From Flavipsychrobacter sp. (lineage in GTDB: Bacteria; Bacteroidota; Bacteroidia; Chitinophagales; Chitinophagaceae), in assembly GCA_025963465.1 (NCBI GenBank), contig JAOQAP010000092.1:1-64000 (forward strand): a stretch of 64,000 nucleotides of DNA, read 5' to 3'. Below the pieces are notes generated by a model. It made no database searches, was not told where the DNA came from, and saw only the letters and a list, made by a program, of their open reading frames with translations. Within the stretch, counting starts at the first letter, position 1; each line of letters opens with the position of its first letter. A program made the translations under genes and the position numbers. Shown here one piece after another: positions 1 through 64,000 of the stretch.

Positions 1-2
1 CG

Positions 3-1577
3 GTCACGATCATCGCCAACTACATTCCTTTCGAATCTCCGGAGGGTGGGCCAAACTACTTCACATTTGGTGCCAATGTGCGGTACGAGATACACATTAA
101 GAACAACGCAGCGACTACCACCGACGATATTACCTATCGCTTTACGTTCTCTAAAGCTAACCAGGACCCAACCACGTTCTTCAACATACGCCTGGGTGCC
201 CAGAATGACAAGACAACCTATATGTGCGAAAAAAGCACAGACGGCGGTGCTAGCTGGACCACAATAGTAAGCACAGGAGAAGTGCCTGCAAACAACATAG
301 GCCCACGCTCTATACAGGATGCCACTGTAGGCCTGGGTATACCCAGCTACACAGGGTATATGAACTCTAAAATACAGACAGCTACTACCAGTGAGCAGAT
401 ATTCTGCGGACCGGTAGATGATCCATTCTTTGTAGACCTTGCAGGCGCTTTTGACCTTGGTAACTTCCGTCCTGATGGGCTGAGCAAAGCCAATACACCA
501 AAGGATGGCCTGGCACGTTTTAACTGCCATACCATAGCGATGAAGATACCTATCAGCATGCTGCAGAAAAGCGGCCTGCCGGTAACATCTGCCAAGAACA
601 TACTGGACCCTGATTTTGTAATAGGTGTATGGGCATCAGCAAGCCGTCCGCAGATAAGGACACTGGCTGCAGGCAGCGAATCATATACAGGTACATGGGT
701 GCAGGTATCGCGCATAGGTATGCCACTGACCAACGAGGTAATCATACCTGTAGGTGAAAAGGACAAATGGAATGCAAGCAATCCTAAGGATGATGCACAG
801 TTCGCGGCTTATTTCAGCAATCCTGAGCTGGCATTGTATATGGATGATTCAAAGTTTGGTGGTGCAGTACCTGCGCTTAACGGACTGCGTATCCAGAAAA
901 AATCACTGGGCAGCTTTGACTTCCGCAATGGCGCTGAAGGCCTGTTCTCACTGAAAGGCACGGCTGCAGTAGCAGGTACGGCGCTTGATAATGCGGCTTT
1001 TGGTGCAGTGCTGTTGCCTGATAACAAGAGCCCACGTGCGGTAGATATACTGCCTATATTCTATACAGGTGTTCCTAACCTGGCACCTTACCAGCTGGCC
1101 ACAGGCAAATTCCTGGGCAACCCGCTGGCGCATGGTAAACCATTTGTGAACAACTTCCTGCCTACTCTTGGCGATATGCTGCGCCTGAACATGGCAGTAC
1201 CGGTAACATCACGTACAGATCCTAACTTCAGCTCTGAAGGGCTGCTGCAGGCTGCGGTGCTGGGCCTTACCTTGTCTAAATACAACGATACATTACTGGA
1301 GTTTATCCCTAACATGGATGGTTTCCCTAACGGCCGCAGGCTGGAAGATGACGTAACTACCATAGAGCTGCAGGCAGTAAGCGGAGTAGCACTGGCGGCA
1401 ATAGGCCTGTGGTATGATGACTATAGCGGAAGCGGATCGGCGGTAACACCAAACCTGGTGCATGTGCTGAGCTTTAACGCGGGCATCACTCACAACGATA
1501 CTACATTCCAGGCTTCATTCCCTTATGTGCAGCAGCCATGGCGAGGCTATGACTACACAGCGCAGGCGAGGTTTTAA
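3..1577 (+). CDS. DUF4331 family protein, 5' truncated by the window edge
   Basis: Frame is open from base 3 (VTIIANYIPFESPEGGPNYFTFGANVRYEIHIKN...) and matches the next gene (VIIANYIPFEHPAGGPNWYSFGENIRYEIHIKN). The track start at 78 is an internal GTG. Ends TAA with no sorting domain. Confidence 0.85.
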   Translation, partial: VTIIANYIPFESPEGGPNYFTFGANVRYEIHIKNNAATTTDDITYRFTFSKANQDPTTFFNIRLGAQNDKTTYMCEKSTDGGASWTTIVSTGEVPANNIGPRSIQDATVGLGIPSYTGYMNSKIQTATTSEQIFCGPVDDPFFVDLAGAFDLGNFRPDGLSKANTPKDGLARFNCHTIAMKIPISMLQKSGLPVTSAKNILDPDFVIGVWASASRPQIRTLAAGSESYTGTWVQVSRIGMPLTNEVIIPVGEKDKWNASNPKDDAQFAAYFSNPELALYMDDSKFGGAVPALNGLRIQKKSLGSFDFRNGAEGLFSLKGTAAVAGTALDNAAFGAVLLPDNKSPRAVDILPIFYTGVPNLAPYQLATGKFLGNPLAHGKPFVNNFLPTLGDMLRLNMAVPVTSRTDPNFSSEGLLQAAVLGLTLSKYNDTLLEFIPNMDGFPNGRRLEDDVTTIELQAVSGVALAAIGLWYDDYSGSGSAVTPNLVHVLSFNAGITHNDTTFQASFPYVQQPWRGYDYTAQARF

Positions 1578-1604
1578 TTCATTCCATAAAACAAAACGAC
1601 AGTT

Positions 1605-3638
1605 ATGAAAAATATAATCAATAAATTTTTTGTGGGAGCGCTTATATGCATGCTGCCGCAGATCACAGCGATAGCTTCATCGCACAGGGAAGCGCCGCTA
1701 ATATCGAATGACCCGCTTGCTGATAATACTGACCTGTATGCATTCAGAAGCCCATGCGATACCAATAATATCGTGATAATAGCGAATTACATTCCTTTTG
1801 AGCACCCTGCGGGCGGCCCAAACTGGTACAGCTTCGGAGAGAATATACGCTACGAGATACACATCAAGAATACGACCGCTACAACCGGTGACGATATCAC
1901 ATATCGTTTTACGTTTACCCAGACGCATGAAGACCCGACAACGTTCTTCAACATACGCCTGGGCAAACAGAACAGTAAAATGACCTATACCTGCGAAAAA
2001 AGTATAGGCGGTGGCCCGTTTGTAACTATTAAAAGCGGCGGAGCAGTTCCTCCACCAAACATAGGCCCACGCTCTATAGAAGGTGGTGCCGGCCTGAATG
2101 ACCCTGCTGGTTACGACCATGTAATGATGAATGCGGTAACCACAGCCAGCACAGGTGAAAAACTTTTCTGCGGCCCGGCTGATGATCCGTTCTTTGTAGA
2201 CCTCGGTGGTGCGTTTGATGTTGGTGGTTTCCGTACTACAGGTCGTGACGGCCTTGCAAAATTCAATTGCCACTCTATAGCGCTGGAGATACCTATCAGC
2301 ATGCTGCAGAAAGATGGCAAAACAGCTGCAATGGCTGCTAACATACTGGATGCTGATTTCGCAATAGGCGTATGGGCATCTGCAAGCAGGCTCGCTATAA
2401 CCACACTAAATACTACAGGTGGCGGATCGGTAGGTTCAGGTTCATGGATACAGGTATCCCGCCTGGGCATGCCACTGACCAATGAAGTAGTAATACCTGT
2501 AGGTATGAAAGATCAGTGGAATGGCGCTAATCCTTATACTGATGATGGTGCTTATATCCAGTATTTTGAAAATCCTGAGTTGGCATTATACATGGATGCT
2601 TCCCTGTATGGTGGCGCGGTTCCGGGCCTTTCAAAACTGCGTATACAGCGTAATTCGCTTGGTGCATTTGACTTTGGTAATACACAGCAGGGCTTATGGT
2701 CGCTGAAAGGCTCACCTGCTGTAGCAGGTACGGCGCTGGATGATGCTATATTCGGTACTATATTATTGCCTGATAATCATAGCCCGCGTGCCGTGGATAT
2801 CCTGCCAATATTCTATACAGGCGTGCCTAACCTGAACCCATACCAACTAGCTACAGGTAAAACAGGCGGTCCGTTGTCGAATGGTAAACCATTTATCAAT
2901 AACTTCCTGCCTACACTGTGCGACATGCTGCGCCTGAATATGGCGGTGCCTGTTACCTCACGTTCAGATCCTAAGTTCAGCTCACTGGGTATAATAGCGG
3001 CTGCGGTACAGGGTCTTACAGATCCTGCATTTGCAAACACATCTATCCAGTTCATACCTAACATGGATGGGTTCCCTAACGGCCGCAGGCTGGAAGATGA
3101 TGTAACAACCATAGAATTGCAAGCAGTATCAGGGGTTGCACTTGCGGCAATAGGCCTGTGGTATGATGACTACCCAGGTACCGGCAGCCCTGTGACACCT
3201 ATGCTGGGTAATGTACTTGGTTTCAATGCGGGTGTAACTGTAAATGATACTACACTGAAGGGTTGTTTCCCTTATGTGCAGGATCCATGGCCAGGTTTCA
3301 CTGGTGCAGGTTATGTAGGCCCTATTCCAGGTACTACGCCTCCTAATGGTATTGGCCAGTTGCCGCTGAACACACCGGTTATTGTGATGAATGCATTCCC
3401 TAACCCATTCAGCAACCAGCTTAATTTCCGTTATAAAATGGAATTTGCGGGTAATGTAACCATCCAGATCGCTGATATGAACGGCAGAGTGGTGAACGTG
3501 ATCAATGAAGGCAGCAAAAAGCCGGGTGAATATACACACCAGTTGAACACTAATGGCCTGGCAGCAGGTAACTATATAGCTACCCTGAGTGTGAATAACC
3601 AGCAGGTACAGACAATAAAAGTGGTAAAGGCTAACTAA
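1605..3638 (+). CDS. DUF4331 family protein with signal peptide and T9SS type-A C-terminal sorting domain
   Basis: Signal peptide MKNIINKFFVGALICMLPQITAIASSHREAPLI; C-term NAFPNPFSNQLNFRYKMEFAGNVTIQIADMNGRVV...GNYIATLSVNNQQVQTIKVVK is a typical por/T9SS sorting domain. Confidence 0.88.
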   Translation: MKNIINKFFVGALICMLPQITAIASSHREAPLISNDPLADNTDLYAFRSPCDTNNIVIIANYIPFEHPAGGPNWYSFGENIRYEIHIKNTTATTGDDITYRFTFTQTHEDPTTFFNIRLGKQNSKMTYTCEKSIGGGPFVTIKSGGAVPPPNIGPRSIEGGAGLNDPAGYDHVMMNAVTTASTGEKLFCGPADDPFFVDLGGAFDVGGFRTTGRDGLAKFNCHSIALEIPISMLQKDGKTAAMAANILDADFAIGVWASASRLAITTLNTTGGGSVGSGSWIQVSRLGMPLTNEVVIPVGMKDQWNGANPYTDDGAYIQYFENPELALYMDASLYGGAVPGLSKLRIQRNSLGAFDFGNTQQGLWSLKGSPAVAGTALDDAIFGTILLPDNHSPRAVDILPIFYTGVPNLNPYQLATGKTGGPLSNGKPFINNFLPTLCDMLRLNMAVPVTSRSDPKFSSLGIIAAAVQGLTDPAFANTSIQFIPNMDGFPNGRRLEDDVTTIELQAVSGVALAAIGLWYDDYPGTGSPVTPMLGNVLGFNAGVTVNDTTLKGCFPYVQDPWPGFTGAGYVGPIPGTTPPNGIGQLPLNTPVIVMNAFPNPFSNQLNFRYKMEFAGNVTIQIADMNGRVVNVINEGSKKPGEYTHQLNTNGLAAGNYIATLSVNNQQVQTIKVVKAN

Positions 3639-3660
3639 TAGTCTATGTAATAACAGATTG

Positions 3661-3694
3661 ACGGCAGCCGGGCTATTGCCCGGCTGCCGTTTTT
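3661..3694 (+). terminator. Rho-independent terminator after DUF4331 gene
   Basis: acggcagccgggc-tatt-gcccggctgccgt followed by tttt. Confidence 0.85.
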
Positions 3695-3786
3695 GATCAA
3701 ATAGAGCACTTCAACTAAAAAAATTATCTGCTTTGAAAACAATATGCGCGTTAGCTACGTATATAATTACATCAAACAAACCACAT

Positions 3787-5133
3787 ATGAAATACACTAC
3801 ACAATTCTTACTAATGCTTTTACTGTGCTCAGGCACGTTCTTCCTGCCATCATGCAGTGAAAAGAAAGAAGAAGTACCGGCACTGCTGGAAAGAAAGAAG
3901 CCGATAGGCCCGGATGAAGAAAAGGCGGCAATTAGAAAAACATATGATAAAGCGCTGGAGGCAGTGAAAAAAGACCCGGATGACCTGAAGCAATATATAG
4001 CGCTGGCAACAGCGTTTATATCTGAAGGCCGTGTGACGGGCAACAATGGTTACTACAGCAATGCAGCAGTGCAGATGCTGGACAAAGTGACCACAAAGAC
4101 AACTGCAAATAAGGACCTTGTATTCCAGGCACTGAGCCTTAAATCTGCAGTGCTGCTGAATATGCACCAGTTCAAAGAGGCTGCAGAGACTGCAAAACAG
4201 GGAGTGGCACTCAATGACTTTAACGCCGGTATATATGGTGCGCTGGTAGATGCGAATGTAGAACTGGGCAACTATAAAGAAGCGGTAGCCGACTGCGACA
4301 AGATGATGAGCATACGCCCGGACCTGCGCTCTTATTCACGTGCGTCTTACCTGCGGCAGATATATGGCCAGAACAGCGGCTCTATAGAAGCGATGAAACT
4401 GGCGGTGGGCGCGGGCATGCCCGGCGCAGAAAATACAGAATGGGCAAGGACCACGCTTGCAGACCTGTACCTGAACAACGGTAATGCAGACAGTGCAGCG
4501 CTATTGTATCGTGAGTCGTTGGTGTACCGTCCTAATTATCCTTTTGCCATGATAGGTATGGCTAGGGTAGGGAAGGCCAGGAAAAATTATGACACAGCGA
4601 TCGCCTATACTAAGAATGCAATAGGCGTATTGAGCGAGGCAGCATTTGTATCACTGCTGGCTGACCTGTATGAACTGAAAGGCGATGCTGCAAAAGCAAA
4701 AGAGACACGCAATGATGTAGTAGGCCTGCTGGAAGAAGGGCAGAAAGAAGAACCTAAGGATGCGGCTGTAAAGCACAACGTAAGCCGCGAAATGGCGACT
4801 GCCTACCTGAATGCCGGCAACCTGGACAAAGCGCTGCCATATGCACAGACTGACCTGGAAATGCGCCCGGAAAATATAGATGCCAACGAGCTGGTAGCAT
4901 GGATATACTACCTGAAAGGCGACTATACAAATGCCAAAATACATGCTGATAAGATGCTGGCAACTAATACGAAAAATGCTAACAAGTTATATGAAGCGGG
5001 AGCCATCTATGCCAGTGCAGGAGATATGACCAAGGGAAATGAGCTGATGGCGGAGGCTACGAAAGTAAGCCCGTACATTGATCAAAGAATCATTAACCAG
5101 ACAAGAAGTGCGCTGGTAATGCAAAAACAATAA
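3787..5133 (+). CDS. TPR-repeat lipoprotein
   Basis: ATG at 3787 gives lipoprotein signal MKYTTQFLLMLLLCSGTFFLPSCSEKKEE (track start 3733 is a TTG). TPR-like helical repeats (KEAAETAKQGVALNDFNAGIYGALVDANVELGNYKEAVADCDKM). Confidence 0.8.
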   Translation: MKYTTQFLLMLLLCSGTFFLPSCSEKKEEVPALLERKKPIGPDEEKAAIRKTYDKALEAVKKDPDDLKQYIALATAFISEGRVTGNNGYYSNAAVQMLDKVTTKTTANKDLVFQALSLKSAVLLNMHQFKEAAETAKQGVALNDFNAGIYGALVDANVELGNYKEAVADCDKMMSIRPDLRSYSRASYLRQIYGQNSGSIEAMKLAVGAGMPGAENTEWARTTLADLYLNNGNADSAALLYRESLVYRPNYPFAMIGMARVGKARKNYDTAIAYTKNAIGVLSEAAFVSLLADLYELKGDAAKAKETRNDVVGLLEEGQKEEPKDAAVKHNVSREMATAYLNAGNLDKALPYAQTDLEMRPENIDANELVAWIYYLKGDYTNAKIHADKMLATNTKNANKLYEAGAIYASAGDMTKGNELMAEATKVSPYIDQRIINQTRSALVMQKQ

Positions 5134-5208
5134 TATAGATAACTATTAAAACTGCCACCGGCTGAAATTGTATAAAGCCGAATCAAGAATTTTGTGTGGT
5201 TTGAAAAA

Positions 5209-5246
5209 TGCCCCTCCGCATTGTCTAATGTACGAGGGGCCTTTTT
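5209..5246 (+). terminator. Rho-independent terminator
   Basis: gcccctc...gaggggc stem followed by a T-run. Confidence 0.75.
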
Positions 5247-5283
5247 ATGCAATAAATAAGTAAATTTGTGAAAAGGACACTTT

Positions 5284-5523
5284 ATGAAAGGAATTAGTTT
5301 TGTAACAGATGAAACTCATAACAGGCGATACGCTCAAATTGATTTGAAAGGTATCGCGAAATATGATGATGATGCACTTGAGGATCTAATGGATATTCTT
5401 ATTGCAGAAGCAAGGAAGGATGAAAAAAGCGTTCCCTGGGAAAGCGTAAAATCAGAATTAATACAAGAAGGGAAGATCAATGTACCAAATCGTCGTAAAA
5501 CCGTCAGCAAAAAGAGAGCTTAA
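5284..5523 (+). CDS. Putative type II antitoxin (RelB-like position)
   Basis: 79 aa acidic/basic protein overlapping a RelE-like gene by 44 nt. Confidence 0.6.
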   Translation: MKGISFVTDETHNRRYAQIDLKGIAKYDDDALEDLMDILIAEARKDEKSVPWESVKSELIQEGKINVPNRRKTVSKKRA

Positions 5524-5737
5524 GAAATTATCCGTTTCTGTTGCGACATTAATCGTGAATAAAATAGATACACTTGCTAATAATCCTCGTCCTGAAGGGT
5601 GCAAGAAGCTCGTTAATAATAAAGAAGAATTATGGAGAGTGCGTGTTGGCGACTATCGCATATTATACGCTATTGATGATACCATAAGAATAGTAGACAT
5701 TCATCATGTAGGAAATAGAAGGGAGATATATAAATAG
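5480..5737 (+). CDS. RelE/ParE family toxin
   Basis: MYQIVVKPSAKRELKKLS...NNPRPEGCKKLVNNKEELWRVRVGDYRILYAIDDTIRIVDIHHVGNRREIYK, classic RelE-fold sequence. Confidence 0.9.
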   Translation: MYQIVVKPSAKRELKKLSVSVATLIVNKIDTLANNPRPEGCKKLVNNKEELWRVRVGDYRILYAIDDTIRIVDIHHVGNRREIYK

Positions 5738-5764
5738 GGTGTAAAAACAGAACATACTTTTCTT

Positions 5765-6943
5765 CTAATCCGCTGATACAAACATTTCAGCGGCTATCCG
5801 GTCTGCAAATAATTTTCCTTCATTGGTCAGTACCAGTTTCCTTCCTTCTTGTGTTAGCCATTTCTTCTCGCGGCAGAGGTGACTGCTTTTTTCTACCATA
5901 GTGGCGCATGTATCATCCCATTCCCGGGCTATTTTATCCAGGTCGCAACCCCACATGGTACGCAGGGAGGTCATAATATATTCGTTGAGGTGCTCTATTG
6001 CCGTTAGCTTTTCTTCTTCGTGAGGAACAGTGTGCTCCTGTAATATGTTCTTTGCATACAGGGCATTGTTGGCTACATTCCACCTGCGGGTAGCACCATC
6101 AAATGAATGAGCCGACGGGCCTATGCCCAGGTAGTGCATGCCCCGCCAGTAATTGGTATTGTGTATGGCATGGTGGCCGGGACGGGCAAGATTGGATATT
6201 TCGTAATGATCATAACCCATAGCAGCAGCCTGCTCCATCAGTATTTCGAATTGCCCTGCAGCCTGTTCCGGGTCTACGGGTACTGCTTTTTTCTTTTGTA
6301 TGGCCTGCTGCAGGGCGGTCTTATCTTCTACAGTAAGGGCGTAAGAGGAGAAGTGGGGTATGCCCAGCTCTGTAACTTTTGCCAGGTTTTGTTTCCATGC
6401 TGCATCGGTAAGTCCGGGAGTACCATATATAAGGTCTATGCTCAGATTGGTAAACCCGGCATCCTGGGCGGTCTTTATTGCATAATCTGCTTCCTGTGCA
6501 TTGTGTGCCCGTTTCATATACAACAGGTCTTCTTCCCTGAAAGATTGTACGCCGATACTAAACCTATTGATGGGGGTGCTACGCAATGACTTCAGGTAAT
6601 TCTTGTCCAGGTCATCGGGGTTTGCCTCGAGGGTAAACTCTTTGATATGGTCGACGGGGTGGTATTTAAGTATGGTATCGAAAATCAGGTTTATTTCATC
6701 TGCTGAGAGAAGTGACGGGGTGCCACCTCCCAGGTACACGGTTTCTACCGTAGTGCCTTGCAGGTATTCCCGTCGCATTTCTATCTCCTTCAATATCGCC
6801 TGCAGCACCTCGTCCTTACCCCTCAACGAGGTGGAAAAGTGAAAATTGCAATAGACACATGCCTGCTTACAAAAGGGAATATGCAGGTATATGCCTGCCG
6901 CATTGGGGGTGTTCGGGTGGTTTTTGGGAGTATCCTGGGGCAT
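5765..6943 (-). CDS. hemW: Radical SAM family heme chaperone HemW
   Basis: GIYLHIPFCKQACVYCNFHF (CxxxCxxC) and VETVYLGGGTPSLL. Start MPQDTPKN at 6943; the longer ORF reaches 6967. Confidence 0.9.
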   Translation of the reverse strand: MPQDTPKNHPNTPNAAGIYLHIPFCKQACVYCNFHFSTSLRGKDEVLQAILKEIEMRREYLQGTTVETVYLGGGTPSLLSADEINLIFDTILKYHPVDHIKEFTLEANPDDLDKNYLKSLRSTPINRFSIGVQSFREEDLLYMKRAHNAQEADYAIKTAQDAGFTNLSIDLIYGTPGLTDAAWKQNLAKVTELGIPHFSSYALTVEDKTALQQAIQKKKAVPVDPEQAAGQFEILMEQAAAMGYDHYEISNLARPGHHAIHNTNYWRGMHYLGIGPSAHSFDGATRRWNVANNALYAKNILQEHTVPHEEEKLTAIEHLNEYIMTSLRTMWGCDLDKIAREWDDTCATMVEKSSHLCREKKWLTQEGRKLVLTNEGKLFADRIAAEMFVSAD

Positions 6944-7047
6944 TATTTTGTAAAGATACGGATACAAATTCAGGTGTAAACAGGCTTAAATACAGTCACT
7001 TTAGATAATTTTAACAACCTTTCTGCTCAACCTATGTAAAAAAGCGT

Positions 7048-7055
7048 TACATTTG
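7048..7055 (+). promoter_or_regulatory. Bacteroidetes-type -7 element (TACATTTG)
   Basis: TAnnTTTG match about 50 nt upstream of the ATG at 7106. Confidence 0.45.
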
Positions 7056-7105
7056 CAGCCCCGTATTACTTTTTTAATCCCCTATCGGATAAAACAGTGT
7101 AGCGT

Positions 7106-7597
7106 ATGAAAAACTTTATTAAAATTAATTTACTGATGTTAAGCCTGCTGGTGGTAATGACTTCCGCCCGCGCGCAGAATGCAACGTATATTTCCAACCA
7201 CAGGATCATAGCGGCGGTGTTATCGCAGCGCTATGGCATACCCGCCCCGGTAATATTAGCGGTGGCCGCTATCGAGTCTTCAGGTGGGAAGGCTCCGGTG
7301 GCTAAAGTGCTGAACAATCACTTTGGTATGTGCGGCAAGAATAACATAGTAAACCATAAAGGCCACAAAAGCCGTTATAAACAATACGCCAACGAGATCG
7401 AATCTTATATAGATTTTTGTGGTGTTATTTCCCGCAAACATTTTTACTCACGCCTGAAGGATAGTGACAACTGCCGTGCGTGGATAAAAGCCATGAGCCA
7501 TGCCGGTTACTCTGAAGTGCCTGAAGAATGGGAACAGAAAGTATTAGGCGTACTCTCCCGCATAGAGCATTCTACTGACCTTGCTTTAGGGTTTTAA
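7106..7597 (+). CDS. Glucosaminidase domain (peptidoglycan hydrolase)
   Basis: Signal peptide; PVILAVAAIESSGGKAPVAKVLNNHFGMCGKNN...YKQYANEIESYIDFCGVI. Confidence 0.85.
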   Translation: MKNFIKINLLMLSLLVVMTSARAQNATYISNHRIIAAVLSQRYGIPAPVILAVAAIESSGGKAPVAKVLNNHFGMCGKNNIVNHKGHKSRYKQYANEIESYIDFCGVISRKHFYSRLKDSDNCRAWIKAMSHAGYSEVPEEWEQKVLGVLSRIEHSTDLALGF

Positions 7598-7610
7598 GAT
7601 CCGTAATTTT

Positions 7611-8681
7611 TTACTTTTTTCGTTTGGCCCGTTCATATTGTACGGGCCATTCCATTTCTTCATAGTTTAGTTCCCGTGCCGCATGCATTGGGAAATAGGG
7701 ATCGCGCAATAATTCCCGCGCCATAAATATGAGATCGGCTTGTTCATTGTTAAGTATTTCTTCCGCCTGTTCGGCGGCTACAATAATGCCTACCGTGCCG
7801 GTAAGGATACCTGTTTTGCGCACAGTATCTGAGAACGGTACCTGGTAGTTGGGCTTTGCAGGGATCTTAATGCCGGATGCCACACCGCCCGATGAGCAGT
7901 CCATCACATCCACACCTTTTTCTTTTACTATGTCTGCCAGCCTCACAGAATCTTCCACTGTCCATCCTTCATCAGACCAGTCGCTGGCGGAGATGCGCAG
8001 GAACAAAGGGAGGTCTGCGGGCCATACACTGCGCACCGCATCTATGATCTCAAGAAGGAAACGTACTCGGTTTTCAAACGAGCCGCCGTATTCATCTGTC
8101 CGCTTATTGCTGAGCGGCGATGTGAATTCATTAATGAGATAGCCATGCGCGCCATGTATCTCTATCACTTTAAATCCCGCAGCCAATGCCCTTAGCGTTG
8201 CCGCTTTAAAGTCTGCAATTACCTTATCTATACCTGCTTTGTCAAGGGCTACTGGGGTATCCTTATGTTCGTCAAATGGTATAGCGCTTGGCGCTACGGT
8301 CTTCCAGCCACCTGCGGATGATGGGATCAGTGTGTCGCCATTCCATGGCTCTGAAGTGCTGGCTTTACGGCCAGCGTGTGCCAGCTGTATGCCGGGTATG
8401 CTGCCATGAGCTGCGATGAATGAGGTGATGTTTTTTAATTCGGCTACGTGTTCATCCTTCCAGATGCCAAGGTCGCGAGGGGATATTCTGCCTTCAGGGC
8501 TTACGGCCGTGGCCTCGGTAAATACTAATGCAGCGCCACCTACCGCCCTGCTGCCCAGGTGTACCAGGTGCCAGTCATTGGCAAAGCCATCTGTGCTGGA
8601 ATACTGGCACATAGGCGATACCACAATGCGGTTCTTCAACGTAAGGCCCCTTATAGTAAGGGGTGTAAACAACTTCGGCAT
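7611..8681 (-). CDS. namA: NADH:flavin oxidoreductase, Old Yellow Enzyme family (NamA/YqjM-like)
   Basis: LFTPLTIRGLTLKNRIVVSPMCQYSSTDGFANDWHLVHLGSRAVGG; HGAHGYLINEFTSPLSNKRTDEYGGS. Confidence 0.9.
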   Translation of the reverse strand: MPKLFTPLTIRGLTLKNRIVVSPMCQYSSTDGFANDWHLVHLGSRAVGGAALVFTEATAVSPEGRISPRDLGIWKDEHVAELKNITSFIAAHGSIPGIQLAHAGRKASTSEPWNGDTLIPSSAGGWKTVAPSAIPFDEHKDTPVALDKAGIDKVIADFKAATLRALAAGFKVIEIHGAHGYLINEFTSPLSNKRTDEYGGSFENRVRFLLEIIDAVRSVWPADLPLFLRISASDWSDEGWTVEDSVRLADIVKEKGVDVMDCSSGGVASGIKIPAKPNYQVPFSDTVRKTGILTGTVGIIVAAEQAEEILNNEQADLIFMARELLRDPYFPMHAARELNYEEMEWPVQYERAKRKK

Positions 8682-8730
8682 AACAACTCATTTGTTATGC
8701 CGAAGTTAGGTAATGCCTGCTAATTATTAT

Positions 8731-11067
8731 TTACTGCTTTGTTACTCTAGCGGTGTTCGTTATCCCGTTCTTATTAGTAGCATGTAACAGGTAACTGCCT
8801 GCCGGAAGACTCTTCAGGTCCATTACAGTCATATTGTGCTGCTCATTTGTTGTCATGACCTGGCGGCCTGCAGCATCATATAATGTCAGTGTGCAGCCTT
8901 CAGTATTTGTTACCACTATGGTATTTGTTGCCGGATTTGGATATACTGCTATATTGGTAAGGTTATGTTTATCGATGCCGGGCACCGATAGCTCTTTAGT
9001 AATTTTTCTCACGCGGAAATTGTTGCCATCTGCAATGTAAATATTGCCTGTGCCATCTATAGCAACTCCCGAAGGGCCGGATATCTGTGCTGAGGTCGCG
9101 CTGCCACCATCGCCGCTGTAGCCCGCTACTCCATTACCTGCTATAGTGCTGATAATGCCGGAAGTGTTGATCATCCGAATCCTGTTGTTATTGCAATCAG
9201 AGATATAAATATTGCCATCGCGGTCTGTTTTTATACCTCCGGGTCCTCTGAATGTCGCTGCGGTTGCAGGGCCTCCATCTCCGGAATAACCAAATGTTCC
9301 ATCGCCAGCAATTGTCCTGATGATACCCATTGTATCTACTGCTCTTATCACATTGTCATTGCCGTCGGCAATGTATACAGTTCCGTATTTGTCTACTGCT
9401 ACATCGCTCACCTGTAATTGAGCATCTTGTGCCGGGCCACCATCACCACTGTAGCCATAGACGCCTTTGCCTGCTATAGTAGTGATAATACCGTGGGTAT
9501 CAACTTTACGGATAGCATAATTAAATTCATCGGCTATGTATACATTTCCTGCATCGTCCACAGCTATACCGCAAGGGTCAAATAGCTGCGCGTCAGTAGC
9601 CGGGCCATGGTCGCCGGAGTATCCTGAACCACTACCCCCGGCAAATGTGGTAATGATACCAGAAGTGTTTACTTTTCTTACCACGCTATTCATGTAGTCG
9701 GCTATGTACAAGTTGCCATTTTTGTCAACAGCTACTGCGTAAGGATCCCATATTGTTGCATCTGTTGCAGGCCCCCCGTCCCCGGAATAGCCGGACGCGT
9801 TGGCAAAGCCTGACCCTGCTACCGTTGTCACAATTCCTGATGGTGTTATTTTACGTATCCTGCTGTTATAGGTATCAGGTATGTATACATTTCCGGAATC
9901 ATCGGTTGCTATATTGTAAGGCACTGTTATTTGCGCCTGCAGGGCAGGGCCATCGCCGAATATCCCATTCCGGCCTGCAATACCAGTGATGGTACCTGTT
10001 GTACTTACCTTGCGCAGTTTGTTGTTGTATTGATCAGCCAGGTATACATTGCCTGCAATATCAGTAGCTATGCCCGGTATACGACCGAGGTTTGCCGCCA
10101 GGGCACTTCCGCCATCACCGCTATATCCGGACGTTCCGTTACCAGCGATGGTGGTAATAATGCCGGATGTTGCTACGCTCCTGATACGGGCGTTAAACTC
10201 GTCTGTGAAAATGATATTGCCCGCAGTATCAATAGCTATTGAGGCAGGAAAACTAATGTCTGCCGCAGTTGCCGGACCGCTATCGCCGGAAAAACCCGGG
10301 GTGCCTGTACCTGCAACGGTGGTAATGATGCCGGTAGTGCTGCTTACCATGCGAATGCGGGAGTTGTATTCGTCTGCTATATACAGGTTGCCGGCTTTGT
10401 CAACAGCTATATCTGTTGGGTAGGACAGGTCTGCAGCAGTGGCTGCTATGCCATCTCCATTGTAGCCGGAGCTGCCTGTACCTGCAATAGTAGAAATAGT
10501 ACCAGACGGCGATATCATACGGATCACACTATTGCCCATATCAGATATGTATACATTATCCATACTGTCTACTATGACGCTATTGGGGAAAAACAGCTCT
10601 GCATCTGTTGCCGGTCCACCATCGCCGGAATATCCCGTCGTACCACCGGCTATTGTATTAATGATGCCGCTTGTATTGATCATCCTGATCCTGTCATTGC
10701 GCTGATCAGCAATATAAATATTGCCATGCCTGTCCATTGCTATTGACTTTGCAAAAGAGAAAGCTGCCGCGGTAGCGGGGCCGCCATCGCCGCTAAAATC
10801 CTGACGGCTGTTGCCTGCTATTGTGGTTGCAATGCCTGCGCCGTCTATCTTTCGTATTCTTCCGCCGGAGTTCTCGATGATATAAATATTCCCGGCCGCA
10901 TCTACTGTTGCATCTGTAGGGCGCATAAGCTCGCAGGTAGCTGCAGCGCCATTGTCTCCTATGCCTGATCCTGCAATGGTAGAAATATTTTGTCCCTTAA
11001 CAATTGTTGGGGCCGATGCGAGCAAAGCGATGCCCGCAGTAATGCACATAAGTACATTTCTGTTCAT
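8731..11067 (-). CDS. Secreted NHL-repeat protein with T9SS C-terminal sorting domain
   Basis: About 12 repeats containing GYSGDGGPATDA.../AGNIYIADxxNxRIRxI; C-term IAVYPNPATNTIVVTNTEGCTLTLYDAAGRQVM... Confidence 0.9.
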   Translation of the reverse strand: MNRNVLMCITAGIALLASAPTIVKGQNISTIAGSGIGDNGAAATCELMRPTDATVDAAGNIYIIENSGGRIRKIDGAGIATTIAGNSRQDFSGDGGPATAAAFSFAKSIAMDRHGNIYIADQRNDRIRMINTSGIINTIAGGTTGYSGDGGPATDAELFFPNSVIVDSMDNVYISDMGNSVIRMISPSGTISTIAGTGSSGYNGDGIAATAADLSYPTDIAVDKAGNLYIADEYNSRIRMVSSTTGIITTVAGTGTPGFSGDSGPATAADISFPASIAIDTAGNIIFTDEFNARIRSVATSGIITTIAGNGTSGYSGDGGSALAANLGRIPGIATDIAGNVYLADQYNNKLRKVSTTGTITGIAGRNGIFGDGPALQAQITVPYNIATDDSGNVYIPDTYNSRIRKITPSGIVTTVAGSGFANASGYSGDGGPATDATIWDPYAVAVDKNGNLYIADYMNSVVRKVNTSGIITTFAGGSGSGYSGDHGPATDAQLFDPCGIAVDDAGNVYIADEFNYAIRKVDTHGIITTIAGKGVYGYSGDGGPAQDAQLQVSDVAVDKYGTVYIADGNDNVIRAVDTMGIIRTIAGDGTFGYSGDGGPATAATFRGPGGIKTDRDGNIYISDCNNNRIRMINTSGIISTIAGNGVAGYSGDGGSATSAQISGPSGVAIDGTGNIYIADGNNFRVRKITKELSVPGIDKHNLTNIAVYPNPATNTIVVTNTEGCTLTLYDAAGRQVMTTNEQHNMTVMDLKSLPAGSYLLHATNKNGITNTARVTKQ

Positions 11068-11229
11068 GGTGTGTTTCTTTTAGCTATATAAAATGATTGT
11101 CTCCCTGACCATGTCTGACACATGCAGGTATAGGATAGTTGTACTCACAACCGACCTACGGATATATAGACGTAGAAATGGCGCCTAATCTTTGGTGCGG
11201 AAGAAAAAATAATGGATGCCTGCGCAGAA

Positions 11230-11841
11230 TTACTGCCTGAAGTGTACCTGGCAGCCTATAGATCTGGTTTCTTTTACAGCTACTTCTTTGCCATTTAACA
11301 AGGCATCTACAGCCTCGGCTATGTACGAATGTTTTACCTGTTTTGGCTGCGCCCCATTGTCATCAATAGCGCCGCTGTACTTTATTATGTACTGTCCATG
11401 CTCTTTCCATACCACAAATGCGTGAGGGGTTTTCTGAGTGGCGAAGTTTTTTGCTACCTGTTGCGCTCCATCGAACAAATAGGGGAAATTGAATTTCTCC
11501 TGCTTTGCTTTTGCTACCATTTTAAGGTATGTATCTTCTTCAAATACTATTGTATCCGTAGAACTTATGGCAATAAGCGGAACGCCTAATGCCTTGTATT
11601 TTTTATTCAATTCATTCAGCCGCGGTGGGTATAGTTTTGCAAACGGGCAATGATTGCAGGTAAAGACTATGATGAAACCCTTTGCTGATGGGTAATCTTT
11701 TAGCGCTACAGATTTGCCGTCTATATTCTTCAGGCTGAAGTCACTGATAGTTTTATCAGCAGCATAGCTAAATGAACTGAGCAATATTGCGACCGTGCAC
11801 GCTATTGCAGACAAGTAAGTGCTGTTTATCCTGCTGCTCAT
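11230..11841 (-). CDS. Secreted thioredoxin-like/peroxiredoxin-like (AhpC/TSA) family protein
   Basis: FIIVFTCNHCPFAKLYPPRLNELNKKYKALGVPLIAISSTD, redoxin-like with CNHC; signal peptide. Confidence 0.82.
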   Translation of the reverse strand: MSSRINSTYLSAIACTVAILLSSFSYAADKTISDFSLKNIDGKSVALKDYPSAKGFIIVFTCNHCPFAKLYPPRLNELNKKYKALGVPLIAISSTDTIVFEEDTYLKMVAKAKQEKFNFPYLFDGAQQVAKNFATQKTPHAFVVWKEHGQYIIKYSGAIDDNGAQPKQVKHSYIAEAVDALLNGKEVAVKETRSIGCQVHFRQ

Positions 11842-13562
11842 TCTTTTGCAAATTTCTTTGTTGTTGTTGTCTTGGTCTGCTCATCTGTCAGCTGCAGAAA
11901 GTATATGCCTGCTTTGAAGCGGCTCATATCTATGCCATCTGTTAGTTGCGGGCGTGGTAGCATGTATACTGTTCTGCCTACTACATCGGTAATGGTAATA
12001 TAGTATGCTTTCATCGCAGGGTCATTGAAAGCAATATAGAGCTTGCCATTCACAGGGTTAGGATATATAGTATAGTCTGCGCCGCGCTGTTCTGTTTGTG
12101 CTATGCCAGCAGGATCGGTTACTACAAATTGCCCCATCATACCACCATCTTCATGTGGGGCAAAGTGACAATGGTACATGAATGGGTGCAGTGCATCGGC
12201 ATAATCGTCAAACTTAGCAACAAAGGTCACAGACTCATTTACCGGTAGATAATAAGTATCCTTCCAGCCGGATTCATGCGAACCTACAGGTCCTGAACTG
12301 CGGGAAATTATTTTGAACTCCACATCATGAATATGGAACGAATGGCCGAACACATTGTTATTGGTCACGGTCCATTTTTCAATAGCATTAAGCGAGACTG
12401 TTTTGTTGATAGTGGTAAGCGCAAAAGGAGTATGGTCGAGGGAGAACGGGGTGCCAGGGCCGCCGGGTCCACCCGGAGTACCATCAGTTACATTTACTGT
12501 TCTGCTGATAGTAGCGTCTGCAGCAGTAAGATAAGTGTTAGCTACAAGACTGGCCGGCAATGAGGTTATAGCTCCGGTTGTGGCTGCAACTACATTAATG
12601 TGCAGGATATTAAAGTCAGTATTGTTTAAGAGGCTACCAAAGGCGCCTGTTGTGCCGGGCTCGCTTCCGGGAAACCCGAATGGCTGGCCCGCATTGTATG
12701 CTTTCAGGTCTATGCTGTTTCCGGTGGCATCACCGGTCATGTCGACCAATATTTCAAGGCGCTCTCCTACCAGTAATTTCGCCCTTGTAACTGATACAGG
12801 TGCATCTAACAAACCACCATCATTGCCAATGATGTAAAATGTCCTGTTGTCACTGAACCCGATATTGTAACCTCTTTCCATTTCGGCGTTCAGTACTCTC
12901 AGCCTTACAAATTGTTTTCCGAAATTTACTTCTGGCTTCAATGTCCCATTGACCACCATCTCATCGCCGTATGGGCCGGGAAGATATTTAAAAGCGTTGC
13001 TTGCATCAAAGGTCCTGCTGGTGAGTGCCAGTGGTATATCGTCTACGCCATAGGTGCGCGGCAGCGCCAGGGAGGCCTCTGCAGCATCTCTTACTATTAT
13101 GAATCCGCCGAGCCCTTTGGTCATTTGTTCTTCGGTCATTGTATGCAGGTGCGGATGATACCAGTAGGTAGCTGCGTTATTCTTTACCTGCCAGTAAGGC
13201 TGCCATATGGTGCCGGGTGGTATCACCTGGTGCGGGCCACCATCCATTACTGCGGGGAGGTGCATGCCATGCCAGTGAAGGGTGGTAGAATCATTCAGGA
13301 AATTATGCACATTCATGTGCACGGTGTCGCCTTTCTGAAAGATCAGTGTTGGCCCCCAGAAATCCCCATTGATACCTGCAGTGATAGTTTGATTTCCTGT
13401 TTTGTATTGGACAAAAGTGTCTTTGAGGTTAAGATTAAATGTAGTTCCGGAAATAGTGTCTGGTATATGCAGCGCATTGTATTGTGCATGGGCAGTAAAT
13501 GTCATCGGTAGCAAGACAACAAGAAGCGCATTGAAAAGAGATAATCTGCGGGAAAACATCAT
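11838..13562 (-). CDS. Multicopper oxidase with T9SS C-terminal sorting domain
   Basis: LHWHGMHLP, YWYHPHLH, HSFHIHDVEF, HPFMYHCHFAPHEDGGMMGQF copper-binding motifs; C-term DYTIYPNPVNGKLYIAF... sorting domain. Confidence 0.92.
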   Translation of the reverse strand: MMFSRRLSLFNALLVVLLPMTFTAHAQYNALHIPDTISGTTFNLNLKDTFVQYKTGNQTITAGINGDFWGPTLIFQKGDTVHMNVHNFLNDSTTLHWHGMHLPAVMDGGPHQVIPPGTIWQPYWQVKNNAATYWYHPHLHTMTEEQMTKGLGGFIIVRDAAEASLALPRTYGVDDIPLALTSRTFDASNAFKYLPGPYGDEMVVNGTLKPEVNFGKQFVRLRVLNAEMERGYNIGFSDNRTFYIIGNDGGLLDAPVSVTRAKLLVGERLEILVDMTGDATGNSIDLKAYNAGQPFGFPGSEPGTTGAFGSLLNNTDFNILHINVVAATTGAITSLPASLVANTYLTAADATISRTVNVTDGTPGGPGGPGTPFSLDHTPFALTTINKTVSLNAIEKWTVTNNNVFGHSFHIHDVEFKIISRSSGPVGSHESGWKDTYYLPVNESVTFVAKFDDYADALHPFMYHCHFAPHEDGGMMGQFVVTDPAGIAQTEQRGADYTIYPNPVNGKLYIAFNDPAMKAYYITITDVVGRTVYMLPRPQLTDGIDMSRFKAGIYFLQLTDEQTKTTTTKKFAKE

Positions 13563-13699
13563 TTGACGGAATTTGGTTGTGTATATTTTGGACGTAATCT
13601 ATTGCATATTCCTTCGATAGTTATACATATAAATTTCATGCTTTTGTTTTGAGTGCCATATTGTAATGGCTTAGCGCTTTTAAGTAACTTGCACCGCTT

Positions 13700-16141
13700 A
13701 TGTTCGCTGACATTATCCTTCCCTTAAATCTGCCGCAGATACTGACGTATGGGGTCCCGCACGAAATGCAGGACCTCCTGAGGCCGGGAATGCGTGTGGA
13801 GGTAACCCTTGGGAAGAACAAACAATATGCGGGCATTGTAGAGCGATTGCATAATGAACGGCCGGAAGCATACCAGGTGAAGCCTGTAAGAGGTATAATA
13901 GATGAGGAGCCAGTGGTAAGTGAACGACAGCTGCAGTTCTGGCGGTGGATACAGCAATACTATATGGCTGCCCCTGGAGAAGTAATGCAGGCAGCCCTGC
14001 CCGCCCACCTGAAGCTAATGGGTGAGACCCGGCTGGAATGGATAGGTGAGCAGGATGTGCTGTATGAATGGAGCGATGAGGCCTTTATGGCTACGGAGGT
14101 GCTGCTGCTGAAAGGAGCGGTGACCATAACTGAGCTACGTAATCTTGTGAGTGTGCGCTATTTTGCTGCTGTGCTCAATGAGCTGCTGGAGAAAGAGGTG
14201 ATCCGTATCAATGAAACACTGGAAACGACCTACAAGCCCCGCAAGGAGAAAGTGGTGATACTGGCAGAGGTATATAAAGACCAGAAAGCTTTGATGGAGT
14301 TGTTCAATCAGCTTTCCCGCGCGCCTAAGCAACTGGAGTTGCTGATGGCATATACAGAGCTATCCATTAAGCACGGTGTGGTGCGCCAGGCAGACTTGCT
14401 GGAACGTACAAAAGCATCTGCTGCACAGGTGAAGGCACTTGCAGATAAAGGCGTCTTTACCGTAGCCGAAGTAAATGTAGACCGCCTGCAGGCAGCCTCC
14501 ATAACCAATATAAAAGAAATAGTATTTACCCCCGCACAACAGACGGCATATGACCAGCTTAACGAAGGACTAAAGGATAAAAATGTAGCGCTGCTGCACG
14601 GTGTTACCGGTAGTGGTAAGACCCTCCTGTATATTCATAAGATAAAAGAGTGTATAGCTGCAGGCAAGCAAGCCATACTGCTGCTGCCGGAGATAGGACT
14701 TACAACACAATTAGTAAGCCGCCTGCATGCATACTTTGGCGATATACTGGGTGTGTATCATTCTCACTTCAGCAATAATGAGCGGGTAGAGATATGGGAA
14801 AAAGTAAGGAAGGGCGCTTATAAAGTAGTGGTAGGCCCACGCTCTGCTTTGTGGCTTCCATACAATGATATTGGCGTCATTATCACAGATGAGGAACACG
14901 ACAGCTCTTTCAAGCAGAAAGATCCTGCACCGCGCTTTCATGCGCGTGATGCGGCAATTTACCTTGCAGGATTATTTGATTCAAAAGTGATACTGGGTTC
15001 CGCTACTCCATCGGTAGAAAGCCTGTATAATGTACAGCATGGCAAGTATGCATATGTAGCACTCAAAGAAAGATACCAGGGTGTGAAGATGCCGGTGATA
15101 GAAGTGATCAACGCTAAGTCGCTGGAAACAATAAGGAAACTAGGTGTAAAAATAATTACTCCTGAACTGCAGGCAGCCATGCTGGAAGCGCTTCAACAGC
15201 GCAAGCAGGTTATTCTTTTCCAGAACAGGAGGGGCTATACGCCTATGCAATTATGCACTGTTTGTGGGTATGTGCCACAATGCAAGAACTGCGCAGTATC
15301 GCTTACCTATCATAAAAGTACAGACAAACTCCACTGCCACTACTGCGGACTGAAAACCACGCCTATACAGACCTGCCCGTCATGCGGCAGCCATAGCCTC
15401 GTGAGCAAAAGCTATGGTACGGAGAAGATAGAAGAAGAGGTGCAGTTGATATTCCCTGATGCTAAAGTGGCAAGAATGGACGTGGATAGTATGCGCGGCA
15501 AACAAACCATGAAGGAGCTGCTGGACATGCTGGAGAAGCGAAAGGTAGATATACTGGTAGGCACACAGATGGTCGTTAAGGGTCTTGACTTTGCATCTGT
15601 TGGCCTGGTGGGTGTACTTAGCGCCGACAGCCTGCTTAGTTATCCTGATTTTCGTGTGAATGAACGCGCCTTCCAGCTCATGGAACAAGTAAGCGGCAGG
15701 GCCGGCAGGGTAGACGGCGCGGGCAGGGTACTGATACAGGCATATAATATCCAGCATCCCGTGTTGCAATGGGTGAAAGCGCATGATGTGCATGCATTTT
15801 ATACCCAGGAGATCAAGTATCGCGAGTTTTTTGCCTATCCACCTTTTACCCGCTTACTGAAGATCACTTTCCGCCACCAGGATGAGCCCAAGACGATGGC
15901 CGTAGCCACAAAAATGGCAGAGGCGTTGCTTACTTTTCCTGCTATTGCCGTGCAAGGGCCTGCCCCGGCCACTGTGCCCCGTGTACGCAACCAGTTTATA
16001 CATGAGATATGGATAAAGTGCCCCAGGGATAACAAGATACTCAGCGATGTAAAACACTTCCTGAAGACGCAAAAACAAAACATACTTGCGAACAAGGGCA
16101 ATACGAACGTTCAGATCATATTTGATGTGGATCCTATGTAA
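13700..16141 (+). CDS. priA: Primosomal protein N' (replication restart helicase PriA)
   Basis: LLHGVTGSGKTLLYIHKI, DEEHDSSFKQ, Cys zinc-binding CTVCGYVPQCKNCAVSLTYHKSTDKLHCHYCG. Confidence 0.95.
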   Translation: MFADIILPLNLPQILTYGVPHEMQDLLRPGMRVEVTLGKNKQYAGIVERLHNERPEAYQVKPVRGIIDEEPVVSERQLQFWRWIQQYYMAAPGEVMQAALPAHLKLMGETRLEWIGEQDVLYEWSDEAFMATEVLLLKGAVTITELRNLVSVRYFAAVLNELLEKEVIRINETLETTYKPRKEKVVILAEVYKDQKALMELFNQLSRAPKQLELLMAYTELSIKHGVVRQADLLERTKASAAQVKALADKGVFTVAEVNVDRLQAASITNIKEIVFTPAQQTAYDQLNEGLKDKNVALLHGVTGSGKTLLYIHKIKECIAAGKQAILLLPEIGLTTQLVSRLHAYFGDILGVYHSHFSNNERVEIWEKVRKGAYKVVVGPRSALWLPYNDIGVIITDEEHDSSFKQKDPAPRFHARDAAIYLAGLFDSKVILGSATPSVESLYNVQHGKYAYVALKERYQGVKMPVIEVINAKSLETIRKLGVKIITPELQAAMLEALQQRKQVILFQNRRGYTPMQLCTVCGYVPQCKNCAVSLTYHKSTDKLHCHYCGLKTTPIQTCPSCGSHSLVSKSYGTEKIEEEVQLIFPDAKVARMDVDSMRGKQTMKELLDMLEKRKVDILVGTQMVVKGLDFASVGLVGVLSADSLLSYPDFRVNERAFQLMEQVSGRAGRVDGAGRVLIQAYNIQHPVLQWVKAHDVHAFYTQEIKYREFFAYPPFTRLLKITFRHQDEPKTMAVATKMAEALLTFPAIAVQGPAPATVPRVRNQFIHEIWIKCPRDNKILSDVKHFLKTQKQNILANKGNTNVQIIFDVDPM

Positions 16142-16290
16142 AACAGGGTGGCATTTTGCATAAAATGTATATGATGTACCAAATGCGGGTAGTTATTAGT
16201 AAAATAATAATTTCAATAAAGCAATAGTTGATAAGTTTGCTTTTTTAAGCCAAACAATAGTATTTTAGCAGAATTAGTACAATACAGTAG

Positions 16291-17052
16291 ATGGAATACG
16301 AAATAAAACAAGCAGGAAAATTTAAATACGTAGAAGAAGGACAGGGAGAACCATTAGTATTACTACATGGTCTTTTCGGGGCGTTGAGTAATTTCAAGGA
16401 TCTTGTTGATTACTTCAAAAAGACACACAGGGTCATTATACCCCTGTTGCCATTGTACGATCTTATCTTAATTGATACAAGTGTTTCCGGTCTTGCCAAG
16501 TATTTTACCAAATTTATAGAGCACCAGAAGCTGAAAAATTTTCATCTTTTAGGTAACTCTTTAGGTGGCCATATAGGACTGGTATATGCGCTTAAGCACC
16601 AGGAGTTAATAAAAACCATCACGCTTACCGGCAGTTCCGGGTTATTTGAGAACGGTATGGGCGAGACGTATCCCAAACGAGGTGATTACGAATACGTGGA
16701 GAAGAAGACAGCGCTTACGTTCTACGATCCTAAGGTAGCTACCAAAGAGCTGGTGGACGAGGTGTTCAGCATTATCAACAACAGGATGAAGGCGCTGAAG
16801 ATCATTGCGCTTGCGAGGTCGGCTATACGTCATAACCTGGGCGCTGAGCTGCAGGAGATCAAAGTGCCTGTTTGCCTTATCTGGGGTAATAATGATACCA
16901 TTACGCCTCCTATGGTGGCCCATGAGTTTCAGAAGCTTTTACCTGGTTCTGAACTGCACTGGATAGACAAGTGCGGCCATGCGCCAATGATGGAGGTGCC
17001 TGATGAGTTCAATATGATACTCTCCACTTTTCTTGCAAAACACAAGGCATAA
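16291..17052 (+). CDS. Alpha/beta hydrolase
   Basis: PLVLLHGLFGALSNF, LLGNSLGGHIGLVYA, IWGNNDTITPP, WIDKCGHAPMMEVPDEFN. Confidence 0.9.
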   Translation: MEYEIKQAGKFKYVEEGQGEPLVLLHGLFGALSNFKDLVDYFKKTHRVIIPLLPLYDLILIDTSVSGLAKYFTKFIEHQKLKNFHLLGNSLGGHIGLVYALKHQELIKTITLTGSSGLFENGMGETYPKRGDYEYVEKKTALTFYDPKVATKELVDEVFSIINNRMKALKIIALARSAIRHNLGAELQEIKVPVCLIWGNNDTITPPMVAHEFQKLLPGSELHWIDKCGHAPMMEVPDEFNMILSTFLAKHKA

Positions 17053-17146
17053 CTTATTGTAATCCAATTGCCATTTTTCTGTTACAGCGCATACTAAGCA
17101 AATTTGGTATGCGTTTTGCAGTGTATACTGTATATATCATACTAAG

Positions 17147-17806
17147 ATGAATGTAGACCAATTGATAGCCCCGTCAGTACCTGTCTTATCAACCGAAGAT
17201 ACCGGCGATCGTGCGCTGGCAGTGATGGAAGAAAATAACCTGACACAGTTGCCGCTTGTAGCGGAAGACCAATATATAGGCCTGGTACAGGAAAATGAAT
17301 TGCTGGAATGGCAAGACACGCAGTCGCTCTTAAGTACCGCTGAAAATCATTTGAACAAACCTGCTATCGTAGCATCGGCACACCCGTTCGAAGCTATCCG
17401 CATTATGAACCAGATGAACCTGTCCATACTGCCGGTAATAGATAATGAGCGCAGGTATGTAGGCACAGTGACAAAAGATACGCTGTTGAAATTCGTTGCT
17501 GAAACAAGTGGTATAGATAATCCCGGCGGTATCATAGTGCTGGAAATAGCGCCAAGAAATTACTCGCTTTACGAAATAGCGCGCATCTGCGAAAATGAAG
17601 ATGTAATGATCATCAACCTGCAGGTGCATACCAATGAAGTAGGTAAGCTGGAAGTGACCATGAAGCTTAACCGGACTTCGCTGGAAGCGGTGGTATCATC
17701 GTTTGAAAGACATGATTATCATGTGAAGGAAGTATTTGGTGAAGAGGCGAATGCTGCAGATATAGAAGGCAAGTATAACCTGCTGATGAACTACATAAAT
17801 ATGTAA
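17147..17806 (+). CDS. CBS domain pair with C-terminal ACT-like domain
   Basis: Two CBS units (ALAVMEENNLTQLPLVAEDQYIGLVQE; EAIRIMNQMNLSILPVIDNERRYVGTVTK), then GGIIVLEIAPRNYSLYEIARICENEDVMI. Confidence 0.8.
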   Translation: MNVDQLIAPSVPVLSTEDTGDRALAVMEENNLTQLPLVAEDQYIGLVQENELLEWQDTQSLLSTAENHLNKPAIVASAHPFEAIRIMNQMNLSILPVIDNERRYVGTVTKDTLLKFVAETSGIDNPGGIIVLEIAPRNYSLYEIARICENEDVMIINLQVHTNEVGKLEVTMKLNRTSLEAVVSSFERHDYHVKEVFGEEANAADIEGKYNLLMNYINM

Positions 17807-17820
17807 TGTCCGCAATTGCT

Positions 17821-17828
17821 TAACTTTG
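17821..17828 (+). promoter_or_regulatory. Bacteroidetes-type -7 element (TAACTTTG)
   Basis: TAnnTTTG match 26 nt upstream of the ATG at 17854. Confidence 0.45.
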
Positions 17829-17853
17829 CAGCCAATAATCTAAAAAAGACCTG

Positions 17854-18441
17854 ATGATCGCAATAGATAATGTGCTGCTGAGTGATGAAGTTGTAGACGA
17901 ACAATTTGTTTGTGACCTGAACAAGTGTAAAGGTGGCTGCTGTGTAGATGGTGACTGTGGCGCGCCGCTTACCAAGGACGAAACAAAGATCATTAAAAAG
18001 ATATACCCTACTATCAAATCTTACCTGACTCCCGAATATATTGCTGAAATAGAAAAACAGGGCACTCACACTACCGATCCTGAATATGGCTATGTAACAC
18101 CTACGGTGAATGGTGGTATATGCGTATATGGTATTACCGATGAACTGGGAATAGTAAAGTGTGGTATAGAAAAAGCATGGCGGGAAGGCAAAGTAGATTT
18201 CCGCAAACCAATAAGCTGCCATTTATTTCCTATCCGCATTACAAAGTTTGATGGTTACGAGGCTGTGAATTATGAGCCGCGTGAAGACCTGTGCAAAGCA
18301 GCATGTAAACAAGGCAAGGCCCTGAAAGTGCCGGTATATGTATTCCTGAAAGATTCATTGATCAGAAAGTATGGTGAAGAATTTTACGGAACACTTGATG
18401 CAGTTGCGCAAAAAATGAAAAAGGACAAAGCAAGATCCTAA
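17854..18441 (+). CDS. DUF3109 family protein (Cys-rich)
   Basis: FVCDLNKCKGGCCVDGDCGAPLTKDE...GICVYG...WREGKVDFRKPISCHLFPIRI...LCKAACKQGKAL. Confidence 0.85.
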   Translation: MIAIDNVLLSDEVVDEQFVCDLNKCKGGCCVDGDCGAPLTKDETKIIKKIYPTIKSYLTPEYIAEIEKQGTHTTDPEYGYVTPTVNGGICVYGITDELGIVKCGIEKAWREGKVDFRKPISCHLFPIRITKFDGYEAVNYEPREDLCKAACKQGKALKVPVYVFLKDSLIRKYGEEFYGTLDAVAQKMKKDKARS

Positions 18442-18521
18442 ACGGAACCAGATTGTCCTTTGTATTTTTTATTTCAGTAGAATGTGCAATTGTCGCATTA
18501 ATCACATTCCCGCATTAATAA

Positions 18522-19511
18522 TTATATCCACCCGTTGTGATGCAGCAGCTTGGCTATCTGCACCGCATTGGTAGCTGCGCCTTTACGCAGGTTGTCAGCT
18601 ACTATCCAGCAGTTAAGTGTGTTAGGTTGTGAGTAGTCTCTTCTTATCCTGCCTACAAATACTTCGTCCTTACCTTCTGCATCTATCGGCATTGGGTATC
18701 CGTTCATAGCAGGGTTGTCTATTACGACCACACCTGATTGGTTAGACAGCATTTCCTTAATGTCTGACTCATGAAAATCATGCTTCAACTCTATGTTCAC
18801 GCTTTCGCTATGCCCGCCAGTTACCGGTACGCGTACTGTCGTTGCTGTTACACGTATATTGTCGTCTCCCATTATCTTGCAGGTCTCCAGCGACATTTTC
18901 ATTTCCTCTTTTGTATAACCATTGTCCTGGAACACATCAATGTGCGGTATCACGTTCATGTCTATACGGTATGGGTATACGCCATGCCCATTTCCCCCTG
19001 CACGCTCATCCATCATTTCCGCAACGGCTTTTTGGCCAGTGCCTGATACTGATTGGTAAGTGCTTACTACCACGCGTTTGATGCCGTATTTCTTATGTAT
19101 AGGCTGCAGCACCATTACCATCTGTATGGTAGAGCAGTTTGGGTTGGCTATTATATAATCATCCTTTGTAAGTACATGTCCGTTCACCTCGGGTACTACC
19201 AGCTTTATGTTTTCCTTCATGCGCCATGCTGATGAGTTATCTACCACACGGCAGCCCACAGCTGCAAACTTAGGGGCCAGTTCCAGAGATATAGTACCAC
19301 CGGCAGAGAACAATGCCAGGTCAGGCTTCATGCTTATGGCGGTATCTGCAGACACTACGCTGTATTCCTTACCCTTAAACGATACTTTGGTGCCTACAGA
19401 GCGCTCAGACGCTACAGGTATCAGTTCCGTAACAGGAAGGCCGCGCTCTTCCATTATTTTCAACATGGTGCTGCCCACAAGACCTGTGGCGCCTACTAAA
19501 GCTACTTTCAT
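18522..19511 (-). CDS. asd: Aspartate-semialdehyde dehydrogenase
   Basis: MKVALVGATGLVGSTMLKIMEERGLPV; NPNCSTIQMVMVLQPIHKKYGIKRVVVSTYQSVSGTGQ. Confidence 0.95.
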   Translation of the reverse strand: MKVALVGATGLVGSTMLKIMEERGLPVTELIPVASERSVGTKVSFKGKEYSVVSADTAISMKPDLALFSAGGTISLELAPKFAAVGCRVVDNSSAWRMKENIKLVVPEVNGHVLTKDDYIIANPNCSTIQMVMVLQPIHKKYGIKRVVVSTYQSVSGTGQKAVAEMMDERAGGNGHGVYPYRIDMNVIPHIDVFQDNGYTKEEMKMSLETCKIMGDDNIRVTATTVRVPVTGGHSESVNIELKHDFHESDIKEMLSNQSGVVVIDNPAMNGYPMPIDAEGKDEVFVGRIRRDYSQPNTLNCWIVADNLRKGAATNAVQIAKLLHHNGWI

Positions 19512-19570
19512 ATCTGATCAAAAAATTGAATTGCAAAAATACTGTGTATTTTAGGAGTAGAGAAAAACTA

Positions 19571-21124
19571 TTACTGCAATATTATTTTATAACTTTCAAC
19601 AGTTCCGTTATTAATAACCTGCAGGATATACGTGCCGCGTGCGTTTCCGGATATATCTAAAACTGTCTTTTCTTTACTATCGTCAATATTGAATTTTGTT
19701 GTTTGTCCGAACGCATTTAAAACCCGAAATTCGGAATTTTCATGATTTCCGTTCATTTTGATATATATATAGCCCGAGGTTATTGTCGGATATACACTAC
19801 TGGTTTTATTGTTATATTCTGTAGTCTTTATTTCACTTGGTATGCCATTTAATTTAATCGCCCAGCAATCATTAGATCCGTGATTACCGGTTACATCACC
19901 ATTTGTAGAAGTAGTTTCACCAAACAAAACATACCCATTATCTGAGGATTGAATAATTGAATAAGGAATGTCATCACCGCTGCCCCCAAAGGGTTTTTGC
20001 CATATCAAAGTTCCAGCACTATTCAACTTAACGATCCAATAATCAACACTGCCATTATTAAAAGAAACATCGCCATCACTTGATTCTGCCGCACTTAGCA
20101 GGGCGTATCCCCCATCATTTGTTTGTATTATATCTTTTGTGGTTTCACTGTTCGTGCCTCCGAAAGATTTTTGCCAGGTAAGTTTGCCAGATCTGTCAAG
20201 TTTTATAACCCATGAGTCATATCCTCCATGATTAATAGTAACATCGCCATCTATGGAACTTGTTTCTCCAGCAATTATGTACCCGCTATCAGTAGTTTGC
20301 CGAACGGAAAAAGCACCATCATTGTTCGTGCCACCAAGAGATTTCTGCCAACTTATAGTTCCTGTTGCAGTAAGTTTCAATATCCACATATCATAAGTGC
20401 CCGGCTGATGGTTAAAGGAAACATCTCCATTATCGGACAGTGTAGTCCCTGCTACGACAAATCCTCCATCATAGGTATGCTGAATGGCAGATGCGTTGTC
20501 GCTATTTGTGCCGCCATAAGTTTTTGACCAGAGGATTTTTCCTGTGTCGTTTAGTTTTAATATCCAGTAATCATCATTTCCGTGTGAGCCTATTACATCT
20601 CCGTCATTCGAGGTGGTCCACCCTGCTACAATATAGCCGCCATCTAACGTTGTATCAATAGACATTGCGTACTCATTGCCAGAACCACCATAGGTTTTTT
20701 GCCATACAATTGCCCCCGCTTTATCCAGTTTTAGAACCCAGTAATCTCCAACCCCCTGATTTTTATTGACATCTCCGTTGGATGACCATGATCCTCCTGA
20801 AATGATATAACCACCATCGGATGTTTGCTTAATAGAGCTGCCTGATTCTAAAGCAGTGCCTCCATATGTTTTCTGCCAGGTAATAACTCCTGTTGAGTTA
20901 ATTTTGCATACCCAAAGATCTCCCTTACCATGATTGCTTGTGAGGTCGCCATTAAAAGAATATGACTGGCCGACAAATACGTAACCACCGTCGCTTGTAT
21001 TTTGAATAGACGCCCCGGTTTCGAAATCTGTTCCACCATAGGTTTTCTTCCAACTAATGCCCGGAGCCTGGGCCAACGAATTAAAAGCTGATGCGAGAAA
21101 TGATAAAAAAAAGATGTATTTCAT
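19571..21124 (-). CDS. Secreted seven-repeat (putative beta-propeller) protein with T9SS C-terminal domain
   Basis: Seven ~58-aa repeats WQKTYGGTxxExxxSIxQTSDGGYIxxGxTxSxxGDVxxNHGxxDYWVxKLxxxGxIx; C-term sorting-like domain. Confidence 0.82.
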   Translation of the reverse strand: MKYIFFLSFLASAFNSLAQAPGISWKKTYGGTDFETGASIQNTSDGGYVFVGQSYSFNGDLTSNHGKGDLWVCKINSTGVITWQKTYGGTALESGSSIKQTSDGGYIISGGSWSSNGDVNKNQGVGDYWVLKLDKAGAIVWQKTYGGSGNEYAMSIDTTLDGGYIVAGWTTSNDGDVIGSHGNDDYWILKLNDTGKILWSKTYGGTNSDNASAIQHTYDGGFVVAGTTLSDNGDVSFNHQPGTYDMWILKLTATGTISWQKSLGGTNNDGAFSVRQTTDSGYIIAGETSSIDGDVTINHGGYDSWVIKLDRSGKLTWQKSFGGTNSETTKDIIQTNDGGYALLSAAESSDGDVSFNNGSVDYWIVKLNSAGTLIWQKPFGGSGDDIPYSIIQSSDNGYVLFGETTSTNGDVTGNHGSNDCWAIKLNGIPSEIKTTEYNNKTSSVYPTITSGYIYIKMNGNHENSEFRVLNAFGQTTKFNIDDSKEKTVLDISGNARGTYILQVINNGTVESYKIILQ

Positions 21125-21234
21125 ATGCTATTTAGACTTGTATGCCTTGGGAGGGCATCAAATTTCTTGCAATACTACATCATTATCAGTAATTGTATTA
21201 TTTGAGTATCAATAAATCTCCGACATTTGCAGCG

Positions 21235-22977
21235 ATGAAGAACCTGGGGTCGCTGAATAAATATTTTGTTAAGTATAAGTGGCGTTTGTTTTTGGGCTTG
21301 CTGTTTGTTGCTGTGTCCAGCAAATTTGCGGTAATGCCGGGAAATGTCATCAAAACCATCCTCGACCAGGTACAGCAACTCGCATCCACCGAAGCAAAAC
21401 GATCTGAGATCATTGCTGTAGTATTTAAGGGTGGTTTGGCATTGCTGGGGTTGGCGTTGCTGAGGGGCTTGTTCATGTTCATGATGCGGCAGACTATCAT
21501 TGTTATGTCGCGGCACATAGAGTATGACCAGAAGAACGAGATATACAACCACTACCAGCAGCTGAATACCCAATTTTATAAGGCCAATTTTACCGGCGAC
21601 CTCATGAACCGTATATCTGAAGACGTATCCCGTGTGCGTATGTACACAGGGCCATCTATCATGTACTTTACTTCAGTTGTGTTCCTGGCCATCTTTTGTA
21701 TCTGGGATATGTTGAGAGTAAACCTGATGCTTACGCTGTGCGTTGTGGCGCCGTTGCCATTGCTTGCATTTGCTATTTATATGGTGAACAGGGTCATCTT
21801 TAAAAAGAGCGGCAGGATACAGGCGCAGTTGTCTGCATTGACCACTACAGCCCAGGAATCATATTCCGGTGTGCGGGTCATCAAATCATTTGTGCAGGAA
21901 AAGAACATGCTCCGTTTTTTTGAGACCAACTCGGAGGAGTATCGCAAAAGCACTATCAACCTGTCCCTGACGGAGGCTGTATACTTCCCGGCCATGAACT
22001 TATTCATAGGACTGAGTATGCTGTCTACCATACTGATAGGCGGGCATTTTGCTATCAGCGGGCAGATCACCACGGGCAACATTGCCCAGTTCGTTATTTA
22101 TATCAATATCCTCATGTTCCCTATATCAAGCATAGGTATGGTAGCCAGCATGACACAACGTGCGGGTGCGTCGCAAAAGAGAATAGACGAGTTCCTGCAT
22201 ACAACACCGGATATTGTAACCCCGCCAAATGCGAGTGAACAGCCATTGCATGGTGCCGTGTCGTTTGATGATATTACATTCACTTACCCACACACAGGTA
22301 TCACCGCATTGCAGCATTTTTCGCTCGATGTAAAAGCAGGGCAGAAGGTAGCTATCATAGGTAAAACAGGTTCCGGTAAATCTACACTTGTGCAGTTGAT
22401 GCTCAGAATGTATGATACTACAGCCGGGCGTATGTTGCTTGATGGTAAAGACATTAAAGGGTATCACCTGGAACATCTGCGGAAACAGATAGCTTATGCG
22501 CCACAGGAGGCGTACCTGTTCTCAGATACCATTTTCAACAACATTAAATTTGGTAAGGACGATGCCACGGCAGCGGAGGTAAGAGAGGCTGCCCGTATGG
22601 CCGACCTGGACAAGGATATTGTTTCGTTTGCAAAAGGCTATGACACCATGATAGGAGAGCGAGGTGTAATGCTTTCCGGCGGACAAAAGCAACGTATGGT
22701 ACTGTCAAGGGCTATACTGAAAAATAGTAAGGTGCTGATATTGGATGATTGCCTGTCTGCAGTAGATACACAGACAGAAAAGGTAATATTAGCTAACCTG
22801 CAAGGCTTCCTTGAAGACAAAACCACATTCGTTATCACCCATCGTATTTTCACCAGCTGGACATTCGATCAGATAGTCATTCTCGACAACGGTACTGTGG
22901 CTGAGCATGGTACCCATGAGCAGCTGATGGCGCTCAATGGCAGGTATGCCAAGCAATACCGCCACCAGACAAGCTAA
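21235..22977 (+). CDS. ABC transporter, fused permease/ATPase (MsbA-like)
   Basis: ATG at 21235 (MKNLGSLNKYFVKYKWRLFLG); Walker A GKTGSGKS, signature LSGGQKQR, Walker B VLILDDCLSAVD. Confidence 0.92.
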   Translation: MKNLGSLNKYFVKYKWRLFLGLLFVAVSSKFAVMPGNVIKTILDQVQQLASTEAKRSEIIAVVFKGGLALLGLALLRGLFMFMMRQTIIVMSRHIEYDQKNEIYNHYQQLNTQFYKANFTGDLMNRISEDVSRVRMYTGPSIMYFTSVVFLAIFCIWDMLRVNLMLTLCVVAPLPLLAFAIYMVNRVIFKKSGRIQAQLSALTTTAQESYSGVRVIKSFVQEKNMLRFFETNSEEYRKSTINLSLTEAVYFPAMNLFIGLSMLSTILIGGHFAISGQITTGNIAQFVIYINILMFPISSIGMVASMTQRAGASQKRIDEFLHTTPDIVTPPNASEQPLHGAVSFDDITFTYPHTGITALQHFSLDVKAGQKVAIIGKTGSGKSTLVQLMLRMYDTTAGRMLLDGKDIKGYHLEHLRKQIAYAPQEAYLFSDTIFNNIKFGKDDATAAEVREAARMADLDKDIVSFAKGYDTMIGERGVMLSGGQKQRMVLSRAILKNSKVLILDDCLSAVDTQTEKVILANLQGFLEDKTTFVITHRIFTSWTFDQIVILDNGTVAEHGTHEQLMALNGRYAKQYRHQTS

Positions 22978-23101
22978 TAATCAGCTATCCTTAACGCTTT
23001 CTCAATTTAATGCCACTTGGGGTTAGTGCATTAAATATATTTTGCCATGTTCCGAAACTAATATAATTTTGATATCAAATTGATATCAAATAACACACCT
23101 T

Positions 23102-23971
23102 ATGGAAAAGATAGTAAAACCAACGAACGGCTACACAGCCTTATTTTTATCACTGATATTTTTCGTTATCGGCATTTGCAGTTTTGTGTTCATGGGCAAT
23201 AATCAGGAGCCGAAATATCTGATCCCCGGATTTATTGGTATGCTTATCTGTTTCTTCATCTGGAAGGGCCTGATGATCATACAGCCTAACAATGCTGGTA
23301 TTCTCAATCTCTTTGGTAAGTATGTAGGGTCTGTAAAGGACAATGGATTATTCTTTATTAATCCTTTCTATACAACAGCCAAGCTGACGATGCGTGTCCA
23401 GAACCTGGCGATACCTACGCTTAAAGTGAATGACAAGATGGGTAACCCTGTAGAGATAGCTGCTGTAATAGTATGGCAGGTAAAGGATACCTACAAGGCA
23501 CTATATGAAGTAGCAGACTATTATGCATTTGTAAAGATGCAGAGCGAGGCAGCACTACGTACGCTCACGATGGGCTTTGCGTATGATAATATTGAAGATG
23601 AACATGCCGCCGTTACGCTGCGTGAGGGTGGTACCAAAATAAATGAATTGCTGCAACAGGAACTGAATGAGCGCCTGTCAACTGCGGGTATTATTATACA
23701 GGAAGCCCGCATAAGCCACCTGGCATATGCACAGGAAATAGCAGGCGCTATGCTGCAGCGCCAGCAGGCCTCGGCTATTGTTGCGGCTCGTTACAAGATA
23801 GTAGAAGGTGCAGTAGGCATGGTGGAGCTGGCATTGGAAATGCTGAGCAAAAAAGACATAGTGCAGCTGGATGAAGAAAAGAAGGCTGCCATGGTCAGCA
23901 ACCTGATGGTGGTGCTATGCGGAGAAAAAGGCGCGCAGCCGGTATTGAACACAGGATCGTTATATCAATAA
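23102..23971 (+). CDS. SPFH/Band 7 domain membrane protein
   Basis: N-terminal TM helices; [62 protein letters not shown]. Confidence 0.9.
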
Positions 23972-23981
23972 GCAATAGCAG

Positions 23982-24161
23982 GTGGCAGGAAAAAAAACAT
24001 TTGTATTAAGGCTGGACGAGGACGTGTATAAAGCCCTTGAGAAATGGGCTGCGGACGAGTTTCGTAGCGTGAATGGCCAGATAGAATGGATCATTGATAC
24101 CTCTATGAAAAAGGCTGGCCGCACAAAAGCAGCCGATAAGAAAAAGGAGAAGCCGGAATAA
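23982..24161 (+). CDS. Arc-family ribbon-helix-helix small protein (59 aa, GTG start), not in the ORF track
   Basis: Translation VAGKKTFVLRLDEDVYKALEKWAADEFRSVNGQIEWIIDTSMKKAGRTKAADKKKEKPE*; begins 10 nt after the SPFH stop. Confidence 0.85.
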   Translation: MAGKKTFVLRLDEDVYKALEKWAADEFRSVNGQIEWIIDTSMKKAGRTKAADKKKEKPE

Positions 24162-24178
24162 TTCCGGCTTCTCCTTTT
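24142..24178 (+). terminator. Bidirectional terminator hairpin overlapping the RHH gene stop codon
   Basis: aaaaaggagaagccggaat/aattccggcttctccttttaa, near-perfect inverted repeat containing the TAA stop. Confidence 0.8.
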
Positions 24179-24192
24179 AAAATATCGCGTTC

Positions 24193-24225
24193 AGATTTGA
24201 CAACTTTTCAAAAGTTGTCAAATCT
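24193..24225. repeat. 33-nt REP-like palindrome, copy 1
   Basis: agatttgacaacttttcaaaagttgtcaaatct; 16-bp perfect arms around one C; identical copy at 53780-53812. Confidence 0.9.
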
Positions 24226-24230
24226 ATGTG

Positions 24231-24863
24231 TTATATAAATTTATTGTCCTTCGCTGCTTTTATTGCGTCAGCTTTAGAGTGTACATTCAGTTTGTGGTAA
24301 ATGTTCTTGATGTGCGATTTTACAGTCTCGAGGTCTATGTATAGCTCTTCCGCTATGCGCTTGCGGCTTTTGCCGGTCGCTATCTGTTCCAGTATTTCTG
24401 TTTCCCTGCGGGTAAGTGGGGTAGATTCATTCCTTTTGAAAGATGAAATGACCATACGGGCTATGTGAGCGCTCATAGGGCCGCCACCATCCATTACTTC
24501 GTGTATAGCAGCAACTATTTTTTCGGGTGGAGTATTCTTGGTCAGGTAGCCCGCGGCGCCATTACCCAGCGCTCTGAATATGAGCATCTCCTGTTCGTAA
24601 ACAGTCAGTATCAGTATATGCGTTTCAGGCAGTAGCTTTTTTAGTTTTGGCAATGCCTCTATACCGGATATGCCCGGGAGCTCTACGTCCAGCAGCAGAA
24701 CATCCGGATCATCGTGTGCTATCTTTTTCAGCGCTTCTTCGCAGGATGGGTAGGTGCCTGCTATCTTATACCCCGGAGTATTGCCGATCAGGAAAGCATA
24801 GCCCTCCCGTATGGTCTCGTCGTCTTCTATTATTGCTACACGTATATCCAGGTCACGTTTCAT
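24231..24863 (-). CDS. LuxR/NarL-type response regulator
   Basis: Receiver (IEDDETIREG, DVLLLDVELPGISGIEAL) and LuxR HTH (LTRRETEILEQIATGKSRKRIAEELYIDLETVKSHIKNIYHKL). Confidence 0.93.
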   Translation of the reverse strand: MKRDLDIRVAIIEDDETIREGYAFLIGNTPGYKIAGTYPSCEEALKKIAHDDPDVLLLDVELPGISGIEALPKLKKLLPETHILILTVYEQEMLIFRALGNGAAGYLTKNTPPEKIVAAIHEVMDGGGPMSAHIARMVISSFKRNESTPLTRRETEILEQIATGKSRKRIAEELYIDLETVKSHIKNIYHKLNVHSKADAIKAAKDNKFI

Positions 24864-24909
24864 GCTCTTGATGTTTACGTAAAGTTCCTGAATATTTCTT
24901 AACGGAACA

Positions 24910-27903
24910 TCACCTGTTTAGCGGTATTTTAAAGGTGAGATTGATGATCGTACCCTTATTTTTTCTCGAATCTATATACAGCTTGCCATGAAGGCGTTCT
25001 GCCCGTATGTCCATATTATTCAGGCCATTACCGCGTTTTACGGTCTGCTGGTCAAACCCTTCGCCATTATCTTTCAACACCAGTTGCAATACGTTCCTGT
25101 TCCGCAGGCTTACTTCTAGCGATACATTGGTAGCCTTGGAGTATTTAAGAGTATTGTTCAGCGCTTCTTTGAATATCATGATGAGGTTGCGGCTGGTATC
25201 CATAGGCAGGCGGTAATTACGCCATTTCTCATCTGTTCCTTTGAACGCAAAATTAACTTCAGTATCCTGGAACAATTCATTGCCGAAGTCCCTGATGCGG
25301 TGCAGGATCTCGTACAGGTTGTCATTAGACGGCTTCAAAGACCACAGTATATCCCTTGTGCCGCTGTATAGCTGGGCAGTATTATCTTCTATCTGCCCCA
25401 ATATTCTTACAGAGTCCGGTGTAACAGGTAGTTTCTTTTTCAGCACGCTGGTCAGCACATTGATGCGGGTCAGCTTATTGCCTATCTCATCATGAAAGTC
25501 TTCCGCGGTGCGCATTCTTATCTTGCCCTGCTCTTCTGAACGAAGCTTCGATAATAGTTTTGCTCTCCTTTGTTTCCGGTTATTGTACAGGTACTGCACC
25601 AGTATGCCCAGCAGTATGCAGGCAGCCAGTATAGCATACTTGAACCATATGGTCTTATGGAAAGGGGTAATGATCTCAAATGCATAAGTAAGCTCGGGGT
25701 CAGCCTGTCCATCAGCGCCTTTGCATTGTACATGGAAAACATAATTGCCCGGAGGTAATGCAGAGTAGCTAACGGTATTTGTTGCTGACCAGTCGGACCA
25801 TGGTGTTTCCAGCCCGTCCATATGATAGCGATACAGCACCTGTTGCGCACCACTAAGGGTTATTGCCTGGAAGGTAAAGGAGATATTATTTTTCTGGTAG
25901 GGGAGGTGCAGGTGGTAGGGTATTCCATACCAGTTGTCTGTACTGTCATACCAGCTGCGTTCTATAGTGCTTTCCCCTGTCAGCTTCACAGATTGCATTA
26001 CAATGCTCCTTGGTGCAGAAGATACTACTGCTGTATGCGGCTGGTAATGCAGCGCACCATTGGTTGTGCCAAACCAGATGCCTCCATCAGGTAGTTTTAG
26101 TACAGAGTTCATATTGCTCTCCATACCCGATACGCCTTGTGTTTTGCCAAAGAAAGATACCTGCGGCTCATCTTTATCATTCATCCTTATTCTATGGATG
26201 CCAAAACCGGTGCCTGTCCATATATTACCCTCATTGTCAGCAACTATATTGTAGATAAAGTCTGAGCGCAGCCCGTTGCTTTTATTGATGACAAGCGATT
26301 TTCGCGTGTCCATATTATAACGGATAACACCATTGTCGCTTGTGCCCATCCATATGTTCCTGCCCTGCAATGCAAAACACTGCACCGAGAAACTATCAAT
26401 GGTCGAGTTGGTCTTGTAAGGTATAATGGTGCCTGCGGTGTATAGCTGCAGGTTGTTATCAGTCCTCAGTGATTTATCAGATGCTATCAGTATACTATCC
26501 CTTCCTATGGAAAGAAAAGATACTACAGCAATATCTTTTGCTATGGTTTTAAAAGTATCATTGTCCAGTATCATGGCTCCGCTGGCAAATCCTATCCACA
26601 ACCGGTTTTCGGGATCCTGGTACAGGCTGGTAATAAAATTTGACGGGAAGCCCCTATCCGGCGCTTCGTACTGTTTGAATGTTTGTTTTTGGTAGGTCCA
26701 TAACCCTCTGCCGCGAGTGCCTATCCATAGTTTGGAGTTATGGGTATAACACATTGATGTGATAGCAGGAACCGGGTTAGAAGGAAAGGACAGGGGGCTG
26801 ACCTTGCCGTCTTTGAATATGTAAAGTCCCGCGTCATATGTGCCCAGGAAAAGAGAATCTCTTTTGTTAGACGCAATGGCCATAACCTGCGCACTAGGCA
26901 GTCCCATTGTTTCGTCGAGCCCGGTAAACTGTGTGCCTGAATACCTGAATACCCCCTGCCCGTCTGAGGCCATCCATACGTTGCCCTCTGCATCGGTGAG
27001 CATTCCGAAAATGTAGTTGTCGCTAAGGCCATTATGCTTATTATAATACTGGCCATTATGGCCAGTCATTTTTATTACACCGCTGTTTGTGCCCAGCCAT
27101 AACGCACCTGCCCTGTCTTGTGCTATTGTAGATACGATAGGAGCAAGCGCCATCTCCTGTACGTTGATATAGTGTGGTAACAACCTGTTGCTATCAATTT
27201 TGTATAGTCCCTGGCTGGTGCATACCCATAACAGGCTATCCTTGTCCCTGAATACCTGAGATATATTCGGGCTTCTTTGTTCTAGGGGAAGCGTGAATCT
27301 CAGGGTGTCCCATTTATTATGTATGTAATGATAGAGCACCCCCTCTTTTGCTACCCACAACCCTTTATTTTCCACCATTATGGAAGATATTAATCCTGCG
27401 CGGCCGGGTGTTACAAAGTATTGGATCTTCCCTTTTGTTATATAGTACACATCGCCCTGTGCCCGCCACCAGACGGTATCATTCACAACGGCAATTTGCT
27501 GTGTGTTGAATACACCACGCAGGCTTTGCTGCTGTAGTGTGAAGTGAGCAAAAGACTTACCATTGAACCTGGATATCCCGGTTGGGCCGCCTATCCATAT
27601 GTTGCCTTCGGCATCTGTTGCTACGGCCCTTACCTGGTTATTCAGCAGGCCGTTCCTTACGGTGAAGTTGGTAATGTTCCTGCCGTCATAGCGGCTTAGC
27701 CCGCCAAGGGTTCCTATCCATAAGTTGCCACTGTTGTCCTGAGCAATGCAGGTAGCCTGCGATTGTATCAGGCCGTCATCCACGCTCAGGTTATGAAAAG
27801 GATAGCGCTGGGCATAAGCGGTAGTAAACAACACAGACAGCATTACTGTTACTATGCATCGTACATTATAGTGTTTTACCCGTCTGTGCTCCTTGCTCTT
27901 CAT
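24910..27903 (-). CDS. Two-component sensor histidine kinase with N-terminal regulator propeller and Y_Y_Y domain (HisKA_3-like)
   Basis: Repeated NLWIGT.GGLSRYDG.../NIWIGGPTGISRFNG; YRYHMDGLETPWSDW...; TM; AEDFHDEIGNKLTRINVLT; GNGLNNMDIRAERLHG. Confidence 0.92.
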   Translation of the reverse strand: MKSKEHRRVKHYNVRCIVTVMLSVLFTTAYAQRYPFHNLSVDDGLIQSQATCIAQDNSGNLWIGTLGGLSRYDGRNITNFTVRNGLLNNQVRAVATDAEGNIWIGGPTGISRFNGKSFAHFTLQQQSLRGVFNTQQIAVVNDTVWWRAQGDVYYITKGKIQYFVTPGRAGLISSIMVENKGLWVAKEGVLYHYIHNKWDTLRFTLPLEQRSPNISQVFRDKDSLLWVCTSQGLYKIDSNRLLPHYINVQEMALAPIVSTIAQDRAGALWLGTNSGVIKMTGHNGQYYNKHNGLSDNYIFGMLTDAEGNVWMASDGQGVFRYSGTQFTGLDETMGLPSAQVMAIASNKRDSLFLGTYDAGLYIFKDGKVSPLSFPSNPVPAITSMCYTHNSKLWIGTRGRGLWTYQKQTFKQYEAPDRGFPSNFITSLYQDPENRLWIGFASGAMILDNDTFKTIAKDIAVVSFLSIGRDSILIASDKSLRTDNNLQLYTAGTIIPYKTNSTIDSFSVQCFALQGRNIWMGTSDNGVIRYNMDTRKSLVINKSNGLRSDFIYNIVADNEGNIWTGTGFGIHRIRMNDKDEPQVSFFGKTQGVSGMESNMNSVLKLPDGGIWFGTTNGALHYQPHTAVVSSAPRSIVMQSVKLTGESTIERSWYDSTDNWYGIPYHLHLPYQKNNISFTFQAITLSGAQQVLYRYHMDGLETPWSDWSATNTVSYSALPPGNYVFHVQCKGADGQADPELTYAFEIITPFHKTIWFKYAILAACILLGILVQYLYNNRKQRRAKLLSKLRSEEQGKIRMRTAEDFHDEIGNKLTRINVLTSVLKKKLPVTPDSVRILGQIEDNTAQLYSGTRDILWSLKPSNDNLYEILHRIRDFGNELFQDTEVNFAFKGTDEKWRNYRLPMDTSRNLIMIFKEALNNTLKYSKATNVSLEVSLRNRNVLQLVLKDNGEGFDQQTVKRGNGLNNMDIRAERLHGKLYIDSRKNKGTIINLTFKIPLNR

Positions 27904-28044
27904 AATAGTTGTGTGAAATTAATCCATATAAATATTATACCCTACTCAAAAGGGTGATTTTATGAGGGGATTTTGTAAATCACCCATTGCGGGGTAAAAG
28001 AACCTTGTTTTTCACAGATACTTTTGACGTATCAATCTGTGGCT

Positions 28045-30480
28045 ATGACGAAACTGGCTTTTTGTGTTGCATTTCTGTTTGCATTTTCCCTGGATGCCTT
28101 TGCGTCAGGCAGTATAAGAGGCAGGGTAGCAGATGATGCAGGCAAGCCGCTCACATTCGCCAGTGTTATATTGCTCCACGCAGCAGACTCATCGCTGGTA
28201 AAGACCGAGCTTACGAACGAGAATGGCGAATATGAATTAACTTCTCTAGCTGACGGAGCATACCTGCTTAAAGTATCATTCTCTGGTTACGCCAGCTATA
28301 CAACAGACAGAATCGCAATGGCCGGAAATGCTGTTGCACAACCGGAAATAATATTAAAAAGCACTACCAAAGAACTGAAAGAAGTTGCTGTCAGGGCGCA
28401 GAAACAATTTGTAGAAGTACATGCCGATAAGCTGGTGGTAAACGTGGAAAACAGTATCGTAAGTGCCGGTGGTTCTGTGCTCGATGTGCTGTCGCACTCT
28501 CCAGGAGTGAACGTAGACCAGAATGACAACATAAGCCTGAAAGGCAAGCCGGGCGTGAATATCATGATCAATGGCAAGATACAGCCTGTAAGTGGTGCAG
28601 AGCTTGCTAATATGCTCAAGAGCATGCCATCCAACTCTGTGGAAACAATAGAGCTGATAGCTAATCCCTCAGCTAAGTATGACGCAGCAGGCACAGGCGG
28701 TATCATCAATATTAAAATGAAGAAGGACAATAAGACCGGACTTAATGGTACGGTGAACGCAAATTATGCACAGGGTATTTACCCTAAAGGCTCATTCGGC
28801 TTTAACATGAACTACCGTAACAAAAAGTACAACTTCTTCACCAGCTTCAATCATTCAGACCGGGTGGGGTTCAATCATCTTATGCTGGACAGACGTTTCT
28901 ATACCGGTACGATACCTTCCGGTGGTTATGTACAAGACAATCATTTTATCAACTACTTCCACACCAATGTAGGCAATGTGGGTATGGACTACAATGTTTC
29001 TTCAAAGACAGTTATTGGCTTTGTATTGAGCGGTGATTACCTTCCTATCAGGAGCACAGGCCTTAATCATTCAGATGTTATCGATTCCGTTACCAATGCC
29101 ACATCCACGCATTTTGGCACTTCAAGCGAGGCCAACAACTACTATGGCAACTATACTGCCAATCTCAACCTTCGCCACAACTTTGACAGTACGGGTAAGA
29201 CCTTGTCGCTGGACGTAGACTATGCAGGCTACACCAATGGCGGCCAGCAGGACTACCACACTACATATACAGACCACGACGGGGCGTCTATAGGAACACC
29301 TGCGATATTGCATGGCGAACGCTGGGGCCTTACGCAGATAGCTTCTGTAAAAGGGGATTATACGCAATCGTTGAAAGGAAATGTAAAACTGGAAGCCGGT
29401 GCAAAATCGAGTTATGTGATAGCCAATAACAATCCCCGTTTTTTCAATGTTATAGGTGGTGTCAATATCCTGGACGTTACAAAAACAAACCACTTCATTT
29501 ATAACGAGAATATCAACGCAGGCTATTTTACTTTTAGCAAAGAATGGACAAAATGGAGCACCCAGCTTGGCCTTCGTGCCGAGCAAACTATTGCCAATGG
29601 TAATAACGAAACCGCAGATACTTCTTTCACAAGGAATTACACCAATCTTTTTCCAAGCTTTGCAGTGCAGCGCCATCTGAATGCAGACAACGACCTTGGT
29701 GTAACCCTCAGCAGGCGCATTGCCCGCCCCAGCTATCAGCAGCTGAACCCGTTCAAATACTACCTTGATCCAACTACCTACACGGAGGGCTTTCCGTATC
29801 TGCAGCCTGCTTTGTCGTATTCTGCTGAGCTCATGCACAGTTTTAAACAAAAATTCATTACTACGCTTAGCTATATTTTTACCAGTGCTCCGCTTGTAGA
29901 GGTGATACAGCCGAGTGACGTGGAAAGCAAGGTGACGGTACAGACTAACAAGAACCTCACCAGTATGTCTTACTACGGTGCAAGCGGTTCTTACCAGTTC
30001 AAAATAAGCAAGTGGTGGAATAACACTACGAACATAAACGCCTACTATGCTAATTACATAGGCGACATAGCAGGCACATATCTTAACAATGGCAGCTTTA
30101 CATACGACATCAATACGATCAATAATTTTATCATGCCAAAAAGCTGGTCGGCCGAACTGAGCTTTAATTACCAGGCCCCACAGGTATACGGCTACATGGA
30201 CCTGAGACCCACATGGATGCTCAATGCCGGGGTCCAGAAAAACCTGTTTGACAAGCGCGCTACAGTACGTCTGAATGTTACAGATATTTTCTGGCATGGC
30301 TACCCAAGTGCCACTTCTTATTACAGCAATTACACGGAATTTTTTGTGGCCTATCGTGATACCCGTCAGGCCGCGGTCTCATTTACATACCGGTTTGGTA
30401 AGCGTACATTGCCTCCGTCCAGGCGTCACAGTGGTGGTGCGGAGGATGAGAAAAGCCGTGCCGGTGGACAGGGAGGATAG
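28045..30480 (+). CDS. Outer-membrane beta-barrel receptor (CarboxypepD_reg N-term, TonB-dependent-receptor-like plug)
   Basis: ATG at 28045 (MTKLAFCVAFLFAFSLDAFASGSIRGRVADDAGKPLTFASVILL); DVLSHSPGVNVDQNDNISLKGKPGVNIMINGK; C-terminal barrel. Track start 28024 is an upstream TTG. Confidence 0.88.
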   Translation: MTKLAFCVAFLFAFSLDAFASGSIRGRVADDAGKPLTFASVILLHAADSSLVKTELTNENGEYELTSLADGAYLLKVSFSGYASYTTDRIAMAGNAVAQPEIILKSTTKELKEVAVRAQKQFVEVHADKLVVNVENSIVSAGGSVLDVLSHSPGVNVDQNDNISLKGKPGVNIMINGKIQPVSGAELANMLKSMPSNSVETIELIANPSAKYDAAGTGGIINIKMKKDNKTGLNGTVNANYAQGIYPKGSFGFNMNYRNKKYNFFTSFNHSDRVGFNHLMLDRRFYTGTIPSGGYVQDNHFINYFHTNVGNVGMDYNVSSKTVIGFVLSGDYLPIRSTGLNHSDVIDSVTNATSTHFGTSSEANNYYGNYTANLNLRHNFDSTGKTLSLDVDYAGYTNGGQQDYHTTYTDHDGASIGTPAILHGERWGLTQIASVKGDYTQSLKGNVKLEAGAKSSYVIANNNPRFFNVIGGVNILDVTKTNHFIYNENINAGYFTFSKEWTKWSTQLGLRAEQTIANGNNETADTSFTRNYTNLFPSFAVQRHLNADNDLGVTLSRRIARPSYQQLNPFKYYLDPTTYTEGFPYLQPALSYSAELMHSFKQKFITTLSYIFTSAPLVEVIQPSDVESKVTVQTNKNLTSMSYYGASGSYQFKISKWWNNTTNINAYYANYIGDIAGTYLNNGSFTYDINTINNFIMPKSWSAELSFNYQAPQVYGYMDLRPTWMLNAGVQKNLFDKRATVRLNVTDIFWHGYPSATSYYSNYTEFFVAYRDTRQAAVSFTYRFGKRTLPPSRRHSGGAEDEKSRAGGQGG

Positions 30481-30527
30481 TTTTTGATTATAAATGTTTA
30501 GCAAATGAGGCCGTATTCTTACGGTCT

Positions 30528-30569
30528 GCCCTTCGGATGCTTTTTGTGTGTCATTCCGAAGGGCTTTTT
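30528..30569 (+). terminator. Terminator hairpin between convergent receptor and NUDIX genes
   Basis: gcccttcgga...tccgaagggc then ttttt. Confidence 0.75.
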
Positions 30570-30996
30570 ATGCTTCTATCCCTAATTGTTGCATAGCATA
30601 TGCCAGTATCTCTTTATGGTCAAAAGCCAATTCTGTAATGTCACTTATGTTGATCCATTGTGCATCCGCTGCATCATCGCCGCCTGCTGCATTATGTGCC
30701 GATGAATCGGTAATTGCAGTGTAGATGACCGATACTGTGCGGAAACGAGGATCGCGGCCGGGTTTTCCGTAAGTATGCAGCTGTTTCATAGATGACAGCG
30801 TTACGCCTGTCTCTTCCTCCAGTTCCCTGATAGCTGCAGCTTCCAGGTCTTCATCATCTTCTACAAAGCCACCGGGGAATGCCCACATGCCTTTGAATGG
30901 ATCATTCTTCCGTGTGATCAGCAGCAGTTGCCATTGGCTGCTACTCTTGCTGAACACCATTGCATCAGCCGCTATTTTGATGTTTTGATAAAGCAT
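30568..30996 (-). CDS. NUDIX hydrolase
   Basis: GGFVEDDEDLEAAAIRELEEETGV matches the Nudix box. Confidence 0.92.
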   Translation of the reverse strand: MLYQNIKIAADAMVFSKSSSQWQLLLITRKNDPFKGMWAFPGGFVEDDEDLEAAAIRELEEETGVTLSSMKQLHTYGKPGRDPRFRTVSVIYTAITDSSAHNAAGGDDAADAQWINISDITELAFDHKEILAYAMQQLGIEA

Positions 30997-31025
30997 AATT
31001 AAGTTCTTCGGTGTTTATAACTAAA

Positions 31026-31055
31026 GTGTCCCACACTTTTAAAAGCGTGGGACAC
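31026..31055. repeat. 30-nt near-perfect palindrome (REP-like)
   Basis: gtgtcccacactttt/aaaagcgtgggacac; 15-nt arms with one mismatch. Confidence 0.8.
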
Positions 31056-31141
31056 CTGATCGAATTATTTTAAAGCCTCCGTCAACATGAGTAAGCTCCG
31101 AAACAAGGTCCCGCTTTTCTGCGGGAGGGGTTTGGGGTTTC

Positions 31142-32524
31142 TTATTTCTTGAACAACCTGAATATATCCAGACCGTTAGCATACAGCATCAGGCCTATGA
31201 GGATCACAAGGCCTACCGCTGTAGCCTTTTCCATAACCTTCTCACTCACCTTCCTGCCTGTTATCATCTCGAACAACAGGAAGATCACATAGCCGCCGTC
31301 AAGCCCCGGTATAGGAAGCAGGTTCATGAATGCCAGTATGATAGATACAAATGCGGTCAGGGTAAGGAAACGCTCCATGTCAAACTGCTCAGGGAATATC
31401 TTGCCAAAGCTGATAATGCCGCCCAGGCTTTCGCTTGCCTTCACCTCTTTAGATGTGAAGATCATTTTGAACTGGCTGAGATAGTTAGTGAACTGCTCGT
31501 AAGTATAAGTAAAGCCCTTTCCTATTGCTTCCACGGGGCTATACTTTATTGTTTCCAGGTGGAAATACCTGGTCAGGTCCATAAAGCCCAGTCCCAGGCG
31601 TCCTTCCTTAGGTACGTCGCCTTTCAGCTCCACCGGCTGGCCATTGCGCACTACGGTTATAGCTATCGGCATTCCTGCAAGCGCTTTTCTTGTGCTGTCA
31701 AACTGGTCGTAGAAAGCAGCCGGTACATTGTTCACCGCTACTATACTATCACCATGCAATATGCCCATTTTCTCTGCAGCAGATCCTTTTGTTACCTCAT
31801 CTACCACCATAGGGAAACGCGGAGCTATAAAGGAACCTTTCTTACTTGTCGCCAGCATAGAGCGTATGGTACCTGCCTTAATGTCTACGGTTACATCCTG
31901 TCCGTCACGTTTCAGTTGTATCGTCTTTGCTTCGTTCAGTACTATGTCCGACTTTATCTCGTTGAACCTTTTTACCGGCTTGCCGTCTATAGCCGTGATC
32001 ATATCACCATTGCGCAGGCCTATAGTTCTTGCCACACTGTCTGTCATTATACCATACTTTGCATTCTGCACAGGCAGGTACTCTTCGCCATAAATGCCGA
32101 ACACGAACATGTAAATGATTATTGCCAGCAACACGTTTACAATGATACCACCCAGCATGATGAACAAACGCTGCCAAGCCGGCTTGGAGCGGAACTCCCA
32201 TGGCTGAGGCGGCAATGCCAGCTGCTCTTTGTCCATGCTCTCATCTATCATGCCGGCTATCTTCACATAGCCACCCAGCGGGAACCAACCTATACCATAT
32301 TCAGTATCGCCTATCTTCTTCTTGAACAAAGAAAAATTGAGCAGAGTAGATATCGGGAACAAAAAGTCGAAGAACAGGTAGAACTTCTCTACACGTGTCT
32401 TGAACAACCGTGCAAAAAAGAAATGGCCAAATTCATGAAGAGCTATCAGGATAGAAAGAGAGGCAAATAACTGCAGCACTTTTGTAACCGTGCCGGACAT
32501 TAATAACACTGTGTGTAATGGCAT
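31142..32524 (-). CDS. rseP: RIP metalloprotease RseP (site-2 protease)
   Basis: LIALHEFGHFFFARLF (HExxH), two PDZ-like regions, LLPIPGLDGGYVIFLLFE. Confidence 0.93.
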   Translation of the reverse strand: MPLHTVLLMSGTVTKVLQLFASLSILIALHEFGHFFFARLFKTRVEKFYLFFDFLFPISTLLNFSLFKKKIGDTEYGIGWFPLGGYVKIAGMIDESMDKEQLALPPQPWEFRSKPAWQRLFIMLGGIIVNVLLAIIIYMFVFGIYGEEYLPVQNAKYGIMTDSVARTIGLRNGDMITAIDGKPVKRFNEIKSDIVLNEAKTIQLKRDGQDVTVDIKAGTIRSMLATSKKGSFIAPRFPMVVDEVTKGSAAEKMGILHGDSIVAVNNVPAAFYDQFDSTRKALAGMPIAITVVRNGQPVELKGDVPKEGRLGLGFMDLTRYFHLETIKYSPVEAIGKGFTYTYEQFTNYLSQFKMIFTSKEVKASESLGGIISFGKIFPEQFDMERFLTLTAFVSIILAFMNLLPIPGLDGGYVIFLLFEMITGRKVSEKVMEKATAVGLVILIGLMLYANGLDIFRLFKK

Positions 32525-32749
32525 ATTATGATTGGTCGATCCGTTGATTTATTTGAAGTGAAAATTTAAAAGTTAACCTGGAAGTGTAGAACGAGACCTG
32601 CACTAAGCGTTAACGTTTAAAAATGCTCTTCTGATATATACTTCTTTAAGTTTTAACTATTCACTAATTACTATTCCGCTTACTAGCTTTCGCGCTACGT
32701 ATAAGTTACACACTTTTAGGTTTTCACTTATCACTTTTAACTTTAAAAA

Positions 32750-33922
32750 CTAATAAATTGATAACTGGCTTTTCTTCAAAAACTCTGCCGCATACTCACG
32801 GGCATGCGCATCACTCTGCTCGTATTCTTCTATGGTAGGGTGTGCTATAAACGGCACACACTCCAGTGTCTTTTCTATCATTTCGCTCATTTCCAGGAAG
32901 CCCACCTTATTCTGTAAAAACGAGTGTACCACCATTTCGTTAGCTGCATTCAGCACACATGGCACATTACCGCCTTTGTACATTGCCTCTTTAGCGATCG
33001 CAAGATTACGGAAAGTTTTATAATCAGGTGCATCGAACGTTAATGTAGGGTAGTCCTTAAAATCCAGTCGCTTGTGTTTGTTGCTCACACGGTCAGGAAA
33101 TGCGATCGCATATTGTATCGGCAGTTTCATATCAGGCAACCCCATCTGCGACTTTATAGATCCGTCTACAAACTGCACCATAGAGTGTATGATAGACTGC
33201 GGGTGTACCACTACCTCTATCTGGTCGTTCTCCAGCGCAAAGAGCCATTTGGCCTCTATCATTTCCAGCCCTTTATTCATCAGTGTAGCACTGTCTATAG
33301 ATATTTTAGCCCCCATGCTCCAGTTGGGGTGCTGCAGTGCGTGTGATGCTTTTACATTCACCAGGTAGTTTGGCTTGCGGCCCAGGAACGGCCCACCTGA
33401 TGCAGTCAATATCACCTTCTCTACCTTATTGATATCCTCACCCGCCAGGCATTGAAATATTGCTGAGTGTTCACTGTCTACAGGTATTATAGGCACTCTT
33501 TTTTCTCTTGCGCGCTGCATTACCAGCTCACCGGCTACTACCAGTGTTTCTTTATTGGCCAGGGCTATGCGTTTGCCTGCATCTATTGCTGCCAGCACAG
33601 AGTGCAGCCCTGCAAAGCCCAGTATTGCGCCCAGTACTGTATCTACTGTATCCCATTGTACTACTTCGCATAATGACTTCTGGCCTGCAAATACCTTTAT
33701 AGGCAGCATCATCAATGCGTCCTTTACTTCCTTATATTTTGTTTCGTCTGTTACTACTACTGCATTCGGTTTAAATTTCTTTGCCTGCTCTATCAGCAGC
33801 GCCGCATTGCTATGCGCACTCAATACCTCCACCTCAAACAGATCAGGGTGTTCTGCTACTACTTCCAATGCCTGCGTACCTACAGATCCCGTTGAGCCCA
33901 ATATCGCTAACCGCTTCATCAC
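32750..33922 (-). CDS. dxr: 1-deoxy-D-xylulose-5-phosphate reductoisomerase
   Basis: KRLAILGSTGSVGTQALEVV; IPVDSEHSAIFQCL; SMGAKISIDSATLMNKGLEMIEAKWLF. Confidence 0.96.
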   Translation of the reverse strand: MMKRLAILGSTGSVGTQALEVVAEHPDLFEVEVLSAHSNAALLIEQAKKFKPNAVVVTDETKYKEVKDALMMLPIKVFAGQKSLCEVVQWDTVDTVLGAILGFAGLHSVLAAIDAGKRIALANKETLVVAGELVMQRAREKRVPIIPVDSEHSAIFQCLAGEDINKVEKVILTASGGPFLGRKPNYLVNVKASHALQHPNWSMGAKISIDSATLMNKGLEMIEAKWLFALENDQIEVVVHPQSIIHSMVQFVDGSIKSQMGLPDMKLPIQYAIAFPDRVSNKHKRLDFKDYPTLTFDAPDYKTFRNLAIAKEAMYKGGNVPCVLNAANEMVVHSFLQNKVGFLEMSEMIEKTLECVPFIAHPTIEEYEQSDAHAREYAAEFLKKSQLSIY

Positions 33923-34001
33923 GTAATAATTTATATTTGTATGTTCCTAAAGGGTCAAAGGTATTGAAAATAGTGCTTGAAAAAATGATAAGCATTGAGT
34001 A

Positions 34002-35603
34002 CTATCTTGTAATAATGATCCGCTGATCAGATTTCCACTCTTTTGTGATAACGCTAACAACATAGATTCCCGAAGGCATATTCAATGTTATCTCAGTAGG
34101 TTGGTTAGCTACAGATGTTAGTTCTTTTATTTTTTGGCCAAATAGATTGGTCACAATAATAGTCACACTTTCATTGGTAGCATCATTAACAGTAACATTA
34201 AAATTTCCATTTGAAGGATTTGGAAAAATATTTATTTGACTATTTGTGATTGTTTGATTTTTGATCTCCAGAGTAGTGTCACAGGATATGTATAATGAAG
34301 AGGTATCGGATTTAATTCCATCTGTTACTGCCATTACAATGGTATCATTGCCAGCATAACCTCTACCTCGTATATACACAAATCCCGAGGGCGTTATAGT
34401 GCTACCCGTAGAAGCTTGGGCATATGAGGTAGCAACATATCCATGGTTTGGTCTTGATATTAGCGTCCATGTAAGTGCTTTGCCTGTGTCAAGGTCGTTT
34501 ATAGCTAAGAAGGGGTTGATAACAGTAGACTCAAGGCAAAAATTTACTGTTTGTGATTTACCGTGAGTAAAATAAGGAAAACGATCGAGGTCATCAATTA
34601 CCCTTACAACTCCGGATAAGTGATCTCCAACGTATATAGTTGTTCCGCTTTTATTTACTGCAATTCCAAATGGCCATGCAATGTTAGCCAATGGCGCAGG
34701 GCCACCATCCCCTGTATTAGCTTTCGCGCCGGCACCACAAATTGTACTGATTATTCCGGATTTATTTATTTTACGAACACGGTAGTTGGATTCATCTGTT
34801 ATATATACATTCCCGTTATCATCTACGGCGACACCACAAGGCGCATTTAGCCAGGCATCTGTAGCTTGCATACCATCTCCATTATAGCCTCCTTGTGTGA
34901 AACTGCTTCCACCTGAGTATCCATTACCTGCAATTATAACTGTTTTTCCAGATGGATTTATTTTATATACTTTATTTGAATAATATCCTGCGACATACAT
35001 ATTTTCGGATGCATCAAAGACCAGGCTGATAGGCCCATTGATTTTACTATTGTAGGTAGATATAATTCCCGAGCTGTTTATTTTACGTATGCGGTCATTG
35101 CCTGCATCCCCTATGTAAATATTTCCTGCCTTATCTACCAGTACAGCGCATGGGTTTCTCAATTCTGCTGCTGTTGCAGGTCCTCCATCACCGCTATATC
35201 CTCCCCAGTCGGGCATAGTGCTGCTTCCTGCTATTGTGGTAATAATTCCTGTAGGGTCTATTTTTCTTACGCGTTCATTAACCATGTCTGCAACATAAAT
35301 GTTCCCGCTCGCATCTATTGCCACACCCATAGGCCCTCTGAAAGTGGCATTCGTAGCTGGGCCACCATCTCCGCTAAATCCTGCTACACCCGTGCCGGCA
35401 ATATTGGTTACTATTCCGGAGGGTGTAACTTTAATTACAACAGATTTATTTTTATCAGCAATGTATATATTTCCTGAAATATCAATAGCCATTCCTGATG
35501 GATTGATTAATGTAGTATTATCAACAAATTTTTTTATTGTCTGAGCATTGCTGATAATAGGGCAGCAGGAAATAACTGCTATGAATAATGTTTTGAATCT
35601 CAT
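34002..35603 (-). CDS. Secreted NHL-repeat protein with T9SS C-terminal sorting domain
   Basis: GFSGDGGPATNA.../ASGNIYVADMVNERVRKI repeats; C-term INIFPNPSNGNFNVTVNDATNESVTIIVTNLFGQKI. Confidence 0.88.
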   Translation of the reverse strand: MRFKTLFIAVISCCPIISNAQTIKKFVDNTTLINPSGMAIDISGNIYIADKNKSVVIKVTPSGIVTNIAGTGVAGFSGDGGPATNATFRGPMGVAIDASGNIYVADMVNERVRKIDPTGIITTIAGSSTMPDWGGYSGDGGPATAAELRNPCAVLVDKAGNIYIGDAGNDRIRKINSSGIISTYNSKINGPISLVFDASENMYVAGYYSNKVYKINPSGKTVIIAGNGYSGGSSFTQGGYNGDGMQATDAWLNAPCGVAVDDNGNVYITDESNYRVRKINKSGIISTICGAGAKANTGDGGPAPLANIAWPFGIAVNKSGTTIYVGDHLSGVVRVIDDLDRFPYFTHGKSQTVNFCLESTVINPFLAINDLDTGKALTWTLISRPNHGYVATSYAQASTGSTITPSGFVYIRGRGYAGNDTIVMAVTDGIKSDTSSLYISCDTTLEIKNQTITNSQINIFPNPSNGNFNVTVNDATNESVTIIVTNLFGQKIKELTSVANQPTEITLNMPSGIYVVSVITKEWKSDQRIIITR

Positions 35604-35939
35604 AGATATAGGTTTTTATGTTAAAAATAAGTAAAGTTGTCGCAAGAAAAAAAATATATGGGGTTCTCGTGACTCTTCTCACTATGATTAACGGTTAATA
35701 TGCAATTATATTTCTTTATTATTTTCCAGTATATTGTGTTGACTTGTACCGGAAGAAACCTGAAGGGATGCCGCAGTATATAATGTGTTGCTCATTGATT
35801 ACCAATCCTGTTATTTTGAGCTCTTTTTTTGCAGCAACCGGAAGTTGTGTATTTATCAATAGGAAAGTACTGCCAATATGATGGCTGTAAGATCTGGTTT
35901 CATTTTACCGTAGGCTCAGAATAAGTTCCATAATTGAAT

Positions 35940-35947
35940 TATCTTTG
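35940..35947 (+). promoter_or_regulatory. Bacteroidetes-type -7 element (TATCTTTG) of gcvP
   Basis: TAnnTTTG match 39 nt upstream of the ATG at 35987; the track start for this ORF (TTG at 35945) lies inside it. Confidence 0.5.
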
Positions 35948-35986
35948 CACCTCATTTTTACGTTTCTTTTAAATATTTGTAGCGGT

Positions 35987-38857
35987 ATGAATTTATTTTC
36001 CATTCAAAGCAAGGAATTTATAGGGCGCCATATTGGGCCTAATGCACAGGACACCAAGGATATGCTGGGCACCATAGGTGTAGAAAGCATGGAAGAGCTG
36101 ATAGGACGCACGGTGCCGGCGGCTATACGCATGGACCACAAGCTGAATATACCGGAAGGTGTAAGCGAAGCGGAATACCTGGCGCAGTTGAAAGAAACGT
36201 CGCAGAAAAATAAAGTATTCAAAACATACATAGGCCAGGGTTATTATGATACCCATACCCCAAGCGTAATTCTGCGCAACATATTTGAGAACCCGGGTTG
36301 GTACACACAATATACTCCTTACCAGGCAGAGATCAGCCAGGGCCGTTTGGAGAGCCTGCTGAACTTCCAGACAATGGTGTGCGACCTTACCGGCCTGGAG
36401 CTGGCAAACGCATCGCTGCTTGATGAAGCAACAGCTGCTGCTGAGGCAATGACCATGTTCTACCACATGTTCAACAAAGACCACAAGCACCCTGTGCGCC
36501 CTAAGTTCTTTGTAGATCATGATGTGTTCCCGCAAACAAAAGATGTAGTAGCTACACGTGCACGTCCATTGAACATTGAAATAGTTTACGGAGATTTCCG
36601 TGTTGCTGATCTTGATACTACTTACTTCGGTGCATTGGTTCAGTATCCTAATGCAAAGGGTAGTGTGGAAGACTACCGTGGCTTCATTGCATCTATGCAT
36701 GAGGCCGGTGGTTATGTAGCTATGGCTACAGACCTGCTGGCATTAACATTGCTTACACCTCCGGGTGAGCTGGGTGCTGATTGCGCAGTTGGCTGTGCAC
36801 AGCGTTTTGGTGTGCCAATGGGCTTCGGTGGCCCGCACGCTGCATTCTTTACTACTAAAGATGATTTCAAACGCCAGATACCCGGCCGTATTATAGGTGT
36901 GAGCATAGATACTTATGGCAACCGTGCACTGCGTATGGCACTGGGCACACGTGAGCAGCATATCAAAAGGGAAAAAGCAACTTCTAACATATGCACTGCA
37001 CAGGCATTGCTGGCAAATATAGCTGCTATGTATGCGGTGTATCATGGGTCTGATGGCCTGAAGACAATAGCTAAGCGTGTAACAGCATTAACACTTGCAC
37101 TGAACGACGCACTTACAGAAGTTGGCGTAAATGTGGTAAACAAAACGTTCTTCGATACACTGACCATCTCTGTTAATGATGTAGCTGCTGTTCGTAAGAA
37201 TGCAGAAGCGCGTGGTATGAATTTCTACTATGCAAAGGATGGTAGCATCAGCATATCACTGGATGAAACAACTACGCCGGGCGATGTACTGGACATACTC
37301 AGCGTATTCACTAATGAGAATGAGCCTTCATCGTTCTCTGTAGACGATCAGACTGCACTGACGAACATACCAACATCTCTTACACGTACCAGCGATCTGC
37401 TGACACAGCAGGTATTTAACAGCCATCACAGCGAAACGCAGATGATGCGCTATATAAAGATGCTGGAAAATAAAGACCTGAGCCTGAACACAAGTATGAT
37501 ATCTCTTGGTTCATGTACCATGAAGCTGAATGCAGCATCTGAGATGATGCCGCTGAGCTGGGTACACTGGAGCAAGATGCATCCGTTCGCACCAAATGAC
37601 CAGGCAGCAGGTTACCTGCAGATAGTAAAAGAATTGTCTGCATACCTCTGCGAGATCACAGCATTTGACGCCTGCAGCCTGCAGCCAAACAGTGGTGCGC
37701 AGGGCGAGTATGCCGGCCTGCTGGCAATACGTGGTTACCACGAAAGCCGCAACGAAGCACATCGTGATGTGATACTGATACCAATATCTGCACATGGTAC
37801 CAACCCTGCAAGTGCGGTAATGGTAGGTTACAAAGTGGTAGTGGTAAAAGCACTGGAGAACGGATATATAGACGTAGAAGACCTGAAAGAAAAAGCACAT
37901 CATCACGCTAAACATCTTGCGGGTATCATGATTACTTACCCATCTACTTATGGTGTGTATGAAGAATCTGTAAAAGACATTACGAACATTATACACGAAC
38001 ATGGCGGACAGGTGTACATGGACGGTGCAAATATGAATGCACAGGTGGGCCTTACAGCTCCGGGCCTTATAGGTGCGGATGTTTGCCACCTGAACCTGCA
38101 TAAAACATTTGCTATACCCCACGGCGGTGGTGGTCCCGGCATGGGCCCTATCTGCGTGAAGAGCCACCTGGAGCCATTCCTGCCATCTCACGTTACTTTA
38201 AAAGAAGGTGATGCGCATGCGGTATCTGCTGCTCCGTTTGGTTCTGCAAGTATCCTGCTTATCTCTTATGGTTATATCCGCATGTTAGGTTCAGCAGGTT
38301 GCCGCCTCTCTACAGAGAACGCTATCCTGAACGCAAACTACATGCGTGCCCGCCTGCAGAATGATTTCGATATCCTGTATACCGGCAGCGGTGGTACATG
38401 TGCGCATGAGTTCATAGTAGATCTTCGTCCGTTCAAAAAGAGTGCAGAGATAGAAGCTGAAGATGTGGCAAAACGTCTTATCGATTATGGTTTCCACGCA
38501 CCTACTATGAGTTTCCCGGTAGCGGGTACGCTCATGATAGAGCCAACAGAAAGTGAAGACAAAGCTGAGCTGGACCGCTTCTGCGATGCTCTGTTGGGTA
38601 TACGCGCTGAGATACGTGCAGTAGAAGAAGGTAAGGCTGATAAGCTGGACAACGTGCTGAAGAACGCACCGCACACACAGTCTATTATTACTGCTGATGA
38701 ATGGAATCATAAATACACAAGGCAGGAAGCAGCATTCCCGCTTCCTTATGTAAAGCACAACAAGTTCTGGCCTAGCGTATCACGTGTCAATAACACTTAC
38801 GGCGATCGTAACCTGGTATGCACATGTGAGCCTACAGAATCTTATGCAGAAGCATAG
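35987..38857 (+). CDS. gcvP: Glycine dehydrogenase (decarboxylating), P protein
   Basis: [42 protein letters not shown] (PLP lysine); full ~957 aa. Confidence 0.96.
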
Positions 38858-38905
38858 TTAATAATTGCTCAATGGCTGAATAGCCGGATGGCTCAATGTT
38901 TCCAT

Positions 38906-38942
38906 AAATGCAAAACCCGCCACAGAGGCGGGTTTTGCATTT
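38906..38942. terminator. Bidirectional terminator between convergent genes
   Basis: aaatgcaaaacccgcc-acag-aggcgggttttgcattt. Confidence 0.85.
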
Positions 38943-38986
38943 ATAATCAGCTAAGATTGTTTTGAGGTCAGAAAGATTGTAGTGGG

Positions 38987-40708
38987 TTACGATTCAGTAC
39001 GTTCCTCATCCTTTCCGTAGCGGAGCTTGTTCTCCTTAATGATAACATCCTTCACCACCTTGTCCAGTTTGTCTGTTACTACAGCAAGGCCTTCTATTAC
39101 TTCTTTGTTTACAGGGTCTGCCGGGTCTTCAAAGTTGAATAGCTGTATCAGTCCTAATATAGTGGCTATTGGCCCTCTCACATGGTGTGCCTGTGTATGT
39201 GCTATGTCGCTGAGCACATTGCTTTGTGCTTCTATATGCGCCAGGTGGCTTTTCTTCTCACGGGATAGGAGCTCGTTGTACTTCTTTTGTATGTTGTAGT
39301 TCCTGTAAATGAAGAAAGCCAGCGCTACGACCAGCAACAACCCTGCAAAACCTGTATAGGTAAATCGTTTTTGACGATCAATTGTACTGTCGTATATACG
39401 GGCCTGTGAAAGACTGTCGATCTCCTGCTTTTTCTTAAATTCAAACTCCAGGGAGTTCTTGGTAAATTCATTCTCTTTGTCAATGTTGTAGAGGCTGTCA
39501 CGGGTTGAAATGAAGTGTTCGTAAGCATCGAGACCCTCCATATGTTTACCACTGCTCTTGTATGCTTTATACAGTGCAAACCATGCATTCTTTTCGTCGT
39601 CAAGGTCCCTGTTTGTCTGGGCTATGCTCAGTGCTTTCTGTAGTGAAGGAATGGCCAGGTCATACATGTTTTGTTTTATGTAGATATTGCCCAGCGTAAT
39701 GTATGATTTAGGTAAAAGGTCTACATAGCTTTGGTCTTCTGCAAGACGTAATGAAGTATCGGAGTAGGCAAGTGCCTTAGGATAAACATAAGTATCGAGA
39801 TAGGTGTTGGCCAGTTCGTCAAGTATCTTTACCTCTTCCCTGAATTCGTTTATTTCGCGGCATTTGAACAGTGCCAGTTGGTAATTCTCAATTGCTTTCT
39901 GGTAATTATGTTTTAGTTTGAATGTTTTACCAAATCCTGTAAGGCTGGCTATCTGGAAGTAAATGTCTTTTATGGAAACGGTAAGCTTCCATACTTTTTC
40001 ATAGTATTCGTAAGCCTTGTCCGGGTTAGACATGGTAAGGTATATATCACCTATGTTCAGCAGTAAGCCGGCTCTCTGCAGTGTATCCTGTATATCTCTT
40101 CCATGCTTTGAGTTGGCAAAAGAATCCAGTTTATTCAATGATATTTTGTAGGAAATAAGTGCATTGTTGTAATCCCCTATGATCTTCCATACAACGCCCT
40201 CATCTGCCAGTACGCCAATCTGCATGTTAATATCGGGTCGTAATGCCAGCACCTTATTGTAGTATTCCAACGCCTTTGTGTGCTGAGATAGTTTCTGGTA
40301 AAATTTTGCTATTGTTTCTAATGCGATAGACTCGTTGAGCGTATCATTAAATTTTTGTGCAAGCGTTACGTTCTCTCCTAAAGCCGCAAAAGCTTTAGGG
40401 TAGTTCTTCATACAGGTAAAGTAGATATCACCTATCTTTCTATTGGCCTTATAAAGGCCGTCATGCCAATTGATCTTTTCTGCGAGCTTCTTCGCTTCAT
40501 TCGCTATGATTATCTTGTTGTTAGAATCTTCACAGTATATGACGGCTGCCATATCTATGAATGCCTTTACCTGCCCTGTGTCGCTTGATAGCTGATGTAC
40601 CAGGGACTTAATAGAATCAACATTAAACCGTTCAGATTGGGCAGAAAGATCGAAGGAGATGACAATAAAACTAAATAAAGCAATAAAGTATCTGTAACTG
40701 GTCTTCAT
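38987..40708 (-). CDS. TPR-repeat sensor with TM helix and C-terminal DHp-like module, no HATPase domain
   Basis: Signal peptide, TPRs (SESIALETIAKFYQKLSQHTKALEYYNKVLAL), TM FTYTGFAGLLLVVALAFFIYR, then SDIAHTQAHHVRGPIATILGLIQLFNFEDPADPVNKEVIEG...; stops ~35 aa later. Confidence 0.85.
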   Translation of the reverse strand: MKTSYRYFIALFSFIVISFDLSAQSERFNVDSIKSLVHQLSSDTGQVKAFIDMAAVIYCEDSNNKIIIANEAKKLAEKINWHDGLYKANRKIGDIYFTCMKNYPKAFAALGENVTLAQKFNDTLNESIALETIAKFYQKLSQHTKALEYYNKVLALRPDINMQIGVLADEGVVWKIIGDYNNALISYKISLNKLDSFANSKHGRDIQDTLQRAGLLLNIGDIYLTMSNPDKAYEYYEKVWKLTVSIKDIYFQIASLTGFGKTFKLKHNYQKAIENYQLALFKCREINEFREEVKILDELANTYLDTYVYPKALAYSDTSLRLAEDQSYVDLLPKSYITLGNIYIKQNMYDLAIPSLQKALSIAQTNRDLDDEKNAWFALYKAYKSSGKHMEGLDAYEHFISTRDSLYNIDKENEFTKNSLEFEFKKKQEIDSLSQARIYDSTIDRQKRFTYTGFAGLLLVVALAFFIYRNYNIQKKYNELLSREKKSHLAHIEAQSNVLSDIAHTQAHHVRGPIATILGLIQLFNFEDPADPVNKEVIEGLAVVTDKLDKVVKDVIIKENKLRYGKDEERTES

Positions 40709-41031
40709 GGTTTATATTATCTATACTTAATCGGTAAAAGCGATGCCGGGGAAAATGAAGACCGGATTCTTCTCGCTAAATTACAAAAATCCAGAAATTT
40801 ACATCGTACTAATTTAGCCGTGGACGTTTTTTGCTTAATATGTTTATTAATTGACATTGAAAAATAAATATATTGTATTTTTTTTGAACTAGTTACGCAT
40901 CATCTATTTAATAGTTATCAATTAATTCTTTATTATTCGGATAATTTTATATTATTTGTTGATATGCTGAATAAAATGTTTGTTTTTTAGGAAAAAAATG
41001 AAGTATCTTTATCTTACAAAATGTTCCCGGT

Positions 41032-41526
41032 ATGAAAAAAGAACTCCTAAACAAATTGTTGTTATCAGGTAAGGTAAAGATGGTCAGCTTTTTTGCTGGT
41101 TTATTGCTCACTACTATGCCTGCTTTTTCTAATGCCGCAACCGTTTCATTTGGTGTCACGTTCGGCAATCCTCAGTCCAATGGTGGTGTTTGTGTTGGGA
41201 AGGGTGTGTGCAGAGAGTCTTTGGGCGATGCAAGCGGGTCTCCTGAAGCGGTAAATGTTTCATTTGGAACAAGCGAAACTAATCCAAGCATACTGACGAT
41301 GACCTTCAGTATGAGTGAACTGACTGAAAAGCAGCCTGACAAGGTGAGTGGATTTACGGATCCTATGGGTTATTCTTTTGATGCGCCTTATATGCTGAGT
41401 AAGCCACAATTTGGTCCTTTACATTTGTTGCCGGGAGCTATGGTTGCTCCGGGAACAAGGTATACAGTTATGATAACCGGCGATAACGTAACTGTGTATA
41501 TACCATATGCTCATACAGATATGTAA
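41032..41526 (+). CDS. Secreted protein of unknown function (164 aa)
   Basis: Signal-peptide-like N-term (FFAGLLLTTMPAFSNAA); preceding and following sequence non-coding; own terminator. Confidence 0.65.
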   Translation: MKKELLNKLLLSGKVKMVSFFAGLLLTTMPAFSNAATVSFGVTFGNPQSNGGVCVGKGVCRESLGDASGSPEAVNVSFGTSETNPSILTMTFSMSELTEKQPDKVSGFTDPMGYSFDAPYMLSKPQFGPLHLLPGAMVAPGTRYTVMITGDNVTVYIPYAHTDM

Positions 41527-41547
41527 ACCTAAAGATAATAGTAATAG

Positions 41548-41577
41548 AAAATGGCGCTGTGTATACAGCGCCATTTT
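41548..41577 (+). terminator. Rho-independent terminator
   Basis: aaatggcgctgt-gtatac-agcgccattttt. Confidence 0.8.
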
Positions 41578-41620
41578 TATTGGTACAAACCAGTTATCAT
41601 AAAAGAAGGTGAATGGTATT

Positions 41621-43537
41621 CTACAGTGTCACAGTGACACCGGCAAACTCCCTTACCGCATCTGCGATAGCCCGGGCATCATATCCACATTCACGATGCA
41701 ACTCTTCAGGCTTGCCATGTTCCACAATACGATCGGGTATGCCCAGTATCTTTACTTCAGCTGAATAATTATGTGCTGCCATAAACTCAAGTATAGCACT
41801 GCCAAAACCACCTACTATAGTGCCGTCCTCTACAGTTATTATTTTGTTATAGCGTTGAAATACTTCATGCAGCATTGCTTCATCCAGTGGTTTCACAAAG
41901 CGCATATCATAATGAGCCGGGCAGATGTCTTCTGTAGCTAGTGATTTGCAGGCAGTCACAGCAAAATTGCCGGGATGCCCTATAGAGAGTATTGCCACTT
42001 CGCGACCGTCACATATTTTACGCCCTGTACCTGTTTCTATTTTTTCGAATGGTGTTTTCCATTGCGGCATTACGCCCTGGCCGCGTGGATAACGAATGAC
42101 ATAAGGCATCTCGTTTTCCGGTAACTGCGATGTGTACATCAGGTTACGCAATTCCGACTCATTCATGGGTGCACTTACTATAAGATTAGGTATACAGCGC
42201 ATAAATGCAAGATCATAAGCACCATGGTGTGTAGGACCATCATCACCCACTACACCTGCCCTGTCCAGGCAAAAGATGACCGGTAGTTTCTGAATGGCCA
42301 CATCATGTATCACCATATCATAGGCACGTTGCATAAAGCTGCTGTATATGTTGCAAAACACCTTCATGCCACGTGTGGCCAGGCCTGCACTTAACGTAAC
42401 TGCATGCTGTTCTGCAATACCTACATCTATAGCGCGATCAGGCATTGCGTCCATCATAAATTTCATAGAGCAGCCTGAAGGCATAGCAGGAGTAATACCC
42501 ATTATCAATGGGTTCTTTTCTGCAAGCTCTACAAGTGTATGTCCGAATACGTCCTGGTATTTAGGAGGTTCCGGAACTGTAATTATTTTCTTATTGATCT
42601 TACCTGTTATCTTGTCAAATGTACCCGGGGCATGCCACAGGGTCTGGTCTTTTTCGGCCAATCCGTATCCTTTTCCCTTTACTGTTTTTATGTGCAGCAA
42701 TTTAGGGCCGGGTATGTCATGCAATCCTTTCAGTGTCTCTGTAAGTTTCAGCACATTATGGCCGTCAATAGGGCCAAAGTAACGTAAGCCCAAGGCTTCG
42801 AACAGGTTGCTGCTTTTAGAAACAACGCCTTTTAATCCGGCTTCTACCTTTGATGCGAGCTTCTGGAAATCTTTGGTAGGCAACATGCCCAGCATTTTCC
42901 AGATGTCATCGCGGAATTTATTGTAAGTATGTGATGTAGTAATGTCTGTAAGGTATTCTTTCAGTGCGCCAACATTGGGGTCGATGGACATGTTGTTATC
43001 ATTGAGTATGACCAGCAGGTTGGCTCCGCTGACACCGGCATGGTTCAGCGCTTCGAAAGGAAGGCCTGCTGTCATAGCGCCATCACCAATTACAGCAATG
43101 TGACGGCGATAATCTTCACCTTTGTATTTAGAGGCAATGGCCATACCCAGGGCAGCAGAAATAGAGGTAGATGAATGGCCTACCCCAAAAGCGTCGTAAA
43201 TGCTTTCGCTGCGTTTAGGAAACCCGCTGAGCCCGCCATATTTACGATTGGTATGAAATATACTGCGACGACCGGTAAGTATCTTATGACCGTAAGCCTG
43301 ATGGCCTACATCCCATATCAGTTGGTCATCGGGAGTATTGAATACGTAATGTAATGCAACAGTAAGCTCTACCACGCCAAGGCTGGCACCAAAATGGCCG
43401 CCATGTATGCTTACGCAGTCTACAATAAACTGTCGTAATTCATCACATACCTGTACAAGCTGGTTTTTGCTCAGCTTCTTGAGGTCATCCGGGGTATTTA
43501 TCTGGCTAAGGAGTGGTCCTGCAACTATTTCTTCCAT
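41621..43537 (-). CDS. dxs: 1-deoxy-D-xylulose-5-phosphate synthase
   Basis: HGGHFGASLGVVELTVALHYVFNTPDDQLIWDVGHQAYGHKILTGR; GDGAMTAGLPFEALNHAG; DVGIAEQHAVTLSAGLA. Confidence 0.96.
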   Translation of the reverse strand: MEEIVAGPLLSQINTPDDLKKLSKNQLVQVCDELRQFIVDCVSIHGGHFGASLGVVELTVALHYVFNTPDDQLIWDVGHQAYGHKILTGRRSIFHTNRKYGGLSGFPKRSESIYDAFGVGHSSTSISAALGMAIASKYKGEDYRRHIAVIGDGAMTAGLPFEALNHAGVSGANLLVILNDNNMSIDPNVGALKEYLTDITTSHTYNKFRDDIWKMLGMLPTKDFQKLASKVEAGLKGVVSKSSNLFEALGLRYFGPIDGHNVLKLTETLKGLHDIPGPKLLHIKTVKGKGYGLAEKDQTLWHAPGTFDKITGKINKKIITVPEPPKYQDVFGHTLVELAEKNPLIMGITPAMPSGCSMKFMMDAMPDRAIDVGIAEQHAVTLSAGLATRGMKVFCNIYSSFMQRAYDMVIHDVAIQKLPVIFCLDRAGVVGDDGPTHHGAYDLAFMRCIPNLIVSAPMNESELRNLMYTSQLPENEMPYVIRYPRGQGVMPQWKTPFEKIETGTGRKICDGREVAILSIGHPGNFAVTACKSLATEDICPAHYDMRFVKPLDEAMLHEVFQRYNKIITVEDGTIVGGFGSAILEFMAAHNYSAEVKILGIPDRIVEHGKPEELHRECGYDARAIADAVREFAGVTVTL

Positions 43538-43688
43538 GCACGTATTGATACTAACCTACAAAAATAAATAAAATACTAACGCTATCTTAATATACGCATA
43601 AAAACGAATTTAAGATGCAGGTTATAAAGTGCAAATTTGAAGCCAATGTAGCTGTTTACGTTACCTTCGCGGTTAATTTGTGTTAAAA

Positions 43689-44624
43689 ATGAAGTATTTC
43701 CGTACATATCCATGGGGAATGCAGCTTTTGCTGTTCCTGCTTATGGCATTTACTTTTCTTTCCGCTGCAGTAGCTGTTATTTCTTCATTACTTCCGGCAT
43801 TGACAGGGGTGTCTGCGGCAGATATTCAGCACATCACGCCTGTTGCATCAGTAGCCGTAATAAATGGCGCCATATTAACGCAAGGCGTATTCAGTGTATT
43901 TACCTACCTGTTTACAGCAGTTATTTTCGCATATCTTTCTCATCCACGACCTGCAGAATACCTGGGGATAAGAGCTCCCGGGAAAAGCATTCAATGGGTG
44001 CTTGCTTTATTGGTCATGCTGGGTGCTATGCCATTGTTAATGGGAATAGAGGAACTGATCAGCCATATTGACTTTGGTGCAAAAGTGAAAGCTTCGCAAA
44101 AGGAGAATGACGACATTATGAAAGCGTTCATGAATATTGCGGATATTAAAGGATTTGTAAGAATATTTATTGTAATGGCAATTATACCTGCGATAGGTGA
44201 GGAATTGTTTTTCAGGGGGGTATTGATGCGGTTCTCAAGGCAAAAAAGCCGGGATATGGTTATCCCGATAGTATTTACAGCAGCAGTGTTTGCCTATGCG
44301 CACAGTAATATATACGGCATGACCTCTATTTTTTTAGCCGGGGTTTTGCTGGCTGTTATATATAACCTCACCGGTTCTATCTGGTGCAGTATATTAGCCC
44401 ATCTCTTCTTCAACGGGTCGCAGATCGTACTGCATTACTGGGGCAATACAAATAAGATGATCAGTACATTTGCGGCCAGCGATTCTATGCCGGTCTCATT
44501 TCTTATTGCCGGAGCAGTGCTGTTTAGCATATCTCTATACCTGCTTATCAAAAACAAAACGCCATTACCTGAAAACTGGGCTGATAATTTTACAAGAGCA
44601 GAACTTTCACAATTAACTGATTAA
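43689..44624 (+). CDS. CPBP family intramembrane metalloprotease
   Basis: Multi-TM; IIPAIGEELFFRGVLMRFS (EExxxR), AVFAYAHSN, ILAHLFFN. ATG at 43689. Confidence 0.88.
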   Translation: MKYFRTYPWGMQLLLFLLMAFTFLSAAVAVISSLLPALTGVSAADIQHITPVASVAVINGAILTQGVFSVFTYLFTAVIFAYLSHPRPAEYLGIRAPGKSIQWVLALLVMLGAMPLLMGIEELISHIDFGAKVKASQKENDDIMKAFMNIADIKGFVRIFIVMAIIPAIGEELFFRGVLMRFSRQKSRDMVIPIVFTAAVFAYAHSNIYGMTSIFLAGVLLAVIYNLTGSIWCSILAHLFFNGSQIVLHYWGNTNKMISTFAASDSMPVSFLIAGAVLFSISLYLLIKNKTPLPENWADNFTRAELSQLTD

Positions 44625-44639
44625 ATTTGGACCGGTATC

Positions 44640-45485
44640 ATGGCACTCAACTTACCTACATTTTATAAGCGTACAGGCAGCGCTATTGTTTTTGCAGCAA
44701 TAATGCTCACCGGCCTGCTATGGAATGAATGGGCTTTTTATGCGCTTATATGCCTGATCAATGTGCTGTGCCTGCGGGATTATTTTCGCCTGATGCCTAA
44801 GATTGATAAGGAGGCTTACTGGCCAAAATGGTTACCATTCAAATTCCAGGCCCTGGGACTGATACTTATCTCCCTGATGATGGCTATGTTCAGCCGCAGT
44901 ATCACCTATGCTCATCTGGATGTGATGCTTATTATTGTAGTGACCGGACTGTGCATATTTCCTGCATCTATGCTGCTTGTAACCGCCTTGTCTAAAAAGA
45001 GCTCGTTATTTGCTATGCTGCAATCTATTGGTGGTATACTATATATCACCTTGCCGCTGATGCTGCTGTTGAAAATGGAGCTGCAGAATTATGTGTTGCC
45101 TATAGCTGTGATACTGATGATATGGGCCAATGATACACTTGCCTATCTGGTTGGATCTTTTATTGGTAAACGTTCATTTTCACCTATTTCACCTAAAAAA
45201 ACCTGGGAAGGGGTAATAGGTGGCATCATTCTAACGATAATAGGAGCCGGTATATATGGTTATTGTTCTGCTACCTACCGGTTTGCAGACTGGATGGCAC
45301 TGGCGCTGATAACCACAATTATGGGCACATTGGGCGATCTGTTGGAATCGAAACTAAAGCGTATGGCTGATGTGAAAGACTCGGGGACACTGATGCCCGG
45401 ACATGGGGGGGCGATGGACCGATTTGATTCCCTGCTGGTAGCAGCACCGTTCGCATTTGTTTATGCCTTTTATTTCATGCGTTAA
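44640..45485 (+). CDS. cdsA: Phosphatidate cytidylyltransferase
   Basis: Multi-TM; SPISPKKTWEGVIGG; GDLLESKLKRMADVKDSGTLMPGHGGAMDRFDSLL signature. Confidence 0.94.
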   Translation: MALNLPTFYKRTGSAIVFAAIMLTGLLWNEWAFYALICLINVLCLRDYFRLMPKIDKEAYWPKWLPFKFQALGLILISLMMAMFSRSITYAHLDVMLIIVVTGLCIFPASMLLVTALSKKSSLFAMLQSIGGILYITLPLMLLLKMELQNYVLPIAVILMIWANDTLAYLVGSFIGKRSFSPISPKKTWEGVIGGIILTIIGAGIYGYCSATYRFADWMALALITTIMGTLGDLLESKLKRMADVKDSGTLMPGHGGAMDRFDSLLVAAPFAFVYAFYFMR

Positions 45486-45506
45486 CCATTGCGTCATTTT
45501 TACAGT

Positions 45507-45514
45507 TACTTTTG
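45507..45514 (+). promoter_or_regulatory. Bacteroidetes-type -7 element (TACTTTTG)
   Basis: TAnnTTTG match 22 nt upstream of psd ATG. Confidence 0.45.
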
Positions 45515-45535
45515 CAGACCAATCAGATATAACAT

Positions 45536-46192
45536 ATGAGATTTCATCGTGAAGGATATAAGTACATTATTATTGCTACTATATTATGGATAGTGCTGGG
45601 CTGGACGGCTAACCACTTTATTCCAAACCAATTTTTCTGGATCACGGCAATACTCACTTTTGCCATGTTCCTGTTATGGTTCTGGGTAGTAGCGTTCTTC
45701 CGCCTGCCGACGAGGGATATGGTGCATGGTGAAGACAAAATAATATGCCCTGCTGACGGCAAGGTAGTAGTAATTGAAGAGACCTATGAGCCTGAATACT
45801 TTAAGGATAAGCGTTTGCAGGTATCTATATTCATGTCGCCTATAAATGTGCATGTGAACAGGAACCCGATCAGCGGCGTAGTGCGTTATATGAAGTACCA
45901 TCCGGGCAAATTCCTTGTAGCATGGCATCCTAAATCATCTACGGAGAATGAACGTACCACACTTGTAATAGGTAATGACAGGGGAGACCTGCTGCTACGC
46001 CAGGTTGCCGGTGCTTTGGCGCGCCGTATCTGTTTTTACGTAGGCGAAGGCGATGAGGTAAAACAGAATGAAGAATTCGGGTTTATTAAATTCGGGTCGC
46101 GTGTGGATATATACCTGCCGCTGGGTACTAAAGTAGATGTTAAAATTGGAGATGTGGTGAAAGGAGGGGTTACGTTATTGGCTCATTATTAA
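45536..46192 (+). CDS. psd: Phosphatidylserine decarboxylase family protein
   Basis: IICPADGKVVVIEE; VSIFMSPINVHVNRNPISGVVRYMKYHPGKFLVAWHPKSSTENER; KFGSRVDIYLPLGTKVDVKIGDVVKGGVTLLA. Confidence 0.9.
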   Translation: MRFHREGYKYIIIATILWIVLGWTANHFIPNQFFWITAILTFAMFLLWFWVVAFFRLPTRDMVHGEDKIICPADGKVVVIEETYEPEYFKDKRLQVSIFMSPINVHVNRNPISGVVRYMKYHPGKFLVAWHPKSSTENERTTLVIGNDRGDLLLRQVAGALARRICFYVGEGDEVKQNEEFGFIKFGSRVDIYLPLGTKVDVKIGDVVKGGVTLLAHY

Positions 46193-46230
46193 AATATTCC
46201 TTATCTTTACTTTCTAAAAAATCAACAACA

Positions 46231-46440
46231 ATGAAAAAACTGACTTTATTATTAGTTGCTGCTGTAATGATCTCTGGCGGTGCTTTTGCAGAAGGAAAAG
46301 CTTGCTGCAAGAAGAAAAGCGAAAAATGCACTAAATCATCTGCTTGCTGCAAAGACAAGAAGAACTGCAAACATGAGTGCAGCAAAGATGCAAAAGCAGG
46401 CGAAGCGGCACCAACAACTGCTCCAAAGAAAGCTGCTTAA
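46231..46440 (+). CDS. Secreted small Cys/Lys-rich protein (69 aa)
   Basis: Signal peptide MKKLTLLLVAAVMISGGAFA then EGKACCKKKSEKCTKSSACCKDKKNCKHECSKD (7 Cys); followed by terminator. Confidence 0.75.
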   Translation: MKKLTLLLVAAVMISGGAFAEGKACCKKKSEKCTKSSACCKDKKNCKHECSKDAKAGEAAPTTAPKKAA

Positions 46441-46462
46441 TCAATATCTCATTCAAATAAGA

Positions 46463-46486
46463 AACCCGGTCAATTCTGACCGGGTT
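46463..46486. terminator. Terminator hairpin between convergent genes
   Basis: aacccggtca-attc-tgaccgggtt then tttctttt. Confidence 0.8.
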
Positions 46487-46497
46487 TTCTTTTGCTA

Positions 46498-47763
46498 TTA
46501 TTTCATGATCACCTGGACTGTTTTCCGGGTTTCCTGCTTCAGTAATATCTGCCGGCCTTTGGTAAGCTCAAAAAGGACCTCAGGTGTATAATGGCGGATG
46601 GTAAGCAGGCTTACGTTGTCATTTACATGCACCTTGTAGTCCTGGCCCAGCGCCTGTATGAGCGCTTTTATTTTATCTTCCCTGTTGTCTACACTTGCTA
46701 CAAAGCTGATTGCTGCATTCTGTATCAGGTTTATCTTGATCTTCAGATCGTGGAATATGCTGTAGAGCTTACTTAAGTTATCCTCTGTAATAAAAGAGAA
46801 GTCTTTTGTGGTCACCTGTACCAGTTCCTGGTTCTCTTTAAGTACAATAAGCGGTGGATAGGCAATAGGTTCTACCTCTTCCTTAATTACAGAACCTATA
46901 AGGCTCTTATCGAGGAAGCATTTTACGTACAGTGGTATATTGTTGTTTTGTAGCGGTTTTATTGTCTTAGGGTGAATGATCTGTGCACCATAAAATGCCA
47001 TTTCTATCACCTCGTTATACGAGATAGCTTCAATTTTTACTGTATTCGGGAACAGCTTAGGGTCTGCATTCTGTAACCCATTCACATCCTTCCATATAGT
47101 CACCGACTCCAGTTGCAGCATGGCTGCCAGTATTGCTGCAGTATAGTCAGAGCCTTCACGGCCCAATGTTACAGATTTGCCATCTTCTGTAGAACCGATG
47201 AATCCCTGCGTGACAACAATCTTGCCCTGCTTTAGTGTACTGCCCAGTATAGATTCGGCATTGTGTTTTGAATAGGCCCAATCAACAAGCCCATCACGGT
47301 AAGTATGGTCTGTGCGTATAACATTGCGCACATCTATCCATTCATTAATAACTTCGTTTTGCGCCAGGTAGAAAGAGAACATTCTAGAAGAAAGTATCTC
47401 GCCCATGCATACTACCTGGTCGTAAGAATAATCATAACGTGTGGAATCAGCATTCTTTACTGCAAGCTCCAACTCTGCGAAGTGTGCTTTAAGCGCAACA
47501 AGAGCATTAGCAAACTGAACATCATTCAGCAACTGTTTGGCATAATCTATGTGTTGTTGTTCCAACTCCTGTACTAAGGCTATAGCACCTGCCTTATCAT
47601 CTTTACAGGCCAGGTTCACTATCTTTTCCAGTGCATTGGTGGTTTTCCCTAATGCTGACAATACGAGCAGCACCGGCTGCTGCTCTTCCCTGATAATAGG
47701 CAATAAGGCCGCCATCCTGCCTGCATCTGCAATAGATGCCCCCCCGAATTTAAAAACGCGCAT
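46498..47763 (-). CDS. lysC: Aspartate kinase (monofunctional)
   Basis: MRVFKFGGASIADAGRM; TLGREGSDYTAAILAA; C-terminal ACT-like region. Confidence 0.9.
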   Translation of the reverse strand: MRVFKFGGASIADAGRMAALLPIIREEQQPVLLVLSALGKTTNALEKIVNLACKDDKAGAIALVQELEQQHIDYAKQLLNDVQFANALVALKAHFAELELAVKNADSTRYDYSYDQVVCMGEILSSRMFSFYLAQNEVINEWIDVRNVIRTDHTYRDGLVDWAYSKHNAESILGSTLKQGKIVVTQGFIGSTEDGKSVTLGREGSDYTAAILAAMLQLESVTIWKDVNGLQNADPKLFPNTVKIEAISYNEVIEMAFYGAQIIHPKTIKPLQNNNIPLYVKCFLDKSLIGSVIKEEVEPIAYPPLIVLKENQELVQVTTKDFSFITEDNLSKLYSIFHDLKIKINLIQNAAISFVASVDNREDKIKALIQALGQDYKVHVNDNVSLLTIRHYTPEVLFELTKGRQILLKQETRKTVQVIMK

Positions 47764-47824
47764 GAATATTTATAATATTTAATATTGGGCGCAAAGGTAA
47801 TAAAATAGTATCGCTGTTTTACGA

Positions 47825-49672
47825 TCAGATTACTTTCTTGCCCTTCATGGCATCTTTCAATGCGCCTTCCATTACGCGTTCTGCATAGGGGCGGCTCACA
47901 TCATTGAGTGATTCTGTGGCGTGCTGTATCTTATCCTTGTCTTTTGCACTTATCGCATCGTGTAGCTTCTGTAAATGTGTATTGGTAAGTATCAACTCTT
48001 CTTCGGTAATCGCTTTGCGATACTTAGTAAGGAATTTTTCGGTAGTATTTATCATTTGCTGCGCCTCAGTGGTCGCCTCTACCAGTGCGCGGGTCTTTAT
48101 ATCATCTTTTGCATTTGTGAGTGAATCGAGCAGCATTTTCTCTACTTCTTCGTCTGTAAGACCATATTGGGGCTTTACATCTATGCTCTGTGCTACACCA
48201 CTGCGCAACTCAGTGGCGCTTACTTTGAGTATGCCATCGGCATCTATCAGGAAGGTTACCTCCACCTTGGCCATGCCTGCAGGCATACCGGGAATGCCTG
48301 TAAGGTTGAACTCGGCCAGCTTACGATTGTCCTGAACTAGGTCGCGTTCGCCCTGGAATACAGATATGCGCATGCCACCCTGCCCGTCTTTCTGGGTAGT
48401 GTATTGGCGGCCTGCCTTGTTAGGTATCTTAGAGTTGCGGGGTATGAGTACGTCCATTAGTCCGCCCATGGTCTCAATGCCCAGGGACAGCGGGGTAACA
48501 TCCAGCAACAACATTTCTGTATTATTACCTGCAAGTATATCGGCCTGCACAGCCGCACCCAGCGCTACTACTTCGTCCGGGTTCAGTTCATCATGCACTT
48601 CACGGCCAAAGAATCGCTTTACGCTTTCTTTTACCAGGGGTACGCGGGTAGAACCACCGACCATTACCACTTCATCTATCTGTGCTATCTTCAGGCCGGC
48701 ATCTTTAAGTGCATTGCCGCAGGCGATAATGGTTCGGTCTACGAGTGGCTGTATCAGTTCATTGAACTGTTGTTTTGTGATACTTACTTTTTTGCCGTCA
48801 ATTACACCTTCAAAGAGGTCGTTAGCAGAAAGATGTTTTTTAGCTTCCTCTGCAGTAACCCTTAGTTGCTGCATCATTGACTTATCTGTATCTGCTATGT
48901 TCAGCTCTTTATTCCAGTGCTGTGCCAGCATCCTGTCTATATCGTCGCCACCAAGGTACGTATCGCCATTAGTAGACAGCACTTCAAATATGCCATTGCT
49001 GATGGTAAGGATAGAAATATCGAATGTGCCGCCACCAAGATCGTATACGGCAATGGTCTTTTCTTCACCTTTCATTGCGCCAAGGCCATAAGCAAGGCTT
49101 GCCGCTGTAGGTTCATTGATGATACGCAAAACATCCAGTCCTGCCAGCCTGCCTGCATCGCGTGTAGCCTGGCGCTGTGCGTCGTTGAAATACGCAGGTA
49201 CCGTGATGACTGCTTTAGTAACTGATGTTTTGAGGATGTGCTCTGCGCGGTGTTTTAGTTCTTTAAGTATGTATGAGGATAACTCTATAGGAGAATAGAA
49301 CTTCTGGCCTACCTGTATCTTCACTAATGCATCTGTATCGTCATCTATTACATTATAGGAAAAGAAACCGGCATCTTTACTTACATCTTTGTAAGATTTA
49401 CCCATTAAGCGCTTTACAGAATAGATAGTACGTTCTGGTTCTGCCACCAGCAATTCCTTTGCCGGGTTGCCCACGGTTGTATTCGCATGCTCATCAAAAT
49501 GTACAATAGAGGGAACCAATGCAAGCCCGTCAATATCGCGCAGGGCTATTGGCTGGTGAGTGTCGGTCTTTACAATAGCTATAAGGCTATTAGTGGTGCC
49601 CAGGTCTATCCCTACTATCGTTTCTTCCTGCAGCAGACTACCTGTGGCTATATTAATGGCTACTTTGCCCAT
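47825..49672 (-). CDS. hscA: Hsp70 family chaperone, HscA-like (Fe-S assembly type)
   Basis: [46 protein letters not shown]-terminal extension resembles Bacteroidetes HscA; 615 aa. Confidence 0.75.
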
Positions 49673-49762
49673 ATTTATTGATAATTGACCGGCAAAGGTA
49701 AATATTATAATGGCTTCCTCCTTTAAGCGGATATAGTTATAAGTGATGCTACCCCCTGTGGG

Positions 49763-49792
49763 TTGCAGGATACTATAATTGCATTACTTTTG
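49763..49792 (+). promoter_or_regulatory. Bacteroidetes-type promoter: TTG-N19-TACTTTTG
   Basis: TTG at 49763-49765 and TACTTTTG at 49785-49792, 29 nt before the ATG at 49822. Confidence 0.55.
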
Positions 49793-49821
49793 AACCAATA
49801 ATATATGTAATAATCAGAAAA

Positions 49822-51270
49822 ATGACTCAGTACAGCTTTTTACCCTATCTCTCCGGACAAAAACGAATGATCTTCATTGCTGCCGGTATTTCAGCTATCT
49901 GTTTCCTTTTACTCAAGGTACTGTTCCCTTATCCTGACCTTTATGTTGATTCAACTAATTATGTCTTCTGGGCGGTCAATAAATTTGACGTGGCCTACAG
50001 GCCTACCACTTATTCAGATTTTTTGAGGTGGGCGCATTCTGTTGCTCCAGGTGCTACATTTACTGTGTTCATACAATACCTGCTCTTTTTTTTAAGCAGT
50101 ATGTTTTGTTTTTTAAGCGCTGACTTTCTATTAGTTATCCCGGGAAAGCTGAAATGGCCATTGTTACTAGCCATTTTATTGTGTCCACTACCATTATTGC
50201 AGACCAATCTTATTTCCAGCGATAGCCTGTTCTGTTCTGCTACAGTTACATGGTTTACCCTATGCCTCTGGGTGGTAAGCAGACATACATGGTGGGTATT
50301 GATACTGCAGGCGTTGTTGCTGGTCCTTTGTTTTGAATTAAGGTATGCGGCCATGTTTTTCCCTGTTGTAGCGATAGTGGCTTTTATTTGTTCCTCTTCT
50401 TCCCTGCCTTATAAGGCCATCGGTATATTACTGACCGTTTCTGTAATATTCTTTTGTGTGGACAGGCAAACGAAGCTAAATAAAGAAGCAACGGATACGG
50501 AAATATTCTCCGGATTTTCGGGATGGCAGATAGCAAATAATGCTTTGTACTGCTATAAACATGTAGACGTAGACAATAACGACCTGCCATCAGTACAGCT
50601 ACAGACACTGGACAAGATCGTCAAAAGGTATATAGATACGGTAGGCGTTCAAGATGGTGAATTGGGCTCCTCATATATATGGCATAATCTCTCTCCGCTG
50701 AAGATGTATTGCAGGCTGGTAGAACATAAAAATAAAATACTGTACTCATCGGCATGGTTTAGTATATCTCCTATGCTTGATGAGTACGGCTGGTATATCA
50801 TCCGTCATTTTCCGGGAGCGTATGTGAAGTATTACATACTGCCTAATACTGTGAAATTCTTTTATCCTGATCGTGAAGCGCTGGTGAATTACAATAGTGA
50901 CAACCTGACCTTGCCCGAGGAAACAAAGAAATGGTTTGAAATGGACATCAATAAGCTGGAATGCAAGCTACCCGGTTTGCAGAAGGGTATTATTTCCATG
51001 TTTCCAGCAATATCCATGTTGCTTAACCTGTTCAATATCGGAGCTCTGTTTGTTTTCTGTAACAGGCATAGAAAAGTATGGGGTAAAGTAAACAGGGAAA
51101 TAAAAGTGATGTTTATTACCTGGGCTGCATTCTATTGTTGCTTTATGGTATTCAGTATATTGGCATCACCCGTTAATCTGAGGTTTATGGACCCGATATT
51201 TGTGTTAGGGGTAATTATGCCAGTAATATTATTAGGTTACAGTGTTAAGCAGGAAGAGGTAAAAGCTTAG
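49822..51270 (+). CDS. Polytopic membrane protein of unknown function (glycosyltransferase-like topology)
   Basis: 482 aa with many hydrophobic helices; no motif I can name confidently. Confidence 0.7.
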   Translation: MTQYSFLPYLSGQKRMIFIAAGISAICFLLLKVLFPYPDLYVDSTNYVFWAVNKFDVAYRPTTYSDFLRWAHSVAPGATFTVFIQYLLFFLSSMFCFLSADFLLVIPGKLKWPLLLAILLCPLPLLQTNLISSDSLFCSATVTWFTLCLWVVSRHTWWVLILQALLLVLCFELRYAAMFFPVVAIVAFICSSSSLPYKAIGILLTVSVIFFCVDRQTKLNKEATDTEIFSGFSGWQIANNALYCYKHVDVDNNDLPSVQLQTLDKIVKRYIDTVGVQDGELGSSYIWHNLSPLKMYCRLVEHKNKILYSSAWFSISPMLDEYGWYIIRHFPGAYVKYYILPNTVKFFYPDREALVNYNSDNLTLPEETKKWFEMDINKLECKLPGLQKGIISMFPAISMLLNLFNIGALFVFCNRHRKVWGKVNREIKVMFITWAAFYCCFMVFSILASPVNLRFMDPIFVLGVIMPVILLGYSVKQEEVKA

Positions 51271-51274
51271 TATA

Positions 51275-51520
51275 TTAAATAGTGGTCACCCATATCTTAT
51301 CAGCATCCTGTTTGCGGATGCTGAGGTAATAACCGGCTATCTGGATAGCTAATGGATCACCCATAGGGGCTATCATCTCTACCCATACTGGTTCACCGGG
51401 TATACAGCCCATTTCCATCAGGGTAAGCTGAAATTCACTTTCATCATGGCTACTGATAACAGCACGGGTACCCTTGGGCAACTGGGAAAGGCGCAGCGCA
51501 TTTTCTTCCTTTACGATCAT
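51275..51520 (-). CDS. feoA: FeoA family protein
   Basis: LRLSQLPKGTRAVISSHDESEFQLTLMEMGCIPGEPVWVEMIAPMGDPLAIQIAGYYLSIRKQDADKIWV; ATG at 51520. Confidence 0.9.
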   Translation of the reverse strand: MIVKEENALRLSQLPKGTRAVISSHDESEFQLTLMEMGCIPGEPVWVEMIAPMGDPLAIQIAGYYLSIRKQDADKIWVTTI

Positions 51521-51525
51521 TATTG

Positions 51526-51533
51526 CAAAATTA
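51526..51533 (-). promoter_or_regulatory. Bacteroidetes-type -7 element (TAATTTTG) for feoA
   Basis: Plus strand CAAAATTA at 51526-51533. Confidence 0.45.
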
Positions 51534-51582
51534 CTGAAGTAAAAAATAACAGGGTTCACAATTCGGGAAAATCGCAATGTAA

Positions 51583-51596
51583 ATGATCTGTATCAT
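51583..51596. promoter_or_regulatory. FNR/DNR-like palindromic site aTGATctgtATCAt
   Basis: Perfect inverted repeat ATGAT-CTGT-ATCAT with TGAT-N4-ATCA core, in the divergent feoA/globin intergenic region. Confidence 0.55.
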
Positions 51597-51618
51597 GCTG
51601 TTTTAACACTTTGAAAGG

Positions 51619-51626
51619 TAATTTTG
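51619..51626 (+). promoter_or_regulatory. Bacteroidetes-type -7 element (TAATTTTG) for globin gene
   Basis: TAnnTTTG match 15 nt upstream of the ATG at 51642. Confidence 0.5.
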
Positions 51627-51641
51627 ATATAATTCGTGATT

Positions 51642-52037
51642 ATGAAAAAGGACATTGTAGAAACAGTTGATATAGAGTTGCTGATCGATACATTTTATGA
51701 CAGGGTGAAGCAGGATGCAACTATAGGCCATATATTCAGTACAATAATTGGCGATGACTGGTCACATCATCTGCCGGTAATGTATCGGTTTTGGGAGTCT
51801 GTACTATTCAGCAAACCAGGGTATACCGGCAACCCGATAAAGAAACACATAGATATAGATAAGCGGATTCCATTTGAAAAGGCCCACTTTGACCGGTGGC
51901 TGGAACTATGGAACGAAACGGTAGACAGTCTCTTTGATGGAGAGATAGCCGCACAGGCGAAGAACAGGGCAATGCTGATGGCTAACCTGATCAGCATGAA
52001 GGTGGAGATGTCGAGAGATAGTAATTTTATACAGTAA
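51642..52037 (+). CDS. Group III truncated haemoglobin
   Basis: LIDTFYDRVKQDATIGHIFSTIIGDDWSHHLPVMYRFWESVLFSKPGYTGNPIKKHIDIDKRIPFEKAHFDRWLELW. Confidence 0.88.
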   Translation: MKKDIVETVDIELLIDTFYDRVKQDATIGHIFSTIIGDDWSHHLPVMYRFWESVLFSKPGYTGNPIKKHIDIDKRIPFEKAHFDRWLELWNETVDSLFDGEIAAQAKNRAMLMANLISMKVEMSRDSNFIQ

Positions 52038-52134
52038 CCCCTGACCTCCGCCCGGATGAATCCGTTCGGACGGGACTAAAAGGGGGGGGCTGTTTATTTA
52101 GCAATATCAAAGATCATCAACTATTTTTACGCTC

Positions 52135-53775
52135 ATGAGCACATTTACTATTTCGGGTAAGCTGGTCGATCTTTTTGCAAGGCGGATATATCCTGCTATT
52201 ATTACAGCAAGCGATGGTGTTATTGTATCTATTGAAGAGATAGATAATGTGCCAGATCAATATATATTGCCAGGTTTTGTAGATGCACATATTCATATAG
52301 AGAGCTCAATGCTGGTGCCTACAGCATTTGCGCAGATGGCTGTAGTGCATGGTACCGTAGCTACAGTATCGGACCCGCATGAGATAGCCAATGTATGTGG
52401 TGAGACGGGCATACAGTATATGATAGATAATAGTAAGCTTTCCCCTTTTAAGTTTTTCTTTGGTGCGCCATCATGCGTGCCGGCTACAGGGTTTGAAACT
52501 GCAGGTGCTACATTGGATGCCAAGGCTGTAGATGCATTGCTGCATAATAAGGATATATGGTACCTCTCTGAAATGATGAATTATCCCGGGGTGCTGCGCA
52601 AAGACCCTGAGGTAATGGCAAAAATAACTGCTGCGCAAAAAGCAGGAAAGTCTGTAGATGGCCATGCTCCGGGCCTGCGTGGGGAAACAGCTGCGGCATA
52701 TGCTGCTGCTGGGATCAGTACAGATCACGAGTGCTTTACACTGGATGAAGCGCTGGATAAAGTAAAAGCAGGTATGCAGATACTGATAAGAGAGGGTAGT
52801 GCTGCAAAGAACTATGAAGCATTATCGCCGCTGCTGCAAATGCATCCTGAGCGGGTCATGTTTTGCAGTGATGATAAGCATCCTGATGAGCTGGAACTAC
52901 ATCACATAAACGGATTGGTAAAGCGGTCTTTACAAAAAGAATATGATCTGTATGATGTGCTAAGGGCAGCGAGTGTGCATCCTGTGCAGCACTATAAGTT
53001 GCCTGTAGGCTTGTTGCGGGTAGGTGATCCGGCAGATTTTATTGTTGCTGATAACTTTGATGAGTTTAATGTATTGCAGACATATATTGCCGGACAATTA
53101 GTAGCCGATGGCGGGAAGAATTTATTGCCGGATGTGGCTGCGACTGCAATTAATAATTTTGAAACAGGAAAGAAGGATGCCTGCGCATTTCAAATAAAAA
53201 CAACTAATGCTAAGCCAATCATAAGAGTAATAGAAGCTATAGAAGGGCAACTGGTGACCAATATGTTGCAATTGCCCGGTAAAGTAGCGGATGGCTGCCT
53301 GGTAAGCGATACAGCGCAGGATATACTGAAAATAGCAGTGATCAACAGGTATGATAAGGAAGCACCTGTAGCAGTGGCGTTCATTAAAAATTTTGGATTG
53401 AAGCTGGGCGCGCTGGCATCAACCGTGGCGCATGACTGCCATAATATAATAGCTGTAGGTGTAGATGATGACAGCATGTGCGCTGCGGTGAATGCCTTAG
53501 TAGACTGCAAAGGCGGGATAGCGGTGGCAAGGGATAAAGACGATGTGACCACGCTACCGCTACCTGTGGCCGGCCTTATGTCGCTGGATAAGGGGCATAA
53601 AGTAGCTGAGACTTATACAAGGCTAAATGCAATAACCAAAGAGATAGGCTGTGCTATGCATGCCCCATTTATGACGTTATCCTTTATGGCGTTGCTGGTG
53701 ATACCTTCATTGAAACTGAGCGACAAGGGATTGTTTGATGGAGGTAAGTTTGAGTTTACAGGAGTGGAGATGTAG
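52135..53775 (+). CDS. ade: Adenine deaminase
   Basis: YILPGFVDAHIHIESSMLVPTAFAQMAVVHGTVATVSDPHEIANVCG; VMFCSDDKHPDEL; full length 546 aa. Confidence 0.94.
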   Translation: MSTFTISGKLVDLFARRIYPAIITASDGVIVSIEEIDNVPDQYILPGFVDAHIHIESSMLVPTAFAQMAVVHGTVATVSDPHEIANVCGETGIQYMIDNSKLSPFKFFFGAPSCVPATGFETAGATLDAKAVDALLHNKDIWYLSEMMNYPGVLRKDPEVMAKITAAQKAGKSVDGHAPGLRGETAAAYAAAGISTDHECFTLDEALDKVKAGMQILIREGSAAKNYEALSPLLQMHPERVMFCSDDKHPDELELHHINGLVKRSLQKEYDLYDVLRAASVHPVQHYKLPVGLLRVGDPADFIVADNFDEFNVLQTYIAGQLVADGGKNLLPDVAATAINNFETGKKDACAFQIKTTNAKPIIRVIEAIEGQLVTNMLQLPGKVADGCLVSDTAQDILKIAVINRYDKEAPVAVAFIKNFGLKLGALASTVAHDCHNIIAVGVDDDSMCAAVNALVDCKGGIAVARDKDDVTTLPLPVAGLMSLDKGHKVAETYTRLNAITKEIGCAMHAPFMTLSFMALLVIPSLKLSDKGLFDGGKFEFTGVEM

Positions 53776-53779
53776 TAAT

Positions 53780-53812
53780 AGATTTGACAACTTTTCAAAA
53801 GTTGTCAAATCT
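53780..53812. repeat. 33-nt REP-like palindrome, copy 2
   Basis: agatttgacaacttttcaaaagttgtcaaatct, identical to 24193-24225. Confidence 0.9.
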
Positions 53813-53824
53813 GAGTAGATGTAG

Positions 53825-54652
53825 CTAATTCTTCTCCGCAATAAAGTTCAATCCAAAGAAGAAGTATTCACGGCGCAGGCCCTTGCCTTCCTGTATCTTT
53901 TGTTCTTTCTTCAGCAGTTCTTCGGGATCTGAGAAACGATAGTGGACGGGGAGAAAATACCGCACGTATTGTACGCTATTATCCTTTATGTGGAACCCAT
54001 TCTTTACAAATAGCTTCGTCCAGTTTTCCAGGCTGCGGATGTTCTCGTTGCCTATCAGTATGTCTTTTTGCAACTTTTCGTCCCAGATGGTGATGATGCG
54101 CTTGTTGCCACGGTATTTATACAGCTTTGCCCGTTGAATAATATTGTTGCCATTCTCTTCCACTGACAGTATTTTGCCATTTTTCTTCAGGCTTTTATTG
54201 AAAATCTGCAGTGCATCGTCTATTGGCTCCAGGTGGTGCAGCGTATCCTGTACTATTATCCAGTCGTAGCTGGCAGGTGCCGGCTGGTTATCAAACAGGT
54301 TTTCGTAAGTGCAGGTGAACAATGAGGTGTCCCCATACTTGCTCCAGTATTCTTTACGCTTTTGTACAGTATCGTAATAAAATTCTAATGTGGTACCGTA
54401 TGTCTTAATCCCATTGAGCGCCAGGAAGATGCAGGTAGTGCCATAACCACAGCCGCAATCCCATATAGACAGGTCTTTGCTGTTGCCTGCCTCTACTATG
54501 TTCTTTTGTATATAACGAAGCCGCTGCAAAAAATAATTCCTGCGAAAATGCCACGAGGACTTTTTGCCCAGGAACTTATAGTAAGGCTGCATTTCTGTAT
54601 GTACTTCCAGTTCTTTAAGCATCAGTTCAAAGAACTGCTCGGGTGACATCAT
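53825..54652 (-). CDS. Class I SAM-dependent methyltransferase
   Basis: LSIWDCGCGYGTTCIFLALNGIKTYGTTLE; DWIIVQDTLHHLEPIDDAL. Confidence 0.88.
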   Translation of the reverse strand: MMSPEQFFELMLKELEVHTEMQPYYKFLGKKSSWHFRRNYFLQRLRYIQKNIVEAGNSKDLSIWDCGCGYGTTCIFLALNGIKTYGTTLEFYYDTVQKRKEYWSKYGDTSLFTCTYENLFDNQPAPASYDWIIVQDTLHHLEPIDDALQIFNKSLKKNGKILSVEENGNNIIQRAKLYKYRGNKRIITIWDEKLQKDILIGNENIRSLENWTKLFVKNGFHIKDNSVQYVRYFLPVHYRFSDPEELLKKEQKIQEGKGLRREYFFFGLNFIAEKN

Positions 54653-54715
54653 TGACTAAGAGTAAATTTTCAACGCCAAATGTAATAAGTATAGCGTAGA
54701 CTGCCTAACAATAGT

Positions 54716-54740
54716 AACGCCACGCATCATGCGTGGCGTT
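54716..54740. terminator. Terminator-like hairpin downstream of recA
   Basis: aacgccacgca-tca-tgcgtggcgtt. Confidence 0.7.
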
Positions 54741-54772
54741 ATACTTACTAACCATATTTATTTTAAACTCAA

Positions 54773-55783
54773 CTAAGCCACAACCAGCAAAGCTTCACGT
54801 ATACGTGCTTCCATTTCATCCATCACTTCAGGGTTGTCTATCAGGAATTGCTTCACCGCGTCACGGCCCTGGCCAACTTTGCTGTCGCCGTAGCTGAACC
54901 ATGAACCGCTTTTCTGCAGGATACCCAGTTCTACGCCCATATCTATGATCTCGCCCATTTTGCTGATACCCTCACCAAAGATGATATCGAACTCTACCTG
55001 GCGGAAAGGTGGTGCAACTTTGTTTTTTACCACTTTTACACGGGTACGGTTACCACTTGCCACATCACCGTCCTTTATCTGGCTGATACGGCGGATATCC
55101 AGACGTACAGATGCATAGAATTTCAGTGCATTACCACCGGTAGTTGTTTCCGGGTTGCCAAACATCACACCTATCTTCTCACGAAGCTGGTTGATGAATA
55201 TGCAGCAGCAGCCTGTACGGGAAATGGTAGCTGTGAGCTTACGGAGGGCCTGGCTCATCAAACGCGCCTGGAGGCCCATTTTGCTTTCGCCCATTTCGCC
55301 ATCCAGCTCACCCTTAGGTACCAGTGCAGCTACAGAGTCAATAACAACTACATCTACTGCACCTGAAGAGATCAGCCTATCGGCTATTTCCAGGCCCTGC
55401 TCGCCATAGTCTGGCTGAGAGATGATGAGATTGTCTACATCTACACCCAGTTTACGTGCATAGCTGGCATCAAATGCGTGCTCCGCATCTATTATAGCGC
55501 ATATGCCGCCCTTTTTCTGAGCCTGTGCTATAGTATGTATCGCTACGGTCGTTTTACCTGAAGATTCCGGCCCGTATATCTCTATTATACGGCCTCGTGG
55601 CAAGCCGCCCACACCCAGTGCCACATCAAGCCCTATAGAGCCTGTGCTGATCACATCCATCTATTCACTCTGCTGGTCGCCAAGCATCATCACTGATCCT
55701 ATACCGAAGTCTTTCTCGATCTAGTCGAGTGCCAGCTTCAAAACTTTTAATTTATCGTCCGCCATGTTCGTATTTTTAGCCAT
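54773..55783 (-). pseudogene. recA: recA interrupted by two in-frame TAG codons (pseudogene, readthrough or reinitiation unresolved); intact ORF 54773-55660
   Basis: Minus-strand reading from 55783: [85 protein letters not shown]... TAGs at 55723-55721 and 55663-55661; no frameshift. Confidence 0.9.
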
Positions 55784-55997
55784 GAAATATTTTACCAAAA
55801 TTACCTCAAAAAGGTTCTCCTAAATCAATTTTAAAAAGAAGATATCCACAATTTTTGAAACCGACGTATACCATTACTGTATTACATTACAGCCGATTTT
55901 TTGCGCATTTTGTTGGTAAGTCTGGAGCTGTTTTGGGGTGGAAAGAGGTGTAATTGTCGTTTCCGGGGGGGTAAAATCAGCAAATAGCTTTATACGA

Positions 55998-56027
55998 AAC
56001 AGGGCTGTGCATTTGCACAGCCCTGTT
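55998..56027. terminator. Hairpin downstream of the 56051 gene
   Basis: aacagggctgtgc-attt-gcacagccctgtt. Confidence 0.65.
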
Positions 56028-56050
56028 GAAAATAGAGAAAGAGGGTATTA

Positions 56051-56518
56051 TCAGGCTGCGTTTTTTTGACCATTCTGTATATGCATCAATGTGTAGCCCT
56101 GCGCTGTTATAGGGTCTACGAGCATATTCTCTGTCCGCACACTAAAGAGGAAGTGAATATCGAAATTATCATCGTGTTGCATGTATTGCTCAGCTAAGAG
56201 CCTTGCTGCATGTATCTTAGGCGACAAATAATCCTTACGCTCTACCAGCAATAATATATGGAAGGATGTACCCTCATCAATACGCAGGTAGGTAATAGGT
56301 ACAGGTATTGAAAACCTGTCATTAAGTGCCTCTATTAATTGCTCGGCCCTAAGTGCTACCAATGGCAGATTATAGGAAATAGATCTACGACGGGTGTCTT
56401 CTTTTGAATGATAATTCAATGAAGGCATTGCTTCTTCTGGCACTATCCATCCGCTTGGTGGATTCAATTGCTCTTCTATGTTTCCTTGTGCCGCTATATT
56501 CGAGATGTTGCTTATCAT
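56051..56518 (-). CDS. Hypothetical protein (155 aa)
   Basis: Clean ORF with its own hairpin; no family recognised. Confidence 0.6.
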   Translation of the reverse strand: MISNISNIAAQGNIEEQLNPPSGWIVPEEAMPSLNYHSKEDTRRRSISYNLPLVALRAEQLIEALNDRFSIPVPITYLRIDEGTSFHILLLVERKDYLSPKIHAARLLAEQYMQHDDNFDIHFLFSVRTENMLVDPITAQGYTLMHIQNGQKNAA

Positions 56519-56810
56519 GGTCGTTTGGTTTGGGTTATCAATAATTTATACTCAATTACCGAGTAATAAATAACTGTACCAACATGCCCCGTTAGTTGGT
56601 AACATTTACCTAATAATCAATGGTTTTAATATCAAAAAAATATAATTTCTAATTGATTATAAAGCATAAAATAATACAGGTATGTAGTATTAACAGGGTG
56701 TTGGCACTATTATAGTACATCAAAATCTGCTTAACGAGTTATAAACGTTATTTTCAGATGCCCCGACGGATATTTGACAAAGTTTTTAGCCCTCACCGGA
56801 AATAAATAAG

Positions 56811-57443
56811 ATGACCGACAAAACCAGTGATGCAGATAAAAAGATTACTGATGAGTACAACCTGCGTACACTCATTAATAATATAGATGACCCCATATGG
56901 CTGGTGGATGCAGACTATATTATTATTGAGTGCAATATTGCGTTTGGTAAATGGGTGCACTGTTTTATAGGTACAACACTCACCAACGGTGACCATGTAT
57001 TGCATAACGGACAGAATAAGGCATACCAGGAAAAGTTTGAAATGTGCTACCAGCTGGCATTGAGCGGACGGTCGTTCCAGACGGTAGAAGACATGCAGGT
57101 TGGCAAGGACACAAGATATACCAGTGTGACCTTTAAGCCTGTTTATGAAAATGATAAGGTGGTAAGGGTAAGCTGTTATGCAAGGGATATTACAGAACAA
57201 CGAAAACACCTGCTGAAAATAGAGGAACAAAATACTGCACTAAGGGAAATAGCATTTATAGAATCGCATAAGGTGCGTGGCCCGGTTACTACCATTATGG
57301 GGTTGGAGCAATTGTTTAATCACGAAGACTTCACCGATCCTATCAATAAAATAATCGTTGAAGGCATATCGAGAACTACTAAAGACCTGGACCTGATAGT
57401 GAGAGAGGTGGTACTGAAATCAAATGCAATCGACAAGACTTAA
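56811..57443 (+). CDS. PAS-domain protein with C-terminal DHp-like module, no HATPase domain
   Basis: LINNIDDPIWLVDADYIIIECN...SCYARDITEQRKH then LREIAFIESHKVRGPVTTIMGLEQLFNHEDFTDPINKIIVEG; ends ~30 aa later. Confidence 0.85.
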   Translation: MTDKTSDADKKITDEYNLRTLINNIDDPIWLVDADYIIIECNIAFGKWVHCFIGTTLTNGDHVLHNGQNKAYQEKFEMCYQLALSGRSFQTVEDMQVGKDTRYTSVTFKPVYENDKVVRVSCYARDITEQRKHLLKIEEQNTALREIAFIESHKVRGPVTTIMGLEQLFNHEDFTDPINKIIVEGISRTTKDLDLIVREVVLKSNAIDKT

Positions 57444-57446
57444 GCT

Positions 57447-58529
57447 TTATCGGACTATCTGCACATAACCGCTAAAAGTGCCAGACGTAATACGAGCCAA
57501 ATAAGTACCCGAGGGAAATAGGCGAATGTCAAGTTCACGACTGTTTATAAAAGTACCTGTTTTCTTTCCCTGCATATCATACACCTGCACAATAAAATTT
57601 GTCCAGCCTTTCGGCAAAGATAATTTAACGATACCATCTGCGGAGGGATTGGGGTAAACACTAATGGTGCTGTTTGCACGTGTTGCATTATGGACGGCCG
57701 CACTGGTGTCTACAGGTGGCGGTGGCGGCGGTGTAGCCGTATCAATGAATTTATCGCGGTAGCGAATGCTGGTTATTGTTTCTGTGCTGCCTGTCACTAT
57801 ACTTGTTACCCATAGCAGGGGGTAGTGTTCACCATTAGCCAGCCATTTATACTCCACTGTATTACGCGGAACGGGTGCAAAGCCGGTAGTACCTATAGTA
57901 ACAGAATCCATTTCAAATATTTGTGACCTTACCCTTATGCATGCTGTAGAGGAAGCCAGGAAAGGAGTAAGAATGGTACCCCAGGCGTCTACCCGCGTGC
58001 TTCTATAGCCTGTCTGCAATATGCTGCCCACGCCGGGCAGGTCTACATTTAGCTCATAGGCATCACTGTCTGTGCGCAGGTATGATAGCGGGAAATGATA
58101 CCATACATCAGGCAATGCGTAATTGGCCGGAGTTGGGGTGCCTGTTACTTCCCCGGCAAAAGCCTGTGCTATAAAGCTATCTGTAGTGTTCTGAAAAAAC
58201 GTGTATGTATTGTATACAGGCAATACCCCGGGGATAGTATCTGCAACCTTATAGCCATATGCGCCGGCATCTATAATAGTACCGTAAGATGAATTTACTG
58301 CTGTAGCTGTTTTAAAGGTATCAACGCCCTGCGATATAGAGGTAAGTGCGTAGTGCCATGTCATGCTTAATCCGCTATCTCCCGGGTTGATGTGGGTAGC
58401 GGGAGAAGCATTGCTATACCGTAATGTGTCGCCCAATACCGGCATGTCGGCAGATGTGATGACCACCATCTGCGAAAAAGCAGGCCGGCAGCAAAGCAAC
58501 AAGGCAAATAAGGGTAACAGGCAACGCAT
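57447..58529 (-). CDS. Secreted protein with T9SS C-terminal sorting domain
   Basis: Signal peptide MRCLLPLFALLLCCRPAFSQ; C-term ISVYPNPSADGIVKLSLPKGWTNFIVQVYDMQGKKTGTF...GTYLARI. Confidence 0.82.
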   Translation of the reverse strand: MRCLLPLFALLLCCRPAFSQMVVITSADMPVLGDTLRYSNASPATHINPGDSGLSMTWHYALTSISQGVDTFKTATAVNSSYGTIIDAGAYGYKVADTIPGVLPVYNTYTFFQNTTDSFIAQAFAGEVTGTPTPANYALPDVWYHFPLSYLRTDSDAYELNVDLPGVGSILQTGYRSTRVDAWGTILTPFLASSTACIRVRSQIFEMDSVTIGTTGFAPVPRNTVEYKWLANGEHYPLLWVTSIVTGSTETITSIRYRDKFIDTATPPPPPPVDTSAAVHNATRANSTISVYPNPSADGIVKLSLPKGWTNFIVQVYDMQGKKTGTFINSRELDIRLFPSGTYLARITSGTFSGYVQIVR

Positions 58530-58623
58530 GAAATTTATTTATCCAAATATAGGAAATATAGCGCACCCCGGGACTAGGTATACCGCATGCTTGCTATATT
58601 TACATACACTTTAAAGCTACCAG

Positions 58624-60255
58624 TTGAAAAACTATATAGTATTAGCCATTTGTTTTTTATTGCTGTTCTGCTCCTGCCGGGATAAACAGCATGCAGACCT
58701 GATATTGCATCATGGCAGGGTATATACTGTAGATAGTGGTTTCAGTATTGCAGAGGCATTTGCGGTGAAGGATGGAAAGATAATTGCCACCGGCAAAAAT
58801 GAAGAAATACTCAACCACTTTGTGGCTGATAGCATGGCAGATGCGCATGGCAATGCTGTGTACCCGGGATTTATAGACGCCCATGCGCACTTCGTAGGTT
58901 ATGGCCGTACGCTGTTTGAAGTGAACCTGTATGACTGCAAGACATGGGAAGAGGCTGTACAGAGAGTAAAGATATTTGAACAGGAGCACCCGGCAGAAGG
59001 ATGGATAAGAGGCAGAGGGTGGGACCAGAACAAATTTCCCGGTCATGTATACCCCGATAATGCTGCGCTTAATGAGCTGTTTCCCGGTAAGCCTGTTGTG
59101 CTGGACCGGATAGACGGCCATGCAGCAATAGCCAATGCCAAAGCGCTGGAACTGGCAGGGATAAAAGCTGATCAGGAAATAGAAGGCGGTAACATAACAA
59201 CCAAAGATGGCAAGCTGACCGGCCTGCTGATAGATAATGCGGTGGACCTGGTTACAAAGGCAATACCACCGGCAGCTAAAGCGACCTATGAAAAATGGCT
59301 GACAGCAGCACAGCGCAATTGTTTTGCTCAAGGCCTGACGACCATTACCGACTGTGGCCTGATGTATACAGATGTGAACATGATAGATACCCTGCAACGG
59401 GAAGGCAAACTGCTGATGCGGCTATATGTGATGCTGAGTGATGATACGGCTAACCTGAATCGGTACCTGCCGAAGGGACCTTACAAGACCGATCGCCTGT
59501 ACGTGAAAGGAATAAAGGCATATGCTGATGGCGCATTAGGCAGCCGTGGAGCATGCCTTCTGGCGCCATATAATGACCAGCAAGGCTGGGCAGGTTTCCT
59601 GCTGAGCAAGCCTGCGCATTACGACTCACTGGCGCAGCTATTGGTGAATACAGACTTTCAGCTGTGTACTCATGCCATAGGTGATAGCGGAAACCGTATG
59701 GTGCTAAATGTATATAGCAAGTACCTGAAAGGGAAGAATGATAAACGATGGAGAATAGAGCATGCACAGGTAGTGAACAAAGAGGATTTTGACCTGTTTG
59801 GCAAAGCCTCTGTAATACCATCTGTGCAGCCGACCCATGCCACCAGCGATATGTACTGGGCAACAGATCGAATAGGTATTGACAGGCTCAAAGGTGCATA
59901 TGCCTACAAACAGCTGTTGCAGCAGAATGGATGGTTGCCATTAGGCACAGACTTCCCGGTAGAGGATATATCTCCCATCAAAACATTTTATGCGGCAGTT
60001 GTGCGGAAGGATGCTAAAGGCTTTCCTGCAGGTGGCTTTCAAATGGAAAATGCGCTCTCCAGAGAACAGGCCATAAGAGGTATGACCATATGGGCAGCAA
60101 AGGCTGATTGTATGGAACAGGAGATAGGGAGCATAGAAGCAGGAAAAAAAGCAGACTTTATAATACTGGATAAAGACCTCATGCAGGTGGGAGAAGGAGA
60201 TATGTTATCAGCAAAAGTTGTGGGTACTTACCTCGGTGGAATGAAGGTTTATTGA
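58624..60255 (+). CDS. Amidohydrolase family lipoprotein (YtcJ-like)
   Basis: Lipobox LLLFCSCRDK; AVYPGFIDAHAHFVGYG; IDGHAAIANAKALELAGI; LGTDFPVEDISPIKTFYAAV. Confidence 0.9.
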   Translation: MKNYIVLAICFLLLFCSCRDKQHADLILHHGRVYTVDSGFSIAEAFAVKDGKIIATGKNEEILNHFVADSMADAHGNAVYPGFIDAHAHFVGYGRTLFEVNLYDCKTWEEAVQRVKIFEQEHPAEGWIRGRGWDQNKFPGHVYPDNAALNELFPGKPVVLDRIDGHAAIANAKALELAGIKADQEIEGGNITTKDGKLTGLLIDNAVDLVTKAIPPAAKATYEKWLTAAQRNCFAQGLTTITDCGLMYTDVNMIDTLQREGKLLMRLYVMLSDDTANLNRYLPKGPYKTDRLYVKGIKAYADGALGSRGACLLAPYNDQQGWAGFLLSKPAHYDSLAQLLVNTDFQLCTHAIGDSGNRMVLNVYSKYLKGKNDKRWRIEHAQVVNKEDFDLFGKASVIPSVQPTHATSDMYWATDRIGIDRLKGAYAYKQLLQQNGWLPLGTDFPVEDISPIKTFYAAVVRKDAKGFPAGGFQMENALSREQAIRGMTIWAAKADCMEQEIGSIEAGKKADFIILDKDLMQVGEGDMLSAKVVGTYLGGMKVY

Positions 60256-60283
60256 GAATAATTACTGGCATAATAATATAGCT

Positions 60284-60817
60284 ATGGAAACTGTTACAAA
60301 GACTTCTAACGATGTATTGCTTGACCAACTTGCCACTTTCATTAATGAGATAGGTATAGCCTGCAGGTCCGGCACTCTTTCTGGCGATACTTTTCTTCCC
60401 GGTGTAGATATACAGCAGGGCACAATTATCTATGATGTAGGCAAGCTAAAATACCCCGGTGATCTGCTGCATGAGGCGGGACATATTGCTGTTTTGCTTG
60501 CCGAGCACAGGACAGTGGCGCAAAGCCCTGACGACCTGTTTGGAAACATTGGCCCTGAAGCGGCGGAAATGGCTGCTATAGCATGGTCGTGGGCAGCAAT
60601 AAAATATTTAGAAATCCCTCCCGAAGTTGTTTTTCACGAGCATGGTTATAAGGGTGGTTCAGAGTCGATAATGGAAAATTTCAGTAACGGAAAATATTTT
60701 GGAGTGCCGATGCTGCAATGGATGGGGATGACAAAAGAACCTAAAAGAGACATTGCCGCAGATGAGCACACTTTTCCGGGGATGATGCACTGGCTGAACC
60801 CTGGCAAAAACGGGTAG
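60284..60817 (+). CDS. Hypothetical protein with HEAGH (HExxH) motif, possible metalloprotein
   Basis: YPGDLLHEAGHIAVLLAEHRTVAQSPDDLFGNIGPEAAEMAAIAWSWAA; family not recognised. Confidence 0.65.
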   Translation: METVTKTSNDVLLDQLATFINEIGIACRSGTLSGDTFLPGVDIQQGTIIYDVGKLKYPGDLLHEAGHIAVLLAEHRTVAQSPDDLFGNIGPEAAEMAAIAWSWAAIKYLEIPPEVVFHEHGYKGGSESIMENFSNGKYFGVPMLQWMGMTKEPKRDIAADEHTFPGMMHWLNPGKNG

Positions 60818-60825
60818 ACGGCACA

Positions 60826-62934
60826 TTATTTTTTTACTTCGTCCTCATCTTCTTTGCCTCCTATATTGAATAGCCTGTACGCAAGCGCAGTGCCTGTTTC
60901 CTCCGCTTTCTGCCATGCAAAAGCCTGCTTGTTCACTATGTAGTTGCCGGCCTTATCCAGCACATAATAGGTGATGTCTTTCCTTTTGCCATTCCTGCTA
61001 AAGATGACGTAAGCATTTACTGCAGGTATGCTGCTGTTCGTTACCCAGTTAATACTGCAGCTTCTCAATCTTTGCTCTACTGCTTTATCTACATCGCCGC
61101 TTATATGCAGTACCATATTGGCGGGCATTCCTGTATAAGGCACCAGTTGAGGGTATAGTATATACATACGGTACAGCCAATCGTTTTGTGCAGCTATGTT
61201 CTTTTGTTCGCGGGCACATTCAGCCTCGGCCTGGTACACACGGGCAAGAAACAACCGTTCGTAATCCTCATCTATATTCGGGTCTTTCAATATTTTATCC
61301 AGTATTCGTTTGGCATCTGTGTGTTTTCCCTGCTGTATCTTGAGACGCGCTACGAACAATGCGAAGTATTTACGGATGCTTTCCCTGTTATCATTAACAG
61401 CAGACTTTTCGAAATTGCGTACAAAATACCCGGTACTGAAATCGTGAATGAGGTACCATATCTCGTCCCAGGATACTGTGCTTTCTGTAGAGAATAATTT
61501 GTAGATGACCCTGTCCCTTTCCGGGTTTTGTGCAAACTGGTTAATGATAAGGAACTGCTGCAGGTATTTTTCTCCCAGCTTTTTTGCCATGCTGAGCAAT
61601 ACATTCGGGTTGTACCACCAGTTGCTATGCTCGAATTGTTCCATCTGCCATGATTGCTCTTTGTGGATGAGCTTCAGCAGCTGTATACTAAAGTCATAAT
61701 GTCCCTGTCCCAGGGTAGTGCCTATATGCAGTTCTTTAAATTCCGCCGCCTTATCTGCATAGCGTTGGGATTCACTGATCTGTCCATCATACAGCATAGC
61801 GCGGGATAGGGCGATATTGTACCAGCCATAGCCGGGTGTAGAACCGGCGGCTTTTACCATGTTCTTTGCCAGTAATACTCCTGCTTTAGGCTTTGCTTTA
61901 TAAATGTCCAGTATGCTTGAATAGTATGCCCATTCCTGCAGGCGCTTGTCACCTGATTCCAGCCGTGAAGCCAGATCGTATTCTGCTTCTTGTGTTCTGA
62001 ATTCGCCAATAACGCCAAGGAAGTTCGCAAAGTTGTTGTGCGGCAGCCTGTTTGCTTTACGCTGCAACTCGTAGTAGTACTTTGCCGAGTCTATATTGAA
62101 ATCATAGCTGCAGAGCATTGCTTTGTAGAAATACACAGATAGTTTTTCCCGTTCTTCGTTTCCACGCATGTATGGAAAAACCGGCTCCAGTCCTACATTC
62201 AAAGCTTTATTTTTTGCTATCACTATCAGCGCAGTATCCAGGTAGCGATTGGCAAGCCGTTCATTTTCATCGATAGAATTTTTCAGGAAAGAATATTTAG
62301 CGCTGGTATAGAAACGATTACGGTGTACGGTCCATGCCATGTAATTATAGGTATCCATATAATAGCTGGCCTGGAATTTCCATTTTTTCATCCGCTGTAG
62401 TAACTGGAATACCTTATCCGGCTGATCTGTATTGCTGTAGCAGGTCATCAGGTAGTAAGCGATCATGGTATAATCAGGAAACAGCATTTTTATGGGATAC
62501 AACACCAGTGGCTGATCTGTGCGTGTGGCCAGCGCTTTGGAATAGTCATGCTCCATAAGTGCAAGTGCACGTTCCAATGGAATTGCTGCATTCTTATAAC
62601 CCAGAAAATCTGCCGCGTGATTGTACTTATACACGCCTTCATACATCCAGCCCACATAGTAAGTACTGTCTATTCGTTTGAACTCGCGGGAGCGGGGTAG
62701 TGCATCCTCACTTTCTATGTTCTCTATCTGGCGTTTTGCATCTATATCAAAATATCGCTGCTGCATTTTTCCCGGCGGGTGCGGCGGCATTAGTTGTGGA
62801 GGCAATTGCGGCAACTGGGGTACAGGTCGTGTACCGTGATTTTCTGTTCTGTTTTGAGCAATACCATGAGTGGCACACAGGCAGAAAGCCAGTATGCAGC
62901 AAATCATCATCGTTCTGTTGCGCTCAAAATTCAA
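60826..62934 (-). CDS. Large secreted protein of unknown function (702 aa, helical-repeat-like)
   Basis: N-terminal signal peptide (MMICCILAFCLCATHGIAQ); long uninterrupted ORF just downstream of the moxR gene. Confidence 0.75.
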   Translation of the reverse strand: MNFERNRTMMICCILAFCLCATHGIAQNRTENHGTRPVPQLPQLPPQLMPPHPPGKMQQRYFDIDAKRQIENIESEDALPRSREFKRIDSTYYVGWMYEGVYKYNHAADFLGYKNAAIPLERALALMEHDYSKALATRTDQPLVLYPIKMLFPDYTMIAYYLMTCYSNTDQPDKVFQLLQRMKKWKFQASYYMDTYNYMAWTVHRNRFYTSAKYSFLKNSIDENERLANRYLDTALIVIAKNKALNVGLEPVFPYMRGNEEREKLSVYFYKAMLCSYDFNIDSAKYYYELQRKANRLPHNNFANFLGVIGEFRTQEAEYDLASRLESGDKRLQEWAYYSSILDIYKAKPKAGVLLAKNMVKAAGSTPGYGWYNIALSRAMLYDGQISESQRYADKAAEFKELHIGTTLGQGHYDFSIQLLKLIHKEQSWQMEQFEHSNWWYNPNVLLSMAKKLGEKYLQQFLIINQFAQNPERDRVIYKLFSTESTVSWDEIWYLIHDFSTGYFVRNFEKSAVNDNRESIRKYFALFVARLKIQQGKHTDAKRILDKILKDPNIDEDYERLFLARVYQAEAECAREQKNIAAQNDWLYRMYILYPQLVPYTGMPANMVLHISGDVDKAVEQRLRSCSINWVTNSSIPAVNAYVIFSRNGKRKDITYYVLDKAGNYIVNKQAFAWQKAEETGTALAYRLFNIGGKEDEDEVKK

Positions 62935-62968
62935 GGTGTCAAAAATTAAACGGCTAAAACCGGATAGC

Positions 62969-63961
62969 CTATTGGTGTAGCTTCAGCTTTGCAAGGCGAT
63001 CTGTTTCTTTATTGATGATGCTGTCGAGTGCTTTTTGTTTGCCATCTTTATTGCGGTAGACAAGCCTGTGGTCCAGCACTGCAGCAGCCAGGTCTTTTAT
63101 ATCATCTTCTATCACGTAAGTACGGCCATTTATCAATGCGTAAGCGCGCAGGCATTTAAGGAAGGCGATACCACTGCGTGTAGATGCGCCAAGGGATATA
63201 TCCTGGTGTTCACGGCTGCCGCGTACGATGTTACTTACCGCGCGTATGATCTCTTCGTGCACAAATACTTCTCCTGCCATTCGTTGCAGTGTAAGTATAT
63301 CCTGCATGCTCATTACCTGTTGGAGCTCTACGAGGTTCCTGGCTATGTCCAGGTACTCGCGATATATGTTCAGTTCAGTTTCTTCATTCACATAGCCAAA
63401 CCGGATCTTGATATAGAAGCGGTCCAGCTGTGCTGCAGGCAACGGGTATGTGCCTTCCATCTCCACAGGGTTTTGGGTAGCTATGCAGAAGAACAACCGC
63501 TCCAGCAGCAGGGTAGTATCGCCCACAGTTATCTGTTGCTCGGCCATAGCTTCCAGCAATGCACTTTGTACTTTTGGCGATGCCCGGTTTATTTCATCTG
63601 CAAGTAGTACGTTACAGAAAAGGGGGCCTTTTTTGAATACGAACTCTTTATTGATATCGTCGAATATATGTGTGCCTATAAGGTCCATAGGCAACAGGTC
63701 CGGTGTAAACTGGATACGTTTGAACAATACATGCTCTCCTTCTTTACCTCCGCTTATGCACTGTGACAGTGTTCTTGCCAGTACGGTCTTGCCGGTGCCG
63801 GGGTTATCTTCCATAAGTATATGCCCACCTGCCAGCAGGCATGTAATCACCAGTTCTATCTGTTTGCGCTTACCGCGCACCACCTTTTCTACATTAGCTA
63901 TCAAGTGCTGTATAGCAGCTGTAGGCTCTATATTAACCGGTTCTGATACAGGATCGATCAT
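62969..63961 (-). CDS. MoxR family AAA ATPase
   Basis: EDNPGTGKTVLARTLSQCI; FKRIQFTPDLLPMDLIGTHIF; LADEINRASPKVQSALLEAMAEQQIT; FCIATQNPVEMEGTYPLPAAQLDRF. Confidence 0.95.
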   Translation of the reverse strand: MIDPVSEPVNIEPTAAIQHLIANVEKVVRGKRKQIELVITCLLAGGHILMEDNPGTGKTVLARTLSQCISGGKEGEHVLFKRIQFTPDLLPMDLIGTHIFDDINKEFVFKKGPLFCNVLLADEINRASPKVQSALLEAMAEQQITVGDTTLLLERLFFCIATQNPVEMEGTYPLPAAQLDRFYIKIRFGYVNEETELNIYREYLDIARNLVELQQVMSMQDILTLQRMAGEVFVHEEIIRAVSNIVRGSREHQDISLGASTRSGIAFLKCLRAYALINGRTYVIEDDIKDLAAAVLDHRLVYRNKDGKQKALDSIINKETDRLAKLKLHQ

Positions 63962-64000
63962 AAATTTATTTAATTATACAAGTTTACTGATTAATACGAT

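Follow-up and report, generated by a model that had tools for sequence, protein, structure and literature searches.

The 210-residue protein encoded at 56811–57443 ends in a ~70-aa HisKA-like DHp helical hairpin without the ATPase half, and this module represents a distinct, large, old and strongly conserved Bacteroidota-wide family rather than damage. We consider it on balance probable that the module acts between receivers as a sensor-gated histidine phosphotransferase and is a HisKA-type DHp domain whose ATPase domain was lost long ago. The kind of protein, a DHp phosphotransferase, is already known; what is new is a large ATPase-free, sensor-fused version of it in one phylum. The window, meaning the whole 64,000-nucleotide stretch of DNA analysed here, is part of contig C35 of a 4.18 Mb genome and encodes two such proteins, P0001 and P0002, with the following features.

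56811–57443, + strand: P0001, a PAS plus DHp-only protein of 210 aa (ORF translation, Pfam)
56877–57203, + strand: PAS domain of P0001, residues 23–131 (Pfam PAS_4, 30.5 bits against a cut-off of 23.1; PAS fold in the AF2 model)
57216–57425, + strand: DHp-only module of P0001, residues 136–205, a helical hairpin, with the end of the protein 5 aa further on
57267–57269, + strand: predicted phospho-acceptor His153 of P0001 in the H-box HKVRGP (alignments; His in 110/110 members)
57390–57392, + strand: Asp194 of P0001, in the conserved "LD" of helix 2 (Asp in 109/110 members)
57447–58529, − strand: convergent gene with a type IX secretion-like C-terminus, tail-to-tail with P0001 with 3 bp between the stops
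38987–40708, − strand: P0002, a TPR plus TM plus DHp-only protein of 573 aa
39311–39367, − strand: predicted transmembrane helix of P0002 (hydropathy scan)
39029–39238, − strand: DHp-only module of P0002
39185–39187, − strand: predicted phospho-acceptor His508 of P0002 in the H-box HHVRGP (sequence and alignment)

The C-terminal blocks of the two window proteins align without gaps, with 31/64 residues identical (48%) and 47/64 similar (70.9 bits; E = 2e-23 as a single comparison). This alignment and the 56811–57443 product itself had been described in the original prediction, and both were reproduced as quoted. It was also right that both proteins stop soon after the block, but the 30–40 residues named there were too many, as the 70-aa block is followed by 5 residues in one window protein and 13 in the other. 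P0001 passes the Pfam cut-offs for PAS_4 and PAS, and P0002 gives TPRs. The HisKA scores of the two blocks are below threshold (15.4 bits for P0001 and 20.7 bits for P0002; cut-off 26.9), and neither Pfam nor NCBIfam has a family that reaches its cut-off over the module in the window proteins. We found no HATPase_c after the DHp of P0001 or P0002, and the HPt profile PF01627 matched neither protein, the Hpt matches of the genome lying elsewhere. Over its TPR part, P0002 shows similarity to the TPR region of the sensor kinase FimS (NF053520; 48 bits, far under the cut-off).

Orthologs of P0001 were found in 18 named genomes (loci L017–L033 and L035); they are full-length, 52–68% identical and have the same end point. 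The P0002 ortholog (L036) is 68% identical over 548 aa, and the same architecture occurs in distant relatives (L052, L060). In the 4-kb flanks of the P0001 orthologs, no receiver or kinase lies next to the gene. The convergent gene for a secreted protein is the one conserved neighbour, and about 15 species-level loci (L017–L031, L035) retain it tail-to-tail with a P0001 homolog. We regard this neighbour as conserved context and make no claim of a functional partnership with P0001.

The assignment to HisKA is supported at the family level, where 45 of 47 diverse members match PF00512 individually (best 1.8e-9) while the window copies alone stay sub-threshold. A profile of the module searched against the PDB matched DHp domains, namely those of 7n0e, ZraS (9jfj), 3a0r and RetS (6dk7). 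The AF2 monomer model of P0001 (mean pLDDT 89.8; helices at 128–154, 156–167 and 177–209) shows a PAS domain followed by a long helix with a break just past His153; a loop then leads into the second helix, which gives a DHp-like hairpin. The top Foldseek matches of this model were the LOV-histidine kinases 8a7h and 8a3u (E about 1e-8). Judged from the helix boundaries, Asp194 would lie approximately level with His153 in the hairpin.

Within its own genome, the P0001 block retrieved the P0002 copy (E = 1.2e-18) and a third copy at C259:10779–10991 (E = 2.2e-13), which has the architecture MASE11-PAS-module; the nearest HATPase-bearing kinase in the same search came well behind this set of three (1.2e-5). 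A more distant PAS-module protein is encoded on C246. Beside the third copy (L120, G000:C259) lie two single-receiver genes in a tail-to-tail arrangement (4819–7078), and the nearer of these encodes 109 aa and seems to miss the N-terminal third of the receiver.

A profile built from the three own-genome blocks was searched against 61 genomes of the same family group and against named genomes, and it found relatives in 21 of the 61 genomes and at 44 loci in the named ones. All but one of these 44 loci lie in records titled Bacteroidota; the exception (L044) comes from a record titled as an Azovibrio restrictus MAG and is probably a misbinned contig. A profile made from 47 diverse members matched 74/297 genomes across the phylum, some HATPase-bearing kinases included, in a systematic sampling that covered Bacteroidota only. 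Plasmid searches with P0001 and with one of the REC-PAS-module hub proteins described below returned mostly PAS or receiver matches and one real member, on a plasmid of Emticicia, likewise of the Bacteroidota. At a separate locus (L171, 1–4827), the frame of a multi-PAS kinase stops after the DHp and a 136-aa HATPase follows in the same frame past one stop codon, which would fit a kinase split in two, a sequencing error or recoding of the stop codon.

In 110 distinct members, the module is always C-terminal, the protein ends within about 45 aa of it and HATPase never follows; strong profile matches lay at the very C-terminus wherever the frame was readable. The N-terminal inputs fused to the module comprise PAS, TPR-TM, MASE11-PAS, multi-TM, multi-PAS/GAF, REC-PAS and REC alone. 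The original prediction that one ATPase-less module is joined to different sensory inputs is borne out. In a tree of 141 DHp domains, in which single forks are weak because of the few alignment columns, the label "followed by HATPase" requires 3 changes compared with 43.7 in shuffled labels. The module thus separates from the HATPase-bearing HisKA domains on the tree, and its members are not truncated kinases, a possibility that had been raised at the outset. Between close orthologs, dN/dS was 0.024–0.047 for the module and 0.039–0.071 for the PAS domain, with the module lower in each comparable pair. The module is under strong purifying selection.

The gene neighbourhoods of the family connect the module to receivers. 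In neighbourhoods from 20 other genomes, we observed a repeated layout of a complete kinase, a first single-receiver protein (RR1, 144–178 aa), a hub protein REC-PAS-module of about 340 aa, and a second single-receiver protein (RR2, 127–150 aa), whose genes overlap or nearly touch. The complete, HATPase-bearing kinase lies upstream of the hub in most of these operons, and the hub is once a REC-module protein without a PAS domain between (L170). A second hub search in 396 genomes gave more hubs flanked by these receivers, and shorter operons without a kinase contain a multi-PAS-module protein and an RR2 (L163, L164, L167). All three receiver types (RR1, hub REC and RR2) have an intact phospho-Asp and distinct signatures. 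Among 30 phylum-level module genes, picked by module score alone from profile-selected loci, 16 lie within 100 bp of a single-receiver gene on the same strand, compared with 4/129 other genes in the same regions. In some genomes (L210–L214, L216, L218–L220, L222), the hub slot is taken by a REC-PAS fused to a longer protein, and the two that were scanned are complete HisKA_2 or HisKA_3 kinases with REC-PAS, so that different types of transmitter seem to replace one another at a single locus. We rejected these slot proteins as HATPase-bearing homologs of the module because their match to the hub profile ends before the DHp.

This linkage is a property of the wider family and not of the window genes and their close relatives, for which it was seen at 0/43 loci (L017–L060) and at 1/28 family-level loci. 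In the window, no histidine kinase or receiver gene lies next to P0001 or P0002, and the only further two-component genes are a REC/HATPase pair at 24231–27903. The absence of an adjacent kinase or regulator, which had been noted before, therefore holds for both window genes and fails for the family. Since the partners of P0001 and P0002 are unlinked, we assign their function by homology to the receiver-linked members. The genome itself has orphan RR2-type receivers (two on C90 and one on C269). Single-domain receiver genes account for about 30 of its 77 receiver matches, many with low Pfam scores, and several of them are orphans.

The residues of the module are informative about its chemistry. 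When 110 ATPase-less and 67 HATPase-bearing domains were aligned on one profile, giving residue counts from profile-selected loci that are not phylogenetically independent, the H-box His was kept in 110/110 and 67/67, respectively, while D, E or N at the H+1 position was present in 67/67 HATPase-bearing domains and in 29/110 ATPase-less ones. The 81/110 without it include both window copies: H+1 is Lys in P0001, which lacks the kinase acid, and His in P0002, which lacks the autokinase acid or Asn. The Arg at +3 and the helix-2 Asp are each found in 109/110 ATPase-less members, and the H-box Pro is kept along with the His and Arg. At H+4, T or N occurs in 1/110 ATPase-less members, P0001 having Gly there in place of the phosphatase Thr/Asn, but this loss says little because 51/67 HATPase-bearing kinases here lack T/N as well. 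The helix-2 Asp is also found in complete kinases beside RR2-type receivers; in the own genome, complete kinases that have it adjoin such receivers in 5/9 cases compared with 2/27 (Fisher P = 0.006, a guide only as the sequences are related by descent).

In the HisKA kinases CrdS and HK853, kinase activity alone depends on the H+1 acid and phosphatase activity alone on the H+4 T/N; phosphatase-deficient CrdS mutants (N375A) perform phosphotransfer at near wild-type rates (PMC3510030). A module that keeps the His and has lost the H+1 acid is therefore as expected of a phosphotransferase, and the loss of the acid in most members with the His never lost is easier to reconcile with Asp-to-His transfer from a receiver than with phosphorylation by a foreign ATPase domain. 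For most members and both window copies, the residue signature argues against simple phosphorylation by the ATPase domain of another protein, while trans-phosphorylation by a kinase is possible for the members that keep D/E/N. The original prediction that partners supply kinase activity is thus supported only in part. A dispersed role in phosphotransfer is supported by the linkage to receivers in other genomes, and a pure scaffold network, offered as its alternative, is not well supported as the His is never lost.

In the phosphotransferase mechanism that we favour, two copies of the module would pair to form a four-helix bundle. Its His would take the phosphoryl group from a phosphorylated receiver, either a fused REC or a single-domain regulator that a true kinase has phosphorylated, and pass it to a second single-domain receiver of the RR2 type, with the attached PAS, TPR-TM or MASE11 part gating the relay. 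P0001 and P0002 may likewise use orphan receivers encoded elsewhere in their genome. We more tentatively extend this to the phylum, where sensor-fused, ATPase-free DHp phosphotransferases could well be the middle step of the kinase/RR1/REC-PAS-DHp/RR2 operons and the unlinked copies, both window ones included, could connect numerous sensory inputs to a common pool of single-domain receivers.

The same linkage may be read in other ways. The module might be a phosphatase, a sink or a sequestering partner that docks on RR2-type receivers and then drains or blocks them, tuned by the sensory part. Receiver linkage does predict docking, though not the direction of phosphate flow, and the DHp domain of EnvZ acts as a phosphatase when isolated. 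A further activity of PhyT is inhibition through binding to its regulator (PMC5898713). We nevertheless think this reading unlikely, because the H+4 Thr/Asn required in HisKA proteins (PMC3510030) is absent in 109/110 members, a point weakened by its absence in many full kinases here, and because a strictly conserved His is unnecessary for HisKA-type phosphatase activity. Pairing of the module with the DHp of complete kinases in RetS-GacS-style heterodimers, which would inhibit those kinases or lead to phosphorylation of the module in trans, appears to us quite improbable. The best PDB profile matches include the 7n0e DHp and RetS 6dk7, most relay operons have a complete kinase ahead of the hub, and an H+1 acid or Asn persists in a minority of members. 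However, most members, both window copies among them, lack the acid that a phospho-accepting helix needs for ATP-dependent phosphorylation, the two-gene operons consist of the module and a receiver with no kinase, and many members have no kinase nearby.

It is very improbable that the hairpin is a mere dimerisation tail of the sensory domain with a structural His. Other receptors dimerise through DHp-like coils, and the module is the C-terminal end in every member, but the receivers in its operons have an intact phospho-Asp, the H-box R and P are conserved with the His, and the helix-2 Asp is common to complete kinases beside the same RR2-type receivers. As to functionless truncated or decaying histidine kinases, the missing HATPase and the sub-threshold Pfam HisKA scores are what such proteins would show; we reject this explanation almost with certainty on account of the common end point within about 45 aa of the module, the invariant His, the few origins on the tree and dN/dS below 0.05.

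If the relay is true, the module would be a DHp phosphotransferase in minimal form, with no remnant of the ATPase; it would explain part of the many single-domain receivers in such genomes and would predict the residues that separate kinase from phosphotransferase function. One member with a public name is annotated only as "PAS domain S-box protein", and these proteins fall under the HisKA cut-off, so that annotation does not reveal this layer of the two-component wiring of Bacteroidota. The literature searched, which covered few subscription journals, held no description of HATPase-less HisKA or Bacteroidota relay proteins, and to our knowledge a Bacteroidota-wide family of ATPase-free, sensor-fused DHp phosphotransferases has not been described.

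Among known proteins, the "SHNLRAP" HisKA kinases of the own genome have a homologous DHp, the helix-2 Asp and RR2-type partner receivers, but have an HATPase_c domain and, at H+1, have kept Asn, Asp or Glu. The pseudokinases RetS and DivL resemble the module in having a HisKA-related DHp without autokinase activity, and the RetS DHp is among the PDB matches; unlike the module, they have retained the ATPase domain, and they work by binding to other kinases. Spo0B and ChpT both keep a degenerate ATPase-like domain, whereas the module has none and has its own sensory or receiver domains attached. In other respects, Spo0B of B. subtilis and ChpT of Caulobacter are alike to it, as kinase-related, DHp-type four-helix-bundle phosphotransferases in which a His shuttles phosphate between receivers, and ChpT has no autokinase activity (PMC3433190, PMC5231405). 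In the Pak-SdrG-PhyT-PhyR system of Sphingomonas, a kinase acts on a single-domain regulator, then a sensor-linked DHp phosphotransferase and a final regulator (PMC5898713). PhyT and PhyP differ from the module, PhyT having an HRxxN-type DHp and a degenerate ATPase where the module is HisKA-type, has no ATPase and faces a single-domain last receiver, yet the order of this system is that of the relay operons seen here and provides a precedent for their topology (PMC5898713).
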